Assembly: GCA_016191205.1 (NCBI GenBank)
Contig: JACPPB010000074.1
Span: forward strand, 62,001 to 126,000
Length of the DNA stretch: 64,000 bases
Source of the DNA: Gammaproteobacteria bacterium
Lineage (GTDB): Bacteria; Pseudomonadota; Gammaproteobacteria; Pseudomonadales; Porticoccaceae
Direction of reading: 5' to 3'
The notes beneath the pieces are model-generated. The model was not told the origin of the DNA. It did no database searches and saw only the letters and a program-made list of their open reading frames with translations. Shown in pieces: positions 1-64,000 of the stretch; the stretch's first letter is position 1, and each line of letters starts with the position of its first letter. Position numbers and translations under genes: made by a program.

Positions 1-522
1 AGTTGGCTTGAAACTAATCCTGCTGCGGGTTCCGAGGAGATGATTAAGCTTCCAGACGGCTCAAATTTCCTCATCTACTCGCCGAAAACCAAAACAGTGC
101 AAACAGAGAAGCAATACGACACCTCGAAACAGAAACCGCCACAAGCAGGCAAAGGAATCAAGGTCGATGTGTCGCTTGAGTTGGAGCGAGGGGCCGATGG
201 CCGAGTGCGCATTCTTGGAGCAACGAATCTTCCTCAGGGTATGACCTTAATGATTGGCCTTCGTAAAGTTGGCGCCAAATACCTTGTGCAAGACAAGGTC
301 GAAGTTATCAATGGTCGTATTTCGACCACTTGGTTTAGTGATGGCGGCAAGGCACTACCGTCTGGCGCGTACGAAGTGAGCATCTCTAGCCCGCTTCCAG
401 CATTGCAGCCGGCCGGTGTACGCGCTGTCATTGGCCAGACAGGAGAAAATCTTTCAGGTCCAATTGGAACGTCAATGGGTTCAAAGATGGTTGATCTCAC
501 TGTCAAGAAAACTATCCCCTGA
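1..522 (+). CDS. Hypothetical protein, 5'-partial
   Basis: The reading frame is open from base 1, so the gene probably begins before the window. The first internal ATG is at 40, but GAGGAG abuts it directly, too close to serve as a ribosome site for it. The visible part (about 173 residues) has no membrane segment or motif I recognise. It has a Lys/Gln-rich stretch near the front, then a section rich in Val, Leu and Gly that looks like a beta-sandwich, ending VDLTVKKTIP. Base composition is less GC-rich than the core genes that follow, which suggests acquired DNA. No function is proposed. Confidence 0.5.
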   Translation, partial: SWLETNPAAGSEEMIKLPDGSNFLIYSPKTKTVQTEKQYDTSKQKPPQAGKGIKVDVSLELERGADGRVRILGATNLPQGMTLMIGLRKVGAKYLVQDKVEVINGRISTTWFSDGGKALPSGAYEVSISSPLPALQPAGVRAVIGQTGENLSGPIGTSMGSKMVDLTVKKTIP

Positions 523-586
523 CGCTTGAAAAAAACCTGATAAGTCGGTGAGCAAGACCCAACCAAGCGCTCCAGCCGACCCACGT

Positions 587-666
587 GGAACTTCGCGGAA
601 CTTCGCGGAACTTCGGGAACTTCGGGAACTTCGGGGTCAGTTCTGGGGAACTTCGGGGTCAGTTCT
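587..666. repeat. Short tandem repeat array
   Basis: Five 9-10 base units of the type GGAACTTCGC/GGAACTTCG run head to tail. They are followed by two copies of a roughly 22-base unit that joins GGGAACTTCG to GGGTCAGTTCT. The last unit leads directly into the REP-like motif at 655-679. No coding role is visible. Confidence 0.75.
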
Positions 667-679
667 CGCATTGTTGCAT
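655..679 (+). repeat. REP-like motif, copy a
   Basis: The sequence begins GGGGTCAGTTCTCGCATTG and ends TTGCAT. Close relatives occur at 30101-30146 (minus strand), 31307-31333 and 32762-32781. The copy at 31307 sits immediately upstream of a REP-associated transposase gene, which is why the family is called REP-like. Confidence 0.5.
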
Positions 680-941
680 GCATCGATATGCCCACAGAAG
701 CGAGCATCCGTACGGTGATTTGAGCGGGCTGGAATTGGACTGGGTTGATGGGCAACATTGATCAGCTTCCGAGAGCCGAATTACGCTGCAACCCGCTGGC
801 TCAACAGGGCCAACCGGCCGCAGATGCCTTCGTTTTCGCGCCGGAGAATGGATGGACCGTTGAAAACCTTCCCCATGCCCGGCCTGGAACGAATCAAGAC
901 GGGTGATGCGGAGTTTGACGCGCAAAAGTTGATCCGGCTGA

Positions 942-1451
942 TCAACGTCGCGTCGAATCCGTTGGAAACGACAAGACGTCAAACGGCCCGTGAGTGAGCA
1001 GCGGGTTATCGCGTTCGAGCGCCACACCCAACGCAGCGCAGTAGCGGTCCAGATTCGCCCGCGCGCAAGCTGCGCCGTCTCCGGCAGCGATCAGGGGCAC
1101 TGGTCCGCAATCTTCCAGCCATTGCACCAGCAGCGCCTGTTCGTGCCGTTCGGCGGTCAGCTCCTCCGCCAACAGGCGCTGTTTTTCGGCGGGTGCAATG
1201 CCGGCGGTGCGTCGCCGCGCGCGCAGGGGGCGCAGCACCCGGACTTGCCAGTCTTCAATCACGGTCGCTGCCGCGTCCAACGCTTTCGCATCCAGCAGCA
1301 CGCCGCGCCGGCCGGTCCAGCAGCAGAACAACAGCAAATTGACGTTGGCGCCGGCGTCATCCTGGAGTCGCAGACAGTATTCGGCGACACCGGGTTGTGA
1401 ATACAGCGCGAGGGAAAATTCCCAGAATTCGTCTGCCGACTCGCCGTTCAT
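942..1451 (-). CDS. TIGR02444 (DUF2390) family protein
   Basis: A 169-residue protein of unknown function found in many Proteobacteria. The family signature is clear near the N-terminus: FWEFSLALYSQPGVAEYCL, followed by VNLLLFCCWTGRRG. A charged helical middle with an AEKQRLLAEE segment also fits the family. It lies 6 bases downstream of trmB on the same strand and is probably co-transcribed with it. The last twenty or so residues look unlike the family and end where the accessory DNA begins, so the 3' end may have been altered by a rearrangement. Confidence 0.8.
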   Translation of the reverse strand: MNGESADEFWEFSLALYSQPGVAEYCLRLQDDAGANVNLLLFCCWTGRRGVLLDAKALDAAATVIEDWQVRVLRPLRARRRTAGIAPAEKQRLLAEELTAERHEQALLVQWLEDCGPVPLIAAGDGAACARANLDRYCAALGVALERDNPLLTHGPFDVLSFPTDSTRR

Positions 1452-1457
1452 CGCCGG

Positions 1458-2165
1458 TCAATCGCTGCGGCGAAACAGCAGGTCCAGCACCCGGTGGCCG
1501 AGGCGTTCGCCACGGCGCTCGAATTTGGTGGCGGGGCGAAACGCCGGGCGCTCCACATAGGGCGTGCCGAGATTCACCAGTCCGGTATCGGCGCTGAGCA
1601 CTTCGAGCATGTGTTCGGCGTAAGGCTCCCAATCGGTGGCGAGGTGCAGCAGTCCTCCGGACGCCAGCTTGGCGCGCAGCCGGCGCACCAGGGAGGGTTG
1701 CACCAGACGCCGCTTGTGGTGCTTTTTCTTGGGCCAGGGATCGGGAAAATAGATCTGAATACGCGCCAGACTCCCGTCGGGAATACATTCGTCCAGCACA
1801 TCCTCGGCATCCGCGAGGTAGATGCGCAGGTTTTTCAGCGCCCGCTGCGCGGCGCCGTGCGCCAGGCGGCCGGCACCGGGCGGATGCACTTCGACGCCGA
1901 CAAAATCGGTATCCGGGTCGGCTTCCGCCATGGCGAGCAGGGAGTCGCCCATGCCAAAGCCGATCTCCAGCACCACGGGGCTGTGCCGTCCAAATACCTC
2001 GGGCCAGTTCACCCGGCCATCCGCGAGTCGCAACCGGTAGTTCGGCCAGTCTTCGTCGAGACCACGGCGCTGCGCGTCCGTCATGCGTCCGGCGCGCACC
2101 ACATAGCTGCGGATCGCCCGCGCCCGGCGCTCGGGAAGGATGCTGGATACGTCGTTGCCGCTCAC
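1458..2165 (-). CDS. trmB: tRNA (guanine-N7)-methyltransferase TrmB
   Basis: Transfers methyl from S-adenosylmethionine to N7 of guanosine 46 in the variable loop of tRNAs. The SAM-binding strand reads VVLEIGFGMGDSLLAMA, and the family hallmark IYFPDPWPKKKHHKRRLV is intact. I chose the GTG at 2165 (MSGNDVSS...), which gives 235 residues, close to the usual 239. The frame stays open further upstream, but that would run deep into the DUF423 gene. The GTG shares its first base with the TAG stop of the upstream DUF423 gene, so the two are translationally coupled. Confidence 0.93.
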   Translation of the reverse strand: MSGNDVSSILPERRARAIRSYVVRAGRMTDAQRRGLDEDWPNYRLRLADGRVNWPEVFGRHSPVVLEIGFGMGDSLLAMAEADPDTDFVGVEVHPPGAGRLAHGAAQRALKNLRIYLADAEDVLDECIPDGSLARIQIYFPDPWPKKKHHKRRLVQPSLVRRLRAKLASGGLLHLATDWEPYAEHMLEVLSADTGLVNLGTPYVERPAFRPATKFERRGERLGHRVLDLLFRRSD

Positions 2166-2548
2166 TATCGCGCCTCCCGCCAGTGCCGCCACGCATGGCG
2201 GGCCAACGCACCCCAGCCCACCAGGAACAGCAGGCCGCCGAGTGGCGTGACGGCGCCAAGCCAGGTCCGCCCGGTGAGGACCAGCAAATACAGACTGCCG
2301 GAAAACAGCGCGATGCCGGCTCCCAGGCACCAGCCCGCCAGGCGAAGGGTGCGCGTCGCCCGCGCGGCGGGCATCAGACCCAGTACCAGCAACGCGGAAG
2401 TGTGAAACATCTGGTAGTGAACGGCTGTCTGCCAGATCGACAGATCGGCTGGCATCAGGGAATTCTTCAGGGCGTGGGCACCGAAGGCGCCGAACAACAC
2501 CGTCAAAAAGCCGCTGGCCGCCGCCGACAAAAATATTCCTGGATTCAC
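2165..2548 (-). CDS. DUF423 family membrane protein (YgdD-like)
   Basis: A 127-residue protein with four predicted membrane helices and the family motif FGAFGAHALKNSL near residues 20-32. It belongs to the DUF423/YgdD family of small inner-membrane proteins, whose biochemical role is unknown. Its stop codon overlaps the GTG start of trmB by one base, so the two form a small operon. The rpoH terminator separates it from rpoH upstream. Confidence 0.88.
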   Translation of the reverse strand: MNPGIFLSAAASGFLTVLFGAFGAHALKNSLMPADLSIWQTAVHYQMFHTSALLVLGLMPAARATRTLRLAGWCLGAGIALFSGSLYLLVLTGRTWLGAVTPLGGLLFLVGWGALARHAWRHWREAR

Positions 2549-2578
2549 GCTGATTTCTCGCGGACGTGGACCGAAAAT

Positions 2579-2607
2579 AAAAAAGCCGCGCCCGGCGCGG
2601 CTTTTTC
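2579..2607 (-). terminator. Rho-independent terminator of rpoH
   Basis: An inverted repeat AAAAAGCCGCG/CGCGGCTTTTT with a short GC loop is flanked by A and T runs. It lies 20 bases past the rpoH stop on the minus strand. The symmetrical A/T tails would let it work in both directions. Confidence 0.9.
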
Positions 2608-2627
2608 GCCCTGACGGCGCGGCGGCA

Positions 2628-3488
2628 TCAGGTTTGGGGTTCGATCAGTTCGCGCACTTTTTTCATCGCGCTCTGTTCGAGCTGTCGAATCCGCTCGGCG
2701 GACACCGCGTATTTGGCCGCAAGGTCGTGCAGCGTGACCTTTTCGTCGCCCAGCCAGCGCTGCTGGATGATGTCGCGGCTGCGTGCGTCGAGCGTGGCTA
2801 CCGCGGCGCTGAGGCGGCCGTAATGAACATCTTCCCAGTCGGCCTGTTCGAGCTGCCGTGCCGGGTCGCCGCTGTGATCCTCAAGATATTGTGCGGGGAC
2901 CAGATAGCCCGAGTCTTCGTCCTCGTCGACGGACAGGTCAAACGACGCGTCGCGCGCGGACAGCCGCTGTTCCATCTCGCGTACCTGGTTGATCTCGACC
3001 CCGAGGTCCGCCGCCACCGCGGCGGCTTCTTCGTTGTTGAGCCAGCCCAGACGTTTCTTGCTGCCGCGCAGATTGAAGAACAGCTTGCGCTGCGCCTTGG
3101 TGGTGGCGACCTTCACGATGCGCCAGTTGCGCAGGACGTATTCGTGAATCTCGGCCTTGATCCAGTGCACCGCAAAGGAGATCAGGCGCACACCCTTGCT
3201 GGGGTCGAAACGCTTGACCGCCTTCATCAGGCCGACGTTGCCTTCCTGGACGATATCCGCCAGCGGCAGGCCGTAGCCGGAATAGGAGCGCGCGATGTGC
3301 ACCACGAACCGCAGGTGGGACAGCACCAGATCGCGGGCGGCATCCAGATCGTTGTGGTGATACAGGCGCTCGGCCAGTTCGCGCTCCTGCTCCGCGGACA
3401 ACACCGAAATCGCGCTCACGCTGTTCACATAAGCGGCGATATTGCCGCCCGGGATCAGCGGATTCACAACTTGCAGACTTCTACCCAT
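2628..3488 (-). CDS. rpoH: RNA polymerase heat-shock sigma factor sigma-32
   Basis: Directs RNA polymerase to heat-shock promoters. The 286 residues match the usual length (about 284). Region 2 contains [19 protein letters not shown] and [19 protein letters not shown]. The RpoH box QRKLFFNLR, diagnostic for sigma-32 among sigma-70 proteins, lies near residue 135. Region 4 ends with the [16 protein letters not shown] helix-turn-helix. It is transcribed away from ftsX, with its own promoter in the 97-base gap and a strong terminator downstream. The rpoH-ftsXEY order is typical of gammaproteobacteria. Confidence 0.97.
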
Positions 3489-3515
3489 GACTGCCTCGCG
3501 AATTCAGGGGGAGGT

Positions 3516-3543
3516 ATTCTAACATCGGGGGTTTGGATGACAA
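3516..3543 (-). promoter_or_regulatory. Sigma-70-type promoter of rpoH
   Basis: On the minus strand TTGTCA (3543-3538) and TAGAAT (3521-3516) are separated by 16 bases. Transcription would start about 20-25 bases before the rpoH ATG at 3488. No other good pair is visible in the rpoH-ftsX gap. Confidence 0.6.
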
Positions 3544-3585
3544 TCGCCAATATAAGTTCAACGCTGTTTAATTTGTCCTTATAAA

Positions 3586-4605
3586 TCAAGGCTCTATTTC
3601 TCTCGTCTGGCGACCCGCGGCGAGCCGGGCGCCCGCGGTACCGAGCGCGCCGGCGGCGACCGCGAGCACGAGCAGCTCCACCAGCCCCAGCCGCGCCAGG
3701 CTCCACTGGCTCTGGTACAGGGCGGCCAGCCGGTCCACGGGGTAATGCAGCCACCAACGACCGGCCGCGACCATGATCCAGGACAGGATCCCGCCGCCCA
3801 GGCCGTACCAGAACCCCATGTAGAGGAACGGCCGCCGCGCGAAGGCATCGGTGCCGCCGACCAGTTTGACCACCAGGATTTCCTCCCGACAGTTTTCGAT
3901 GGCCAGCCGGATGGTATTGCCCACGATCAACAACACCCCCAGCGCGAGCACCGCTGCCAGCGCCAGGGCGGCCTGCCGGCCGATGGCGGCGATGGCGTTC
4001 ACCCGCGCGACCCACTGGGTATCGACCTGCACCTCGTCCACCGGTGGCAGCTTCGCGAATTCGTCCGCCAGAGCGGTCAGCGCGGCGGCGCCGGGCTGAT
4101 CCCGTGCCGTCACCACCGCCACGGGCGGCAGAGGATTGCGGTCCAGCAGATCCAGGGCATCGCCGAAGCCCGAGCTCGCCTTGAATTCGGCGAGCCCCTG
4201 TTCCGCGGAGATGAACTGCACGGCGCTCACACCGGCATGTTCCCGCAGTTGCGCAAGAAGCCCGTCAATCGCCTTCGGGTCCGCATCCTGGCGCAAATAA
4301 AGGGTGAGCCGGTTGCCCGCATCCAGCCCGCCGGCAAGCTGCTGCAAGCTCGCCACCACCAGATAGAGCGCGGTAGGCAGCGCCAGCGCAATCGCGATCA
4401 CCAGCACCGTCATCAGGCTTTGCACCGGCGCGGTCGCGAGCCGGAGCAGGCTCCGCGCCGCCGTTTCACGGTGATCGCGCGCACCCGCGGCAAACCGATC
4501 GCGAAGGCGCAGGCGGCGCGCGCTTGCCCCCGGCTGCGGCGCCCGGGTCCCGCTCGCGGGCGCCGGGCGCGGGGCGCGCGGCGGCGTTCGGTCAGCCCGC
4601 TGCAT
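3586..4605 (-). CDS. ftsX: Cell division protein FtsX
   Basis: Membrane subunit of the FtsEX complex, which acts at the septum and links ATP hydrolysis to activation of peptidoglycan hydrolases. I start it at the ATG at 4605, which has GGGGAG eight bases upstream. An in-frame ATG at 4635 would add ten residues. The protein has a basic, proline-rich cytoplasmic head, a first membrane helix (VLVIAIALALPTALYLV), a periplasmic domain, and three C-terminal helices separated by the conserved EILVVKLVGGTDAF segment. It overlaps the end of ftsE by 14 bases. Confidence 0.94.
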   Translation of the reverse strand: MQRADRTPPRAPRPAPASGTRAPQPGASARRLRLRDRFAAGARDHRETAARSLLRLATAPVQSLMTVLVIAIALALPTALYLVVASLQQLAGGLDAGNRLTLYLRQDADPKAIDGLLAQLREHAGVSAVQFISAEQGLAEFKASSGFGDALDLLDRNPLPPVAVVTARDQPGAAALTALADEFAKLPPVDEVQVDTQWVARVNAIAAIGRQAALALAAVLALGVLLIVGNTIRLAIENCREEILVVKLVGGTDAFARRPFLYMGFWYGLGGGILSWIMVAAGRWWLHYPVDRLAALYQSQWSLARLGLVELLVLAVAAGALGTAGARLAAGRQTREIEP

Positions 4606-5269
4606 CGGCGTCGCTCCCCGCGACCAGGCGGCCATTCCTGAGTTGCAACTGCCGCCGTCCCATCGCCTCGATGAGGCCGATGTCGTGGGTCGCGATCAGC
4701 ACGGTGACGCCGATGTCGCTGAAATCGCTGAACAGTTTCATGATTTCCATGGACAGTTCGGGATCCAGATTGCCGGTGGGTTCGTCAGCCAGCAGGATGC
4801 GGGGCGTGTGCACCACGGCGCGCGCGATGCCCACCCGTTGCTGTTCGCCGCTCGACAACTCCAGCGGCTTGCTGTGTTCCCGAGCCAGCAATCCCACTTT
4901 GTCGAGCGCGGCGCGCACCCGCCGCGCAACATCGCTCGCACGGTAGCCGGACACCCGCAGCGGCAGGGCGACATTGTCGTGAATGCTGCGATCGAGCAGC
5001 AGATGGTGGTTCTGAAACACCACCCCGATGTTGCGGCGGTAATGGGGAATCTGGCTCCGGTGCAAGCGCCCCAGGCTGCGGCCATTGATCAGTATCTGGC
5101 CCTGGGTCGGTCGCTCCAGCAACATGATCAGGCGCAGAAGGGAGCTTTTGCCGGCGCCGGAATGGCCGGTGAGAAATGCAAATTCACCGGCGCGCAGCGC
5201 GAAACTCACCCCGCTCAGGGCGTCGTGGCCGCCGGGATAGCGTTTGCATACCTGATCGAACCGGATCAT
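4592..5269 (-). CDS. ftsE: Cell division ATP-binding protein FtsE
   Basis: ATPase subunit of FtsEX. The 225-residue ABC protein has Walker A GHSGAGKSSLLRL, signature LSSGEQQRVGIARA, Walker B ILLADEPTGNLDPE and the switch histidine in IATHD. The opening MIRFDQVCKRYPGGHDALSGVSF is typical of FtsE. Its ATG follows the ftsY stop with no gap, and its end overlaps ftsX, so ftsY-ftsE-ftsX form one transcription unit. Confidence 0.97.
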   Translation of the reverse strand: MIRFDQVCKRYPGGHDALSGVSFALRAGEFAFLTGHSGAGKSSLLRLIMLLERPTQGQILINGRSLGRLHRSQIPHYRRNIGVVFQNHHLLLDRSIHDNVALPLRVSGYRASDVARRVRAALDKVGLLAREHSKPLELSSGEQQRVGIARAVVHTPRILLADEPTGNLDPELSMEIMKLFSDFSDIGVTVLIATHDIGLIEAMGRRQLQLRNGRLVAGSDADAAG

Positions 5270-6424
5270 CTAGCCGGTGTTGTCCGGGGTGGCGAGCAAC
5301 GCATCGACAAAGAGTTCGGCGTCGAACGGTTGCAGGTCGTCGATACCTTCGCCCAGACCCACGTAGCGAATGGGCACGCCGAATTCGCGGCACAGCGCAA
5401 AAATCACTCCGCCCTTGGCGGTGCCATCCAGCTTGGTGAGCGCGATTCCGGTCACGGCGACGGCGGCGCTGAACTGGCGCATCTGGATCACCGCGTTCTG
5501 CCCGGTGCCGGCATCGAGCACCAGCAGGGTTTCGTGGGGCGCATCGGGATCGAGCTTCGCCATCACCCGACGCACCTTGGTCAACTCCGCCATGAGGTTG
5601 TCCTTGGTGTGCAGACGACCGGCAGTGTCGGCGATCACCACATCCAGTTGACGCGCCTGCGCCGACTGGATGGCATCGAAAATAACGGAGGCGCTGTCGG
5701 CGCCCGTGCCCTGGGAGATCACCGGCACGCGATTGCGCTCGCCCCAGGCCTGCAACTGTTCCACCGCGGCCGCGCGGAAGGTGTCACCGGCAGCGAGCAT
5801 CAGCGTGCGGCCCTCGGATTGCAGGCGGTGCGCCAGCTTGCCGATGGTGGTGGTCTTGCCGACGCCGTTGACGCCGACCACCAGCATCACAAAAGGTTTT
5901 TGACGGTCGATCACCAGGGGCCGCTGGCAGGGTTCGAGCAGCTCCAGCAGCAGCGCCCGCAGCTCGCCGCGCAGCGCCTGGGCATCGCCGAGATTGCGCC
6001 GTTTGACGCGCGCGGTGAGCTCGGCGATCACGGCGCTGGCCGTTTCGACGCCCACGTCGGCCATCAGCAGGCTGGTTTCAAGTTCTTCATAGAGCTCGGC
6101 GTCGATGGCCTTGCGACCGAGCAGCAGATTGCCCAGCCCCGCGCCGGTGCGCGCCAGGGCGCGCCGGAACAGCCCGCGCCGCGCAGGCTGTTCGCCTTGT
6201 GCCGGTACTTCGACCGGCGCGGGTTTTTCGACCACAACCGCTGGCACCGCCAACCCGGGATCGGCCACCCTGTCGGCGGGACTTGCGACCCGCGATTCCG
6301 GAGCCGGCTCGGGTGCCGGTCGCAGTGGCGCGGAGTTTTCCGCGCTGTCCTTGCGGCGGCGAAACAGCGAAAACAGACCGCCCCGATCGGACGATTTTGG
6401 CGCTGCGGTTTCGTCGCTTTTCAT
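5270..6424 (-). CDS. ftsY: Signal recognition particle receptor FtsY
   Basis: GTPase that receives SRP-bound ribosomes at the inner membrane for co-translational membrane insertion. Of 384 residues, roughly the first 80 form the variable A domain, here rich in Ala, Pro and Arg rather than strongly acidic. The NG domain shows GVNGVGKTTTIGKLAHRL (P-loop), DTAGRLHTKDNLMAEL and TKLDGTAKGG. It is first in the ftsYEX operon and divergent from rsmD across a gap of about 65 bases. Confidence 0.97.
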   Translation of the reverse strand: MKSDETAAPKSSDRGGLFSLFRRRKDSAENSAPLRPAPEPAPESRVASPADRVADPGLAVPAVVVEKPAPVEVPAQGEQPARRGLFRRALARTGAGLGNLLLGRKAIDAELYEELETSLLMADVGVETASAVIAELTARVKRRNLGDAQALRGELRALLLELLEPCQRPLVIDRQKPFVMLVVGVNGVGKTTTIGKLAHRLQSEGRTLMLAAGDTFRAAAVEQLQAWGERNRVPVISQGTGADSASVIFDAIQSAQARQLDVVIADTAGRLHTKDNLMAELTKVRRVMAKLDPDAPHETLLVLDAGTGQNAVIQMRQFSAAVAVTGIALTKLDGTAKGGVIFALCREFGVPIRYVGLGEGIDDLQPFDAELFVDALLATPDNTG

Positions 6425-6489
6425 GAGGTTGGGCGGCTGGAATGGGGGCCGTGTATCCTACCATTCCCCACGGACACCGGAGTACGCGC

Positions 6490-7116
6490 GTGCCGTATTC
6501 GCGCGGCAAATCAGGTAATCCTCCCCGCCACGACACCGGGGTCGTGCGCATCATCGCCGGGCGCTGGCGCGGGCGCAAACTCGTGTTTCCCGCCCGGCCG
6601 GGACTGCGCCCGACGGGAGATCGCCTGCGCGAGACGCTGTTCAACTGGCTGCAACCGATGCTGCCGGGCGCCCGTTGCCTGGATCTGTTTGCCGGCTCCG
6701 GCGCGCTGGGCCTGGAAGCCGCTTCGCGGGATGCATCCCGCGTCAGCCTGATCGAATCCGACCCCATGGCGGCGAAGGCACTGCGCACTACCTGCGCGTT
6801 GCTGGAAGCCGACCAGATAGAGGTACTCAACACCGATGCATTGGCCTGGCTGGCGCGACCTTCGCCGCCGGCCGGCACCTATGACATCATCTTTCTCGAT
6901 CCACCTTTTTCCGGCGATTTACTCAACCGTGCGATCCCCGCGCTCGAAGCCTCCGGAGTGCTGGCGGCGCCGGCGTGGATTTATCTCGAAACCGCGCGCG
7001 GAGCGGCCATTCCCGAACTACCCGGGAACTGGCATTTACACCGGGAAAAGTGCTCCGGAGAGGTCTGTTGCCGGCTGTTTCGGCGCGATCCGGGCGCGAT
7101 TGAGGGGGCTGGGTAA
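6490..7116 (+). CDS. rsmD: 16S rRNA (guanine966-N2)-methyltransferase RsmD
   Basis: Methylates G966 of 16S rRNA using SAM. Motif I is LDLFAGSGALGLEAASR, and the catalytic motif IIFLDPPF is intact. The N-terminal RIIAGRWRGRKL is characteristic. I prefer the GTG at 6490, with GGAG eight bases upstream, which gives 208 residues and an N-terminus comparable to the E. coli protein. An ATG at 6442 is in frame but has no good ribosome site. It is followed by coaD 36 bases later on the same strand. Confidence 0.92.
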   Translation: MPYSRGKSGNPPRHDTGVVRIIAGRWRGRKLVFPARPGLRPTGDRLRETLFNWLQPMLPGARCLDLFAGSGALGLEAASRDASRVSLIESDPMAAKALRTTCALLEADQIEVLNTDALAWLARPSPPAGTYDIIFLDPPFSGDLLNRAIPALEASGVLAAPAWIYLETARGAAIPELPGNWHLHREKCSGEVCCRLFRRDPGAIEGAG

Positions 7117-7629
<513 letters not shown>

Positions 7630-7636
7630 CCCGGGC

Positions 7637-8452
7637 TCAGCGCTGACAGCTGGCGCAATAGACGGTGGTGCGCTGACCGAGCCGCACTTCCTGGAGCAGA
7701 CGCCCACACTTTTTGCAGGGTTCGCCGGCGCGACCGTAGACCTGCAACTGCTGCCGAAAATACCCGGGCTTGCCATCGCCACCGACGAAATCGCGCAGCG
7801 TGGTACCGCCCTGCCGGATCGCGGCACCCAGCACCGTCCTGGTAGTGGCAACGACCGCTTCATAGCGTGACCGCGCGATGCGGCCTGCCGCGCGCAGGGG
7901 ATGGACTCCGCTCAGGAACAGGATTTCGTTGGCGTAGATATTGCCGATGCCGACCACGACCTGGCTGTCCATCAGGAAGCTCTTGACCGGCACCCGGCGT
8001 CCGCGCGACCGGTGGTAGAGGTAGTCGGCATCGAAGCTTTCGCCCAGAGGTTCCGGCCCGAGATCGCGCAGCAGCGGATGCGCAAACGGATCGCCGGTCA
8101 ACCACAGCACCGCGCCGAAACGGCGCGGGTCGGTAAAGCGCAACACGCCGCCGTCGTCGAGCAGCAGATCGAGGTGATCGTGGGGACCCGCGGCCTGCCC
8201 GGGCGCTACCAGGCGCAAGCTGCCGGACATGCCCAGATGCAGCAGCAGGTGACCGTCGTCGAGGGCAAGCAGCAGGTATTTCCCGCGCCGCTGGCCGCCA
8301 TGGATGTACTGACCGGGCAGCAGGTCCGCCAGCACCGCCGGCACCGGCCAGCGCAGCGCCGGCTGGCGCACCCGCAAGGCCGCGACGCGGCGCCCTTCCA
8401 GATGCGGCAGGATGCCACGCAGGGTGGTTTCGACTTCCGGAAGCTCGGGCAG
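7637..8452 (-). CDS. mutM: Formamidopyrimidine-DNA glycosylase MutM, apparent CTG start
   Basis: Bifunctional glycosylase/AP lyase that removes 8-oxoguanine and other oxidised purines. The mature N-terminus PELPEVETTLRGIL, with catalytic Pro and Glu, is encoded directly after a CTG at 8452-8450. GGGAGG lies eight bases upstream, and no in-frame ATG, GTG or TTG is near. Starting there gives 271 residues, against 269 in E. coli. The H2TH segment VVVGIGNIYANEILF and a four-cysteine zinc finger (CKKC...CASC) at the C-terminus are intact. The first conventional in-frame start, at 8377, would remove the catalytic residues and give an inactive protein. Confidence 0.9.
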   Translation of the reverse strand: MPELPEVETTLRGILPHLEGRRVAALRVRQPALRWPVPAVLADLLPGQYIHGGQRRGKYLLLALDDGHLLLHLGMSGSLRLVAPGQAAGPHDHLDLLLDDGGVLRFTDPRRFGAVLWLTGDPFAHPLLRDLGPEPLGESFDADYLYHRSRGRRVPVKSFLMDSQVVVGIGNIYANEILFLSGVHPLRAAGRIARSRYEAVVATTRTVLGAAIRQGGTTLRDFVGGDGKPGYFRQQLQVYGRAGEPCKKCGRLLQEVRLGQRTTVYCASCQR

Positions 8453-8535
8453 GGGGCACGCCTCCCAGCGGCACGGTTGACGACGTTATCTCAAGGCAGG
8501 GTCAACGTTTCTCGATATTCTCGGCGCCGGGGCAC

Positions 8536-8563
8536 AAAAAAACCCGGGGATACCGGGCTTTGT
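8536..8563 (-). terminator. Terminator of the rpmB-rpmG operon
   Basis: Read on the minus strand, AAAGCCCGG and CCGGGTTT are separated by a four-base loop and followed by a run of seven T. It starts about 23 bases beyond the rpmG stop codon. Confidence 0.85.
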
Positions 8564-8586
8564 TTGCGGCCCATGCCAACGGGCGC

Positions 8587-8754
8587 CTACTTGATCTTGG
8601 CTTCCTTGTAGATCACATGCTGGCGCACGACCGGATCGTATTTCTTCATTTCGATCTTTTCGGGCTTGGTGCGCTTGTTCTTGCTCGTGGTGTAGTAGTG
8701 CCCGGTGCCCGCGCTGGACACCAGCTTGATCAGATCGCGATTCGATTTGGCCAT
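8587..8754 (-). CDS. rpmG: 50S ribosomal protein L33
   Basis: A 55-residue large-subunit ribosomal protein starting [14 protein letters not shown] and ending YKEAKIK, as in most gammaproteobacteria. It lacks the zinc-binding cysteines, so it is the zinc-independent type. The ATG at 8754 is preceded by AGG-rich sequence. It lies 8 bases downstream of rpmB, in the usual rpmB-rpmG operon, and a terminator follows. Confidence 0.97.
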
Positions 8755-8762
8755 GCTGCCTC

Positions 8763-8999
8763 CTAGACCTTGTTGCCGCTGGCACGGAGGTCCGCAAGCA
8801 CCTGCTCGATACCCAGTCGGTCGATGATCCGCAGTCCTTTGGTGGATACGCGGAGCTTCACAAAGCGCCGTTGGGATTCGATCCAGAATCTGTGGGTATG
8901 CAGATTCGGTTCGAACCGACGTCGCGTTCTGTTCTTGGCGTGGGAAACGTTGTTTCCCACCATCGGGCGCTTGCCCGTGACCTGACACACTCTTGACAT
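8763..8999 (-). CDS. rpmB: 50S ribosomal protein L28
   Basis: A 78-residue ribosomal protein that begins [21 protein letters not shown] and continues with the basic [13 protein letters not shown] segment typical of L28. It is the first gene of rpmB-rpmG. A good sigma-70 promoter lies about 50-80 bases upstream. Its neighbours radC and coaBC upstream follow the gene order seen in Pseudomonas and enterobacteria. Confidence 0.98.
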
Positions 9000-9049
9000 A
9001 ACCGCCTCTGAAATCGGCGCCGTAACGCCGCCCGCGCGAGAAGGCGCGC

Positions 9050-9078
9050 TTTATACCAAAGCGGGGGGGCTAAAGCAA
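9050..9078 (-). promoter_or_regulatory. Sigma-70-type promoter of rpmB-rpmG
   Basis: On the minus strand TTGCTT (9078-9073) and TATAAA (9055-9050) are spaced by 17 bases. The initiation region would lie about 45 bases before the rpmB ATG. The element overlaps the region just past the radC stop. Confidence 0.6.
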
Positions 9079-9089
9079 ACCGGAAACCC

Positions 9090-9764
9090 TCACAGCAGCC
9101 CCCGCTCGGCGAGGGACACCACCTCCCCGGCACCCACCACGAAGTGGTCGAGCAGACGCACATCGACCAGCGCCAGCGCTTCCCGCAGTCGCGCGGTGAT
9201 GCGGCGGTCGTCGGCGCTCGGCTCCGCCACGCCGGAGGGGTGATTGTGGCCGACGATCACCGCCGCTGCATTGTGGAAGAGGGCGCGGCGCACCACCTCG
9301 CGCGGATGGACGCTGGCGCCATCGATGGTGCCCTGAAACAGATCCTCGGTGGCGATCAGGCGATGCCGGATGTCGAGAAACAGCGCGACGAAGATTTCGC
9401 GGGAATGTCCGCTCAAATGCGCCTGCAAATACCGCGCGGCGCCCTCGGGTGCCGTAAAGGCATCGCCGCGCTCCAGCTGTGCGCTGAAATAGCGGCGCGC
9501 CAGTTCGAGCACCGCCTGCAACTGCACATACTTGACGGGACCGAGTCCCTTGCCGGTGCAGAAACCCCGCTGGTCCGCCGCGAGCAGTGCCGCCAGACCG
9601 CCAAACTGGCCGAGGAGATCCCGCGCCAGATCCACCGCGCTCTTGCCCGCGTGTCCGGTCCGCAGAAAAATGGCGAGCAGCTCGGCATCGGACAACGCCC
9701 GCGCTCCGCGTTCCAGAAGTTTTTCCCGTGGCCGCTCGCCCGCCGGCCAATGCCGAATCGCCAT
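9090..9764 (-). CDS. radC: RadC family JAMM-domain protein
   Basis: A 224-residue protein of the RadC family. The name comes from an old DNA-repair assignment that was later withdrawn, and the true function is unclear. The C-terminal half carries the JAMM/MPN+ metalloprotease-like motif [16 protein letters not shown]. The N-terminal half has helix-hairpin-helix character ([16 protein letters not shown]). The ATG at 9764 has GGAGG five bases upstream. An ATG twelve bases earlier lacks one. It is divergent from coaBC. Confidence 0.93.
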
Positions 9765-9835
9765 CCTGACCTCCATGTCCGGTAAAATCCCTGTTCGATG
9801 CTATCTTACGCATTCACCAGCTATAAAGGGACGGC

Positions 9836-11070
9836 ATGGGGACTCTCGCCAACAAGCGCGTGATACTGGGCGTCACCGGTGGCATCGCGGCCTACAAAAG
9901 CGCCGAACTGCTGCGCCGGCTGCAAACCGCCGGGGCGGAAGTGCGGGTGGTGATGACCGCCGCCGCCACCGAGTTCGTCACGCCGCTTACCTTCCAGGCA
10001 CTGTCCGGCCATCCCGTGCATCTGGATCTCCTCGATCCGGCCGCCGAGGCGGCCATGGGGCACATCGCCCTGGCCCGCTGGGCGGACGTCATTCTGGTGG
10101 CACCGGCGAGCGCGGACTTCATCGCGCGCCTCGCCCAGGGTGAGGGCAGCGATCTGCTGACCACCCTCTGTCTCGCCAGCATCGGACCGGTAGCGGTGGC
10201 GCCGGCGATGAACCAGGCGATGTGGGCGAAACCCGCGACCAGTGCCAATGTGGGCACCCTGCGCGAGCGGGGAATCCATGTCTTCGGGCCCGCGGCGGGC
10301 TATCAGGCCTGCGGCGACACCGGCGCGGGACGCATGGAGGAGCCCGCAGTGCTGACGCTCGAAGTCGCCGAACTGTTCGCGACCGGGGCGCTGGAAGGTC
10401 GCAAGGTGGTGATCACCGCGGGACCCACCCGGGAGGCCATCGACCCGGTGCGCTATCTGTCCAATCACAGCTCCGGCAAGATGGGTTACGCCCTCGCCGA
10501 AGCCGCCCGCGAAGCCGGCGCCGATACGGTGCTCATCAGCGGACCGGTGGCGCTGCCGGCTCCGGCGCGGGTGCGTTGCGTCAAGGTCACCAGCGCCGCC
10601 GAGATGCTCGCCGCCAGCCTCGCCGAAGTCGCCGATGCCGATCTGTTCATCGCGGCGGCCGCAGTCGCGGATTACCGGCCCCGCACGGTTGCCGGCCAGA
10701 AAATCAAGAAATCCGGGGACATCCTCACCCTCGAGCTCGAACCCAATCCGGATATCGTCGCCACCGTGGCGGCGCTGCCGAAACGCCCCTTTGTGGTCGG
10801 GTTCGCGGCGGAGACCGAAAATCTCCTCGACAATGCGCGCTCCAAACTGCTCCGCAAAAGGCTCGACCTGGTGATCGCCAACGATGTGTCCGACGCGGAG
10901 ATCGGTTTCGGCAGCGATGACAACCAGGTGCTGCTGATTTCCGCGCTCGAAACCTTGCGTCCGCCGCGGATGAACAAGACACCCTTGGCGCGCCTGCTAA
11001 TCGACCATATCGCGACCCTGATGCGCACCGGCGGCACCGCCAATCCGGCACCGGAACGGGAGGTCCTGGT

Positions 11071-11074
<4 letters not shown>
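9836..11074 (+). CDS. coaBC: Bifunctional phosphopantothenoylcysteine decarboxylase/phosphopantothenate-cysteine ligase
   Basis: Carries out two consecutive steps of coenzyme A synthesis. Residues 1-180 form the FMN-dependent decarboxylase CoaC, with the catalytic-His segment MGHIALARWADV, PAMNQAMW and the lid cysteine in YQACGDTGAGRM. Residues 185-400 form the CTP-dependent ligase CoaB, with VITAGPTREAIDPVRYLSN, AAVADYRP and KIKK. The ATG follows an AAGGGA ribosome site. The stop codon overlaps the TTG start of the next gene. In Pseudomonas dut would stand between the two. Confidence 0.97.
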
Positions 11075-15088
<4,014 letters not shown>

Positions 15089-15707
15089 AACGCGCGGCGT
15101 ACTCGGCGTAGAGGCGCTCGACGTCGGTGTACTGAAGCTCGTGCTCGGCCAGCCGCTTGCGGGCCTGCTCCAGCTTCTGATTCAGACCTTTCAGTTCTTC
15201 GAGGAGTTTGGCGGGCACTGGTTTGCCGCCGCGCTGCGCGTCGGCAGCACTGTCCTCGGTTGCCATGCGCCGACGCTCGAGCTCCTCGACACGCACTTTG
15301 TCGGTGCCGATTTCACGCTCAACCTCCTGCAGTCGCCGCGTCTTCACCGCGTCGATATCAGCCACCGTGCTGTAGCTGCTCAGCAGATAGCGGTCGATTT
15401 TCCCCTGGCGCTCGCTGCGAACCGGCGCTGGGTTGGCGGCGCTTCCCGGCGCCGCTTCTTTGCCCCCGGCGGCGACGGTCTCCACAACCCGGCCGTCCGG
15501 GCCCAGAATTTCATAGCCACTCTGGGCGGCATTCGCCGGCACCGTGTGGTCGATCACCAGCACGCCCTGAGCGTTTCGATAGCGGTACAGATTGGCCGCA
15601 TCGGCCGGGAGTACCGCGAGCAGCCACAGGCCGAGCAGCGCCCCCGCTACCGTGCGACCCGCCAGGAGTTGTCGCTGGTTCACTGTCTTGATCTCCTCAA
15701 TCAGTGG

Positions 15708-16343
15708 TCAAACGCCATAAGCACGGCGGTAATCACGTACCATCGCCACCCGCGCCGGCGCGGCGGTATCAAGATATTCAATGATGTGATCGATATCGAT
15801 GATGCTCATCACAGGTACACCCAGCTCCTGAGCCACTTCCTGGGTCGCCGAGCAGGCGCCCTGACCACGCTCCCGCCGATCCAGGCCCAGCACCACGCCC
15901 GCGAGGGTTGCGCCAGCGCTTCGGAGCGTGGCCGCGGCGTCGCGGATCGCGGTCCCGGCCGTGATGACATCATCGACGATGAGGGCGCGCCCCGCGGCCG
16001 GAGCACCCACCAGCATCCCGCCTTCGCCGTGGTCCTTCGCCTCCTTGCGGTTGAAGCACCAGGGCGTCTCGCGGTCGTGATGCCGCGCCAACGCCATCGC
16101 GGTCGCAACCGCCAGCGGGATGCCCTTGTAGGCGGGCCCGAACAGAAAATCGAACGGTATGCCGGAGGCCACCACCGCGTGGGCGTAGCAGGCACCCAGC
16201 ACATTCAGGCTCGCGCCGTCACAGAAGCGCCCGGCATTGAAAAAATACGGGCTCATCCGGCCCGACTTGAGCTTGAATTCGCCAAACAGCAGCGCCTCGC
16301 GCGATACTGCGAGGTCGATGAAGTCGCGTTGATATGCCAGCAT
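15708..16343 (-). CDS. pyrE: Orotate phosphoribosyltransferase
   Basis: Forms orotidine 5'-monophosphate from orotate and PRPP in pyrimidine synthesis. The 211 residues carry the PRPP-binding motif [17 protein letters not shown] and N-terminal [19 protein letters not shown]. It is divergent from the Crc-like gene across 96 bases, the same arrangement as pyrE-crc in Pseudomonas, and is followed by the DUF4124 gene. Confidence 0.97.
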
Positions 16344-16389
16344 GCGGTACTCCTGGATCGTGCACGCAACGACGTTCGTACTATGCCGT

Positions 16390-16405
16390 CCGGCGAAAGC
16401 GCCGG
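16390..16405. promoter_or_regulatory. Perfect hairpin in the pyrE-crc intergenic region
   Basis: CCGGCG and CGCCGG are separated by AAAG, about 35 bases before the crc ATG and 45 bases before the pyrE start. It has no T run, so it is more likely a leader hairpin or binding site than a terminator. Confidence 0.35.
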
Positions 16406-16439
16406 GTTATGATACAGGCCAACACCACAAGGGGCGATC

Positions 16440-17213
16440 ATGAGGGTTATCAGCTTATCCTGCGACGGCATTTTCCAGGCCGCCGCGCGCGGCCTGTTCG
16501 AGTGGCTGGCCGGACAGGACGCCGAACTGATCTGTTTGCAGGATCTGCGGGCGCGCATTCCGGAAATGGAAGACAGGCCGGAATTCCAGCTCGATGGCTA
16601 CACTGCCTACTATCTCGATGCATCCGATCCACTGCGCGACGGCGTGGCGATCTACACCCGCGCGGTTCCCAAAGCCCTGATCTACGGGTTCGGACTGTTC
16701 AGCGGCGACGATACCGACGGCCGCTACCTGCAGGCCGACTTTGAAAACCTGAGCGTGATTTCCCTGCTGGCGCCCCAGGGGGCGGAACCCGTCCAACAGG
16801 AAGCCAAAAACCGGTTTTTTACCAGCCTGCTCGCCCATATGGACAAAATCACCCGCAAGCGCCGGCGCTACATCTACTGCGGCAACTGGGGTATCGCGGC
16901 GACGGCGGTGGATATCGAGAACGCGGCCACCTACGCGAATGCACCGGGCTTTTTGCCGGAGGACCGGCAGTGGTGGCGCCAGGTTCAGGAGCAGGTCGGC
17001 TACGCCGATGCCTTCCGCGTCGCCAACACCGATGGCGACGAATTCAGTTGGTGGCCGTCGGGCACCCTGGGCAAGGGCGACGGCTGGCGCACGGATACCC
17101 AGTTGGTGTCACGGGACCTGGTCCGCGCGGTGGAATACGCGGCGATCTACAAGTCCAAAGCGTTTTCCAGTCACGCGCCGGTGATCGTCGATTACGACAT
17201 CATGGACATGTGA
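16440..17213 (+). CDS. crc: Crc-like protein (exonuclease III fold, apparently non-catalytic)
   Basis: The 257-residue protein is homologous to Pseudomonas Crc, the partner of Hfq in catabolite repression, and lies next to pyrE as crc does there. The exonuclease III fold is recognisable (ISLSCDGIFQAAARGLFEWL, ICLQDLRARIPEMED, FQLDGYTAYY), but the usual catalytic residues are changed. LQE is LQD, the GDxN loop reads YCGNWGIA, and the terminal SDHxP is SHAPVIVDYD. Crc also lacks nuclease activity, which supports the assignment. Whether it acts with Hfq here is inferred from synteny only. Confidence 0.85.
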   Translation: MRVISLSCDGIFQAAARGLFEWLAGQDAELICLQDLRARIPEMEDRPEFQLDGYTAYYLDASDPLRDGVAIYTRAVPKALIYGFGLFSGDDTDGRYLQADFENLSVISLLAPQGAEPVQQEAKNRFFTSLLAHMDKITRKRRRYIYCGNWGIAATAVDIENAATYANAPGFLPEDRQWWRQVQEQVGYADAFRVANTDGDEFSWWPSGTLGKGDGWRTDTQLVSRDLVRAVEYAAIYKSKAFSSHAPVIVDYDIMDM

Positions 17214-17218
17214 TCGGT

Positions 17219-17241
17219 GGCGGCGGTATTCCTCCGCCGCC
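17219..17241. terminator. GC hairpin between convergent crc and rph
   Basis: GGCGGCGG and CCGCCGCC form a perfect eight-base stem with a seven-base loop, six bases after the crc stop and facing the rph stop. There is no T run, so it could act as a bidirectional pause or RNA-stabilising end rather than a classical terminator. Confidence 0.5.
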
Positions 17242-17277
17242 GCCCATCTGCGCAAGGCAAGGGTTATTGGCGCGGAA

Positions 17278-17997
17278 TCATTGTGCCAGCGCCATCTGCT
17301 GGACCCGCACCAGATCGGCAATACCCCGTTGCGCGAGCGCCAGCATGGCGTTGAGATCGTCCCCCGAAAACGGCGCGGCCTCCGCCGTACCCTGTACTTC
17401 GACAAAACCGCCGGGCGCCGTCATCACCACATTGAGATCGGTTTCGGCACTGGAATCCTCGGCATAGTCGAGATCGAGCACGGCCTCCCCCTGATACATG
17501 CCGACCGACACCGACGCCACCAGGTACAGCAATGGATCATCGACGATGCGCTTGCGACGCTGGAGATAGCGAATGGCATCCACCAGGGCGACGCAGGCGC
17601 CGGTGATCGCCGCCGTGCGGGTGCCGCCGTCGGCCTGGATCACGTCGCAATCGATGGTGATGGTGTTTTCACCCAATTTTTTCATATCGATGGCCGCGCG
17701 CAGCGACCGCCCGATCAACCGCTGAATTTCCTGGGTACGACCGCCCTGACCGCCACGCGCCGCCTCCCGCCCCATGCGCGAATTGGTCGAGCGCGGCAGC
17801 ATGCCGTATTCGGCCGTTACCCAGCCCTGATTCTTGCCGCGCAAAAAGCGCGGCACGCCCGGCTCGACGCTGGCCGTGCAGATCACGCGGGTGTCGCCGA
17901 ACGACACCAGCACCGAACCTTCGGCATGCTTGGTGAATTCGCGCTGTATTTTCACCGGACGCAATTGTTCCGGGCGGCGACCGCTGGGTCTGGCCAT
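17278..17997 (-). CDS. rph: Ribonuclease PH
   Basis: Phosphorolytic 3'-5' exoribonuclease that trims tRNA 3' ends. I start at the ATG at 17997 ([15 protein letters not shown]), giving 239 residues against 238 in E. coli. Motifs include [41 protein letters not shown] and [19 protein letters not shown], with catalytic acidic residues present. The C-terminal segment is intact, unlike the truncated version in E. coli K-12. It is divergent from yicC. Confidence 0.97.
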
Positions 17998-18130
17998 GGC
18001 ATATCCTCGGTTGGAGCGCGGCTGATGAGTCCGCATCGCAGAATGGAGCGCCATTGTAGAGGAAGTGCCGGAGCGACCCGCCCATTTGCTAAGATGGCCG
18101 CTTCGTTCCGCAGCCCACAGTGCCAGCCCC

Positions 18131-18994
18131 ATGCCCAGCAGCATGACCGCCTTCGCCCGCGCCACCGGCCAGGTTCCGGGCGGCGCACTGACCTGGGAGC
18201 TGCGCTCGGTCAACCACCGCTTTCTGGAACCGCATTTCCGGCTTCCGGACGCCCTGCGGGAACTTGAAATGCCCCTGCGCGACATCCTGCGCGAACGCCT
18301 GCCCCGCGGCAAAATCGACGCCACACTCACCCTCACCGAGACCGCCGAAGACGCCCGGATCGCCATCGACGAACATCGTGTCAACGCCTATGTCGGCGCC
18401 TGTGCGCAGATTGCCGCCCTGGTACCTCAGAGCACGCCGGTATCGCCGCTCGACCTGCTGCGCATGCCCGGTGTAATACGTGTCGTGGCGCCGGATCGGG
18501 AAGTGCTCGTGCAGACGGCCACCACGTTGTTTCAGCAGGCGCTCACCGAGCTCGCCGCCGCCAGACGGCGCGAAGGCGAACAGCTCGCCACGTTGATCCG
18601 CGACCGTCTCGACGGCATTGACCGGGAAGTCGAAAAAATGCGCGCCCTGCTGCCGGAACTGCTCGCGACGCAGCGCGCGAAGCTCCGCGCCCGCCTCGCT
18701 GAACTGGTCGCACAGATCGACTCCGACCGCCTCGAACAGGAGCTGGCCTATCTCGCGCAACGCGCCGACGTCGATGAGGAGCTGGATCGCCTGGCAACCC
18801 ACAGCGGCGAATTCCGCCGCGCGCTGGCGACATCCGGAGCTGTCGGCCGACGCCTCGATTTCCTGTCCCAGGAGCTGAACCGGGAGGCCAATACGCTGGG
18901 CTCCAAGTCCATCAGTACCGCGACCACCCAGGCCGCCGTGGAGATGAAAGTACTGATCGAACAGATCCGCGAACAGGTGCAAAATCTCGAATGA
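18131..18994 (+). CDS. yicC: YicC/YloC family endoribonuclease
   Basis: The 287-residue protein has the same length as E. coli YicC, an endoribonuclease linked to small-RNA decay. It begins [13 protein letters not shown], the family hallmark, followed by [19 protein letters not shown]. It ends with the conserved [11 protein letters not shown] and [18 protein letters not shown]. The start at 18131 is chosen over an upstream frame opening at 18065 because of these hallmarks. It lies 48 bases before gmk in a yicC-gmk-rpoZ-spoT run. Confidence 0.93.
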
Positions 18995-19042
18995 GGCGCC
19001 CCGTGCGACAACCCCATCTCAAACCGACGCAGGAGTGGTGAC

Positions 19043-19660
19043 ATGACCCACAGGGGGACACTTTTCACCGTATCCGCGCCTTCGGGCGCCGGCAAGACCA
19101 GCCTGCTCGCGGAGCTGGTCAACCGGTTGCCGGATATCCGGGTCTCGGTTTCCCACACCACGCGCGCCATGCGTCCCGGCGAGCGGAATGGCATCGACTA
19201 CCATTTCGTAACCGAGCCGGAATTCATCGCCATGCTCGAACGCGTCGAGTTTCTTGAACACGCCCGCGTGTTCGGCAACCTCTACGGCACCTCGCAGCAC
19301 TGGGTTGAGGAGCAACTGAACAGCGGCACCGATGTGGTGCTGGAGATCGACTGGCAGGGAGCGATCCAGGTACGCCGACTGCTGCCCGACTGCGTGCGCG
19401 TGTTCATTTTGCCGCCCTCCATCGACACCTTGATGACCCGGCTGACCAGCCGCCGCCAGGACCAGCCGGAAGTGATCCAGCAGCGCCTGGCGCAGGCGCG
19501 CGAGGAAATTTCGCACTATGTCGAAGCCGATTACCTGATCGTCAACGACCAGTTCGATACCGCCCTCGATGAACTGCTGGCGGTGGTAAAAAGCCAGCGC
19601 CTCACCCTCGCCGCCCAGGAACGGCGCTTTCAGGCGCTGCTCGAGTCGCTGCTGTCCTGA
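19043..19660 (+). CDS. gmk: Guanylate kinase
   Basis: Phosphorylates GMP/dGMP to the diphosphate. The 205-residue protein has P-loop [15 protein letters not shown], the GMP-binding [19 protein letters not shown] and the lid segment [16 protein letters not shown]. The ATG at 19043 has AGGAGTGG just upstream. It is followed by rpoZ and spoT, linking guanine nucleotide supply with (p)ppGpp metabolism. Confidence 0.97.
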
Positions 19661-19730
19661 GCCGGGTTTTGCGGTAGACTTGTGGGTCGCCGTCCAAACG
19701 GCGTGTCACTGTCCACAACCGAGGCGAAAC

Positions 19731-20030
19731 ATGGCCCGTATTACCGTCGAAGACTGCCTGGAAAACGTTTATAACCGCTTTGAGCTGGTGATGATTGCCG
19801 GCAAGCGCGCGCGCCAGCTCGCCACTGGCGGCAAGGAGCCCTTGGTGCCGTGGGAAAATGACAAGCCGACTGTGGTCGCATTGCGGGAAATCGCGGCGGG
19901 CCTGATCGACCGCAGCATTCTCGACGAAGTTGAAGAAGTTGAAGACTTCCTTTCGCTTGACCTCTCGCGGGTCACGGAGCTACCGGCCTATGTCTTCGAG
20001 GACGACGCAACACTGGCCGGCGACGACTGA
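19731..20030 (+). CDS. rpoZ: RNA polymerase omega subunit
   Basis: The 99-residue small subunit that helps assemble RNA polymerase and forms part of a ppGpp site. It begins [21 protein letters not shown], then [12 protein letters not shown] and the conserved [14 protein letters not shown] chose the ATG at 19731 over an upstream opening at 19680 because family members start MARVTVEDC. It ends 16 bases before spoT. Confidence 0.97.
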
Positions 20031-20046
20031 CCCGGAGGAGGCGTGC

Positions 20047-22155
20047 TTGGAGGCGGTCAGTTCGCTTGAGCGAAAACTGTCCACTTACCTGCCCGCCTCA
20101 CAAGTCCGGCGCGTACTGCGCGCCTATGATTACGCCAAGATCGGCCATGAAGGCCAGCTCCGGCAGAGCGGTGAGCCCTACATTTCGCACCCGCTTGCGG
20201 TCACTCACATCCTTGCCGACATGCACATGGACAGCGAAGGCCTCATGGCCGCGCTGCTCCACGATGTCATTGAAGACACCAAGGTCACCCGCCCCCAGCT
20301 CAACCGCCGCTTCGGCAAGACAGTCTCCGACCTGGTAGACGGGGTCAGCAAACTCACCGAAATCGAATTTTCTTCGCGCGCCGAACAGCAAGCCGAAAAC
20401 TTCCAGAAAATGGCGCTGGCCATGTCGCGCGACATTCGCGTGGTACTGGTGAAGCTCGCCGACCGGCTGCACAACATGCGCACCCTGGGTGTGCTGCCGC
20501 CGGAGAAGCGGCGCCGCGTCGCCCGCGAAACCCTGGATATCTACTCGCCCCTGGCCCAGCGGCTGGGCATGAACGACATGCGGGTCGAGTTCGAGGAGCT
20601 GGGCTTCGCGGCACTCTATCCCCTGCGCCATCGCCGCATCCGCGAGGCACTGCGCAACGCGCGCGGCCGTCGCCTCGGGGTGGTGGCGGAAATCCAGGAA
20701 GCGCTCGAAAACCGGCTGCAGAGCGAAGGCATTGTGGCCAGCGTAACCGGGCGCGAGAAACATCTCTGGAGCATCTACCAGAAGATGAAGCTCAAGAAGC
20801 GCTCGTTCAAGTCGCTGATGGACGTGTTCGCGTTCCGCATCGTGGTGGATTCGGTGGACGCCTGCTACCGGGTGCTGGGCGTCGTCCACAACCTGTACAA
20901 ACCCGTCACCGGCGAGTTCAAGGATTACATCGCCATTCCCAAGGCCAACGGCTATCAGTCCCTGCACACGGTACTGGTGGGCATGCACGGCGTGCCCATC
21001 GAAGTGCAGATCCGCACCCGCGAAATGGACGACCTCGCCAACTACGGCATCGCGTCGCACTGGTTTTACAAACGCGGACCGGGGCTGGCGGCCGGCAACC
21101 AGAGCCGCGCCAACCGCTGGGTCAAGAGCCTGCTCGAATTGCAGCGTCAGGCGGGCAATTCGCTGGAGTTCATCGAACACGTCAAGACCGACCTGTTCCC
21201 GGACGAGGTCTATGTCTTCACACCCAACGGCAAGATCATCGAGCTCCCGAGCGGCGCCACGCCGGTGGATTTCGCCTACGCCGTCCATACCCATGTCGGC
21301 GACACCTGTGTCGGCTGCGAGATCAACGGCCAGTTGAGCCCCCTGTCGCAGGCGCTGGTGAGCGGCCAGCGGGTGCGCATCGTCAGCGCGCCGGGCGCGC
21401 AACCGAATCCGTCCTGGCTGGATTTCGTGGTCACCGCGAAAGCCCGCAGCGCGATCCGCCATTTTCTCAAGCACCAGCAGCACGACGAATCGGTCGAGCT
21501 GGGCAAACGGTTGCTCGATCAGGCACTGTCCCGCTTCGGCACCGGCTACCAACAGATCCGCAAATCCCAGATCCGGCATCTGCTCAAGGAAACCGGCGCC
21601 AAAACGTTTGAGACCGTGTTGCAGCAGATCGGTATCGGCAGCCGCGTGGCCTACGCGGTGGCGAACATCCTGATTCCGGTGGCGGACCGCGGCAAGGTCG
21701 CGCCCAACCTCGACTCGCCCATCCTGATCGACAACAGCCAGGGTCTGGTCATCAGCTTCGCGCGCTGCTGTTACCCGCTGCCCGGCGACCCCATTCTGGG
21801 CCACATCAGCCCGGGCCGCGGCCTGGTGATCCACCGCGACTCGTGCAAAAACCTGACCGGCATTCGCGACAGTCGGGAAAAATCCCTGCCGCTGCAATGG
21901 TCGCCCACCGTCAAGGGTGAATTTCCCGTGGAGCTGAAGCTGGTAGTGGCATCCGAGCGCGGTATCATCGCCACGCTGGCGAGCCGGATTGCCGAGCAGG
22001 ATGCCACCATTCAGCGCATCAACGTGGGCGATCGGGACGCCGCCAGCATGGTCAACATCGTGCTCGCCGCGCGCAGCCGCGTTCATCTCGCCAACATCAT
22101 GCGCCGCATCCGGACGCTTAAACCCGTGCGCTCGGTGCAGCGCGTCAAAAACTGA
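20047..22155 (+). CDS. spoT: Bifunctional (p)ppGpp synthase/hydrolase SpoT
   Basis: Makes and degrades the alarmone (p)ppGpp. The TTG at 20047 with GGAGGAG six bases upstream gives 702 residues, exactly the E. coli length. The order is an HD hydrolase domain (GEPYISHPLAV, ALLHDVIEDT), a synthetase domain (YQSLHTVLVG, EVQIRTREMDDLANYGIASHW), a TGS domain (VYVFTPNGKIIELPSGATPVDFAYAVHT, in two parts) and a C-terminal ACT domain. Both catalytic centres look intact, so it should be bifunctional. Confidence 0.96.
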   Translation: MEAVSSLERKLSTYLPASQVRRVLRAYDYAKIGHEGQLRQSGEPYISHPLAVTHILADMHMDSEGLMAALLHDVIEDTKVTRPQLNRRFGKTVSDLVDGVSKLTEIEFSSRAEQQAENFQKMALAMSRDIRVVLVKLADRLHNMRTLGVLPPEKRRRVARETLDIYSPLAQRLGMNDMRVEFEELGFAALYPLRHRRIREALRNARGRRLGVVAEIQEALENRLQSEGIVASVTGREKHLWSIYQKMKLKKRSFKSLMDVFAFRIVVDSVDACYRVLGVVHNLYKPVTGEFKDYIAIPKANGYQSLHTVLVGMHGVPIEVQIRTREMDDLANYGIASHWFYKRGPGLAAGNQSRANRWVKSLLELQRQAGNSLEFIEHVKTDLFPDEVYVFTPNGKIIELPSGATPVDFAYAVHTHVGDTCVGCEINGQLSPLSQALVSGQRVRIVSAPGAQPNPSWLDFVVTAKARSAIRHFLKHQQHDESVELGKRLLDQALSRFGTGYQQIRKSQIRHLLKETGAKTFETVLQQIGIGSRVAYAVANILIPVADRGKVAPNLDSPILIDNSQGLVISFARCCYPLPGDPILGHISPGRGLVIHRDSCKNLTGIRDSREKSLPLQWSPTVKGEFPVELKLVVASERGIIATLASRIAEQDATIQRINVGDRDAASMVNIVLAARSRVHLANIMRRIRTLKPVRSVQRVKN

Positions 22156-22170
22156 AACCCGAGGTGATTC

Positions 22171-22554
22171 TTGGCTGAAAAATCCGTCATCCACAGCGAC
22201 CGCGCGCCCGCCGCCATCGGCACCTACTCCCAGGCAATCCGTATCGGCGATACGGTATATCTTTCGGGACAGATTCCCCTCGACCCGGTCAGCATGCAAC
22301 TGGTGGACGGCGACATGCGCGCCCAGATCGCGCGCGTGTTCGACAATCTCGCCGCCGTCTGCACGGCCGCCGGCGGTTCGCTCGCCGACATCGTCAAACT
22401 GAACATTTTTCTGGTCGATCTCGGTCACTTCGCCCTCGTCAACGAGGTGATGGCCGGTTATTTCGCGGCGCCCTATCCCGCGCGCGCCGCCGTCGGCGTA
22501 GCCGCGCTGCCGCGTGCCGCCCAGGTGGAAATGGACGCGACCATGGTCCTGTAA
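22171..22554 (+). CDS. ridA: RidA family reactive-intermediate deaminase
   Basis: Hydrolyses reactive enamine/imine intermediates such as 2-aminoacrylate from PLP enzymes. The 127 residues show [23 protein letters not shown], the conserved arginine in YPARAAVGV and the terminal VEMDATMVL. The start is TTG at 22171 with GAGG upstream. The same spoT-ridA adjacency occurs in many gammaproteobacteria, so the gene is probably co-transcribed with spoT. Confidence 0.95.
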
Positions 22555-22629
22555 CGCGGCGTCAGTTCCGACGCGGCGCCGCACACGACTATCGAAACGC
22601 TTGTTTTCAGGCTCCGGAGGAAAACAGCC

Positions 22630-23301
22630 ATGCAGATCGACATCATCTCCGACGTCGTGTGTCCCTGGTGCTACGTCGGCAAAAAGCAGCTCGAACGCGC
22701 GCTCGCCAAGCGCCCGCAACTGCACGCGGAGATGCGCTGGTTTCCCTACCAGTTGCATCCGGAAGCGCCGGTCGAGGGCTACCCCTACCGCGAAACCATC
22801 GAGCGCAAATACGGGCACCAGATGATCGAAGGCATGTTCGCGCGTCTGACCGCGGCGGGAAAAGCCGTCGGCATCGAGTTTCAACTCGATCGCATCGCCC
22901 GCGGCGCCAATACGCTGAACGCACACCGCGTGATCGAATGGGCCCGCGCGGCGGGCTGCGAGGACGCCATGGTCGAGGCCTTGTTCAAGGCTTATTTCTG
23001 CGCCGGCCGGGATGTCGGCGATCCTGAGACCCTCGCTGCCATTGCCGGCGAAGTCGGCCTGCCCGGCGCCAACGCCCTGGCCGAACGGCTGGCGGGACCG
23101 GACGGTCGCACGGAAGTGCTCGACCGCATGGCTTATTCCCGTGACCAGGGCGTCACCGGCGTGCCTTTCTTCGTCTTCGCCGGCACACTGTCGCTGTCTG
23201 GCGCGCAGTCCGAGGAAACCTTCCTGTATCTGCTCGACCGGGCCGCAGCCCAGGCCGGCGGCGATACCGCCGCGCAGTGCAGCCCCGAGGGTTGCATTTA
23301 G
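22630..23301 (+). CDS. DsbA family (FrnE-type) thiol oxidoreductase
   Basis: The 223-residue protein has a thioredoxin fold with the CPWC active site at residues 12-15 (DVVCPWCYVGKKQLE). The conserved GVTGVPFFVFAG cis-proline loop is near residue 180. The C-terminal tail ends AQCSPEGCI, and the extra Cys pair is as in FrnE proteins. There is no signal peptide, so it acts in the cytoplasm. The substrate is unknown. GGAGG lies just upstream of the ATG. Confidence 0.88.
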   Translation: MQIDIISDVVCPWCYVGKKQLERALAKRPQLHAEMRWFPYQLHPEAPVEGYPYRETIERKYGHQMIEGMFARLTAAGKAVGIEFQLDRIARGANTLNAHRVIEWARAAGCEDAMVEALFKAYFCAGRDVGDPETLAAIAGEVGLPGANALAERLAGPDGRTEVLDRMAYSRDQGVTGVPFFVFAGTLSLSGAQSEETFLYLLDRAAAQAGGDTAAQCSPEGCI

Positions 23302-23409
23302 CGGGTTCCGGCCTGACCGGCGTCACAGACAAACGCGTCCGGTATATCCATAACATCGTGCGATCGTCGGCGCGGGAGCGTCGGCTGCGGTCGCACCACG
23401 GGGGTCACC

Positions 23410-24666
23410 ATGAAGTTCACCTGGTTCAATCTGATGCCATGGCCGCATCTGCCCGCGGATTTCCGCAAGAAACACCGCTCGGTGTGGGTGGATATCGACG
23501 CCAAGCTGTACGACCCGGTCAAGGGTCACGTTGTCTACAACAACTACCTGGACATGCTGGAATACGCCGACGCGATGGGCTACGACGGCATCGGTGTCAA
23601 CGAACACCACCAGAACGCCTACGGCCTGATGCCGTCACCGAACATCATGGCGGCCGCCGTTTCGCGCCGCGCGCTCAATGCCGCCGTGGTCGTGCTGGGC
23701 AATTCGCTGTCGCTGTACAACCCGCCGATTCGCGTCGCCGAAGAATTCGCGATGCTCGACGTCATCACCGGCGGGCGGCTGGTGGCGGGTTTCCCGGTCG
23801 GTACCTCGATGGACACCAATTTCTGCTACGGCGACATCCCGGCACTGACCCGCGAGCGCTATCAGGAAGCCCACGACCTGGTGCGCAAGGCCTGGCGCGA
23901 AACCGAACCCTTTGCCTGGAACGGCCGCTACACCAAGCTGCGCCACGTCAACACCTGGCCCAAGCCGATCCAGAATCCGCCGCCCATTCACATCCCCGGC
24001 GGCGGCTCGGTGGAGACCTACGACTTCTGTCTCGACAACGTCTATTCCTATTCGTACCTGAGCTTTTCCGGCTACATCCGCGCCAAGGCGCTGTTGCAGG
24101 GCTACTGGGATCGTCTCGCCGAACGCAACGAACCCGATGCCTCGCCCTATCGCGCCGGCTTCGCGCAGACCATCTGCGTCGCCGAAACCGATGCCCAGGC
24201 GGAGGAGCTCTATTCCGAGCACGTCAATTACTTTTTCAACCGCTGCCTGCACATCGCCCCCGGCTTTGCCGATGCGCCGGGCTATCGCACCATCAAGACC
24301 ATCAAGTCCGGCGCGCTGTCGCAGTTCTCGCCGAATTTCGAGGAGGCCGCCCACATGTCGTGGAAGGATCTGGTCGAGGGCGGCTTCATCATCGCCGGTA
24401 GTCCCGACACCGTGCGCGAGCGCATGGAGGATCTGATCAAGGGTTTGCGCGTCGGCAACATCTTCTGCCTGATGCACGTCGGCGACATGCCGCTCGAAAA
24501 AACCAAATACTCGACGCGGCTGTTCGCCGAAAAAGTCATGCCCAGGCTGCGCAACATGTGGCCGGAATACGACAACGACACCCGCTTCTGGTGCCAGCCA
24601 TTGGCGAAGCGCGCCACGCCCGGCCCCGTGTCCGACTACAACGCCGCCATCGGAGGCAACCGCTGA
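23410..24666 (+). CDS. LLM-class flavin-dependent oxidoreductase (luciferase-like monooxygenase)
   Basis: The 418-residue protein has the bacterial-luciferase TIM-barrel fold, binding FMN or F420. Features are EYADAMGYDGIGVNEHHQN, the EEFAMLDVITGGRLVAGF segment typical of the family, and PPIHIPGGGS. Such enzymes oxidise small organic molecules, but the substrate cannot be read from the sequence. Its TGA stop shares one base with the ATG of the following alpha/beta hydrolase, so the pair is co-translated and may act in sequence (oxidation then hydrolysis). The pair lies between ridA and recG, where core genes are expected. Confidence 0.88.
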   Translation: MKFTWFNLMPWPHLPADFRKKHRSVWVDIDAKLYDPVKGHVVYNNYLDMLEYADAMGYDGIGVNEHHQNAYGLMPSPNIMAAAVSRRALNAAVVVLGNSLSLYNPPIRVAEEFAMLDVITGGRLVAGFPVGTSMDTNFCYGDIPALTRERYQEAHDLVRKAWRETEPFAWNGRYTKLRHVNTWPKPIQNPPPIHIPGGGSVETYDFCLDNVYSYSYLSFSGYIRAKALLQGYWDRLAERNEPDASPYRAGFAQTICVAETDAQAEELYSEHVNYFFNRCLHIAPGFADAPGYRTIKTIKSGALSQFSPNFEEAAHMSWKDLVEGGFIIAGSPDTVRERMEDLIKGLRVGNIFCLMHVGDMPLEKTKYSTRLFAEKVMPRLRNMWPEYDNDTRFWCQPLAKRATPGPVSDYNAAIGGNR

Positions 24667-25451
24667 TGACTGCCCTCTGCCTGAACAAAATCAAAACCCA
24701 TCACGCCGTGGTCGATGTACTGAGCGGCGGCAACGGCCCGGATCTGTTCTTCCTCCACGGCGCCGGCGGCGTCACCGCCGAAGATCCCTTTTTGACCGCG
24801 CTCGCGCAAAGGTACCGCGTACACGCACCCCTGGTGCCGGGTTACGGCGCGTCGGACGAGTGCGAGAGCATTCGCACCATGCTCGATTTCACTTTGCACA
24901 GTTACGATGTGATGGACGCGCTCGGGTTGCGCAAACCCATCGTCGTCGGTCACTCCATGGGCGGCATGATGGCGGCGGAAATGGCGGCCATCGCACCCCA
25001 CGACATCGACCGCCTGTGCCTGTTGTGCCCGGCGGGGCTGTGGCTGGATGAATATCCGATGCCCGACATCTTCTCGATGGTGCCCTACGAACTACCCGCC
25101 GTGCTGTTTCACGACGTTGAAGCCGGCGCCGCCATGATGACCGCGGGCGCGGATTTCTCCGATCTCACCTTCCTGCAGAACTTCCTGGTGCAGAACGCCC
25201 GCCAGCTCGGCATGGCCGGCAAGATCCTGTTCCCGATCGCCGATCGCGGCCTGAGCGAACGCCTCTACCGCATCCGGGCGAAAACCCTGCTGGTGTGGGG
25301 CGCGTCCGATCGCTTGACGCCGCTGCCCTATGGCGAAGCTTTCAAAAAAGGCATCGCCGGCAGCGAATTGATCGTGATCGAAAAGGCCGGCCATATGCTG
25401 CCGCTGGAGCAGACCGATGCGGTGATTCGCGCGATCGACCGCCTGGGGTGA
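24666..25451 (+). CDS. Alpha/beta-fold hydrolase
   Basis: A 261-residue hydrolase starting at the ATG at 24666, which overlaps the preceding stop. The catalytic triad is readable. The nucleophile Ser lies in VVGHSMGGMMAAEM, Asp in VWGASDRLTPL and His in EKAGHMLPLE, and LHGAGG is the oxyanion motif. No signal peptide is seen. The fold fits esterases, C-C bond hydrolases and related enzymes, so the reaction is unknown. It is presumably linked to the flavin oxidoreductase upstream. Confidence 0.88.
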   Translation: MTALCLNKIKTHHAVVDVLSGGNGPDLFFLHGAGGVTAEDPFLTALAQRYRVHAPLVPGYGASDECESIRTMLDFTLHSYDVMDALGLRKPIVVGHSMGGMMAAEMAAIAPHDIDRLCLLCPAGLWLDEYPMPDIFSMVPYELPAVLFHDVEAGAAMMTAGADFSDLTFLQNFLVQNARQLGMAGKILFPIADRGLSERLYRIRAKTLLVWGASDRLTPLPYGEAFKKGIAGSELIVIEKAGHMLPLEQTDAVIRAIDRLG

Positions 25452-25463
25452 TCGATGCCGGGC

Positions 25464-25495
25464 GTGCCGGTGGGAGGCGCTGTCCCCACCGGCAC
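25464..25495 (+). terminator. Strong hairpin after the hydrolase gene
   Basis: GTGCCGGTGGG and CCCACCGGCAC form a perfect 11-base stem with a ten-base loop, 12 bases after the stop codon. There is no T run, so termination, if any, would not be of the standard intrinsic type. It separates the oxidoreductase-hydrolase pair from recG. Confidence 0.55.
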
Positions 25496-25586
25496 TGATC
25501 ACGGATTGCGTTCAAGCCTTCATTTCTTGGCGAGGGCACAGCCCTGGTTTTCCAATGCGGCGGCAAGAGCCTGCTAAAGTCGCCGC

Positions 25587-27689
25587 ATGACTGCCGATGC
25601 TGCCCAGCCCGCCCATCAACTGCCCATCACCAGCCTGCGCGGCGTGGGCGCGCACTTGCGCGACCGGCTGGCGCGGATCGGCATCCACAGCGTTCAGGAT
25701 CTGCTGTTCCACCTGCCGACCCGCTACCTCGACCGCACCCGCATCACTCCCATCGCCGCGTTGCGGCAGCTCGCCGAAGTGGTGCTCGAAGGCGAAGTGC
25801 TGGGCGCCGATATCGTCCAAGGCCGCCGGCGCAGCCTGATCTGCAAGCTCGGTGACCGCTCCGGCGTTGTCACGCTGCGGTTTTTTCATTTCTCCGCGAG
25901 CCAGCGCAATGCCCTGACACGCGGCACGCGCCTGCGCTGCTACGGCGAGGTGCGCCTCGGCCCGGCGGGCCTGGAGCTGTACCACCCCGAATACCATGTG
26001 CTCGACAGCGCCGCGCCCGCGCCGCTGGAACAAGCGCTGACCCCGGTCTATCCCGCCGGCGAAGGCGTGACCCAGCCGCGGCTGCGGCAGCTCATGACCC
26101 AGGCGCTCGCCCTCGCCGGCGCGGCCGATGGTCCGCACCGCGCGCTGCTCCGCGACTGGCTGCCGGCGGCGGTGCGCCCGGATCTGCCGCCGCTCGCGGA
26201 CGCGGTGCACTACCTGCACGCGCCGCCGCCGGACGCACCCCTCGATCTGCTGCTGCGCGGCGAGCATCCGGCGCAGCGACGGCTGGCGTTCGAGGAGCTG
26301 CTGGCCCACCACCTGAGCCTGCAACAGTTGCGCGCGCGGGTGCGCAGTCAGCGCGCGCCGATACTGAAGGCACCCGCCGAACTGGAGCGGCGCTTTCTCG
26401 ACAGTCTGCCCTTCAGGCTGACCGGCGCGCAGCAGCGCGTGTGCCGCGAGATCGCCGCCGACCTCGCCCAGCCCGTGCCCATGCTGCGCCTGCTCCAGGG
26501 CGATGTCGGCTCCGGCAAGACCGCCGTTGCCGCCCACGCGGTGATGCAGGCGGTGGGCGCCGGCTTTCAGGCCGCCCTGATGGCACCCACCGAGATCCTC
26601 GCCGAGCAGCACCGCGATACCCTCGAACACTGGCTGCGCCCGCTCGACATCCACAGCGCCTGGCTGACCGGCAGGCTCAAGGGCCGCGCGCGCGCCGTGC
26701 AACTGGCCGCCATCGCCGACGGCAGCGCCCGGCTCGCCATCGGCACCCATGCGCTGTTCCAGGACGAGGTGACCTTTGCCCGCCTCGGCCTCACCATCAT
26801 CGACGAGCAGCACCGCTTCGGCGTCCATCAACGCCTCTCCCTGCGCGAAAAAGGCTGCGCCGGAACCGTGCCGCACCAGTTGATCATGACCGCGACGCCC
26901 ATTCCCCGCACACTCGCCATGATCGGCTACGCCGATCTCGACTATTCCGCCATCGACGAGCTGCCGCCGGGCCGGCAACCCGTCAATACCGTCGCCATCG
27001 CCAACAGCCGTCGCGCCGAGGTCATCGCGCGCATTCACGGCGCCTGTCGTGCGGGGCGTCAGGCCTACTGGGTCTGCACCCTGATCGAGGATTCCGAGGT
27101 ACTCCAGGCCCAGGCCGCCGAAACCGCGGCCGCCGAACTGGCGCTGGCGCTGCCGGATTTGCGCATCGGGCTGGTCCACGGCCGCATGAAGCCGGGCGAC
27201 AAGGCCGCCGCCATGACGGCGTTCAAGGCCGGCGAGATCGATCTGCTGGTGGCGACTACCGTGATCGAAGTGGGCGTCGATGTCCCCAACGCGACCCTGA
27301 TGGTGATCGAAAACCCGGAGCGCCTCGGTCTCGCGCAACTGCACCAGTTGCGCGGCCGGGTCGGACGCGGCCGCGCCGAGAGCCACTGCGTGCTGCTGTA
27401 TGGCACTCCGCTGTCGCAGCACGCCCGCGAGCGCCTGCGCATCCTGCGCCAGACCAACGACGGCTTCGTGATCGCGGAGCGCGACCTGCAACTGCGCGGC
27501 CCCGGCGAAGTGCTGGGCACCCGTCAGACCGGCGACATCAATCTGCGCATCGCCGATTTGCAGCGCGACGCCGACCTGCTCGCCAGCGTGCAGCACGGCG
27601 CCGCGACCCTGATGGCCGAGTACCCGGAGGCGATCACGCCGCTGATTCAACGCTGGCTCGGCCACGCAACCCGCTACGGGGAGGTTTGA
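25587..27689 (+). CDS. recG: ATP-dependent DNA helicase RecG
   Basis: Remodels stalled replication forks and branched DNA. The 700-residue protein has an N-terminal wedge domain (ITSLRGVGAHLRDRLARIGI). Helicase motifs follow: QGDVGSGKTAVAA (I), IIDEQHRFGV (II, DEQH), MTATPIPRTLAM (III) and a TRG-type C-terminal region LRGRVGRG. Length and start are standard. This is the end of the conserved spoT-to-recG block. Confidence 0.97.
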   Translation: MTADAAQPAHQLPITSLRGVGAHLRDRLARIGIHSVQDLLFHLPTRYLDRTRITPIAALRQLAEVVLEGEVLGADIVQGRRRSLICKLGDRSGVVTLRFFHFSASQRNALTRGTRLRCYGEVRLGPAGLELYHPEYHVLDSAAPAPLEQALTPVYPAGEGVTQPRLRQLMTQALALAGAADGPHRALLRDWLPAAVRPDLPPLADAVHYLHAPPPDAPLDLLLRGEHPAQRRLAFEELLAHHLSLQQLRARVRSQRAPILKAPAELERRFLDSLPFRLTGAQQRVCREIAADLAQPVPMLRLLQGDVGSGKTAVAAHAVMQAVGAGFQAALMAPTEILAEQHRDTLEHWLRPLDIHSAWLTGRLKGRARAVQLAAIADGSARLAIGTHALFQDEVTFARLGLTIIDEQHRFGVHQRLSLREKGCAGTVPHQLIMTATPIPRTLAMIGYADLDYSAIDELPPGRQPVNTVAIANSRRAEVIARIHGACRAGRQAYWVCTLIEDSEVLQAQAAETAAAELALALPDLRIGLVHGRMKPGDKAAAMTAFKAGEIDLLVATTVIEVGVDVPNATLMVIENPERLGLAQLHQLRGRVGRGRAESHCVLLYGTPLSQHARERLRILRQTNDGFVIAERDLQLRGPGEVLGTRQTGDINLRIADLQRDADLLASVQHGAATLMAEYPEAITPLIQRWLGHATRYGEV

Positions 27690-27772
27690 CGGCGGGGTCC
27701 GGGCGACGGACCATGACCGGAACCGGTACAGAATCGATAATAAATTCCATAACAAACCAAAGAGGAATCCCC

Positions 27773-28741
27773 ATGAGCACCACTTCGCTCGGCCTGGTTC
27801 TCTCCACCGCCACCGCAGCGCCGCCACGGGAACTGGCGGCCATCGGCCAGCTCGCCGAAGCGCACGGCTTCGCCGCCGTGCTGGTCAACGAGGGCCGCGG
27901 CGATGCGCTCGCCTGCGCCCAGGCCATTGCGGCGGTCACCCAGCGCGTCCAGGTCGGCACCAACATTGCCAACATCTATTACCGCCATCCTTTCCTCGCC
28001 GCGATGACGGCCGCCACCATCGCCGAGCTGTCGGAAGGAAGGCTGGTGCTGGGGCTCGGCATGAGCCACCGGCAACTGTTGAAAGCCCAGGGGATCGAAA
28101 TGAACAATCCCCGCGATTATTTGCGCGACTACACCCGGAAAGTGAAACAGATCCTGGCGGGCGAAGATCACAACCCCCTGTTCGCATCGCGTCCCTGTCC
28201 CTGGTCGGTGCCGGTGCTGGTGGCCGGGCTCACCGTGGAAAGCGCACAGGTGGCGGGCGAAGTGGCCGACGGACTGATGCCGTTTCTGGCGTCGCTGGAT
28301 TACCTCAAAGTGCTGCTCAAATCCGCGCGCGAACGCGCAAGCGCGGTCGGCCGCGATCCCGCGCAACTGGACTGCATCCTCAGCATCCCGACCTTCATGT
28401 CGAACAATCTCGGCGCCGCGATCTCCGCCGCCAAACACAACCTGGCGTTTTTTGCGCGACTACCCAATTACCGCTTGCAGTGGCGGCGCTGCGGTTTCGA
28501 TGCCGAAATGGATGCGGTGACCGAGGCCTGGAAGACCGGCGACCGCCGCGCCGCCGCGGCCTGTATCAGCGAAAACATGGTGAACCAGATCTGTATCTAC
28601 GGTTCACCGCAGATGTGCCGCTCGCAGCTCGCGGCGTTTCGCGCCGCCGGCGCACGGCTGCCGCTATTGGCGGTGAGCCCGGTCAACGATTCCGACCGGC
28701 TCGGCGCGACACGCGCGGCGATCCTGCAGTTGGCGCCCTGA
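27773..28741 (+). CDS. LLM-class flavin-dependent oxidoreductase, second copy
   Basis: The 322-residue luciferase-like protein begins MSTTSLGLVLSTATAAPP at the ATG at 27773, with AGAGGAA upstream. It has AIAAVTQRVQVGTNIANIYYRHP and the family segment IAELSEGRLVLGLGMSH. It resembles the F420-dependent subgroup in shape, but the cofactor cannot be decided from sequence alone. It is only distantly related to the oxidoreductase at 23410 and is the last gene before the repeat-rich island. Confidence 0.85.
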   Translation: MSTTSLGLVLSTATAAPPRELAAIGQLAEAHGFAAVLVNEGRGDALACAQAIAAVTQRVQVGTNIANIYYRHPFLAAMTAATIAELSEGRLVLGLGMSHRQLLKAQGIEMNNPRDYLRDYTRKVKQILAGEDHNPLFASRPCPWSVPVLVAGLTVESAQVAGEVADGLMPFLASLDYLKVLLKSARERASAVGRDPAQLDCILSIPTFMSNNLGAAISAAKHNLAFFARLPNYRLQWRRCGFDAEMDAVTEAWKTGDRRAAAACISENMVNQICIYGSPQMCRSQLAAFRAAGARLPLLAVSPVNDSDRLGATRAAILQLAP

Positions 28742-28754
28742 GCTGTTTCCCTGA

Positions 28755-28887
28755 CAGGCTGCTGAAAACGTCGCGCGGCGGCCAGCTGCGAGGCGCGCAG
28801 CAAGCGACATGTATCAACTCGATAATGGAGGAAGCGCGTAGCGCGCAACGCAACAAATGGTGCGCGCAGCGGTTTTTGAGCAGCCGG
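28755..28887. repeat. MITE-like interspersed repeat, copy 1
   Basis: The element is about 133 bases and bounded by imperfect inverted ends, CAGGCTGCTGAAAAC (28755) and GTTTTTGAGCAGCCGG (28872-28887). The body shares long stretches with copies at 29592 and 32312, including ATGTATCAACTCGATAATG. It ends exactly at the stop codon of vapC. It has no coding capacity. Confidence 0.75.
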
Positions 28888-29283
28888 TCAAGCCGCAGGG
28901 AGTGCGCGCGTGTGCTGCGGGAAGGCTTTCAACATTTTCCTGTCCATCGTCACGACCTTGATGCCAAGCTTCATGGCAACAGCGATGAACTCGCAGTCAT
29001 ACGCCGAACATTCACTATCGCGCACCAATTCAAGTACGCGCCGGGAATCGACTTCATGCTCGTTTCCGGATAGCAGTGCCTCTGCCTCCAACTGCACCAG
29101 CAAAGCTTCGTCAAAGGTTAACGTTTTTCGCCGTACATACCCCGCCAGCAGATTTCTGAACTCGCTTCGCCAAAGAATCGGCGCGACCCATTCCGGATCA
29201 CGCCTGAAGAGCGCGTCCGCCAGCGGACTATGCTCATAGGGGAGAAACAGATAGGCGAGTATATTCGTGTCCACCACTATCAC
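28888..29283 (-). CDS. vapC: PIN-domain toxin, VapC family
   Basis: The 131-residue predicted ribonuclease toxin of a type II toxin-antitoxin pair. The PIN-domain acidic residues are present: VVDTNIL (Asp 5), WRSEFRNLL (Glu), SAYDCEFIAVA (Asp) and VVTMDRKML (Asp). VapC proteins cleave tRNA or rRNA, but the target here is unknown. Its ATG overlaps the antitoxin stop by 4 bases. The gene is less GC-rich than the core genes and is flanked by repeats, pointing to horizontal gain. Confidence 0.9.
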   Translation of the reverse strand: MIVVDTNILAYLFLPYEHSPLADALFRRDPEWVAPILWRSEFRNLLAGYVRRKTLTFDEALLVQLEAEALLSGNEHEVDSRRVLELVRDSECSAYDCEFIAVAMKLGIKVVTMDRKMLKAFPQHTRALPAA

Positions 29284-29525
29284 ATGCGACCTTCGCTTTT
29301 CAGTGCGTCGATATCTTTGGCTTTGAACTTGCCTTGCGGCATTGATGCGCGAAGCGCCTGTACCCGGGCGAGCCGGTCAGCGGGAGAAACCTTGTCCGGA
29401 AGCAATACTGACTCCAAGCATACGATTGCTTCGCTGTTCAGGCTGCGCCGGTGTGCAACTGCGGCCGCTTTGAGGCGCTCGTACACTTCATCAGGAATGC
29501 TCTTCAAAGTGAGTGTCGTCGGCAT
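29280..29525 (-). CDS. vapB: Antitoxin of the VapBC pair, ribbon-helix-helix (FitA/Arc-like)
   Basis: An 81-residue protein starting MPTTLTLKSIPDEVYERLK, a ribbon-helix-helix DNA-binding fold of the Arc/FitA type, with HRRSLNSEAIVCLES as the following helices. The C-terminal tail would wrap the toxin. I chose the ATG at 29525 because GGAG lies six bases upstream. A TTG at 29537 is in frame but has no ribosome site. It precedes vapC and presumably represses the operon with it. Confidence 0.87.
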   Translation of the reverse strand: MPTTLTLKSIPDEVYERLKAAAVAHRRSLNSEAIVCLESVLLPDKVSPADRLARVQALRASMPQGKFKAKDIDALKSEGRM

Positions 29526-29545
29526 CGCTGGCTCCAAAAGTAACC

Positions 29546-29574
29546 ATTCTGGTTTCGCAAGGGAGCGTTGTCAA
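29546..29574 (-). promoter_or_regulatory. Promoter of vapBC
   Basis: On the minus strand a perfect TTGACA (29574-29569) and CAGAAT (29551-29546) are spaced by 17 bases, about 20 bases upstream of the vapB start. VapBC or RHH autoregulation is expected at this site. Confidence 0.6.
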
Positions 29575-29591
29575 GCCAAGCTGCCGCCTGA

Positions 29592-29690
29592 CAGGCTCCT
29601 GAAACACGTCGCGAGGCGGCCAGCAGTGAGCGAGATGTATCAACTCGATAATGAAGGGAGCGGGTACCGCGCAACGCAGAAGACGGCGCC
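29592..29690. repeat. MITE-like interspersed repeat, copy 2 (3' truncated)
   Basis: It begins CAGGCTCCTGAAACAC and shares GATGTATCAACTCGATAATG and GCGCAACGCAGAAGA with copy 1. The 3' inverted end is missing. It lies upstream of vapB in the same orientation as copy 1, so vapBC is bracketed by direct copies. Confidence 0.65.
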
Positions 29691-30308
29691 CCCCAGCGTA
29701 GATTTTGGCGCGAAGAGCAGCATTGGCACTCCCCCGGTGACAGGGTTAGGCTGCAACGCATTGAGTGAAAGCGGATTGCCGGTCGGCGACGCCGTCGGCA
29801 ACGGGTCGGAGACTGAATAAATCGCGTCTGATCCGATTGGAAAGCGTTGGCGCAATTGCAGTGCGAAGCATCATTTGCCTCCGGTATCGCCAACGGCTAC
29901 AGTTGGGCGATGGAAACAGGGAACGTCGTCTGGCATGCCGCCATCAACCGCAGTTCGTTCAGTTTCGACCCGGCAGGCTGCACTCCGTCTGCCTGGGTCA
30001 TTGCCTTGGGTCATTGCCCATCGACGCCCGCCGGCTCCACCAGCGAGCCGGGTGGCAGTGGCTTCCGAATATTCACGAAGGTCGGATCGTTTGGCCTCGA
30101 ATGCGACAATGCGAGAACAGACGCCGGTGCCGCGAGAACAGACCCCGGTGCCGCGGCGGAAGGCTCCAAACAAGCTGTGGAGCATCTATATTGGGGTCTA
30201 CTCGAACGACGACAAAGAGCACATCGAGCATCTAGCGCCGCGATTCCGATGCAAAGTCCACGTCTTCAACGCCAAGACCGCGAATGTATGGGGTCGATAA
30301 GGCATGAA
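29691..30308. other. Stretch without a recognisable complete gene
   Basis: Between repeat copy 2 and the first attC site I see no intact gene with a known family. A short frame ending at 30300 (…LWSIYIGVYSNDDKEHIEH… to VWGR) is protein-like and could be the tail of a broken cassette gene whose 5' part is lost. REP-like motifs occupy 30101-30146. Everything else is unexplained, and the frames are small and without ribosome sites. Confidence 0.4.
30101..30146 (-). repeat. REP-like motif, copy b, with a tandem 21-base duplication
   Basis: On the minus strand GTCTGTTCTCGCATTGTCGCAT (given here only as the match to copy a) is preceded by a second copy of its front half, GGGGTCTGTTCTCGC. On the plus strand this appears as two tandem 21-base units of GCGAGAACAGACSCCGGTGCC. 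It is the same family as 655-679. Confidence 0.5.
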
Positions 30309-30387
30309 ATATAACCATCGCTTCCAGCCGACGGACCCGCCTCCGCTTCGCTCCGGCAGGTTCGCGGCTGAAGCGAAGCGTTAGAGC
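30309..30387 (+). repeat. attC-like integron recombination site 1
   Basis: R'' is ATATAAC (30309-30315) and R' is GTTAGAGC (30380-30387). Between them TCGCTTCCAGCCG (30318-30330) pairs with CGGCTGAAGCGA (30365-30376) over 12 bases, leaving one extrahelical base. That is the layout expected for a folded attC, with a variable terminal loop between. Recombination would occur between G30380 and T30381. Confidence 0.75.
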
Positions 30388-30395
30388 ACTACAAC

Positions 30396-31217
30396 ATGCC
30401 CGCTCCGCTTACTGATGCCGTGATAATTGCCGTGGCGCGTCTCGTTGACGACGCACAGACGGAGACACGCGAGCCTAGCCACTCCGATATCGAGTTTCAG
30501 ATTCAACGGTCGCGGCTTACGGCTGGCGATCCAAAAGCACAAGGTCAGTTGGTTGGAAAAGCGAAGCGTGTGCGGGGTACGCTCAATTGGGCGCTGGACA
30601 ACAACGTCGCTGCTGGCGAATCTCTTGTTGAAAACCTAATTTCCCTCGTTCGCGGCTGCGGTGGTTTCCGGTCTGCCTCACCGAACTTTGTCGGTTCCGA
30701 AGCCATAGAAAATGCAATCGCTGCATTTCGTTCCGAGGGTTTCGTCTTAACAAGCGACGGCGAGTTACACGCCATCGTTCTTGAAAATCTGTCAGGTGCC
30801 GCGCTCACCGACGCGCTTTACGCATACGTTCGTCGCGCGAAGCGCGGCGCTGACGACGCCGCGCTACTCACTGGCACTGGCAAAGATCTTCTTGAGGCAA
30901 CCGCGGCTCACGTTCTTGTTGAAAGATTTGGTTCCTACCCGCGGGGTGCCAATTTCGAGGGTCTCTTAGGCCAAGCCTATGTGGCAATGGGGTTAGTAAC
31001 TCCTCAGCATCCGGTCCAACCGGGCGAGGCGCCTCAACGAAGAATCGAGAGGTCGATGTTTGATCTCGCTTGTTCCGTAAATGCCTTGCGAAATAAGGCG
31101 GGTACTGGTCACGGCCGTCCCTGGCTTCCGAACGTCACCGACACTGAAGCAAGGGCGGCCATTCAATTCATGGGCACCATCGCGGAGTGGCTGCTGTATG
31201 CACATAGCAAACGGTAG
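30396..31217 (+). CDS. Abortive-infection family protein (Abi_C-type C-terminus) in an integron cassette
   Basis: A 273-residue protein with the C-terminal abortive-infection motif ALRNKAGTGHGRPWLP preceded by a helical MFDLACSVN segment, which fits the Abi_C family (Pfam PF14355). These are phage-defence or cell-suicide proteins whose chemistry is mostly unknown. The N-terminal 200 residues show no motif I can name. The gene fills a 903-base cassette (30381-31283). The cassette opens with GTTAGAGC and its own attC opens with GCTCTAAC, the exact complement, as in a genuine cassette. The start is 15 bases from R' with no strong ribosome site. Confidence 0.75.
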   Translation: MPAPLTDAVIIAVARLVDDAQTETREPSHSDIEFQIQRSRLTAGDPKAQGQLVGKAKRVRGTLNWALDNNVAAGESLVENLISLVRGCGGFRSASPNFVGSEAIENAIAAFRSEGFVLTSDGELHAIVLENLSGAALTDALYAYVRRAKRGADDAALLTGTGKDLLEATAAHVLVERFGSYPRGANFEGLLGQAYVAMGLVTPQHPVQPGEAPQRRIERSMFDLACSVNALRNKAGTGHGRPWLPNVTDTEARAAIQFMGTIAEWLLYAHSKR

Positions 31218-31218
31218 T

Positions 31219-31290
31219 GCTCTAACCCTGCGGTCAACACGGACGCTGCGCGATAAAGCCTCGCAGCGCCAGTTACCTCCACGTTATGCC
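31219..31290 (+). repeat. attC-like integron recombination site 2
   Basis: R'' is GCTCTAAC (31219-31226) and R' GTTATGCC (31283-31290). Two stem segments pair with one unpaired base each: GGTCAAC (31232-31238) with GTTACC (31272-31277), and GGACGCTGCG (31241-31250) with CGCAGCGCC (31262-31270). The unpaired bases correspond to the extrahelical bases that IntI reads. Confidence 0.75.
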
Positions 31291-31306
31291 CTCTTAATCG
31301 AACCAC

Positions 31307-31333
31307 GGGGTCTGGTCTCGCATTGTAACATTC
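31307..31333 (+). repeat. REP-like motif, copy c, upstream of the transposase
   Basis: GGGGTCTGGTCTCGCATTG followed by TAACATTC. Its first nine bases pair with CCAGACCCC at 31363-31371 inside the start of the transposase gene, making a 9-base inverted repeat that could fold the transcript start or bind the protein. Confidence 0.55.
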
Positions 31334-31358
31334 AATCGGAGTAGTATATGCCTCCGGC

Positions 31359-31649
31359 ATGGCCAGACCCCTTCGCATAGAGTTTTCCGGAGCGCTTTAT
31401 CACGTGACCTCGCGTGGTGATCGTCAGGAGCCGATTTTTGCGGATGACGAAGACCGCCTGGCCTTCCTGAAGATACTGGCAGAGGTGGCGAAACGGTTCA
31501 ATTGGCTGTGCCATGCGTACTGCCTGATGACGAACCACTACCACCTTGTAGTGGAAACACCAGAAGCGAACTTGTCCAAAGGGATGCGTCAACTCAATGG
31601 GATGTATCCGCAGGAATCCAACCGACGCCATGGGCGAACGCGGCGTTAG
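31359..31649 (+). pseudogene. REP-associated tyrosine transposase (RAYT/Y1), C-terminally truncated
   Basis: The first 96 residues match RAYT proteins: MARPLRIEFSGALYHVTSRGD, a DEDRLAFL segment, and the HUH motif in CLMTNHYHLVVETP. RAYTs process REP sequences as single-strand DNA endonucleases. The normal protein is over 200 residues and carries the catalytic Tyr further on, so this copy is inactive. The break is just before GTTAGGCC at 31645, the R' of the next cassette, with the family's NRRHGR motif as the last recognisable part. Confidence 0.85.
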
Positions 31650-31652
31650 GCC
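31645..31652 (+). repeat. attC R'-like core starting the toxin-antitoxin cassette
   Basis: GTTAGGCC is the exact complement of GGCCTAAC at 32305-32312, downstream of the antitoxin gene. Matched R' and R'' copies at both ends are expected of one integrated cassette. The upstream half of this attC is missing and replaced by the broken transposase. Confidence 0.6.
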
Positions 31653-31668
31653 ACACAGGAACCTCCGC

Positions 31669-31696
31669 TTGCACGAATCGTATCCCATGTGATACA
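31669..31696 (+). promoter_or_regulatory. Putative promoter and operator of the relE/parE-type pair
   Basis: TTGCAC (31669-31674) and GATACA (31691-31696) are spaced by 16 bases. GTATC ccatgt GATAC (31680-31695) is an inverted repeat that overlaps the -10 region, as is common for autorepressed toxin-antitoxin operons. Transcription would start at about 31703, next to the toxin ATG. Confidence 0.45.
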
Positions 31697-31704
31697 TTGC
31701 GACT

Positions 31705-31995
31705 ATGCTCGAAGTTCGCCAGACAGTCGCCTATGCCGAATGGTTTTCTGGCCTGCGGGACCGAGCTGCCAAGACTCGAATCGATATCCGTATCCGTCGC
31801 CTCTCGCTTGGAAACCCAGGCGACGTGAAGCCTGTCGGCGGAGGTGTTTCGGAACTCCGTGTGGATTACGGCCCTGGCTATCGCGTGTACTTCGTCCAGA
31901 AGGGGGATATGTACGTGGTCTTGCTGGCAGGTGGCGACAAGTCAACCCAAGACCGAGACATACGTGAGGCAAAGGCGCTGGCGCGCGACTTGTAG
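31705..31995 (+). CDS. RelE/ParE-family toxin (HigB-like addiction-module killer, TIGR02683 type)
   Basis: A 96-residue protein. Its core DYGPGYRVYFVQKGDMYVVLL is followed by GGDKSTQDRDIREAK, the pattern of TIGR02683 killer proteins, which inhibit translation by ribosome-dependent mRNA cleavage or act on gyrase. The ATG at 31705 has no upstream ribosome site. If the promoter call is right, the mRNA begins within one or two bases, so translation would be leaderless. The antitoxin follows 10 bases later. Confidence 0.88.
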   Translation: MLEVRQTVAYAEWFSGLRDRAAKTRIDIRIRRLSLGNPGDVKPVGGGVSELRVDYGPGYRVYFVQKGDMYVVLLAGGDKSTQDRDIREAKALARDL

Positions 31996-32005
31996 GAGCT
32001 CTGAC

Positions 32006-32311
32006 ATGGCAAAGACAATCACCACTCCTTGGGACCCTGCGGACCATCTGCAGACGAACGAAGATATGGCCGCTTACCTTGAGGCAGCGCTTGAGGAAGG
32101 TGACGCTACTCTGGTTGCTGCGGCGCTGGGCGACATTGCGCGCGCCAAAGGCATGACGCAAGTAGCTCGCGATGCCGGCCTTGGACGAGAAAGTCTTTAC
32201 AAAGCGCTATCCCCGGCGGGCAACCCTGAGTTCGCAACTATCCTCAAGGTGGTTGCTGCCCTTGGGCTTCAACTCCACGCCACGCCGGTCGCCGCCAAGA
32301 GTGCGGCCTAA
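32006..32311 (+). CDS. Antitoxin, HigA-like helix-turn-helix (TIGR02684 type)
   Basis: A 101-residue antitoxin with a Cro/C1-like helix-turn-helix (LGDIARAKGMTQVARDAGLG, then RESLYKALS) and a front section (LQTNEDMAAYLEAALEEGD) typical of TIGR02684 antidotes. The ATG at 32006 has AGGAG seven bases upstream. The TAA stop lies inside GGCCTAAC, the R'' core of the cassette's attC. Confidence 0.87.
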   Translation: MAKTITTPWDPADHLQTNEDMAAYLEAALEEGDATLVAAALGDIARAKGMTQVARDAGLGRESLYKALSPAGNPEFATILKVVAALGLQLHATPVAAKSAA

Positions 32312-32452
32312 CAGGTTGCTGAAAAACGTCGCGAGGGGGCCAGATGCGAGGCGCACGGCGCGCAGCGACCGAGACATATCAAGTGGATAGGCGAGGGAGC
32401 GAGCACCGCGCAACGAAGCAGATGGTGCCCGCAGCAGTTTTTCAGCAACCTG
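32312..32452. repeat. MITE-like interspersed repeat, copy 3, complete with target duplication
   Basis: The 141-base element is bounded by perfect 16-base inverted ends, CAGGTTGCTGAAAAAC (32312-32327) and GTTTTTCAGCAACCTG (32437-32452). It is flanked by CTAA on both sides (32308-32311 and 32453-32456), which looks like a 4-base target duplication. The insertion splits the R'' part of attC site 3. It carries no coding sequence and is related to copies 1 and 2. Confidence 0.8.
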
Positions 32453-32521
32453 CTAACCATTCCATCGAGCCGACAGACACCGGCAAGCCGGTGTCTGTCG
32501 GCTCATGTCAAACGTTGAGGC
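32453..32521 (+). repeat. attC-like integron recombination site 3, interrupted by a repeat
   Basis: CTAACC is followed by the hairpin arms GAGCCGACAGACACCGGC (32467-32484) and GCCGGTGTCTGTCGGCTC (32487-32504), with only AA between, and ends with R' GTTGAGGC (32514-32521). Removing the repeat and one CTAA joins GGCCTAAC to CATTCC and restores a normal attC. The arms are perfectly paired, unlike sites 1 and 2. Confidence 0.65.
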
Positions 32522-32596
32522 TGTAGAAAAAGCCCCATCTGCGGCAATTTACGCGGCATAATTTCCCGCAAGCGATACTATATCGAGAGCGGCCGA

Positions 32597-32674
32597 ATGG
32601 CGCGTTTCAAACCCGTTCGCCGCAGCCTCAAGTTATTGCCGGTGGACCTGGATCGACGGCTTCAACCGCGATAA
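32597..32674 (+). pseudogene. IS1182-family transposase remnant (N-terminal fragment)
   Basis: Only 25 codons remain: MARFKPVRRSLKLLPVDLDR, then a few residues and a stop. MxRFKP...LKLLPVDL is the typical start of IS1182-family transposases. No other part of the element is visible. It follows attC site 3 by about 75 bases. Confidence 0.65.
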
Positions 32675-32761
32675 AGGGGTCCGCGACACGACACGACAAA
32701 TGCGAGACAAAGGGGTCTACCATCGAATTTGCAGGTTGACGGGCTCCCTTGCACGAACAAC

Positions 32762-32781
32762 GGGGTCTCGTATTGTTGCAT
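32762..32781 (+). repeat. REP-like motif, copy d
   Basis: GGGGTCTCGTATTGTTGCAT is a shortened match to copies a-c. Another partial, ATGCGAGACAAAGGGGTC, is at about 32700-32717. Confidence 0.45.
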
Positions 32782-32898
32782 GCACTGGCCTCTCCATCGC
32801 GCCAGGATAGTTGCCGCAAAAAATCCATGCAGCCGGCTTATTTCCTTGGACTTCTCCCATTTCGGGTCTGGCAAGGGCCTTCGACAGAGACCATAAAA

Positions 32899-33123
32899 AC
32901 GCGGGCGGCGTACTTCGCGAAGCAACAGAGGTGAAGTACGCCTTTATGCGCCGACATCACGCGGAGTTTGCGGTGAAGCGGTGAAGCGTCGGAGCGCATG
33001 ACGGCGGCGCTGGTGTGCGACGCGCCGCGGATGGCGCTGTGGCGCGGGAATCGAACCCAGCGACGCAGTGCCAACGGCAATATCAGCCCGGAAGCGTTTG
33101 AGGCACAACAAGCCGCTTGGCGG
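32899..33123 (+). pseudogene. IS3-family transposase remnant, internally deleted
   Basis: Three collapsed pieces of an IS3 element are readable. First is a tail like OrfA (KTRAAYFAKQQR, stop at 32934). Next is an OrfB-like N-terminus (VKYAFMRRHHAEFAV, from GTG at 32931, stop at 32984). Last is a fused middle and C-terminus (RMTAALVCDAPRMALWRG joined in frame to NRTQRRSANGNISPEAFEAQ). Normal OrfB has over 100 residues between these last two parts, so there has been a large deletion. Confidence 0.7.
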
Positions 33124-33151
33124 CCTGTCCGTTGTTGGCGCGCAAGATCGT

Positions 33152-34684
33152 TCACTCCCCGATCGCGACCGCTTCCCTTGCGTTGGGCATTTTTGCCGGC
33201 AGGAAGGGCACCAGCAGCACGACGGGAATCACCAGGATCGCCAGCAGCAGGAAGGTATCGGACAGGCCCATGGTCAGCGCCTGCAGATTGGTCAGGGATT
33301 CGACTATTCCCCAGACGGCGGTGTCGTTGTCGCCGGCCAGATCCGCGAGCGGTGCAAATGCCTGATCCTTGCCCGGCTGCCAGGGAATCAATTCTTCCAC
33401 CAGATGCTGGCGGTGAAACACCGTGCGGCTCTGCCACAGGGTGATGCCGAACGCGATGCCCACGCTGGTGGAGAAGATCCGGAAGAAATTGAAGAAGCTC
33501 GCGGCGGAGGTGGTCTTGTCCGGTGGCACGCTCGACAGCGTCAGCGCCATGATCGGCGGCCACAGCAGGGTAAAGCCGATGCCGATGACGATGCGCGCCC
33601 GCAGCATGTCGGCGAACGTGGTGTCGGTGGTACAACCGGCCTGCAAGTAGATGCCGTAGAGCCCGAATAGTGCACCGCCCGCCATCAGGTAGCGCAAATT
33701 CCAGCGCGGCATGTTCTTGCCGACCAGCATCATGCCGAACACCGGCAGCACGCTGGTACCCGCCATCACCAGCCCGGACCAGGTCGCGGTGTAGCCGAGC
33801 ACCGATTGCATCCAGATCGGATACGGAATCATCGAGCCGAAATAGGTGATGTGAAACAGCGAGGCCATGAGCGACGCCATCACGAACACCGGATAGCGAA
33901 ACAGCGAGTAATCGATGATGGTGTGGGGCTCGCGCCGCTCCCACAGGTAGAACGCGATGCCGGCGATGATTGCCACGTTCAGCATCAGGCGAATGCCGGG
34001 CGACGCGAACCAGTCGAATTCGTGGCCCTTGTCGAGCACCAGTTGCAGCATGATGACGACCACCGCGAGCAGCAGCATGCCCATGCCGTCCACCGGAACG
34101 CGCGGTCCCGCTTTGTCGGTGTGCGCGAGGCTGGTCCAGATGATGGTACCGGCCACGATGCCGAGTGGAATGTTGATGTAAAAAATCCACGGCCAGCCGA
34201 AGTTGTCGGTGATATAGCCGCCGATCAGCGGCCCCAGCACCGGCGCCGTGGTGGAGGTCACGCTCCACAATCCGATGGCGAACCCGTGGCGTTCGGGTGG
34301 ATAGACTCTCAGCACCAGGGTCTGCGACAGCGGCACGATGAGACCGCTCGACAAGCCTTGCAGTGCGCGAAACAACACCAGGGTTTCAAAGTTGGGCGCG
34401 ATGCCGCACAGCATCGACATGATCGAGAACATGATCACCGAGGCGACGAAGGTGCGAATCTCGCCGTAGCGCCGGCTGATCCAGGGGCTGAGGGGCAGGA
34501 TGACGGCGAGACATACCGAGTAGGACGTCAACACCCAGGCGCCCTGTGAAGGTGTCGCGCCGAGACTGCCGGAGATGGCGGGCAGCGACACCACCGCAAT
34601 GGTGGTGTCGAGCACATTCATGAAATTGGCTGCCGTGATCGCAACCGCAGTCAGCAGCAGCGGCAGACGCGGCCCGGCGGGCAT
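33152..34684 (-). CDS. DHA2-family MFS multidrug efflux transporter (EmrB/QacA type)
   Basis: A 510-residue integral membrane protein with about 14 predicted helices. Motifs are FMNVLDTTIAVVSLPAI in helix 1, the loop WISRRYGEIRTF, the DHA2 motif TTAPVLGPLIGGYITDNFGW and FYINIPLGIVAGT. It should export drugs or small organics by proton antiport. An EmrA-type periplasmic adaptor gene is not adjacent. It is the last gene of a minus-strand run and sits beside the decayed IS3 remnant. Confidence 0.92.
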   Translation of the reverse strand: MPAGPRLPLLLTAVAITAANFMNVLDTTIAVVSLPAISGSLGATPSQGAWVLTSYSVCLAVILPLSPWISRRYGEIRTFVASVIMFSIMSMLCGIAPNFETLVLFRALQGLSSGLIVPLSQTLVLRVYPPERHGFAIGLWSVTSTTAPVLGPLIGGYITDNFGWPWIFYINIPLGIVAGTIIWTSLAHTDKAGPRVPVDGMGMLLLAVVVIMLQLVLDKGHEFDWFASPGIRLMLNVAIIAGIAFYLWERREPHTIIDYSLFRYPVFVMASLMASLFHITYFGSMIPYPIWMQSVLGYTATWSGLVMAGTSVLPVFGMMLVGKNMPRWNLRYLMAGGALFGLYGIYLQAGCTTDTTFADMLRARIVIGIGFTLLWPPIMALTLSSVPPDKTTSAASFFNFFRIFSTSVGIAFGITLWQSRTVFHRQHLVEELIPWQPGKDQAFAPLADLAGDNDTAVWGIVESLTNLQALTMGLSDTFLLLAILVIPVVLLVPFLPAKMPNAREAVAIGE

Positions 34685-34725
34685 GGCGGATCAGCGCCGC
34701 GTCCGGAGGCGGGTCGGGAAACCCG

Positions 34726-36093
34726 CTAGGCCATGCCCAGATTATTCATGTCCCGCGCCGGATAGCCGGCCAGTATGGCCTGGGGATCGTGCGCCACGCC
34801 GGCGCGGTAAACCCGCTCCAGGGAGCGCAGTGAACGCACGTCCTGCGAGGGATCCTTGCCCAGCACCAGGATGTCCGCATAGCGGCCAGGAGCCAGGGTG
34901 CCGAGCTGGTCCTCCATGCGCAGGGCCGAAGCAGCGGCGGCGGTAACGGCCTTCAGCGCGGCCATGTTGCCGATGGCATCGGCCAGCAGCTCGACTTCGC
35001 GCAGCAGCGCAAAACCCGGCGGTGGATAGGCGACGCCGCAGCAGTCGGTACCGCCGACCACCACACCGCCGGCTTCATGCAGGATACGCACGGCCTCCTT
35101 CTGCTTGTCGAGGGCCTTGTCGCCCTTGCCCGGCGGAAAGCCGGTGTGAATATCCCACTCCGGCCCGGCCTTGACGATTTTCGCCAGATGACGCTGCCGA
35201 TTGAGGCACGCCTGGGGAATGTAGATGCGGTCGGTGTCGGCGAGCGCGGCTTCCAGACCGATGTTGGCGAGCCACAGCAAGTCCAGCGTGGTGCCCATCT
35301 TGACCTGCTTTTCCACCATGGCGCCGAACAGTGCCTGCGCGCCGGGGCCGTGCAGGTCGGCCTCTTCCCAACCCTTGAAAGTGGTTTTGGAAAATCGCGG
35401 GCTCGACATGGAGATGTCCGGAGTGAGGCGCATTTCGATGGGGCAGATGTCGTTGTAGGGCGTGATCCACATGTGCTCGATGCCGTCGATGCCGAGATTG
35501 ACGGCTTCGAGCGCGGTGGTGCGACCCAGATGGCCGGTGACCGGCACGCGCTTGTCCACCGCCTTGATGCAGGCTTCGACGATGTCGGGCGTCATCGAGA
35601 AATACAGCTTGATGCCGTCCACACCGGCGCCGAGCAACTGGTTGATCTTGCCGGGCGCGGCGGCCACGTCGGGCACGTTGTCGAGCATGATGCCGAACTC
35701 GCCCTGGTGATCGAAGCTGTCGCCCCGGCCATCGAGCAGCGGCCCGCACACGAACAAGCGCGGCCCCAGCACCGCGCCGCTGTTGACCCGACCGCGCAGC
35801 GCGATCACTTTTTCGAGCTTGCCACCGACATCGCGCGCGGTGGTCACACCGGCACCGAGAAACAGTTGCAGATCGATTTCATCCACCATGGTGGCGTGGA
35901 CGTGGGTGTCGATCAGTCCCGGCATCAGCGTCTTGCCGGTGCAGTCGATGACGTCGGTATCGGCACCGGCGTCGATCCGCGCGTCCACCTTGACGATGCG
36001 CTCGCCGCGGATGAGGATCGACACGCCGTCGCGGGGCTGTTTCGAAATGCAGTCGATTACCCGCGCGTTGCGCAACAGGGTTTGCTGTGCCAT
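34726..36093 (-). CDS. Amidohydrolase family protein
   Basis: A 455-residue metal-dependent hydrolase of the imidazolonepropionase/prolidase-like group. Metal ligands are visible: DTHVHATMVDE (HxH), DGIKLYFSM (probable carbamylated Lys), VTGHLGRTT and the aspartate in VVGGTDCCGVAYPP. The N-terminal strand LRNARVIDCISKQPRDGVSILIRGERI and C-terminal LGTLAPGRYADILVLGKDP form the usual beta-sandwich. The substrate is unknown, with N-acyl or amide compounds most likely. It lies between the efflux gene and hspQ. Confidence 0.9.
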   Translation of the reverse strand: MAQQTLLRNARVIDCISKQPRDGVSILIRGERIVKVDARIDAGADTDVIDCTGKTLMPGLIDTHVHATMVDEIDLQLFLGAGVTTARDVGGKLEKVIALRGRVNSGAVLGPRLFVCGPLLDGRGDSFDHQGEFGIMLDNVPDVAAAPGKINQLLGAGVDGIKLYFSMTPDIVEACIKAVDKRVPVTGHLGRTTALEAVNLGIDGIEHMWITPYNDICPIEMRLTPDISMSSPRFSKTTFKGWEEADLHGPGAQALFGAMVEKQVKMGTTLDLLWLANIGLEAALADTDRIYIPQACLNRQRHLAKIVKAGPEWDIHTGFPPGKGDKALDKQKEAVRILHEAGGVVVGGTDCCGVAYPPPGFALLREVELLADAIGNMAALKAVTAAAASALRMEDQLGTLAPGRYADILVLGKDPSQDVRSLRSLERVYRAGVAHDPQAILAGYPARDMNNLGMA

Positions 36094-36265
36094 GAGCTTT
36101 TCTCCGCTGAGTTATGAATTATTGTCCGGTCGGATTTTCGGCAACTTGTCAGAGGCAGGGTTCGCCTCAGTCTAGCTGAAGTTACCGGCAGGGAAAAACC
36201 GCGCACAGGCAACGGACCGGCGAATGCCAAGATCACCATTAACCAGTCGATTTAGCAACCGCCGG

Positions 36266-36295
36266 AAAAGCCACCGATAGCCGATAGTGGCTTTT
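36266..36295 (-). terminator. Terminator of hspQ
   Basis: On the minus strand AAAAGCCAC and GTGGCTTTT are separated by a 12-base loop, beginning 4 bases beyond the hspQ stop and ending in a T run. Confidence 0.85.
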
Positions 36296-36298
36296 CAG

Positions 36299-36637
36299 TC
36301 AGTGGCTGCGGGGATTTTTTGGCCGGTAGCGGGCGTCTTTGAACTCGCCGAAAAACTGCTCGACCCGCGGATGATTCACCGGCGCGCCGCTGGTGTCGGG
36401 CAACAGGTTTTGCTCCGACACATAGGCGACATAGTAGTTGTGCGCGTTTTCCGCGAGCAGGTGATAGAAGGGTTGATCGCGACGCGGGCGCACGTTTTCG
36501 GGAATGGCGTTGAGCCATTCCTCGCTGTTGCTGAAGGTCGGATCGACGTCGAAGATCACACCGCGAAACGGGTGGATCCGGTGCTTCACTACCTGCCCGA
36601 TTTCAAATTTCGCGGTGCGGTTGACGGTCTCGATCAT
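36299..36637 (-). CDS. hspQ: Heat shock protein HspQ
   Basis: A 112-residue hemimethylated-DNA-binding/HspQ protein (YccV family), which in E. coli is a Lon specificity enhancer. Recognised features are FEIGQVVKHRIHPFRGVIFDVDP, the RPRRDQPFYHLLAEN segment and YVSEQNLLPD. Its length is near the E. coli 105. It sits 27 bases downstream of a short-chain dehydrogenase gene on the same strand, with a good terminator after it. No sigma-32 promoter could be confirmed. Confidence 0.92.
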   Translation of the reverse strand: MIETVNRTAKFEIGQVVKHRIHPFRGVIFDVDPTFSNSEEWLNAIPENVRPRRDQPFYHLLAENAHNYYVAYVSEQNLLPDTSGAPVNHPRVEQFFGEFKDARYRPKNPRSH

Positions 36638-36664
36638 GGCCCTGTCCGCGCTGCGGCCCTCCGG

Positions 36665-37417
36665 TCAGCGCATGGCGCCATCGATCTGGATGGTCTCGCC
36701 GTTGAGCATGCGGTTCTGGCAGATGTGTTTGACCAGCTCGCCGATTTCGCGCGGATCGCCCCAGCGTTTCGGGAAGGGCACCATCGCGATCAGCTTGTCG
36801 ATGTGCTTGTCGTCCACCGAGCTGGCCAGCGGAGTTTTGAAAAATCCCGGCGCGATCGTCATCACGCGAATACCGTAGGGCGCGAGATCGCGGGCGAGCG
36901 GCAGGGTCGCGCCCGCCACCGCGCGTTTCGACGCGGCATAGGCCGCCTGGCCCGGCGGACCGTTGAACGCCGCTCCCGAGGCGATGTTGATCAGCACGCC
37001 GCGCTCGCCATCCTCGAACGGTTCGAGATTCATCATCTGCTCGGCAAACAGCGCGCAGCCATCGAGGGTGCCGATGACATTGATGTTGATTTCACGCTGC
37101 ATGGATTCGATGGGGTGCGGACCCTGGGAGCGGCTGGCGATTTTGCGGCTGACGTCGATGCCGGCAAAATTCACGGCGATGCGCGGCGGACCAATGGCCG
37201 CACAAGCTTGCAAAACCGCTGCCTTGAGCGAGTCGTGATCGGCGACATCGCATTTGACAGCAACTCCACCGAGCTCCTTGGCCAGGGGTTCCGCCAGCAC
37301 CATGTCGCGGTCGAGCAGCGCCACGATGGCGCCCGCTTCGGCGAGTACGCGCGCGGTGGCGGCGCCGAGACCGGAGGCACCGCCCGTTAAAAATGCCGCT
37401 ACACCTTCGAGTTTCAT
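36665..37417 (-). CDS. Short-chain dehydrogenase (HSD10/3-hydroxyacyl-CoA dehydrogenase-like), copy A
   Basis: A 250-residue SDR starting at the ATG at 37417. The NAD-binding TGGASGLGAATARVL is at residues 10-24, VNFAGI stands for the usual NAG, and the catalytic set is Ser in NIASGAAF with YAASK. ARDLAPYGIRVMTIAPGFF is typical of the type II 3-hydroxyacyl-CoA dehydrogenase group, which oxidises branched-chain acyl or steroid substrates. Strongly similar to the next gene, 70 bases upstream, so probably a duplication. Confidence 0.9.
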   Translation of the reverse strand: MKLEGVAAFLTGGASGLGAATARVLAEAGAIVALLDRDMVLAEPLAKELGGVAVKCDVADHDSLKAAVLQACAAIGPPRIAVNFAGIDVSRKIASRSQGPHPIESMQREININVIGTLDGCALFAEQMMNLEPFEDGERGVLINIASGAAFNGPPGQAAYAASKRAVAGATLPLARDLAPYGIRVMTIAPGFFKTPLASSVDDKHIDKLIAMVPFPKRWGDPREIGELVKHICQNRMLNGETIQIDGAMR

Positions 37418-37487
37418 GCGTTGTCCTCTGTCGCGCGACGGATAACCAGCGCGCGGATTGTTGTTTGATTGGTGTGAATTTTCACGA

Positions 37488-38243
37488 TCAGAAAAGTCCC
37501 GCGTCGATGCGGATGGTCGAGGCGTTGAGCATCTGGTTTTCGCAGATGTGCTGCACCAACGCGCCGATTTCATCCGGCCTGCCCTTGCGCTTGGGAAACA
37601 ACACCTGGCGCAGCACCTGTCCGGTCATCGCGTCGTCCATGGTGCCCGCGAGCGGCGTATCGAAGAGTCCCGGCGCGATGGTCATGACACGGATGCCGTA
37701 GCGGGCCAGATCGCGTGCCATGGGCAAGGTCGCGCCGACGACACCGGCCTTGGACGCGGCGTACACCGACTGGCCATTGGGCGCGTTGAACGCCGCCACC
37801 GAGGCGATATTGATGAGCACACCGCGCTCGCCGTCGGCATCCAGCGGCGCGAGATCGAGCATGGCGTGGGAGGCGTGGGCGCAACAGCTCAGCGTGCCCA
37901 CCAGATTGACGTCGATGACGCGTTGCATGGGGCCGATGGGATGAGCGCCGGTCTTGCGACTGGCGATCTTGCGCGCGGTGTCGATGCCGGCGCAGTTGAC
38001 CAGAATGCGCGCCGCGCCCTGCGCCGCCTGGGCCGCGGCAACCGCCTGCTGTACCGAGGCGTCGCTGGCGACATCGCAGGCGATGGCGATGCCGCCGATC
38101 TCGGCGGCCGTTGCCTGCGCCAGTTCGGCGTTGCGATCAAGAATGGCGACTTTTGCGCCGGCGCGCGCCAGTACCCGCGCGACCCCGGCGCCGATACCGG
38201 ATGCTCCGCCGGTCACCAGTGCCGACAACCCGTGAATGTTCAT
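37488..38243 (-). CDS. Short-chain dehydrogenase (HSD10/3-hydroxyacyl-CoA dehydrogenase-like), copy B
   Basis: A 251-residue SDR from the ATG at 38243 (MNIHGLSALVTGGASGIG). It shares with copy A the catalytic NIASVAAF/YAASK arrangement and the segments ATLPMARDLARYGIRVMTI and HICENQMLN. Two adjacent, divergent paralogues suggest related substrates. The pair is followed by hspQ and the amidohydrolase. Confidence 0.9.
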   Translation of the reverse strand: MNIHGLSALVTGGASGIGAGVARVLARAGAKVAILDRNAELAQATAAEIGGIAIACDVASDASVQQAVAAAQAAQGAARILVNCAGIDTARKIASRKTGAHPIGPMQRVIDVNLVGTLSCCAHASHAMLDLAPLDADGERGVLINIASVAAFNAPNGQSVYAASKAGVVGATLPMARDLARYGIRVMTIAPGLFDTPLAGTMDDAMTGQVLRQVLFPKRKGRPDEIGALVQHICENQMLNASTIRIDAGLF

Positions 38244-38264
38244 GCGTGACTCCGCCCCTGTAAT

Positions 38265-38307
38265 TGGTGAAAAAAGAGCTGGTGAAAAAAGAGTTGATGA
38301 AAAGTCT
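38265..38307. repeat. Short tandem repeat between opgH and the dehydrogenase
   Basis: Two perfect 14-base units TGGTGAAAAAAGAG, then a third degenerate unit TGATGAAAAG. On the minus strand they lie just upstream of the dehydrogenase start, perhaps part of its leader. Confidence 0.6.
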
Positions 38308-38405
38308 AGCACGGGGTTTCCGCGCCATCGAAACCAACCTTCGCGCGCCGTGCGGAATCCGCGCAATGCAGGATCAACCGGATCGAGTCCGGCTACCGAT
38401 TTCGT

Positions 38406-40556
38406 TCAATCTGTTCCAGACACCGCGGCGGCGGGCACCGGCGGTTCCGGCGAGGACGGGGATGGAGGCGACGGCGCCGGCACCGGTGCCTGCAGCAGCG
38501 TCTCGATCAATACCCCCCACGGCGAATCAGGGGCTTGTTCCCACGCGATCTGATGCAGGGCGGCAAGCGCCTGCGCATCCTCGGCGAGGAAGCGTTTGTC
38601 GCCGGTGCTGAGCGCACCGGGCCCGCCTTTCACGCAAGTCGCCAGCAGGCGTTCGCGGACGCGGTGGCGCAACGGCGTGTCGCCCCGGAGACGCGCCAAC
38701 TGCAAGTGCAGGGCGTTGGCGACCGGGCTCAGCACGGCGCGCGGGAAACCCGAGAGATTCCCGGTCACCGGGCAGCGGTAGGCGGTGAGATCGTCCAGCA
38801 CCGGTGGCGGAGCACTCTCCTCGGGCGCAAGCAGCAGACCAGCGGCGCGCAGCCGGGCACCGGCACGATAACGGCTGAGCCACACCGAGATCGGCGCGGC
38901 AAACACCAGTGGCGCCGCCACCGGCAGCGACCAGAGAAAGAAGCGCGGATCGAGCCAGTAAGCAAAACCGATCCAGGCGAGCGCGAGCAGACTGCCCGGT
39001 GCCTGGCGGATCAGGGCTTCCGACCATTGCGTTTCCCGGGTGCGATTCTGTCCGGCCCAGAGCACCTGCGTATTGAGCAGCGCCTCGGTGACGAACTGGC
39101 TGTGCGCCAGCATCCGGATCGGCGCGAGCAGCGACGACACCACGGTCTCGATCAGCAAACTGGCTGCCAGGCGCAACAGCCCGCCCATGGCGCGGCGCCG
39201 GCGGCGGTCGAGCACGACGTCGAGAAAGGCCAGCACCTTGGGGGAAAACAGCACGATCGCGGTGACGCTGACCAGCATCAGCGCCCAGTCCGGGCGCCAT
39301 TCCGGCCACAGCGGGTGCAGGGCATAGGGCTCCGGAAAATACGCCACCGGCAGCAAGGTGAGCACGGCGGTTTCCACCGTCACCGCCACCAGGAACGCAA
39401 ACCAGAGCACCGACGAACAGTAATTCATGATGCCGTTGAGGAAGGCCGCGCGATGCGCCGAGGCGAAGCCCGGACGGAACAGGAACGCGAGATGCTGCAA
39501 GTTGCCCTTGACCCAGCGCCGGTCGCGGGCGAGCTCGTCCATCAGGCTGGGCGGAGCTTCTTCATAGCTGCCGCCGAGGCCGGGCTCCAGCCAGACTTCG
39601 TACCCGGCACGGCGCAACAGCGCCGCTTCGACAAAGTCGTGGCTCAACACGGAGCCACGGAACAAACCCCAGCCGCGCAGTTGCGGCAGGCCGGCATGGG
39701 CCATGAAGGGCGCGATCCGCAGCACTGCGTTGTGGCCCCAGAAGGTGCTCTCCCCCAGTTGCAGCGCCGCCAGCCCGGCCAGAAACAGCGGTCCGTAAAG
39801 CTGCGAGCCAAATTGCTGCACGCGGGCATGAAAGGTTTTGGCGTTGGCCAGCGCGGGCGCGGTCTGCAGGATGGCGATTTCCGGGGATCGCTCCATCAGG
39901 CGCACCATGGTCACCAGCGCATCACCGGTCATGATGCTGTCGGCGTCGAGGTGGATCATGTAGCGGTAGCCGTTGCCCCAGCGCGCCAGAAAATCGCTGA
40001 TGTTGCCGGGCTTGCGCTTCACATTGAGGGTGCGGCGACGATAGTGGATGCGGCCATGGGCGCCGAGTTCTTCGCACAGCTCGAACCAGGCCTCGCGCTC
40101 CGCCAGCCACATCTCGGGATCGCGGCTGTCGGAGAGAATGAAAAACTCGAAATGCGCCAGCTCGCCGGTTTGCGCCAGACTCCGGTAGGTCGCGCGCAGA
40201 CCCGCGAAGCTGCGCTCGACCTCCTCGTGATAAATGGGGAACAGGACGGCGGTCGATGCCAGCGGCGTCGCCGCCAGGGTCGCGGCGTCCGTCCGCCGCA
40301 ACGGACTCAGCCGGTCGCCCCCCAGACGCCGCAGCGCGAAACCGTACAGGGCAATCCAGAACCCGGCGGTGATCCCGGTGAACAGAAAACAGAACAGCAC
40401 CAGGATGCACACTTCCAGCGACTTGCCGCCGTGGTAGGGCAGTACCTGCCGCATGCTCCAGCCGGCCGCCGCGACCGACGCCAGCACCAGGCACAGAAAC
40501 AGGGTGCGCCGCCAGCGCGCGCGCGCCTGCCACCGGAACCGCGCCGATTCAGTCAT
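38406..40556 (-). CDS. opgH: Glucans biosynthesis glucosyltransferase OpgH (MdoH)
   Basis: Membrane glucosyltransferase that makes the linear beta-1,2-glucan backbone of osmoregulated periplasmic glucans. Motifs are HLDADSIMTGD, VLSHDFVEAALLRRAGYE and RDRRWVKGNLQ (QxxRW-like) in the GT2 core, with at least five helices. The protein is 716 residues and lacks the cytoplasmic N-terminal extension of about 135 residues found in the 847-residue E. coli OpgH, where that part also binds FtsZ. It overlaps the small gene upstream by 8 bases. Confidence 0.93.
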   Translation of the reverse strand: MTESARFRWQARARWRRTLFLCLVLASVAAAGWSMRQVLPYHGGKSLEVCILVLFCFLFTGITAGFWIALYGFALRRLGGDRLSPLRRTDAATLAATPLASTAVLFPIYHEEVERSFAGLRATYRSLAQTGELAHFEFFILSDSRDPEMWLAEREAWFELCEELGAHGRIHYRRRTLNVKRKPGNISDFLARWGNGYRYMIHLDADSIMTGDALVTMVRLMERSPEIAILQTAPALANAKTFHARVQQFGSQLYGPLFLAGLAALQLGESTFWGHNAVLRIAPFMAHAGLPQLRGWGLFRGSVLSHDFVEAALLRRAGYEVWLEPGLGGSYEEAPPSLMDELARDRRWVKGNLQHLAFLFRPGFASAHRAAFLNGIMNYCSSVLWFAFLVAVTVETAVLTLLPVAYFPEPYALHPLWPEWRPDWALMLVSVTAIVLFSPKVLAFLDVVLDRRRRRAMGGLLRLAASLLIETVVSSLLAPIRMLAHSQFVTEALLNTQVLWAGQNRTRETQWSEALIRQAPGSLLALAWIGFAYWLDPRFFLWSLPVAAPLVFAAPISVWLSRYRAGARLRAAGLLLAPEESAPPPVLDDLTAYRCPVTGNLSGFPRAVLSPVANALHLQLARLRGDTPLRHRVRERLLATCVKGGPGALSTGDKRFLAEDAQALAALHQIAWEQAPDSPWGVLIETLLQAPVPAPSPPSPSSPEPPVPAAAVSGTD

Positions 40557-40869
40557 GGGCAGTGTCCGACACCGGGCGGCGTTGGGCTTGGCTTGCGAAA
40601 TGCGGCCCGGTCGGCGCCGGCGCCGCGGTTACCGCGACCGGACGGCGGCCACTCCAGGCCGGGTCGCCGAGGATCTGACGTCGCCAGGCGCGCAGATCGG
40701 GACCGCCGTGCGCGGCCAGCGTTACCTGTAGCCGCGACACCGCGCCGGCCGCCTGCTGCGGAGCCACCCCGGCGAGGCGCAGGTAGCCGTAGACGCGCAG
40801 CAAGGGGAGAAATTCCGGTTCAAACAGCAACTGGACGGGTGGCGAAGCGGTGGCTGGCGACATCGGCAA
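40549..40869 (-). CDS. Small hypothetical protein between opgG and opgH
   Basis: A 106-residue reading frame starting MPMSPATASPPVQLLFEPEF. No family is recognised. It has a short helical-looking LLRVYGYLRLAGVAPQQ part and a C-terminal region rich in Pro, Arg and Ala. It fits tightly between opgG (1 base) and opgH (8-base overlap) on the same strand, and the coding appears maintained, so it is more than a chance frame. It could take the place of the missing OpgH N-terminal region, but there is no evidence beyond position. Confidence 0.6.
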   Translation of the reverse strand: MPMSPATASPPVQLLFEPEFLPLLRVYGYLRLAGVAPQQAAGAVSRLQVTLAAHGGPDLRAWRRQILGDPAWSGRRPVAVTAAPAPTGPHFASQAQRRPVSDTAHD

Positions 40870-40870
40870 C

Positions 40871-42439
40871 TCAGGGCGTCAGGGAGTTGGCGAACGGCAG
40901 ATGATAGCTCCAGGTCTCGCTCAGGGTGTCGTCGCCCAGATGCAGGAAGGCCCGCATTTCCATACCGGACTCGGGTTCGGGGCTGGCGACAAAGACCAGT
41001 CGCCAGCGGTCCGGCACCGGCAGGTATTCCACATATTGTTCGAGGACCTTGCCGCCAGCCACGCTGACATTGCCCGCCACGGGCGCATCGCGACCCTTGA
41101 TCTTGCCGAGTCCACCGCCGGCGAAATCGATCACGAAGCGATAGGCACCCGCTGGCGGATGCCGACCCTGTGCGCCACTCGGCCGGCCGACGAGGGTATT
41201 CACAACAGTGGCGAGCGCGCTGTCGGGCTCGGGTCTGGCGCCCAGAAAGAGGTCATAATCAAGGGCAATACGCTGACCGGCGGGCACCGCCTTGTCGGGA
41301 CTCCAGAACGCCACCATGTTGTCGTTGGTCTCGTCCGGGGAGGGAATTTCCACCAGCACGATACGCCCCGGCCCGGTGGGTTGCCGCAAGGTCACCCAAG
41401 CCCCGGGACGCAGCTGATAATTGGCGTCGCCGTCCTCGTAGGCGTCAAATCGGCGATCCCGCTGCAGCAGCCCGAAGCCCTTCGCGTTATTCACGGTAAA
41501 GCTGTACAACTCAGGCGTACGCGGATTCAGCAGCGGACGCCAAAGCCATTCGCCGCCGCCGTCGTTCACCAGCAGGCCGTCGCTGTGATGCATTTCGGGC
41601 CGCCACTGCCCGAGCGGGCGGGCGGTATTTTCGCCGTAGAAAAACATGCTGGTCAGAGGCGCCAGGCCCAGCATGGTGACCGGCTTGCGGGTAAAGATCT
41701 CGGCCCGCACGCTGATTCGGGTCGTTTCGCCCGGCGTCACGGTGAACTCGTAACCACCGGTGACACTCGGCCCCTCGAGCAGCGCAAAAACCTTCATGCT
41801 GGTTGCGGTCGTGCGTGGCTGCTCCAGCCAGAATTCGCTGAACAGCGGAAACTCTTCACCGCCCGGCAAACCGGTGTCGATCGCCAGCCCACGCGCCCAC
41901 AAGCCGGGTACGCCACCTTTGCCGACACCGCGAAAATAGCTCGCACCGCTGAACTCGACCACGGGCTCCGGCTCGCCGGCACGGTTGATAGGGTATTCCA
42001 GACGCAGACCGGCATAACCCAGATCCGGGGGAATCCGTTTCCCCAGGTCGGGGTCGCCAAAGCCAAACTGCTCGCGGTCGAAGGGTATTTCGCGCACCCC
42101 TGCGGCCGTGACCAGACGGATTTTTACCGGGTAGCGATGATGCCGCGCGGGTGCGATGAAGGACACCTGAAACAACGCGTTGTTGGCCCGCCACAGGCGG
42201 CGCTCGGGCAGGAAGCGGAACAACCGCGCCTGCTCGTAAGACAGGTCCTGGAGAAAGGCCGGGATTTCCGCGGGCGTCCGATAGGGCTCGGTGGCGCGCT
42301 GTTTGGCCAGCGCCGCGACATCGCGCAGCTCTACAGCCCGGGCCGGCGCCAGCCCGATGCACAGCAGCAATAGCGCGAATAGCGCGCCTGCGGCGGCGCG
42401 GAGCAGAATGAATTTCCGGATTTTGGGCAAGCTGTTCAA
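40871..42439 (-). CDS. opgG: Glucans biosynthesis protein OpgG (MdoG)
   Basis: Periplasmic protein needed for glucan release or branching. The 522 residues have a classical signal peptide (AAAGALFALLLLCIGLAPARA, cleavage after about residue 35), then the OpgG fold with VEFSGASYFRGVGKGGVPGLW and PEMHHSDGLLVNDGGGEWLWRPL (in two parts). It is read divergently from opgD and upstream of the small gene and opgH on the same strand, so opgG-(small)-opgH form an operon. Confidence 0.95.
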   Translation of the reverse strand: MNSLPKIRKFILLRAAAGALFALLLLCIGLAPARAVELRDVAALAKQRATEPYRTPAEIPAFLQDLSYEQARLFRFLPERRLWRANNALFQVSFIAPARHHRYPVKIRLVTAAGVREIPFDREQFGFGDPDLGKRIPPDLGYAGLRLEYPINRAGEPEPVVEFSGASYFRGVGKGGVPGLWARGLAIDTGLPGGEEFPLFSEFWLEQPRTTATSMKVFALLEGPSVTGGYEFTVTPGETTRISVRAEIFTRKPVTMLGLAPLTSMFFYGENTARPLGQWRPEMHHSDGLLVNDGGGEWLWRPLLNPRTPELYSFTVNNAKGFGLLQRDRRFDAYEDGDANYQLRPGAWVTLRQPTGPGRIVLVEIPSPDETNDNMVAFWSPDKAVPAGQRIALDYDLFLGARPEPDSALATVVNTLVGRPSGAQGRHPPAGAYRFVIDFAGGGLGKIKGRDAPVAGNVSVAGGKVLEQYVEYLPVPDRWRLVFVASPEPESGMEMRAFLHLGDDTLSETWSYHLPFANSLTP

Positions 42440-42802
42440 CGCAATCGCTGCAGGCCGGGCTGTTGTCGGGACCCACTCGGGATTCGGGTGGTGGGAGTTT
42501 GGAGTTTATGCCGTCCAGCATCGGCCGGAGCGCCGCGAATTGTAATGGACTTCACCGGCGGCGGACATGCGCTGACGCCGCTTTTGCGCATCGCCCCCCG
42601 CGGAAGCGCAAAAATGTGCCCCGCCCACCCCGGAAAACGCTTGCCCGTTGCGCGCCGAACCTTTACTTTTGCCCGCTTTGGGCGCCCCGCCGCTGCCCTG
42701 CGGGCGTCGCGAGGCGACTGCGGCAATGACCCTTCGCGCCCGAGTGCCCGAAATCCGATGTCCCGAATCAGAACGTCCAGAACCCCGAATGAGGAGTCAC
42801 CC
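42440..42802. promoter_or_regulatory. Divergent opgG-opgD control region
   Basis: This 363-base region separates the two periplasmic glucan genes and should hold promoters for both. TTTTGCGC (42582-42589) and GCGCAAAA (42606-42613) form an 8-base inverted repeat 16 bases apart, a candidate operator. I could not identify a convincing -35/-10 pair for either gene. The opgD frame is open back to 42488, but this is probably a GC-rich artefact. Confidence 0.4.
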
Positions 42803-44395
42803 TTGAGTGCAGTTGATCGCAGCCGGCGCACGTTTCTGCAATGCCTGATCCTGACCGGCGCCGTTATCGCCGGGCTGGGCACGGACGCGGCCCAGGCCGC
42901 CGCGAAACATCTCGAATTCGGTCCCGCGCGGGCCTTCAGTTTCGACGGGCTGATTCAGACCGCGCGCGACAACGCCGCCAAACCCTATCAGGAACCGCCG
43001 CGGCCGGGCGCCGAGGTGGTGGCCAAAATCGACTACGACGAACACGGCCAGATCCGCTATCGACCCGAGCTCGCGCTGGACGCCAACGGCCCTGGCGCCT
43101 ATCCGGTAACCTTTTTCCACCTCGGCAAGTGGTTCCAGCAGCCGATGCGCGCCTACGCGGTGGACCAGGGCAAGGCGCGCGAGATCCGCTATCGCCGCGA
43201 CTACTTTTCGATGCCGAAGGATAACCCCGCCCAGCACATGCCGGACGACGCCGGGTTTGCCGGATTCCGGCTGCACGAATCCCGACTGCGGGATGACTGG
43301 CGCACCCAGGACTGGGTGGCGTTTCTGGGCGCGTCCTACTTCCGCACCATCGGCGCTCTGGGGCAATACGGCCTCTCGGCACGCGGCATCGCGCTCGACA
43401 CCGCGGTCGCCGGCCCCGAAGAGTTTCCCATGTTCCGCGAGTTTTACCTCGAACCGGCCGCGTCCACCGAAGAGCCAATGCGGATCTACGCCCTCCTCGA
43501 CGGCCCCGGCATTACCGGCGCGTACCGCTTCGATCTGTACCGCAAAACCGGTGTGGTCATCGAAGTGGACTGCCGGCTGTTTCTGCGCCGCGACGTCATG
43601 CGGCTGGGCATCGCGCCGCTGACCTCGATGTTCTGGTTCGGCGAACACGGCCGCGACCGCGACCTCGACTGGCGTCCCGAAGTGCACGATTCCGACGGTC
43701 TGGCCATGTGGAATGGTGCCGGCGAACGCATCTGGCGGCCGCTGCGCAACCCGCCCTACCCCACCGCTGTCAGCTTTTCGGATTTCAATCCGCGCGGCTT
43801 CGGTTTCATGCAGCGCGACCGGAATTTCGACCACTACCTCGACGGCGTGCTCTACGACCGCCGCCCGAGCCTGTGGATCGAGCCGCTGGGCAACTGGGGC
43901 GAGGGTTCGGTGCAGCTGGTGGAACTACCCACCGACGACGAGATTCACGACAACATGGTCGCCATGTGGGTGCCGGCGGGCGCCGCCAAAAAGGGCGCCG
44001 AATACAGCTTCCGCTACCGCATGCACTGGCTCGCGGACGAACCCTATCCCGCGCCCAACCTGGCGCAGGTGGTGTCGACCCGCAGCGGTCGCGGCGGCGA
44101 ACCTGGCACCATTCGCAAGCCCGGCATCGTGCGCTATGTGGTCGAATTCGCCGGCGGCGAGCTCCCCGGACTCGCCAAGACGGCGAAGATCGACGCTGTG
44201 GTCACCAGCTCGACGGGGCAGGACAAGATACTGCTCGCCCGCGCCGAACCCGTTCCCACCACGGATCGCTGGCGGGTGCAGTTCGACCTGGCGGTGAATC
44301 CCGGCGAGGCCGTCGATCTGCGCCTGTTCCTGCGCCAGGGCGACCGCGCGCTCAGCGAAACCTGGCTGTTCCAGCACCTGACCGCCGCCCACTGA
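42803..44395 (+). CDS. opgD: Glucans biosynthesis protein OpgD (MdoD-like), Tat-exported
   Basis: Paralogue of OpgG that controls glucan structure in the periplasm. The TTG at 42803, with GAGGAG seven bases upstream, gives 530 residues. The N-terminus MSAVDRSRRTFLQCLIL is a twin-arginine signal followed by a hydrophobic stretch, as in E. coli OpgD. The OpgG/D domain shows VAFLGASYFRTIGALGQYGLS and RPEVHDSDGLAMWNGAGERIW (in parts). An ATG at 42758 in the same frame is possible but has no ribosome site. Confidence 0.9.
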   Translation: MSAVDRSRRTFLQCLILTGAVIAGLGTDAAQAAAKHLEFGPARAFSFDGLIQTARDNAAKPYQEPPRPGAEVVAKIDYDEHGQIRYRPELALDANGPGAYPVTFFHLGKWFQQPMRAYAVDQGKAREIRYRRDYFSMPKDNPAQHMPDDAGFAGFRLHESRLRDDWRTQDWVAFLGASYFRTIGALGQYGLSARGIALDTAVAGPEEFPMFREFYLEPAASTEEPMRIYALLDGPGITGAYRFDLYRKTGVVIEVDCRLFLRRDVMRLGIAPLTSMFWFGEHGRDRDLDWRPEVHDSDGLAMWNGAGERIWRPLRNPPYPTAVSFSDFNPRGFGFMQRDRNFDHYLDGVLYDRRPSLWIEPLGNWGEGSVQLVELPTDDEIHDNMVAMWVPAGAAKKGAEYSFRYRMHWLADEPYPAPNLAQVVSTRSGRGGEPGTIRKPGIVRYVVEFAGGELPGLAKTAKIDAVVTSSTGQDKILLARAEPVPTTDRWRVQFDLAVNPGEAVDLRLFLRQGDRALSETWLFQHLTAAH

Positions 44396-44562
44396 GGGCG
44401 GCGTGATTTGCCGAAGTATCGGCGCCACGCCGGCGGTGGTGAGGCGGTGAGCACATTGTCGTCGCCGCCGAACCACTGACGGGCAGCTGAACAACCGCGG
44501 CGACAACCACCTCCGGCGACCGGAGCGCGCGGAGACATGGGCTACAATCCATTGTCCCCGCA

Positions 44563-46353
44563 GTGAAGACGCTGAGCATGGCCGTCGCGATCGCGCCCGA
44601 ACAGGTTCTGGACCTGACCCTGGCACTGGAACACCTGGTAGCCGCCGGCCTCGTCGCGCGCGGGGACGCCAACCGGCTCGCGGGAGACAGTCGCACCCGC
44701 GAGCAGTCGCTTCAGCACCCGTTGATCTATATCGCCGGCCAGCAGATCGGCAATGCCGCCCGGCCCGGCCGGGTACTGGATCTTGAAACCCTGACCCAGT
44801 GGCTCGGCGAAGCCGCGCAATTGCCGGTGCTGCGCATCGACCCGCTCAAGGTCAAGGTCGCGGAAGTGGCGCGGGTGATGTCGTTCGAGTTCGCCAAGCG
44901 CCACGGCATCCTGTGTGTCGAAGCGGGCGCCGAGGAGCTCATCGTGGCCACGGCGCAGCCCTTCGTCACCACCTGGGTCTCGGGACTCGAACAGGCCAGC
45001 CGCAAACGCATCAAACGGGTGGTGGCCAACCCCGCCGATATCGAGAAATACACGCTCGAGTTCTACACCCTGTCGCGCTCGGTATCCGGCGCCGGCACCG
45101 CGATGCGCGGCACCCGTCCCGCGCTCGGCAATTTCGAGCAGTTGCTGGAACTTGGCTCCCTCAAGGACCCGGACGCCCAGGATCAGCACATCGTCAACAT
45201 CGTCGACTGGCTGTTGCAATACGCCTTCGACCAGCGCGCCAGCGACATCCACATCGAACCGCGCCGCGAACTCGGCAAGGTCCGCTTCCGCATCGACGGC
45301 GTGCTGCACCCGGTGTATGAACTTCCGGCCCAGGTGCTGAGCGCCGTCACCAGCCGCCTGAAAATCCTCGGGCGCATGAACGTGGCCGAAAAGCGCAAGC
45401 CCCAGGATGGCCGGGTCAAGACCCGCACCCCCGCCGGCGGCGAAGTGGAACTGCGTCTCTCGACCCTGCCCACGGCCTTCGGCGAAAAACTGGTGATCCG
45501 CATTTTCGATCCCGAAGTGCTGCTGCGCAGCTTCATCGAGCTCGGCCTGAGCGGCGAAGACTATCAGCGCTGGCAGGGCATGATCGGCCAGCCCAACGGC
45601 ATCGTGCTGGTCACCGGCCCCACCGGCTCGGGCAAGACCACGACGCTCTATTCCACGCTGAAACAGCTCGCCACCGAGGAAGTGAACGTCAGCACGGTGG
45701 AAGACCCCATCGAAATGGTCGAGGACAGCTTCAACCAGACCCAGGTGCAGCCGCAGATCAACTTCAGCTTTGCCGAGGGCGTGCGCACCCTGATGCGCCA
45801 GGACCCGGACATCATCATGGTGGGCGAGATCCGCGACCTCGCAACGGCGGAAATGGCCATTCAGGCCGCCCTCACCGGCCACCTGGTGCTGTCCGCCCTG
45901 CACACCAACGACGCGCCCACCGCCATCACCCGGCTGCTCGATCTGGGGGTGCCGGCGCATCTGCTCAAGGTGACCCTGAACGGTGTCATGGCGCAGCGCC
46001 TGGTGCGCACCCTGTGCCCCCACTGCGCGCGCAAAACGCCAGTGGACGTGGCCGCCTGGAATGCGCTGGTGCAGCCCTGGAAAGCGCCGCCTCCGGCCCA
46101 GTTCGCCGAACCCGGCGGCTGCCTGGAATGTCGCGATACCGGCTATCTGGGGCGTCAGGGCATCTACGAAATCATGCTCATCAGCGAAACCCTCAAGCCG
46201 TTGATCGGCGAGCAGTGCGACATCTCCGCCCTGCGCCTGCAAGCCATGCGCGAAGGCATGCGCACCCTGCGTCTGTCGGGCGCGCAGAAAGTCGGCGCGG
46301 GGATCACCTCGGTGGCGGAAGTGATGCGGGTGGCGCCCGATATGGGGCGTTAG
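44563..46353 (+). CDS. Orphan GspE/PilB-family secretion/pilus ATPase
   Basis: A hexameric-type traffic ATPase. The 596-residue protein has an N-terminal T2SSE_N-like domain (LVARGDANRLAG...), then Walker A VTGPTGSGKTTTLYSTL, the Asp box, Walker B DPDIIMVGEIRDLATAEMA and the His box LVLSALHTNDAPTAI. A tetra-cysteine zinc module (CPHC...CLEC) follows. The start may be the GTG at 44563 or the ATG at 44578. No pilin, secretin or inner-membrane platform gene is nearby, so the partner system lies elsewhere. Confidence 0.9.
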   Translation: MKTLSMAVAIAPEQVLDLTLALEHLVAAGLVARGDANRLAGDSRTREQSLQHPLIYIAGQQIGNAARPGRVLDLETLTQWLGEAAQLPVLRIDPLKVKVAEVARVMSFEFAKRHGILCVEAGAEELIVATAQPFVTTWVSGLEQASRKRIKRVVANPADIEKYTLEFYTLSRSVSGAGTAMRGTRPALGNFEQLLELGSLKDPDAQDQHIVNIVDWLLQYAFDQRASDIHIEPRRELGKVRFRIDGVLHPVYELPAQVLSAVTSRLKILGRMNVAEKRKPQDGRVKTRTPAGGEVELRLSTLPTAFGEKLVIRIFDPEVLLRSFIELGLSGEDYQRWQGMIGQPNGIVLVTGPTGSGKTTTLYSTLKQLATEEVNVSTVEDPIEMVEDSFNQTQVQPQINFSFAEGVRTLMRQDPDIIMVGEIRDLATAEMAIQAALTGHLVLSALHTNDAPTAITRLLDLGVPAHLLKVTLNGVMAQRLVRTLCPHCARKTPVDVAAWNALVQPWKAPPPAQFAEPGGCLECRDTGYLGRQGIYEIMLISETLKPLIGEQCDISALRLQAMREGMRTLRLSGAQKVGAGITSVAEVMRVAPDMGR

Positions 46354-46356
46354 CCG

Positions 46357-49254
46357 GTGCCGATCGGACTGCCCCTCTCGGCCGACCGCGCGGCACTGTT
46401 CGCGCGCCAGCTCGAACAGTTTTCCGATGCCGCGCCGGCGGCGGCACGCGAGCGCCTCGCCGCCCTGCGCGCCGACCCGGAGTTCGCGCGCGCGTTGCAG
46501 TGGGTCTGGTCGGGCAGCGAGTTCGCCGCCAACGTCTGCTGCCGGCAACCGGAGGCGTTCCTCGCGCTGGCGGAGCGGGGCGAACTCGCGGCGGCGTGGG
46601 AGGCGGACGCCATCGCCACCGAGCTCGCTGCCGCGCTCGCCGGCTGTCCCGACGCCGACGAACTCGGCCGTCGCCTGCGCCGCTTTCGCAATCTCGCCAT
46701 GCTGCGCATCGTCTGGGGCGATCTCACCCGCAGCACGGATCTTGAAAACACCATGGCCGCGCTCTCGGCGCTCGCGGAAGCCTGCATTCGCGGCGCGCTG
46801 ACCTTTCTCCACTCCGAGGCCTGCCGGCTCTGGGGCACACCCATCGGCGCCGATTCCGGACAGCCGCAGCAACTGCTGGTGCTTGCCATGGGCAAGCTGG
46901 GCGGCGGCGAGCTCAATCTCTCGTCCGACATCGATCTGATCTTCGCCTACCCGGAAGCGGGCGAAACCCTGCCCGTCACCGGAGGCGCGCACCGCGTGCT
47001 CGACAATCAGGAGTTTTTCCTGCGCCTCGGCCGCAAACTGATCCGCGCCCTGGATCAGCACACGGCGGAGGGTTTCGTGTTCCGAGTGGACATGCGGCTG
47101 CGCCCTTACGGCGACAGCGGCGCCCTGGTGGCGAGCTTCGATGCGCTCGCCGAGTACTACCAGACCCAGGGCCGCGACTGGGAGCGCTACGCCATGATCA
47201 AGGCGCGCACAGTGAGCGGCGACCCCGCGGCGGCGACGCGCCTGCTCGATCTGCTGCGGGCTTTCACCTATCGCAAATACATCGACTACTCGGCGATCCA
47301 GTCGCTGCGCGACATGAAGGCGCTGATCAATCGCGAAGTGGCGCGCCGCGACATGGCCGGCAATATCAAGCTCGGCGCCGGCGGCATCCGCGAGATCGAG
47401 TTCATCGCCCAGGCGTTTCAGTTGATCCGGGGCGGCCGCGACCGCCGCTTCCAGACCCAGCACCTGCGCACCGTGCTCGAACTGATCGACCGCGACGCGT
47501 TGCTCCCGGACCGCGCCGGCGCGCGCCTGTGGGACGCCTATGTGTTCCTGCGCAACACCGAGCACGCCCTCCAGGCCTGGCGGGATCAACAGACCCAGAC
47601 CCTGCCCGCGGACACCGCCGACCGCGAGCGCCTGGCGGCGCTGCTCGGTTATCCGGACTGGACCCGGTTCGCCGCCGCGCTGGACGCGGTGCGAACCGAA
47701 GTGCACACACTGTTCGATGCCGTGGTGGCGCCGGCGGCAACGGCCGGCGCCGGCGACGACCGCGCGCGTGGCCTGTGGTTACTGGCGGCGGGCGATGGTC
47801 CGCTGGCGGATGAGCTGGGCGCCCTCGGCTACGGCGCCGCGGCGGAACGGGCCGCCGAGGTCTTGCAAGAGTTGCACCGCTGTCGCGCGGTGCAGGCCAT
47901 GGCCGCGGACGCCCGCGGCCGTCTCGATCACCTGATGCCGCTGCTGATCGCCGAATGCGGCGCCGACGGCGCCGAAACCCTGCACCGGGTGAGCGCGGTG
48001 GTCGAGGCGGTGGCGCGGCGCAGCGTCTACCTCACGCTGTTGAGCGAAAATCCGGGCGCGCGGCGCCAACTGGTGCGGCTGTGCGCCGCGAGTCCCTGGG
48101 TTGCCGACGAGCTGGCGCACTACCCGGCCCTGCTGGATGAGTTGCTCGATCCCGCCACCCTCTACGCGCCGCCCGATCGGGCCGGGATCGCGACCGAGCT
48201 GAGTCGCCACCTCGAACGGGTACCGGGCGACGACCTGGAAATCCGCATGGAGGCGCTACGCTATTTCCGCCGCGCCCATGCGCTGCGCGTGGCCGCCGCC
48301 GAGATCACCGGCGCGCTGCCGCTCATGAAGGTGAGCGACTACCTGACCTGGCTTGCCGAAGCGATTCTGGAAGAGGTCGTCGCCTTCGCCCGCGCACAAC
48401 TGGTCGCGCGCCACGGCCACCCGGGCACCGCGACCGGTGCCGAACCCGGCTTCCTGGTGGTCGGCTACGGCAAGCTGGGCGGCATCGAACTGGCGCACGG
48501 CTCCGACCTGGATCTGGTGTTTCTCCACGATGCCGAGCCGACGCTCGCCACCAGTGGCGAACACCCGCTCAGCAACGAGCAGTTCTTCGCCCGCCTCGGC
48601 CAGCGCATCATCCACATCCTGAGCGCCCGCACCGCTTCCGGCGCCCTCTACGAGGTGGATATGCGGCTGCGCCCTTCGGGCAATTCCGGACTGCTGGTCA
48701 CCTCCTGCGCCGCCTTTGCACGCTATCAGGCCGAGAGCGCCTGGGTCTGGGAGCATCAGGCACTGGTGCGCGCGCGACCCGTCGCCGGCAGTGCGGCCCT
48801 GGCCGCGCGCTTTGCGGCGGTGCGGCGCGAAGTACTGTGCCGCGCACGCGACCGCAGCGAACTCGCCCGCGAAGTTTGCGCCATGCGCGCCAAAATGCGC
48901 GCCCATCTGGCATCGGAAGCAAGCGCAAAAAACCAGGGGCTGTTTGACCTGAAGCAGGATGCCGGCGGTATCGTGGATATCGAATTTATGGTTCAATTTG
49001 CGGTTCTGGCCGAGTCTCAGCACCACCCCGAGCTCGCCCGCTGGACCGACAACATCCGCATTCTCGACGCCATCGTGACCGCCGGCATCCTGCCAGCCGC
49101 CGATGCGGAAACCTTGCGGGAAGCCTACAAGGCGTATCGCAGCGCGGGGCATCGGCTGCAATTGCAGCGTCAGCCGGGGGTGGTTGCCGCGGCGGAGTTC
49201 GCCAGCCAGCGCGCGGCGGTCACCGCCATCCGGGAGCGCCTCCTGGGCGGGTAA
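46357..49254 (+). CDS. glnE: Bifunctional glutamine-synthetase adenylyltransferase/deadenylase
   Basis: Adjusts glutamine synthetase activity by adding or removing AMP. The 965 residues (E. coli 946) have two nucleotidyltransferase domains: LSSDIDLIFAYPEAGET in the N-terminal deadenylase part and AHGSDLDLVFLHDAEPT in the C-terminal adenylyltransferase. The start is GTG at 46357, three bases after the preceding stop. The glnE-ilvE-waaF order matches Pseudomonas. Confidence 0.96.
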   Translation: MPIGLPLSADRAALFARQLEQFSDAAPAAARERLAALRADPEFARALQWVWSGSEFAANVCCRQPEAFLALAERGELAAAWEADAIATELAAALAGCPDADELGRRLRRFRNLAMLRIVWGDLTRSTDLENTMAALSALAEACIRGALTFLHSEACRLWGTPIGADSGQPQQLLVLAMGKLGGGELNLSSDIDLIFAYPEAGETLPVTGGAHRVLDNQEFFLRLGRKLIRALDQHTAEGFVFRVDMRLRPYGDSGALVASFDALAEYYQTQGRDWERYAMIKARTVSGDPAAATRLLDLLRAFTYRKYIDYSAIQSLRDMKALINREVARRDMAGNIKLGAGGIREIEFIAQAFQLIRGGRDRRFQTQHLRTVLELIDRDALLPDRAGARLWDAYVFLRNTEHALQAWRDQQTQTLPADTADRERLAALLGYPDWTRFAAALDAVRTEVHTLFDAVVAPAATAGAGDDRARGLWLLAAGDGPLADELGALGYGAAAERAAEVLQELHRCRAVQAMAADARGRLDHLMPLLIAECGADGAETLHRVSAVVEAVARRSVYLTLLSENPGARRQLVRLCAASPWVADELAHYPALLDELLDPATLYAPPDRAGIATELSRHLERVPGDDLEIRMEALRYFRRAHALRVAAAEITGALPLMKVSDYLTWLAEAILEEVVAFARAQLVARHGHPGTATGAEPGFLVVGYGKLGGIELAHGSDLDLVFLHDAEPTLATSGEHPLSNEQFFARLGQRIIHILSARTASGALYEVDMRLRPSGNSGLLVTSCAAFARYQAESAWVWEHQALVRARPVAGSAALAARFAAVRREVLCRARDRSELAREVCAMRAKMRAHLASEASAKNQGLFDLKQDAGGIVDIEFMVQFAVLAESQHHPELARWTDNIRILDAIVTAGILPAADAETLREAYKAYRSAGHRLQLQRQPGVVAAAEFASQRAAVTAIRERLLGG

Positions 49255-49357
49255 CGGCGCAGTCCCTGAACAGTAACAGCTCCGGAAAAGTAACGGTTTC
49301 TGAACAACGGTTTCTACGACGGCATTTCAACGCCACAGCTTCGAGGAGAATATTCCG

Positions 49358-50287
49358 ATGTCTTTTGCAGACCGCGACGGGTTTATCTGGTTCGACGGCC
49401 AACTGGTACCCTGGCGCGAGGCACAGGTACACGTGCTGACCCACACGCTGCACTACGGCATGGGCGTGTTCGAAGGTGTGCGCGCCTATCACACCGACAG
49501 TCGCGGCACGGCAATTTTCCGCCTCGAGGATCACACCAACCGGCTGTTCAACTCCGCCAAGATCGTCGGCATGAACATGCCCTTCGACCGCAAGACCCTG
49601 AACGAGGCCCAGCGCCGGGTCGTGCGCGCGAACAATCTGCGCGAAGCCTACATCCGGCCGCTGGCGTTTCTCGGCTCCGAGGGCATGGGCTTGCGCGCCG
49701 ACGGCCTGCGCACCCACATCGCCATCGCCGCCTGGGAATGGCCCTCCTACATGAGTCCCGAGGCGCTGGAACAGGGCATCCGCATCCGCACCTCGTCCAT
49801 CACGCGCCACCACGTCAACATCACCATGTGTAAGGCGAAGGCGACCGGCAACTACACCAACTCGATGATGGCGCTGCGCGAGGCGCTGCAGGACGGCTAT
49901 GACGAAGCGCTGTTGCTCGACCCCGAAGGCTATGTCGCGGAAGGCAGCGGCGAGAATATTTTCGTCATCAATCGCGGCGTGCTCTACACCCCCGAACTGA
50001 CCTCGTGCCTCGACGGCATCACCCGCGACACGGTGATTCAACTGGCGCACGAATGCGGCTACGAAGTCCGCGAGAAACGCATCACCCGCGACGAAATCTA
50101 CATCGCGGATGAAGCCTTTTTCACCGGCACCGCCGCCGAAGTGCTGCCGATCCGCGAGCTCGACAACCGGGTGATCGGCGCCGGCGCCCGCGGGCCGATC
50201 ACCGCGCGCCTGCAACAGCTGTATTTCGATGCCGTGCGCGGACGTCTCGCCGCCCACCCGGAATGGCTGGCGCCGGTCGCCGATTGA
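49358..50287 (+). CDS. ilvE: Branched-chain amino acid aminotransferase
   Basis: PLP enzyme for the last step of Val, Leu and Ile synthesis. The 309-residue protein has the PLP lysine in MCKAKATGNYTNSMMALREA, GMGVFEGVRAYHT near the N-terminus and FFTGTAAEVLPIRELD. GAGGAG lies nine bases before the ATG. It lies between glnE and the LPS genes with no functional link to either other than conserved order. Confidence 0.96.
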   Translation: MSFADRDGFIWFDGQLVPWREAQVHVLTHTLHYGMGVFEGVRAYHTDSRGTAIFRLEDHTNRLFNSAKIVGMNMPFDRKTLNEAQRRVVRANNLREAYIRPLAFLGSEGMGLRADGLRTHIAIAAWEWPSYMSPEALEQGIRIRTSSITRHHVNITMCKAKATGNYTNSMMALREALQDGYDEALLLDPEGYVAEGSGENIFVINRGVLYTPELTSCLDGITRDTVIQLAHECGYEVREKRITRDEIYIADEAFFTGTAAEVLPIRELDNRVIGAGARGPITARLQQLYFDAVRGRLAAHPEWLAPVAD

Positions 50288-50309
50288 CTGCAACGCCAGG
50301 CCGGCGGCG

Positions 50310-51344
50310 ATGACCGGGCCCAGCATTCTGGTGATCGGCGCGGCCTGGGTCGGGGACATGGTGATGTCCCAGGCCCTGTTCATGGCGCTGCGCCGGCGCC
50401 AGCCGGGGTGCCGCATCACGGTGCTGGCGCCCGCCTGGAGCCGGCCGCTGCTGGCGCGCATGCCGGAGGTGGACGCCGCCATCGACCTGCCCTTCGCCCA
50501 CGGTGAACTGAATCTCGGCGGCCGCCTCGCGCTCGCGCGCGGACTCGAACCCAAGCGCTTCGACCAGGCCATCGTGCTGCCCAACTCCTTCAAGTCGGCG
50601 CTGATCCCCGCTTTTGCGGGCATTCCGCTGCGCACCGGCTGGCGCGGTGAGTGGCGCTTCTGGCTGCTCAACGACATCCGGCTGCTGGACCCGCGCAAAT
50701 ACCCGCGCATGGTCGAGCGTTGCGTCGCCCTCGCCTGTCCCGCTGGACGGCCGCTGCCGGATCCGCTGCCCCGGCCCCGGCTGCGCGCCGACCCGCAGCG
50801 GCTCGCGGCGCTGCGCGAACGGTTCGCGCTCGACCCCGCACGCCCGGTGCTGGCACTGTGCCCGGGCGCCGAATTCGGTCCCTCGAAGCGCTGGCCGGAG
50901 GCCCACTATGCGAGCCTCGCCAATACCTATGCCGAACGCGGCTGGCAACTCTGGCTGCTGGGTTCGCAGCGCGACCGGCCGGTGACGGACGCCATCATCG
51001 AACGCCTGCCCGCCACCCTGAAAACGCAGGCCCACAATCTGGCCGGCACCACCGAACTCGCCGACGCCCTCGACCTGCTGGCCGGCGCGGATCTGGTGGT
51101 GAGCAACGACTCGGGGCTGATGCACATCGCCGCCGCGCTCGACCGTCCGCTGATCGTGGTGTACGGCTCCAGCAGCCCGGGGTTCACGCCGCCGCTGTCG
51201 CCCCGCGCGCAGACGCTGTCGATCCCGGTGGACTGCGGCCCCTGCTTCCGGCGCGAGTGCCCCAAGGGTCATCTCAAATGTCTCAACGACCTCAGCCCCG
51301 CGCTGGTGCTCGCCGCCGCCGACCGGCTGCTCGCGGCGCACTGA
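50310..51344 (+). CDS. waaF: LPS heptosyltransferase II (WaaF)
   Basis: Adds the second heptose to the LPS inner core on the cytoplasmic face of the inner membrane. It is a GT9 family enzyme. From the ATG at 50310 the protein has 344 residues, with GAAWVGDMVMSQAL at the N-terminus, LCPGAEFGPSKRWPEAHYA, SNDSGLMHIAAALDRP and the C-terminal CFRRECPKGHLKCLNDLSP. It is the first gene of the LPS-core run, with waaG following 19 bases later. In Pseudomonas waaC stands between the two. Confidence 0.95.
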   Translation: MTGPSILVIGAAWVGDMVMSQALFMALRRRQPGCRITVLAPAWSRPLLARMPEVDAAIDLPFAHGELNLGGRLALARGLEPKRFDQAIVLPNSFKSALIPAFAGIPLRTGWRGEWRFWLLNDIRLLDPRKYPRMVERCVALACPAGRPLPDPLPRPRLRADPQRLAALRERFALDPARPVLALCPGAEFGPSKRWPEAHYASLANTYAERGWQLWLLGSQRDRPVTDAIIERLPATLKTQAHNLAGTTELADALDLLAGADLVVSNDSGLMHIAAALDRPLIVVYGSSSPGFTPPLSPRAQTLSIPVDCGPCFRRECPKGHLKCLNDLSPALVLAAADRLLAAH

Positions 51345-51363
51345 CGGCGCGCCGCCCCGGAAC

Positions 51364-52494
51364 ATGCAACTCGCCTTCTGTCTCTACAAATACTTCCCCT
51401 ACGGCGGCTTGCAGCGGGATTTTCTGCGCATTGCGCGCGCCTGCCAGGCCCGCGGCCATGATGTGCGGGTGTTCGTGCTGAGCTGGGACGGCGAGCCACC
51501 GGCGGATCTGGACGTGACACGGCTTCCCGATCGCGGCTTCACCAGCCCGGCGCGCTATCGCCACTTCAGCCGCGCGCTCGCCGCGCAGCTCGCACAGTGG
51601 CCGGCGGATGCGGTGGTCGGCTTCAACAAGATGCCGGGGCTCGATATCTATTACGCCGCCGATCCCTGCTACGCCCACAAGGCACATGCCCAAAGGAGCG
51701 CCCTGTACCGGCTGTCGCCGCGCTACCGGCACTTCGCCCGCTACGAGGCGGCGGTGTTTGACGCGGCCGCGCACACCGAGATTCTCATGATCGCGCCCGT
51801 GCAGGAATCGCTGTTCCGGCACCATTACGGTACCCCGCCCGAGCGTTTTCATTTGCTGCCGCCCGGTATCGACCCGAGCCGGCGCGCGCCGCCCGATGCC
51901 GCGCGCGTGCGCGCCGCGTTGCGCGCGGAATTCAGCCTCGGCGCGTCCCGACCGCTGCTGCTGATGGTCGGCTCGGGCTTCCGGACCAAGGGTCTCGACC
52001 GGGCGCTGCGCGGACTGGCGGCGCTGCCGGCGGAGCTTGCCGATGTGCAGTTGTTCGTGATCGGCCAGGACCATCCCGCGCCCTTTCAGCGCCTGGCACG
52101 GCGCCTCGGGGTGGCGGGGCGGGTGCGGTTCTTCGCGGGCCGCGACGACATTCCGCGCTTCCTGCAGGGCGCGGACCTGCTGGTCCACCCGGCCCACAGC
52201 GAAAACACCGGCACCGTGCTGCTGGAGGCGCTGGTGGCGGGATTGCCGGTCCTGACCACCGCCAACTGCGGTTACGCCCACTATGTGGCCGAGGCCGGCG
52301 CCGGCGCAGTGTTACCCGAGCCTTATGGGCAGGACGCGTTCGACCATGCGCTCGTCGCGCTGCTCACGGCCGACCGCGGCGCCTTGCGCGCGCGCGCCCT
52401 CGCCTGGGCCGCGAGCGCCGACATCCACGGCCTGCCCGAGCGCGCCGCCGCGCTGATCGAGCAGCTCGCCCCCGGCGCGCGGAGGCCAGCGTGA
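51364..52494 (+). CDS. waaG: LPS core glucosyltransferase WaaG
   Basis: GT4 family enzyme that adds the first hexose to heptose II. The 376-residue protein begins MQLAFCLYKYFPYGGLQRDF, the usual WaaG start. HTEILMIAPVQESLFRHHYG, PPGIDPSRR and HPAHSENTGTVLLEALVAGLP (the EX7E-type donor site) are present. Its TGA overlaps the GTG of waaP by 4 bases, so translation is coupled. Confidence 0.95.
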   Translation: MQLAFCLYKYFPYGGLQRDFLRIARACQARGHDVRVFVLSWDGEPPADLDVTRLPDRGFTSPARYRHFSRALAAQLAQWPADAVVGFNKMPGLDIYYAADPCYAHKAHAQRSALYRLSPRYRHFARYEAAVFDAAAHTEILMIAPVQESLFRHHYGTPPERFHLLPPGIDPSRRAPPDAARVRAALRAEFSLGASRPLLLMVGSGFRTKGLDRALRGLAALPAELADVQLFVIGQDHPAPFQRLARRLGVAGRVRFFAGRDDIPRFLQGADLLVHPAHSENTGTVLLEALVAGLPVLTTANCGYAHYVAEAGAGAVLPEPYGQDAFDHALVALLTADRGALRARALAWAASADIHGLPERAAALIEQLAPGARRPA

Positions 52495-53300
52495 AGCCCG
52501 TGGTCACCGGCGAGCTCGCGCGCGCCTGGGCCGGGTGCGATCCCTTTGTCGAGGTAACCAGACTCGAGGGTGAGATCTATCGCGCCCTCGAAGGCCGCCG
52601 CACCCTGCGCTTCGAACTCGCCGGGCGCGCCTACTTCGCCAAGATCCATCGCGGCATCGGCTGGCGCGAAGTCGCCAAGAACCTGTTGCGTCTGCGCCTG
52701 CCGGTGCTGGGTGCACAACGCGAATGGCGCGCCATTCACCGGCTTCAGGAGCTGGGCGTCGCCACCCTGACGCCGGTGGCGTTCGGGCAGCGCGGCCGCA
52801 ATCCGGCGCGGCGCCTGTCGTTTCTCGTCACCGAGGCGCTCGAACCCAGCGTCGATCTGGAGACCTTCTGCGCGCGCGGCGGGCTGGCTGCGCTGGGGCT
52901 TGCCGAGCGCCGCGCGCTGATCCGCAAGCTCGCCACCATCACCCGCACCCTGCACGAGAGCGGCGTCAATCACCGCGATTACTATCTGTGCCACTTTCTG
53001 CTCGATGCGTCACCCGCCGCGCAAAGCCGCCCGCCCGCCGCGCGGTCGCTCCATCTGATCGACCTGCACCGCATGCAGATCCGCCGCCGCACCCCTTGGC
53101 GCTGGCGCCGCAAGGATCTCGCCAGCCTGTGTTATTCCGCGCGCCAGGCGGGTGCGAGCGCGCGCGATGAACTGCTGTTTTTGCGCGTCTACGCGGATGC
53201 ACCGCTGCGCGATCTTCTGCGCCAAGGCCGGTGGCACGCCGTGGGCCGCCGGGCACGGGCGCTGCACCGCAAAGGGGTGCGCAAGGGTTACCATCCATGA
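52491..53300 (+). CDS. waaP: LPS core heptose(I) kinase WaaP (RfaP)
   Basis: Kinase that phosphorylates heptose I, important for outer-membrane integrity. The 269-residue protein has a P-loop-type LAGRAYFAKIHRGIGWREVAK, the catalytic loop GVNHRDYYLCHFLLD (His-Arg-Asp with the following Asp) and LIDLHRMQ as metal-binding equivalent. The start is GTG at 52491, overlapping waaG. The three kinase-like genes nearby suggest multiple phosphorylation steps. Confidence 0.94.
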   Translation: MKPVVTGELARAWAGCDPFVEVTRLEGEIYRALEGRRTLRFELAGRAYFAKIHRGIGWREVAKNLLRLRLPVLGAQREWRAIHRLQELGVATLTPVAFGQRGRNPARRLSFLVTEALEPSVDLETFCARGGLAALGLAERRALIRKLATITRTLHESGVNHRDYYLCHFLLDASPAAQSRPPAARSLHLIDLHRMQIRRRTPWRWRRKDLASLCYSARQAGASARDELLFLRVYADAPLRDLLRQGRWHAVGRRARALHRKGVRKGYHP

Positions 53301-53328
53301 CCGGATCCGCGCGCGGGGCACGCTGACC

Positions 53329-54102
53329 ATGGCGACGCTCATCATCGATCCGGCGGAGCGTGCCCTGCTTGCGCGCCACGGGCTCGACGGGTTCGAAGCG
53401 CTCTGGGAGGCCGGCGCGGTTGCCGTCGAAAGTCCCAACGTGGCCCGTGGCGGCACCAGTCAGGTCGGCGTGCTGGAACTCGGCGCGGGCGCGGACCAGC
53501 GCCGCTATTACCTGAAGCGTCAACGCAATTTCAATTGCCGCACGCCGCGTCACTGGCTGCGAGGCATTCCGCTGGCGGAGCGCGAATGGCTCGGCATCCA
53601 GGTCCTCGCGCGCATCGGGATCCCGACCCTGGATGCCCTGTGCTTCGGCCGCGACCGCCGCCCCGGCGACGACCGCGCCCTGCTGCTGACCCGCGCGCTC
53701 GACGACCATCTCGATCTGGAGACCTGGCTGGCGCATACGCCGGCGCGGGAGCCGCGCGAACGCTTCGCCGCCGCCGCGGGCGCGCTGCTCGGCCAGCTCC
53801 ACGCCGCCGGCTGGCGGCACGGGTGCCTGTATCCCAAGCATCTGTTCGTGGCCCGCGACGCTTTTCCGCGGGACGGCGCCGCCAGTCGCGATCCGGCGCC
53901 GCTGCGGCTGATCGATCTCGAAAAATGCAAGCGCACCTGGTCCCGCTGGGGCGGCCTGCGCGATCTCGACACCTTGTTTCGCCACTGCCCGGCACTCGAT
54001 CAGGGGCTGCGCGACACCCTGCTCGACGCCTACAGCGCAACGCGCGGCCTGGGCGAAGAGCGCGCGGCGCTGGCGCGGCGCATCGCCCGGAGCAAAGAGT
54101 GA
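53329..54102 (+). CDS. LPS kinase-like protein (InaA/PA5008-type)
   Basis: A 257-residue kinase-fold protein of the Kdo/WaaP superfamily, in the position of PA5008 in P. aeruginosa. The N-terminus MATLIIDPAERALLARHGL and kinase features RRYYLKRQRNFNCRTPRHW, the catalytic-loop segment WRHGCLYPKHLFV and LRLIDLEKCKR fit that family. The ATG at 53329 is 28 bases after waaP. Its end overlaps the GTG of the next gene. The substrate is presumably a second heptose position. Confidence 0.85.
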   Translation: MATLIIDPAERALLARHGLDGFEALWEAGAVAVESPNVARGGTSQVGVLELGAGADQRRYYLKRQRNFNCRTPRHWLRGIPLAEREWLGIQVLARIGIPTLDALCFGRDRRPGDDRALLLTRALDDHLDLETWLAHTPAREPRERFAAAAGALLGQLHAAGWRHGCLYPKHLFVARDAFPRDGAASRDPAPLRLIDLEKCKRTWSRWGGLRDLDTLFRHCPALDQGLRDTLLDAYSATRGLGEERAALARRIARSKE

Positions 54103-55523
54103 GCCCCTCGGTAACGCCCGCGGATATCACCATCGCCGCGTTGCGCGCGGCGAAAGTCGGCGCGCTCGGGCCGTTCCGGCTCGCGCTCGACAACGGGGAA
54201 TGCCTGGTCGGCGACGAAATCCACCGCCATCTCCCGGGTCGGCGCCTGGTGTTCGGCGCCGAGTGGGGCGCTGGTCGGGTGCTGGTGAAACTGTTCTTCC
54301 GCGCCCGGGACCACGCGCGCGAGCGTGCCGGTCTGGCGCGTCTGCACGCCGCCGGCATCCGGGCACCGGCGCTGCGCGAGCTGCCAGCGGTCGCCGGAGC
54401 CTGGCTGCTGGCCACCGAGTTCCTGCCCGGAGCGCAAAGTCTGGCGGAGCGCATCCGCGGCAGCAGCGCGCCGGCAGCGGACGCCGATATCGCCGCGACG
54501 CTCGCACTGCTGGGCGCGCTGCACCGCGCGCGCCTGATCCAGGCCGATCCACACCTCGACAACTTCCTGTTTTCAGGCGGCGCGCCCCATGTCATCGACG
54601 GGGCGGGCATCCATCCGGCCACAAACGAAAATGTGCGCCGCGCCAATCTGGCGCTGTTTCTGGCCCAGTTCGACCCGACCTGGGATCAACGCCTGCTCGC
54701 CCTGCTGCCAGCGTACGGCACACCGCCACCCGATCCGGCGGCGCTCGCCCGGGAAGTGCTGCGGGCGCGGCAGCGGCGGCTGCGCGACTACCGCGCCAAA
54801 TGCCTGCGCACCTGCGGCGAATTCGTCATCGCGCGGGACTGGGACCGCTTTGTCGCGCGCCGCCGCGACGCTGCCGATCCGCGCCTCGCCGAACTGCTGG
54901 CCGCGCCCGCAACCGGGATCGCCGCCGGCCACTGGCTCAAGGATGGCAACACCGCGTCGGTGGTGCGGATCAGCGACGCGGGGTCGGACCTGGTGGTGAA
55001 ACGCTACAATATCAAGCACTGGCGCCACGGCCTCGGGCGCGCGCCGCGGCGCTCGCGGGCCTCGGTCGCATGGCGGAACGCGAACCTGCTCGCGCTGCTG
55101 GGAGTAGCCGCACCACAACCGCTGGCAGTGCTGGAGCAGCGCTTCGGGCCGCTCCGCAGGACCGCCTACCTGATCAGTGCCTACAGCCCGGGAGTGCCCT
55201 TGCAGGACTGGTTGCGGCACCAAGGAGAAGCGGTGGTTCCGGACTGGCTCGACCGCGCGCTGCTGGATATCTTCGCGGCCCTGGCCGCCGCCCGCATCAG
55301 CCACGGCGATCTCAAGGCGAGTAATTTCCTGGTGGAAGATACCGACCAGCGCTTGCTGCTGATCGACCTGGATGCGCTGCGCCTGCACCGCTGCGGCTGG
55401 CGTTTCCGCCGCGCCCAGCGCCGCGATCTGGCGCGCTTTCTCGCCAATTGGGACGGCGCGATCCGGCGTCACTTCGAAAACCTGCTGGCGCCGTTGCGCG
55501 TCGGCGCCGGACCGGAGCACTGA
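54099..55523 (+). CDS. Two-domain LPS kinase-like protein (PA5006-type)
   Basis: A 474-residue protein with two kinase-like domains. The first (about 1-210) has QADPHLDNFLF with IDGAGI in place of DFG. The second (about 240-474) has the more canonical ISHGDLKASNFLVED and LLLIDLDAL. PA5006 of P. aeruginosa, at the same locus, is similar in length. The start is GTG at 54099 in a 4-base overlap with the gene before. It is expected to phosphorylate the LPS core, but no target is known. Confidence 0.85.
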   Translation: MSPSVTPADITIAALRAAKVGALGPFRLALDNGECLVGDEIHRHLPGRRLVFGAEWGAGRVLVKLFFRARDHARERAGLARLHAAGIRAPALRELPAVAGAWLLATEFLPGAQSLAERIRGSSAPAADADIAATLALLGALHRARLIQADPHLDNFLFSGGAPHVIDGAGIHPATNENVRRANLALFLAQFDPTWDQRLLALLPAYGTPPPDPAALAREVLRARQRRLRDYRAKCLRTCGEFVIARDWDRFVARRRDAADPRLAELLAAPATGIAAGHWLKDGNTASVVRISDAGSDLVVKRYNIKHWRHGLGRAPRRSRASVAWRNANLLALLGVAAPQPLAVLEQRFGPLRRTAYLISAYSPGVPLQDWLRHQGEAVVPDWLDRALLDIFAALAAARISHGDLKASNFLVEDTDQRLLLIDLDALRLHRCGWRFRRAQRRDLARFLANWDGAIRRHFENLLAPLRVGAGPEH

Positions 55524-55526
55524 AAC

Positions 55527-57275
55527 TTGGCGACCATCGTACTGGGCCTCTCCGGCGCCCTCGGCCACGACCCCTCGGCCGCGCTTTATATTGACGGTCA
55601 CCTGGTCGCGGCAGCCGAGGAAGAACGCTTCATCCGCGCCAAGCACGCCAAGAACCGGATGCCGCTCGAAGCCGCGCGCTTCTGCCTGCGCCAGGCCGGC
55701 ATCGCGCCGGGCGACGTCGATGTGGTGGCGGTGCCCTTTGCGCCGATTCCGCTCAGCTCGCCGGCGCGCTGGCACTTCGCGCGCCGCTACTGGTATGCGC
55801 CCGACCGGGCGCTGGACGCGCTGGTCAACGGCAATCGCCGCTATCGCCGCTATCGCCAGCGCATCTTCGAACTGCTCCGCACCCTGGGCATCGATCCCGC
55901 GCGGATCGAATTCGAACCGGTGGAACATCATCTCGCCCACGCGAGCAGCGCCTATCACCTGAGCGGTTTCACCGGCAAGACCGCGATCCTGGGCGTGGAC
56001 GGCAAGGGCGAATACGCCACCACCTTTTTCGGTTACGGCGAACATGGTCGCATCCACAAGATCAAGGAGTTCTACGACCCCGACTCCCTGGGCGGGCTGT
56101 ACGGCGCGCTGACCGAGTATCTCGGTTTCGAAATGCTGGACGGCGAATACAAGGTCATGGGGATGGCGCCCTACGGCGATCCCGCCCGCCACGATCTCTC
56201 GCGGCTGCTCAACTGCGACGGCAAGGACCTGCGCGTCAACACGCGCTATGTGAACACCGTGGGACTGCGCCGCCACAAGGAGAACGGCCAGGGGTTTTAT
56301 TTCAGCCCCCGCCTGATCGAATGGCTGGGGCCGCGCCGCCACGGCGACAGTGCCGACCAGCCCTATATCGACTACGCCGCCGCCATCCAGGCGCTGTACG
56401 AAGAGGCCGTGCTCAAGCTCATGGATCACTACCTGGGCGACATCCTGCGCGAGACCGGGCGGCTGGCATTCGCCGGCGGCGGTGCCCTCAACGTCAAGCT
56501 GAACCAGAAGATCATCGCCCGCCCCGAAGTCCGCGAGCTGTTCGTGAAGCCCGCCTCGGGGGATGCTGGCACCGCGGTGGGCGCCGCGTCTTATGCGCTG
56601 GTCAAGCGCGGCATCCAGCCCGAGCCGATGGAGCATGTCTTCCTTGGACCGAGCTTCACCACCGAAGAGTGCCGGGCCGCCTGCGCGCGCCATCCCGGCC
56701 AGCCGGCCCATCAGGTGATCGACCGGATGCCGGAACAGGTCGCGCGGCTGCTCGCCAAAGGCCATCCGGTGGCCTGGTTCCAGGGCCGCATGGAATTCGG
56801 CCCGCGCGCCCTCGGGGGACGTTCGATCCTCGGTTGCCCCAGCGTTGCGGGCATCGCCGATCGCATCAATGAACAAATCAAGTTCCGCGAACGCTGGCGG
56901 CCGTTCTGTCCCAGCATGCTCGACCGGGTCGCGCCGCGGATGTTCAAGGTGAACCACCCGGCGCCCTTCATGACTTTCACTTTCGAAGTAAACGAGGAGT
57001 GGAAAACCCGGGTGCCCGAAGTGGTGCATGAGGACGGCACCGCCCGCGCCCAGGCGCTGGAGCGGCGCCACAACCCGCGCTATTACGCCCTGCTGGAAGA
57101 ACTCGAACGCCTCACCGGCAACGGCGTGGTGCTCAATACGTCGCTCAACCGCCGCGGCGAACCCATGGTATGCACGCCCGAGGATGCGCTCGCCATGTTC
57201 TTCGGTTCCGACCTCCAGTACCTGGCCATGGAAGACGTGCTGGTCACCAAGCCGGGAGCAACTCTGGATGGCTGA
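55527..57275 (+). CDS. wapO: LPS core carbamoyltransferase (WapO, NodU/CmcH family)
   Basis: Adds a carbamoyl group to heptose II in Pseudomonas LPS. The 582-residue protein has EHHLAHASSAYHLSGF, VDGKGEYATTFF, and the C-terminal FQGRMEFGPRALGGRSIL of the NodU/CmcH family. The start is TTG at 55527, three bases after the previous stop. Its end overlaps the glycosyltransferase gene by 8 bases. Confidence 0.9.
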   Translation: MATIVLGLSGALGHDPSAALYIDGHLVAAAEEERFIRAKHAKNRMPLEAARFCLRQAGIAPGDVDVVAVPFAPIPLSSPARWHFARRYWYAPDRALDALVNGNRRYRRYRQRIFELLRTLGIDPARIEFEPVEHHLAHASSAYHLSGFTGKTAILGVDGKGEYATTFFGYGEHGRIHKIKEFYDPDSLGGLYGALTEYLGFEMLDGEYKVMGMAPYGDPARHDLSRLLNCDGKDLRVNTRYVNTVGLRRHKENGQGFYFSPRLIEWLGPRRHGDSADQPYIDYAAAIQALYEEAVLKLMDHYLGDILRETGRLAFAGGGALNVKLNQKIIARPEVRELFVKPASGDAGTAVGAASYALVKRGIQPEPMEHVFLGPSFTTEECRAACARHPGQPAHQVIDRMPEQVARLLAKGHPVAWFQGRMEFGPRALGGRSILGCPSVAGIADRINEQIKFRERWRPFCPSMLDRVAPRMFKVNHPAPFMTFTFEVNEEWKTRVPEVVHEDGTARAQALERRHNPRYYALLEELERLTGNGVVLNTSLNRRGEPMVCTPEDALAMFFGSDLQYLAMEDVLVTKPGATLDG

Positions 57276-58188
57276 GACGCCGCTGTTCAGCATCGTCATC
57301 CCCTGCTGCAACTACGGCCACTGGCTGCCGCGCGCGGTGAACTCGGTGCTGGCCCAGGATGGCAGCGACTGGGAACTGCTGGTGATCAACGACGGCTCCA
57401 CCGACACCACCGACGCGGTGGCCACCGAACTGCTGCACCAACACCAGCCGCGACTGCGCTATCTGGCGCAGGCCAATCGCGGCGTGGCGGCCACCCGCAA
57501 CCGGGGCATCGACGCCACCACCGGGCGCTATCTGATTTTCCTCGATGCCGACGATGAAATGACGCCGGGCGCGCTCGGCGTGTATCGCGAGGTGATTGCG
57601 CGCCATCCCGGCGTGGACATGGTGGCGGGCGGCTATCGCGTGGTCGACGCGGACGGCCGCGAGCGCCGGCGCCAGGTCGGCTCCCTGCCCCGCTCCCCGC
57701 GACGCCGTCTGCAACGGTACCTGTTCACCAAAAAACTCCACTTCAGCAACGGTGCCGTGGCGATCCGGCGCGAAGTATTCGCCGTGCGGCGCTATCCCGA
57801 ACATCTGCGCGCGGTGGAGGACATCCCGGTGTTCGCCTATCTGATGGCCTGCCGCCAGCTCGCGGTGACTCCCGCGCCGCTGGCCATCATTCACCGTCAT
57901 GCCGGGTCCCTGCGCCATAACGCGGGGCAGGCCGCCGCCGCAGGGATGGCGCTGGTGGACGAACTGTTCCGCCCGGGGGTGATGCCCGACTGGGCGGTGG
58001 TGTATCGGGCAGCCTACGAAACCCAGCGTTGTCTGTCGCTGTTTCGCACCTGCTATCTGGCGGGCGAAAGAAACAACGCGCTGGGCTTTTACCACCGCGC
58101 CTTGCGCGAAGATCCGGTACGAACGCTCAGCCGCTGGTCGTATCTGCGCAAGTACTTGAGTCTGAGACTGGGTCTGCATCGGCGCTGA
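57268..58188 (+). CDS. Family 2 glycosyltransferase (LPS core)
   Basis: A 306-residue GT-A glycosyltransferase starting MAETPLFSIVIPCCNYGHWL. The donor-binding DGSTD and metal-binding LDADDE motifs are in place. It corresponds in position to PA5004 of P. aeruginosa, an LPS-core glycosyltransferase, but the sugar added cannot be determined. The 3' end overlaps the convergent kinase gene by 62 bases. Confidence 0.88.
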   Translation: MAETPLFSIVIPCCNYGHWLPRAVNSVLAQDGSDWELLVINDGSTDTTDAVATELLHQHQPRLRYLAQANRGVAATRNRGIDATTGRYLIFLDADDEMTPGALGVYREVIARHPGVDMVAGGYRVVDADGRERRRQVGSLPRSPRRRLQRYLFTKKLHFSNGAVAIRREVFAVRRYPEHLRAVEDIPVFAYLMACRQLAVTPAPLAIIHRHAGSLRHNAGQAAAAGMALVDELFRPGVMPDWAVVYRAAYETQRCLSLFRTCYLAGERNNALGFYHRALREDPVRTLSRWSYLRKYLSLRLGLHRR

Positions 58189-58882
58189 CGGCTGCCGCCA
58201 GCAGCATCACCAGCGTCGCCGGGAGCGTACCGCCGGCCGCCGCGTATCCGGCGCAAAACTCGCGCGCGCCGGCCCGCACCAGCGCCCAGTCTTCGGCATA
58301 ACGCATCAAGTGGCGCAGATTCCGCGTGACCTGACGCGGACCCAGCGGGTGATCGCGCAGTTCCAGATCGGCCACGTCGATCAAACCGAATTCTCCCTGC
58401 GCAGCCACAATGACATTGCCGAAATGCAGCGAACGGAAGTACACCCCGCGCCGGTGCAGTGCCGCCAGAAAAGATCCCAGTTCGCGCAGCAACGCGCCCC
58501 GGTCGGCGGCCTTGCGCAGGCAGGTGCGCAAGGTCGCGCCGGGCAGTGGCCGGTAGATCACCGCCGTGCGGCGGATATGGGGAATGCGCAACAACTGCTC
58601 GGTGGCGACGGTGCGCACACCCCGCGCGCGCAGCGCCCCGGCATTGACATGAAAGCGTCGCGCATAGGGCCACATCAGCGCGCTGCTGAACAGGCGCTTG
58701 CGGCGAAACAGCTTCAGGTAACGCCCGTCGCGCAGGGCAATCAGCTTGTCGCAGTGGCCGTCGGCTTCCAGCACGGTGCCACCTGCGACCAGATCCTGGT
58801 AGGCCGCCGTGGCGAGCAAGTGAAAGCGTGCGTCGATAGCCATCAGCTCGGTCGTCAGTGGCGCCGGTCGGGAAAGCCCCAT
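58127..58882 (-). CDS. LPS kinase-like protein (toluene-tolerance/Kdo-kinase family)
   Basis: A kinase-fold protein of 251 residues if the ATG at 58882 (MGLSRPAPLTTEL) is used. ADGHCDKLIALRDGRYLKLFRRKR is the nucleotide-binding part. The loop that normally reads HGDLHxxN here reads YFRSLHFGNVIV, with Ser in place of the catalytic Asp, followed by LIDVADLELR. This resembles the toluene-tolerance/WaaP-like proteins next to msbA in Pseudomonas, but msbA is not here. It is opposite to the LPS run and overlaps its last gene by 62 bases. Confidence 0.8.
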   Translation of the reverse strand: MGLSRPAPLTTELMAIDARFHLLATAAYQDLVAGGTVLEADGHCDKLIALRDGRYLKLFRRKRLFSSALMWPYARRFHVNAGALRARGVRTVATEQLLRIPHIRRTAVIYRPLPGATLRTCLRKAADRGALLRELGSFLAALHRRGVYFRSLHFGNVIVAAQGEFGLIDVADLELRDHPLGPRQVTRNLRHLMRYAEDWALVRAGAREFCAGYAAAGGTLPATLVMLLAAAVSADADPVSDSSTCADTTSG

Positions 58883-59060
58883 TCTAGGGCCTGTTAGCGC
58901 TGTCCGCGCGGATAGCGTCAACCGGCCCTGGCCCGCCCTCTGTGGAGCTCCCGGTCGTGTGCCCAGTTTGGACGCCTTTTGTTACAGTGGCGCGCCCACG
59001 CATCCGCCACAACAAGGACCGCCGTCGCGGCGGCTCCCGCGCGACGAGAGGATTTCCGGT

Positions 59061-60098
59061 TTGTCCCATGTCCTGCTGGTAAAACTTACCTCGATGGGCG
59101 ACCTGATTCAGTTGCTGCCGGCGTTGAGCGATGCCCATGGACAGCGGCCGGAACTGCGCTTCGACTGGGTCGCCGACGCCGCCTTTGCGGAAATTCCCGG
59201 CTGGCATCCGGCGGTCGACCGGGTGCTCCCGAGCGCCCACCGCGATTGGCGCCGGCACAAGACCGAATTCCTTTGCAGCGGCAGCGGTCGCGCCTGGCTG
59301 CACGGCCTGCGCGAGCGTCGTTACGACCGGGTGATCGACGCCCAGGGCAGCTGGAAAAGCGCCGTCATCGCGCGCCTGGCGCGCGGCCCGAGCGCCGGGC
59401 TGGATGGGGACTCGGTGCGCGAACCCGGTGCCCAGTGGCTCTATCAAGAGCGCCATTTCGTAGCCCGGGAGCAGCTCGCCATCACGCGCTGGCGCCAACT
59501 GCTGGCCGCGGTGCTCGACTACCCCGTGCCGACCACGGCACCGGATTTCGGGCTGGCCGGCCGGGTCTGGCCGGACCCGCCGTACACTCTCGGAGCGCCC
59601 ACCCTGACCTTCGTCACCAACGCCACCTGGCCCACCAAGCTCTGGCCGGACGCACACTGGCGCGAGCTGATCGGTGCCGCCATCGGCGCCGGTTATCAGG
59701 TGGTGTTGCCCTGGGGATCGGCGCCCGAGCAGGAGCGCGCCGAACGCCTGGCGCACGCGCAATCCGGCGCCCGGGTTCCGCCCCGCGCGTCGCTTGGCGA
59801 AATCGCGGGACTGCTGTCCCGCAGCGCCGCCGTGGTCAGTGTCGATACCGGGCTCGCCCATCTCGCCGCCGCCCTGGGCCGACCGACGCTCACCCTCTAT
59901 GGTCCGACCGACCCGCGCCTGATTGCGGCGACCGGACCGCGCGCCGCGCCGCTGCCGGCCACCGGCTATCCCTGCATCCCCTGCCGGCGGCGCGAATGCC
60001 GGGTCGCGGACTATCGGGGGCCGGACGCACGCTGTATGCAGGATCTGACCCCGGCGCTAGTATGGGCGCGGTTGCAAACGCTGCTGGCAGCCGTCTGA
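59061..60098 (+). CDS. waaC: LPS heptosyltransferase I (WaaC)
   Basis: Adds the first heptose to Kdo of the LPS inner core. The 345-residue GT9 protein begins SHVLLVKLTSMGDLIQLLPAL. FVTNATWPTKLWPDAHWREL, VSVDTGLAHLAAALGRPT and TLYGPTDP are conserved. The TTG at 59061, with GAGAGGA eight bases upstream, is the start. It lies upstream of hldE rather than next to waaF. Confidence 0.92.
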   Translation: MSHVLLVKLTSMGDLIQLLPALSDAHGQRPELRFDWVADAAFAEIPGWHPAVDRVLPSAHRDWRRHKTEFLCSGSGRAWLHGLRERRYDRVIDAQGSWKSAVIARLARGPSAGLDGDSVREPGAQWLYQERHFVAREQLAITRWRQLLAAVLDYPVPTTAPDFGLAGRVWPDPPYTLGAPTLTFVTNATWPTKLWPDAHWRELIGAAIGAGYQVVLPWGSAPEQERAERLAHAQSGARVPPRASLGEIAGLLSRSAAVVSVDTGLAHLAAALGRPTLTLYGPTDPRLIAATGPRAAPLPATGYPCIPCRRRECRVADYRGPDARCMQDLTPALVWARLQTLLAAV

Positions 60099-60152
60099 AC
60101 CCGTGGCCACAACCCTCTCGCATCACTCATCCGCCATTCGCAGGAGTTCCGC

Positions 60153-61595
60153 GTGCCGTTGAGTTTTCCCCGTTTCGAGCGCGCCCGGGTGCTGGTCGCG
60201 GGCGACATCATGCTCGACCGCTACTGGCAAGGACCCACGCTGCGCATCTCGCCGGAAGCGCCGGTGCCCGTGGTGCGGATCACCGACTGTCACGACCGCC
60301 CCGGCGGCGCCGCCAACGTCGCGCTCAACATCGCCGCGCTCGGCGCCGCCACCAGTGTGGTGGGCGCGGTGGGTTGCGACGCCCAGGCCACCATCCTGCG
60401 CGACCAGCTGGCGGCCGCGGGCATTCATGCCGCGCTGCTGGAATGCCCCGCCAAACCCACCATCACCAAGTTGCGCGTGATCAGCCGCCAGCACCAGCTG
60501 CTGCGCCTGGATTTCGAGGAACCGCACAGCGCGGCGGAGGTGGCGGCCATGCCCGCCCGGATCCAGGGCCTGCTGCCGGACCACGGCATCCTGGTACTGT
60601 CCGACTACGCCAAGGGCGCGCTCCAGGATCCCCGGGCCCTGATCGCGCTGGCCACCACTGCCGGAGTGCCGGTCCTGGTGGATCCCAAGGGACGCGACTT
60701 CGGCCGCTACGCCGGCGCCACCCTGCTCACCCCCAACCTCGCCGAGCTGGAAGCCGTGGTCGGGCCCTGTCCCGACGAAGCGGCCCTGTGCGCGCGCGGC
60801 CTCGCCCTGGTGCGCGAGTTGGGGCTCGGCGCGCTGCTGGTGACACGCGGCGAACAGGGCATGACCCTGCTGCGCCCCGGTCGGGACGCGTTGCACCTGC
60901 CGGCGCGGGCGCGCGAGGTCTATGACGTGACCGGCGCCGGGGACACCGTGATCGCCGTGCTCGCCGCCGCGCTCGCCGCCGGCGCGGAGCTGCCGGCCGC
61001 CGTCACCCTCGCCAATCTTGCGGCCGGCATCGTGGTCGGCAAGCTGGGTACCGCCGCGGTGAGCGAACCGGAGTTGCGCCGCGCCCTGCAGCAGGAACGC
61101 GGCGTGGCGCGCGGCGTGGTGAATCAGGAGCAACTGCTTGCCGAGGTCGCCGATGCCCGCGCCCGGGGCGAAAAGATCGTTTTCACCAACGGCTGCTTCG
61201 ATCTGCTGCACGCCGGCCATGTGCGCTATCTGGAGCAGGCGCGCCAACTCGGCGACCGCCTGATCGTAGCGGTCAATGACGACGTCTCGGTGCGGCGCCT
61301 GAAGGGCGAGGGCCGCCCCCTCAATGCGGTCGAGCGCCGCATGGCGGTGCTCGCGGGCCTGGAAAGCGTCGATTGGGTAACGAGTTTTGCCGAGGACACG
61401 CCGGAGGCCCTGCTCGAACAGGTGCGCCCCGATGTGCTCGTCAAGGGCGGCGACTATGGCCGCGAGCAGGTGGTGGGCTGGCAGATCGTCGCCGGCTACG
61501 GCGGCGAGGTGCGCCCGCTCGGCTTGCTGGAAGGCTGTTCCACCACCGCCATCGTCGAAAAAATCCGCACCCCTCCGTCCGACCCGCACCGCTGA
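60153..61595 (+). CDS. hldE: Bifunctional heptose 7-phosphate kinase/heptose 1-phosphate adenylyltransferase
   Basis: Makes ADP-heptose precursor for the LPS core. The 480-residue protein has a ribokinase-type N-terminal domain (FERARVLVAGDIMLDRYW, PGGAANVALNIAALG, VTGAGDTVIAVLAAAL) and a C-terminal nucleotidyltransferase domain with TNGCFDLLHAGHVRYLEQA (HxGH). Both active sites look intact. The start is GTG at 60153. The product feeds WaaC and WaaF nearby. Confidence 0.96.
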   Translation: MPLSFPRFERARVLVAGDIMLDRYWQGPTLRISPEAPVPVVRITDCHDRPGGAANVALNIAALGAATSVVGAVGCDAQATILRDQLAAAGIHAALLECPAKPTITKLRVISRQHQLLRLDFEEPHSAAEVAAMPARIQGLLPDHGILVLSDYAKGALQDPRALIALATTAGVPVLVDPKGRDFGRYAGATLLTPNLAELEAVVGPCPDEAALCARGLALVRELGLGALLVTRGEQGMTLLRPGRDALHLPARAREVYDVTGAGDTVIAVLAAALAAGAELPAAVTLANLAAGIVVGKLGTAAVSEPELRRALQQERGVARGVVNQEQLLAEVADARARGEKIVFTNGCFDLLHAGHVRYLEQARQLGDRLIVAVNDDVSVRRLKGEGRPLNAVERRMAVLAGLESVDWVTSFAEDTPEALLEQVRPDVLVKGGDYGREQVVGWQIVAGYGGEVRPLGLLEGCSTTAIVEKIRTPPSDPHR

Positions 61596-61608
61596 AGGTC
61601 ATTCACGC

Positions 61609-62829
61609 TTGCACCCATCTACCGAGTCACACGGACGCGCTCCAACCCGCTTCGCCCGCCTGCGCACTGCCATCCGCACCCGTTATGCCTGGATCGCGTT
61701 GCTGCTGTTCTTCGCGATCTGCTTCCTCCCGGACAACCGCACCGCCGCCACCAATCTTTACCGCCTGCTGGTGGTGGTGCCCATGCTGCTGTGTTTCCGG
61801 CCTGCCGATCTGCGGCTGATCTGGCAACAGGCTCCGGCGCGCTGGTTTCTGCTGCTGTGCGGCTGGCTTTCGCTCACCCTGCTGTGGGATGGCTGGAGCC
61901 ACACCGATTTCAAGCTGCTGCTGCGCGAGTTGAACGTGCTGGCGCTGTTTTATCTGGTCTATCTGGTCGGCACCCTGCATCGGGCGCGGGTACCGACCTT
62001 GCTGACCGGCCTGATGGTGCTCGGGCTGGGCGGTGCCGCGCTGATCGTCGCGGACTGGCCCCAGGGCTGGAAGCAGCACGCACTGTCGGCGCGCGGCGTG
62101 TTCAATCACCATGTGACCGTCGGTTGGGCACTGGCGATGGTCGCCATCGTCGCCCTGTATCAAACCCTGAACATGACGCGACGGAGTTTGGCGTGCGCCT
62201 GCGGGTTCGCTGCCCTCGCGCTGGGGATGCTGGTGTTCTGGGTGCAGGCGCGCGGCGCCTATGTGGTGCTGGGAGCGGGGACGCTGCTGCTGCTCGCCTT
62301 GTTTCCGGGCCGGCGCGCGGCGATCCTGGCCATCGCCACCGCCGGTCTGACACTGCTGCTGGCACTGATCTTCCGGCAGGAACTGACCCTGGTTGCCGGC
62401 CATGTGGTCGAGCGTGGCACTTCCATGCGCCTGCCGATCTGGCGCAACGGGTGGGAGGCGGTGACCGACTCCTGGCGCTGGCTGTGGTTCGGTCACGGAC
62501 TGTCCGTTGACTCCGAGAACTGGAACGGCGGTATCGTCGCGCGGCACTACCACAATCTGCTGTTGAATCAGGCGTTTTACGCCGGGTTGATCGGTGTCGG
62601 GCTGTATCTGGGATGGCTCGCGAGCCTGCTGCGGGCGGCGGTTCGGGAGCGCCACCTGTGGCTCTGGGGTGCGCTGGTCTTCGCCATGCAGTTCGGCTTC
62701 ATCACCGACGGCGACCAGTTGTTCGTGAATCCTTCCGCGATACTGCTGGCCTTCCTGCTGCCGGCGTTCCTGCTCGGGTTTCGGGTGCCGGTGCCGGTTC
62801 GGCCGCCTTCACCGGCCCGAGTCGCATGA
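61609..62829 (+). CDS. O-antigen ligase family protein (WaaL-like)
   Basis: A 406-residue inner-membrane protein with about ten helices and the Wzy_C/O-antigen-ligase domain. The long periplasmic loop contains VVERGTSMRLPIWRNGWEAV and HYHNLLLNQAFYAG, where the conserved His/Arg are expected. FNHHVTVGWAL is also family-like. It should ligate O-polysaccharide to the lipid A-core. The start is TTG at 61609, 13 bases after hldE. A ligase of related glycans is also possible. It overlaps the convergent aldo/keto reductase by 21 bases. Confidence 0.82.
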   Translation: MHPSTESHGRAPTRFARLRTAIRTRYAWIALLLFFAICFLPDNRTAATNLYRLLVVVPMLLCFRPADLRLIWQQAPARWFLLLCGWLSLTLLWDGWSHTDFKLLLRELNVLALFYLVYLVGTLHRARVPTLLTGLMVLGLGGAALIVADWPQGWKQHALSARGVFNHHVTVGWALAMVAIVALYQTLNMTRRSLACACGFAALALGMLVFWVQARGAYVVLGAGTLLLLALFPGRRAAILAIATAGLTLLLALIFRQELTLVAGHVVERGTSMRLPIWRNGWEAVTDSWRWLWFGHGLSVDSENWNGGIVARHYHNLLLNQAFYAGLIGVGLYLGWLASLLRAAVRERHLWLWGALVFAMQFGFITDGDQLFVNPSAILLAFLLPAFLLGFRVPVPVRPPSPARVA

Positions 62830-63621
62830 TGCCGCGACGGCAGCGCGGACATTGGCGCGCAGATGGTCGGGATCGATGGTGCCGATCACCAGGCTGCCGA
62901 CCCCGGCGTGGGCCAGGATGCGCGCGAAGGTCGCGCGCACACTAGCGTCGCCCGCAACCAGCGCGTGGCCGCTCGCCAGGGCCTTCTTGATCAGCACGCC
63001 GGTGCCCAGTTCGCGGCAGCGGTCGATCACCGGGATTTCGGTTTCGTCGGCGAGATTCCAGCTCACCATGAGCAGATCGCACCGCGCCGCCGCGCGCAAA
63101 CCGCCCGCCACCGTCTTGGTGGACATGCCGAAGCCGCGCAGTTTTCCCTCCCGTTTCAGCTCCGCCAGGGTTTCGAGCGCGCCGGATTGCTCGATGATCA
63201 GCTCGTCGTTGCCATCGGAGTGGATCAGCACGATATCCAGCACCCCGGTTTGCAGGCGCCGCAGGCTGCGCTCGACGCTGGCGCGGACATGGCCCGGCGA
63301 AAAATCGTGCCGCGACACGCCGGCTTCGAACTCCTCGCCGACCTTGGTGCAGATTACCCAGTGGTCGCGTGTGCCGCGCAGCAGGCGGCCGAGCCGTGCC
63401 TCGCTGTCTCCGTAGGCGGGGGCGGTGTCCAGCAGATTGATACCCAGATCCCGCGCCAAGTCGAGCAGGGCGCGGACGGCACGGTCGTCGGGGATGGTGA
63501 AACCCCGAGGGTACTTCAGGCCCTGATCGCGGCCGAACTTGACGGTGCCCAGCCCGAGCACGCCGACCTCGATGCCGGCGCGCCCGAGCCGGCGCCGGGG
63601 CAATTCCAGCTCAGGCGCCAA
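62809..63621 (-). CDS. Aldo/keto reductase
   Basis: A 270-residue NADPH-dependent oxidoreductase. It has the catalytic Asp/Tyr region NLLDTAPAYGDSEARLGRLL, the Lys/His segment WVICTKVG and IDIVLIHS-like segment VLDIVLIHSDG. The same gene is PA4992 in P. aeruginosa, followed by the FAD oxidoreductase, as here. The substrate is unknown. It overlaps the flanking genes at both ends, by 21 bases with waaL and 11 with the FAD gene. Confidence 0.9.
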   Translation of the reverse strand: MAPELELPRRRLGRAGIEVGVLGLGTVKFGRDQGLKYPRGFTIPDDRAVRALLDLARDLGINLLDTAPAYGDSEARLGRLLRGTRDHWVICTKVGEEFEAGVSRHDFSPGHVRASVERSLRRLQTGVLDIVLIHSDGNDELIIEQSGALETLAELKREGKLRGFGMSTKTVAGGLRAAARCDLLMVSWNLADETEIPVIDRCRELGTGVLIKKALASGHALVAGDASVRATFARILAHAGVGSLVIGTIDPDHLRANVRAAVAASCDSGR

Positions 63622-64000
63622 AGGCGGTCTCCCAGGGCGTGGGGGCCAGCGCGGGACGCGGCAGCGGCAACACCGGCACGGGCGCGCCGGACGGCGTGAT
63701 CCCGCGCAGTGTCAGCCGTTCCACCACGCTGTGGGCCAGGTGCGGGCACAGGGTCAGCTTGGTGGGCCAGGCGACCAGTGCATTGGCGCCATTGCCGACC
63801 CAGTCCGCGAACGCCTGATCGGGGCGCAGCAGCCGTGGCTGGCGGGGTTCGGCGCGCTCGACCGCCAGGGTCGCCCAGCGCGCCGGCCCCAGCTCGACCC
63901 AGGGCAGCAGTGCCGCCAACTCCTGCCGGGCCAGCGCGATGAGCGCATCTGGCGCCATCCCGACGCCCTGCTCGGCCAGCGTTCCGCCCAGATACCAGAC
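63611..64000 (-). CDS. FAD-dependent oxidoreductase, C-terminal part (5'-partial)
   Basis: The minus-strand frame runs to the window edge. Residues near the edge read WYLGGTLAEQGVGM and continue to the stop at 63611. The sequence has WATLAVERAEPRQP and VAWPTKLTLCPHLAHSV, which fit the C-terminal half of a DadA-like FAD oxidoreductase, and position matches PA4991 of P. aeruginosa. The FAD-binding N-terminus is outside. Its end overlaps the aldo/keto reductase start by 11 bases. Confidence 0.7.
   Translation of the reverse strand, partial: VWYLGGTLAEQGVGMAPDALIALARQELAALLPWVELGPARWATLAVERAEPRQPRLLRPDQAFADWVGNGANALVAWPTKLTLCPHLAHSVVERLTLRGITPSGAPVPVLPLPRPALAPTPWETAFGA

What the first reader, a model, noticed from the sequence alone, without database searches (positions are those of the whole stretch)
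30309..32521. Cassette cluster with three attC-like sites and no integrase (CALIN-like)
Two folded attC sites with extrahelical bases (30309 and 31219) and a third interrupted one (32453) carry matched cassette ends. GTTAGAGC pairs with GCTCTAAC around the Abi gene, and GTTAGGCC with GGCCTAAC around the toxin-antitoxin pair. No integron integrase is in the window. The cluster sits between core genes, unlinked to resistance genes.
Basis: partly seen in the sequence, partly recalled or inferred. Interest (0 to 1): 0.75.

Follow-up and report, generated by a model that had tools for sequence, protein, structure and literature searches.

The report
Integron cassette cluster without working integrase
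This stretch of bacterial DNA holds integron gene cassettes, one for an abortive-infection-type protein predicted to act against phages and one for a toxin-antitoxin pair, likely left behind by a gene-capture system of which the same genome still shows two broken integrase genes and five copies of a predicted docking site.

Summary
In detail: window 30309-32520 is a CALIN, a known kind of element. Site 1 scores 30.9 bits (E 1.2e-4 over 177 kb) with an attC covariance model built from relatives. Sites 2 and 3 are not significant with it and rest on other evidence. A Thiobacillus record carries the Abi cassette at 92.5% DNA identity over exactly window 30381-31289, from the G^TT cut to the next attC core: the best proof for site 2. 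Site 3 is split inside R'' by a 141-bp inverted-repeat element between CTAA repeats; the joined empty site matches the cassette's other end 8 of 8.

No intact intI was found in the draft genome (90.9% complete), but two N-terminal remnants were, each at an attI-like site followed by cassette DNA. That attI-like core occurs at five places, three without any intI. Another cassette cluster overlaps the window's left edge. The finding is thus one part of a dispersed, probably decayed integron system. The window cluster is an ordinary CALIN; the five attI-like copies without a working integrase are the unusual part.

The parts
30309..30386 (+). attC site 1 (R'' ATATAAC, extrahelical C, R' GTTAGAG); end of an upstream cassette whose gene was not recognised
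   Evidence: R2 30.9 bits, E 1.2e-4 over 177 kb; stem geometry
30381..31283 (+). Abi gene cassette (TTAGAGC ... G)
   Evidence: 13-nt matched ends; Thiobacillus DNA 92.5% over exactly 30381-31289
30396..31217 (+). Abi_C protein, 273 aa; C-terminal half predicted HEPN-like with R232-x6-H239
31220..31289 (+). attC site 2 (R'' CTCTAAC, extrahelical C, R' GTTATGC)
   Evidence: Not significant by model (6.6 bits); cassette-limited homology ends here
31307..31644 (+). 5' fragment of a REP-associated Y1 transposase gene, cut just before GTTAGGCC
   Evidence: Y1_Tnp E 1.6e-9; NF047646 below cut-off; paralog C49:34668-35005, 87% over the same 338 bp, continues past the break
31646..32514 (+). Toxin-antitoxin cassette (TTAGGCC ... 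G), interrupted near its end by the element at 32312-32452
   Evidence: GTTAGGCC/GGCCTAAC 8 of 8
31705..31995 (+). RelE/ParE-family toxin (upstrm_HI1419 type)
   Evidence: TIGR02683 E 8.6e-38
32006..32311 (+). Antidote (dnstrm_HI1420 type)
   Evidence: TIGR02684 E 8e-39; PF21716
32312..32452 (.). 141-bp inverted-repeat element (MITE-like) inside R'' of attC 3, flanked by CTAA repeats
   Evidence: 41 matches in own genome, itself included, with 40 of 65 candidates scored; 10 of 18 two-ended copies have a perfect 4-bp repeat
32305..32520 (+). attC site 3, split: GGCCTAA (32305-32311), element, then CTAAC..GTTGAGG (32453-32520)
   Evidence: Empty-site fold and score; no covariance-model hit
1..522 (+). 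Tail of a gene in another cassette cluster that starts left of the window (attC at C49:61626-61700)
   Evidence: R2 26.0 bits, E 0.0019; ends GTTAGAC/GTCTAAC read directly

Best explanation
This is a cluster of integron gene cassettes with no integrase beside it (a CALIN), holding an Abi cassette and a toxin-antitoxin cassette, and it is likely a relic of a chromosomal integron system whose integrase genes are now broken. Shown: attC site 1; a cassette whose exact limits recur with other flanks in a Thiobacillus record; a cassette whose end is split by a repeated element between 4-bp direct repeats; two intI N-terminal remnants; five attI-like sites that end at the same point, where different cassette DNA begins. 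Inferred: an IntI once cut G^TT at these sites and inserted the cassettes. Later MITE-like insertions, a Y1-transposase fragment and deletions removed or blocked the platform, so today the cassettes would move only if an IntI were supplied in trans. The Abi protein is predicted to be a HEPN-type ribonuclease that would act against phage.
For: Model R2, built from 28 attC of relatives with no own-genome site, hits site 1 at E 1.2e-4. Identity to Thiobacillus L110 jumps from 1-6 of 15 to 14 of 15 exactly at 30381, and BLAST limits are 30381-31289. The 13-nt ends are unique in the window. intI remnants: C49:27734-27955, profile 1-74, and C6:119413-119649, profile 2-80. attI-like DNA at 5 places; the four other copies stop at query base 442 although that query ran on to 446. 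Matched-end cassettes begin there at C8 (11 nt), C25 (12) and C6:119k (9) and at C6:10k (10, read). Abi relatives: ends of 9 nt or more in 3 of 72 loci against 0 of 268 shifted controls.
Confidence: 0.87

Rival explanations
1. The cassettes were inserted one by one at ordinary genomic sites (attG) by an IntI acting in trans, so the cluster was never next to an integrase.
For: No attI-like DNA lies at this cluster. Congeners' recG stretches show no trace of the region. PMC12444791 (passages read) mentions attG integration across many loci in E. coli.
Against: An attC stands before the first gene (30309), so at least one more cassette preceded it; five other loci in this genome keep attI-like DNA.
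Confidence: 0.25
2. The integron is still working: an intact intI lies in the missing tenth of the genome and acts on all loci in trans.
For: Completeness 90.86%; 18 of 61 genomes searched in the family have an intI above the curated cut-off; the attI cores are better kept (90% over 98 bases) than the longer stretch that includes the intI remnants (77%).
Against: No match above the cut-off in 2.52 Mb; both intI remnants break inside contigs; attC 3 is split.
Confidence: 0.15
3. The hairpins are terminators or repeats and the matching ends are chance.
For: Site 3 is a perfect 18-bp inverted repeat; 8-nt end pairs are common; my scanner finds scores up to 31.4 in shuffles, above site 1's 30.1.
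Against: R2 hit at site 1; exact cassette-limited homology in Thiobacillus.
Confidence: 0.03

Closest known systems
[quoted passage not shown]
   Same: At least two attC sites, cassette genes, no integrase nearby; [quoted passage not shown]
   Different: One attC is split by a MITE-like element; the genome also has five attI-like sites and two intI remnants.
Decayed Xanthomonas integrons with CALINs at several loci (PMC12444791, section 11 and passages read)
   Same: Truncated or lost intI, CALINs at several chromosomal loci.
   Different: There intI sits at ilvD in nearly all genomes that have it; here attI-like DNA is found at five places, three without intI.
Delta-attI-type gene cassettes of class 1 and 2 integrons (PMC12901181, abstract and section 5 read)
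   Same: Pieces of attI of varying length ending at the crossover point.
   Different: There delta-attI replaces attC inside mobile resistance arrays; here attI-like pieces start separate chromosomal cassette loci.
IS1111-attC insertion sequences (PMC11187229, search listing only; the rest recalled)
   Same: An element inside an attC site.
   Different: Here a short MITE-like element prefers YTAR; 1 of the 20 copies examined is in an attC.

Membership tests
CALIN | At least two attC sites close together | tested here: met
   Site 1 by model; site 2 by cassette-limited homology; site 3 by geometry and restored ends only
CALIN | No intact integron integrase nearby | tested here: met
   No TIGR02249 match over cut-off in own genome; nearest remnant C49:27734, about 64 kb left
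CALIN | attC recognised by a covariance model at each site | tested here: inconclusive
   My small models find only site 1 at significance; IntegronFinder's own model was not on hand
Complete integron | Functional intI | tested here: not met
   Only N-terminal remnants in the draft genome
Complete integron | attI at this cluster | tested here: not met
   Five attI-like sites, none in the window; another kind of attI would not have been seen
Integron gene cassette (Abi) | Mobile unit bounded by G^TT and its own attC | tested here: met
   Same limits in the Thiobacillus record
Integron gene cassette (Abi) | IntI-mediated excision | not testable with these tools
   Needs a recombination assay
MITE, IS5-subgroup-like | Short, terminal inverted repeats, no gene, many copies, target duplication | tested here: met
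   10 of 18 two-ended copies with perfect 4-bp repeats, 13 of 18 left flanks YTAR
MITE, IS5-subgroup-like | A parent IS5-type element with the same ends | not tested
   YTAR preference of IS5 elements is recalled; one paper search on it gave no paper that I read
HEPN ribonuclease (Abi protein) | HEPN fold with R-x4-6-H | tested here: inconclusive

The most novel reading that the evidence does not exclude
The genome carries a chromosome-wide integron network: one attI landing site copied to at least five chromosomal places, each with its own cassettes (among them SIR2, TIR and a toxin-antitoxin pair), served in trans by an integrase that has since been lost or is still hidden. attI itself, not only cassettes, would then have spread inside a genome, a layout that standard tools miss because they do not look for attI outside class 1 integrons.
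Probability: 0.4. Interest if true: 0.68.

Novelty: new member of a known kind. Interest (0 to 1): 0.45.

Why it matters
It gives a clear case of what looks like integron decay at several stages in one genome: attI-like site with an intI stub, attI-like site alone, and cassettes alone. It also suggests how a short element that prefers YTAR can hit attC, because the CTAA of R'' and the TTAG of R' fit that target. The Abi cassette's exact recurrence in a Thiobacillus record shows that a likely phage-defence gene moves as an integron cassette. If the five attI-like copies were once used together, attI spread becomes a testable question.

Tried and rejected
Rfam gave no meaningful match for the region (three hits, all far below gathering scores). 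A first scan requiring 6 of 7 R''/R' complementarity listed none of the three window sites, because R'' and R' of neighbouring cassettes need not match. Model R1 (site ends only) hit site 1 weakly (20.8 bits, E 0.06), and with filters off it lost it, probably because the short model cannot span the loop. Training sites were picked by me from the scanner's lists, with implausible candidates left out; of 30 relatives' sites measured, 27 went into R1 and 28 into R2. Whole-genome searches with R1 and R2 scored only 150 of 860 and 150 of 563 first-look candidates and missed sites found in the stretches, so they are no census of attC. MITE targeting of attC was considered and rejected: 19 of the 20 copies examined (of 41 matches) gave no attC at score 20 or more. 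Truncation of intI by the MITE is only a lead: a 22-nt end fragment lies near the C6 remnant (E 0.005); near the C49 remnant a resemblance is visible by eye, but BLAST at E <= 0.05 did not list it. Comparing the empty locus in congeners failed: nothing right of recG matched in 3 of 3 fetched stretches, which are short. Plasmids: 152 records matched, none over 80% of the query; the 20 listed rows fall in the TA-gene region at 63-72% identity; 132 records were not seen, and by the tally 99 of the 152 have best pieces at 80-95% identity that I did not look into. PADLOC had no model for the Abi protein. No PDB chain matched its profile by sequence at E <= 1. In the intI search over relatives, matches below the cut-off were not counted as intI.
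Full report
What is there. The window is bases 62001-126000 of contig C49 (156,744 bases) of a draft genome of 2.52 Mb in 76 contigs, 90.86% complete. Between 30309 and 32520 the cassette genes read on the + strand. In order: attC 1 (30309-30386); an Abi_C gene (30396-31217; PF14355, E 1.1e-14); attC 2 (31220-31289); a piece of a REP-associated Y1 transposase gene (31307-31644); an HI1419/HI1420-type toxin-antitoxin pair (31705-32311; TIGR02683 and TIGR02684); and attC 3, split by an inverted-repeat element (32312-32452).

Are the sites attC? I collected attC sites from relatives that carry integron integrases. In the family, 18 of 61 genomes searched, the own genome among the 61, have a TIGR02249 match above the curated cut-off. 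The 27 site ends used for R1 showed 80.8% paired cells against 59.5% in shuffles and 30-38% when the partner is slid. I picked the sites by folding and set the structure myself, so this is partly circular. Model R2 (28 full sites, none from the own genome) finds site 1 at 30.9 bits, E 1.2e-4 over 176,945 bases. In the same search it finds three more sites on C49 and one on C6: C49:28680 (36.1 bits), C49:61626 (26.0), C49:29630 (20.3, E 0.044) and C6:117706 (16.5, E 0.38). Two further matches, 13.3 bits at window 2930-2967 and 11.3 bits in L042, look like chance. Site 2 gets only 6.6 bits (E 1.8) and site 3 none.

Why site 2 is nevertheless real. DNA similarity covers window 30381-31289 at 92.5% identity and no more. 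In 15-base bins identity is 1-6 of 15 in the six bins up to base 30380 and 13-14 of 15 in the four bins from 30381 on. 30380/30381 is the G^TT cut of attC 1, and 31283-31289 is the R' box of attC 2. Flanks differ on both sides. The cassette's ends pair over 13 bases (GTTAGAGCACTAC / GTAGTGCTCTAAC), the only GTTR end pair of 11 or more bases in the 64-kb window; a scan with the strict box GTTRRRY (8 pairs, longest 9) leaves it out, because this R' ends in G. Among 72 loci of Abi relatives, matched ends of 9 bases or more occur in 3 (L109, L143, L151) against 0 of 268 shifted controls. R2 finds attC directly beside the gene in L143 and L171. L110 itself fails the matched-end test, and R2 finds nothing in it. 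The gene is thus sometimes a cassette; most of the 72 loci show no such sign.

Why site 3 is interrupted. The element 32312-32452 has near-perfect terminal inverted repeats (I4) and 41 matches in the own genome, itself included, with 40 of 65 candidates scored. Of the 20 best copies, 18 have both ends, 10 of those show a perfect 4-bp direct repeat, and 13 have a left flank YTAR. Here the repeat is CTAA. Joining the flanks gives GGCCTAAC, which matches GTTAGGCC at the cassette start 8 of 8, and the joined site scores 35.7 in my scanner; six shuffles of the window reached at most 31.4. As they stand, site 3 scores 31.7 and site 1 30.1, within reach of the shuffles. None of the other 19 empty sites gave an attC at score 20 or more. 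The element therefore does not seem to seek attC; it likely landed there because R'' and R' boxes can contain YTAR. That IS5-type elements prefer YTAR is recalled, not taken from a call.

The transposase piece. The paralog at C49:34668-35005 is 87% identical over the same 338 bases and then runs on, while the window copy stops at base 31644, just before GTTAGGCC. The attC that should stand before the toxin-antitoxin cassette is missing its left part. Deletion is the simplest reading; it is inferred.

The rest of the system. No intact intI was found. Two stretches match the N-terminal part of TIGR02249: C49:27734-27955 (profile 1-74) and C6:119413-119649 (2-80). Both lie inside contigs. The other matches belong to an intact 392-aa tyrosine recombinase on C3, far below the cut-off (84.7 against 265 bits), which I take for Xer-type without a test. 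On the far side of each intI start lies about 98 bp of shared DNA, then a cassette. This attI-like DNA is found at five places in the genome; 10 of 10 candidates were scored, and a sixth match is a 15-base chance hit. Coordinates: C49:27984-28081, C6:119251-119348, C8:178016-178112, C25:31976-32021, C6:10095-10135. With a query that ran 4 bases past the junction, the four other copies all stopped at query base 442. That base is the G of their own G^TT; C49 has one more G before its TT. A core of about 41 bases is shared by all five. Matched-end cassettes begin there: C8 11 bases, C25 12 bases and C6:119k 9 bases; C6:10k has 10 (GTTATGCCTC/GAGGCATAAC), read directly. The same scan listed 4 other pairs of 9-11 bases elsewhere in these stretches, so the length alone proves nothing; what counts is that the pairs start at the attI junction and end at a hairpin. 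At C49 no pair of 9 or more was listed; attC sites follow at 28680 and 29630. R2 supports attC at C25 (25.0 bits, E 0.0011), weakly at C8 (16.0 bits, E 0.17), and finds none at C6:10k. Cargo includes a SIR2-like protein followed by a Gp49-type toxin and an HI1420-type antidote (C8) and a TIR protein with DUF1883 followed by a DUF5343 protein (C6:10k). Five of the ten cargo proteins tested had no Pfam match.

How widespread is this attI? In 112 genomes of the family, 2 had any match, the own one and G031, whose matches cover only the first 51 query bases, outside the attI part (5 candidates at most were scored in the genomes listed). In 390 genomes of the order, 4 had a match, and only the own genome's reached the attI part (2 candidates at most were scored in those listed). 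Absence elsewhere is therefore only weakly tested.

A second cassette cluster begins left of the window: GTTAGAC at C49:60958, attC at 61626-61700, and a gene whose tail is window 1-522.

Setting. In G023 and G031 the LLM-oxidoreductase, hydrolase and recG block is conserved (recG about 75%; the G031 oxidoreductase is cut by its contig end). In G012 only recG itself matched (66%). None of the 13 window genes tested right of recG was found in the three fetched stretches, which reach 7.3, 2.9 and 13.2 kb past recG. The region looks variable; 'between core genes' is only partly right. The gene to the right is an EmrB-type efflux pump on the other strand (TIGR00711, 382.6 bits), not a cassette.

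Comparison with what is known. [quoted passage not shown] IntegronFinder 2.0 requires two attC sites by default and does not detect attI outside class 1 (PMC9024848, passages). Xanthomonas shows CALINs at several loci with truncated or lost intI (PMC12444791, passages and section 11). Nearly a third of intI genes were pseudogenes in a 2008 survey (PMC2426708, passages). Pieces of attI inside arrays are described for class 1 and 2 integrons (PMC12901181, abstract and section 5). My searches for dispersed or orphan attI listed no paper whose title or opening lines tell of attI copies at several chromosomal sites without intI; this covers only the open library and those terms.

Verdict. The window feature is a real CALIN and so a new member of a known kind. 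What lifts it above the ordinary is the genome around it: what looks like several stages of integron decay side by side, with attI-like DNA kept at five places.

Noticed in passing
window 1-522 and C49:60958-62000 (L040): Another cassette cluster overlaps the window's left edge: ends GTTAGAC/GTCTAAC, attC C49:61626-61700 (26.0 bits).
   Followed up: partly
C49:27640-29700 (L038), C6:117200-119650 (L043): Two intI N-terminal remnants, each at an attI-like site with cassettes on the far side; the C6 one lies beside a tRNA-Ser gene.
   Followed up: yes
C8:178016 (L105), C25:31976 (L106), C6:10095 (L107): attI-like sites without any intI, followed by cassettes with SIR2, unknown and TIR genes; the C8 one is followed by a Gp49/HI1420-type pair of the same Pfam families as the window's.
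   Followed up: partly
window 28754-28885 and 29591-29691: Two more, decayed copies of the inverted-repeat element close to the cluster.
   Followed up: partly
window 29722-29800 and C49:60644-60722 (L040): An 80-bp repeat (76%) stands upstream of both cassette clusters, containing GGTTAGGCTGCAACGCATTGA.
   Followed up: no
window 30099-30152, 31306-31333, 32667-32717: Short repeats, some inverted, of the kind GCGAGAxxAGACCCCG or GCGAxAAAGGGGTC, perhaps ends of the REP/Y1 transposase element.
   Followed up: no
window 28888-29537, - strand: PIN-domain toxin and ribbon-helix-helix antitoxin pair, VapBC/FitAB-like, just left of the cluster.
   Followed up: no
C49:131714-131781 (L041): An internally deleted copy of the inverted-repeat element: bases 1-68 joined to about 126-142.
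   Followed up: no
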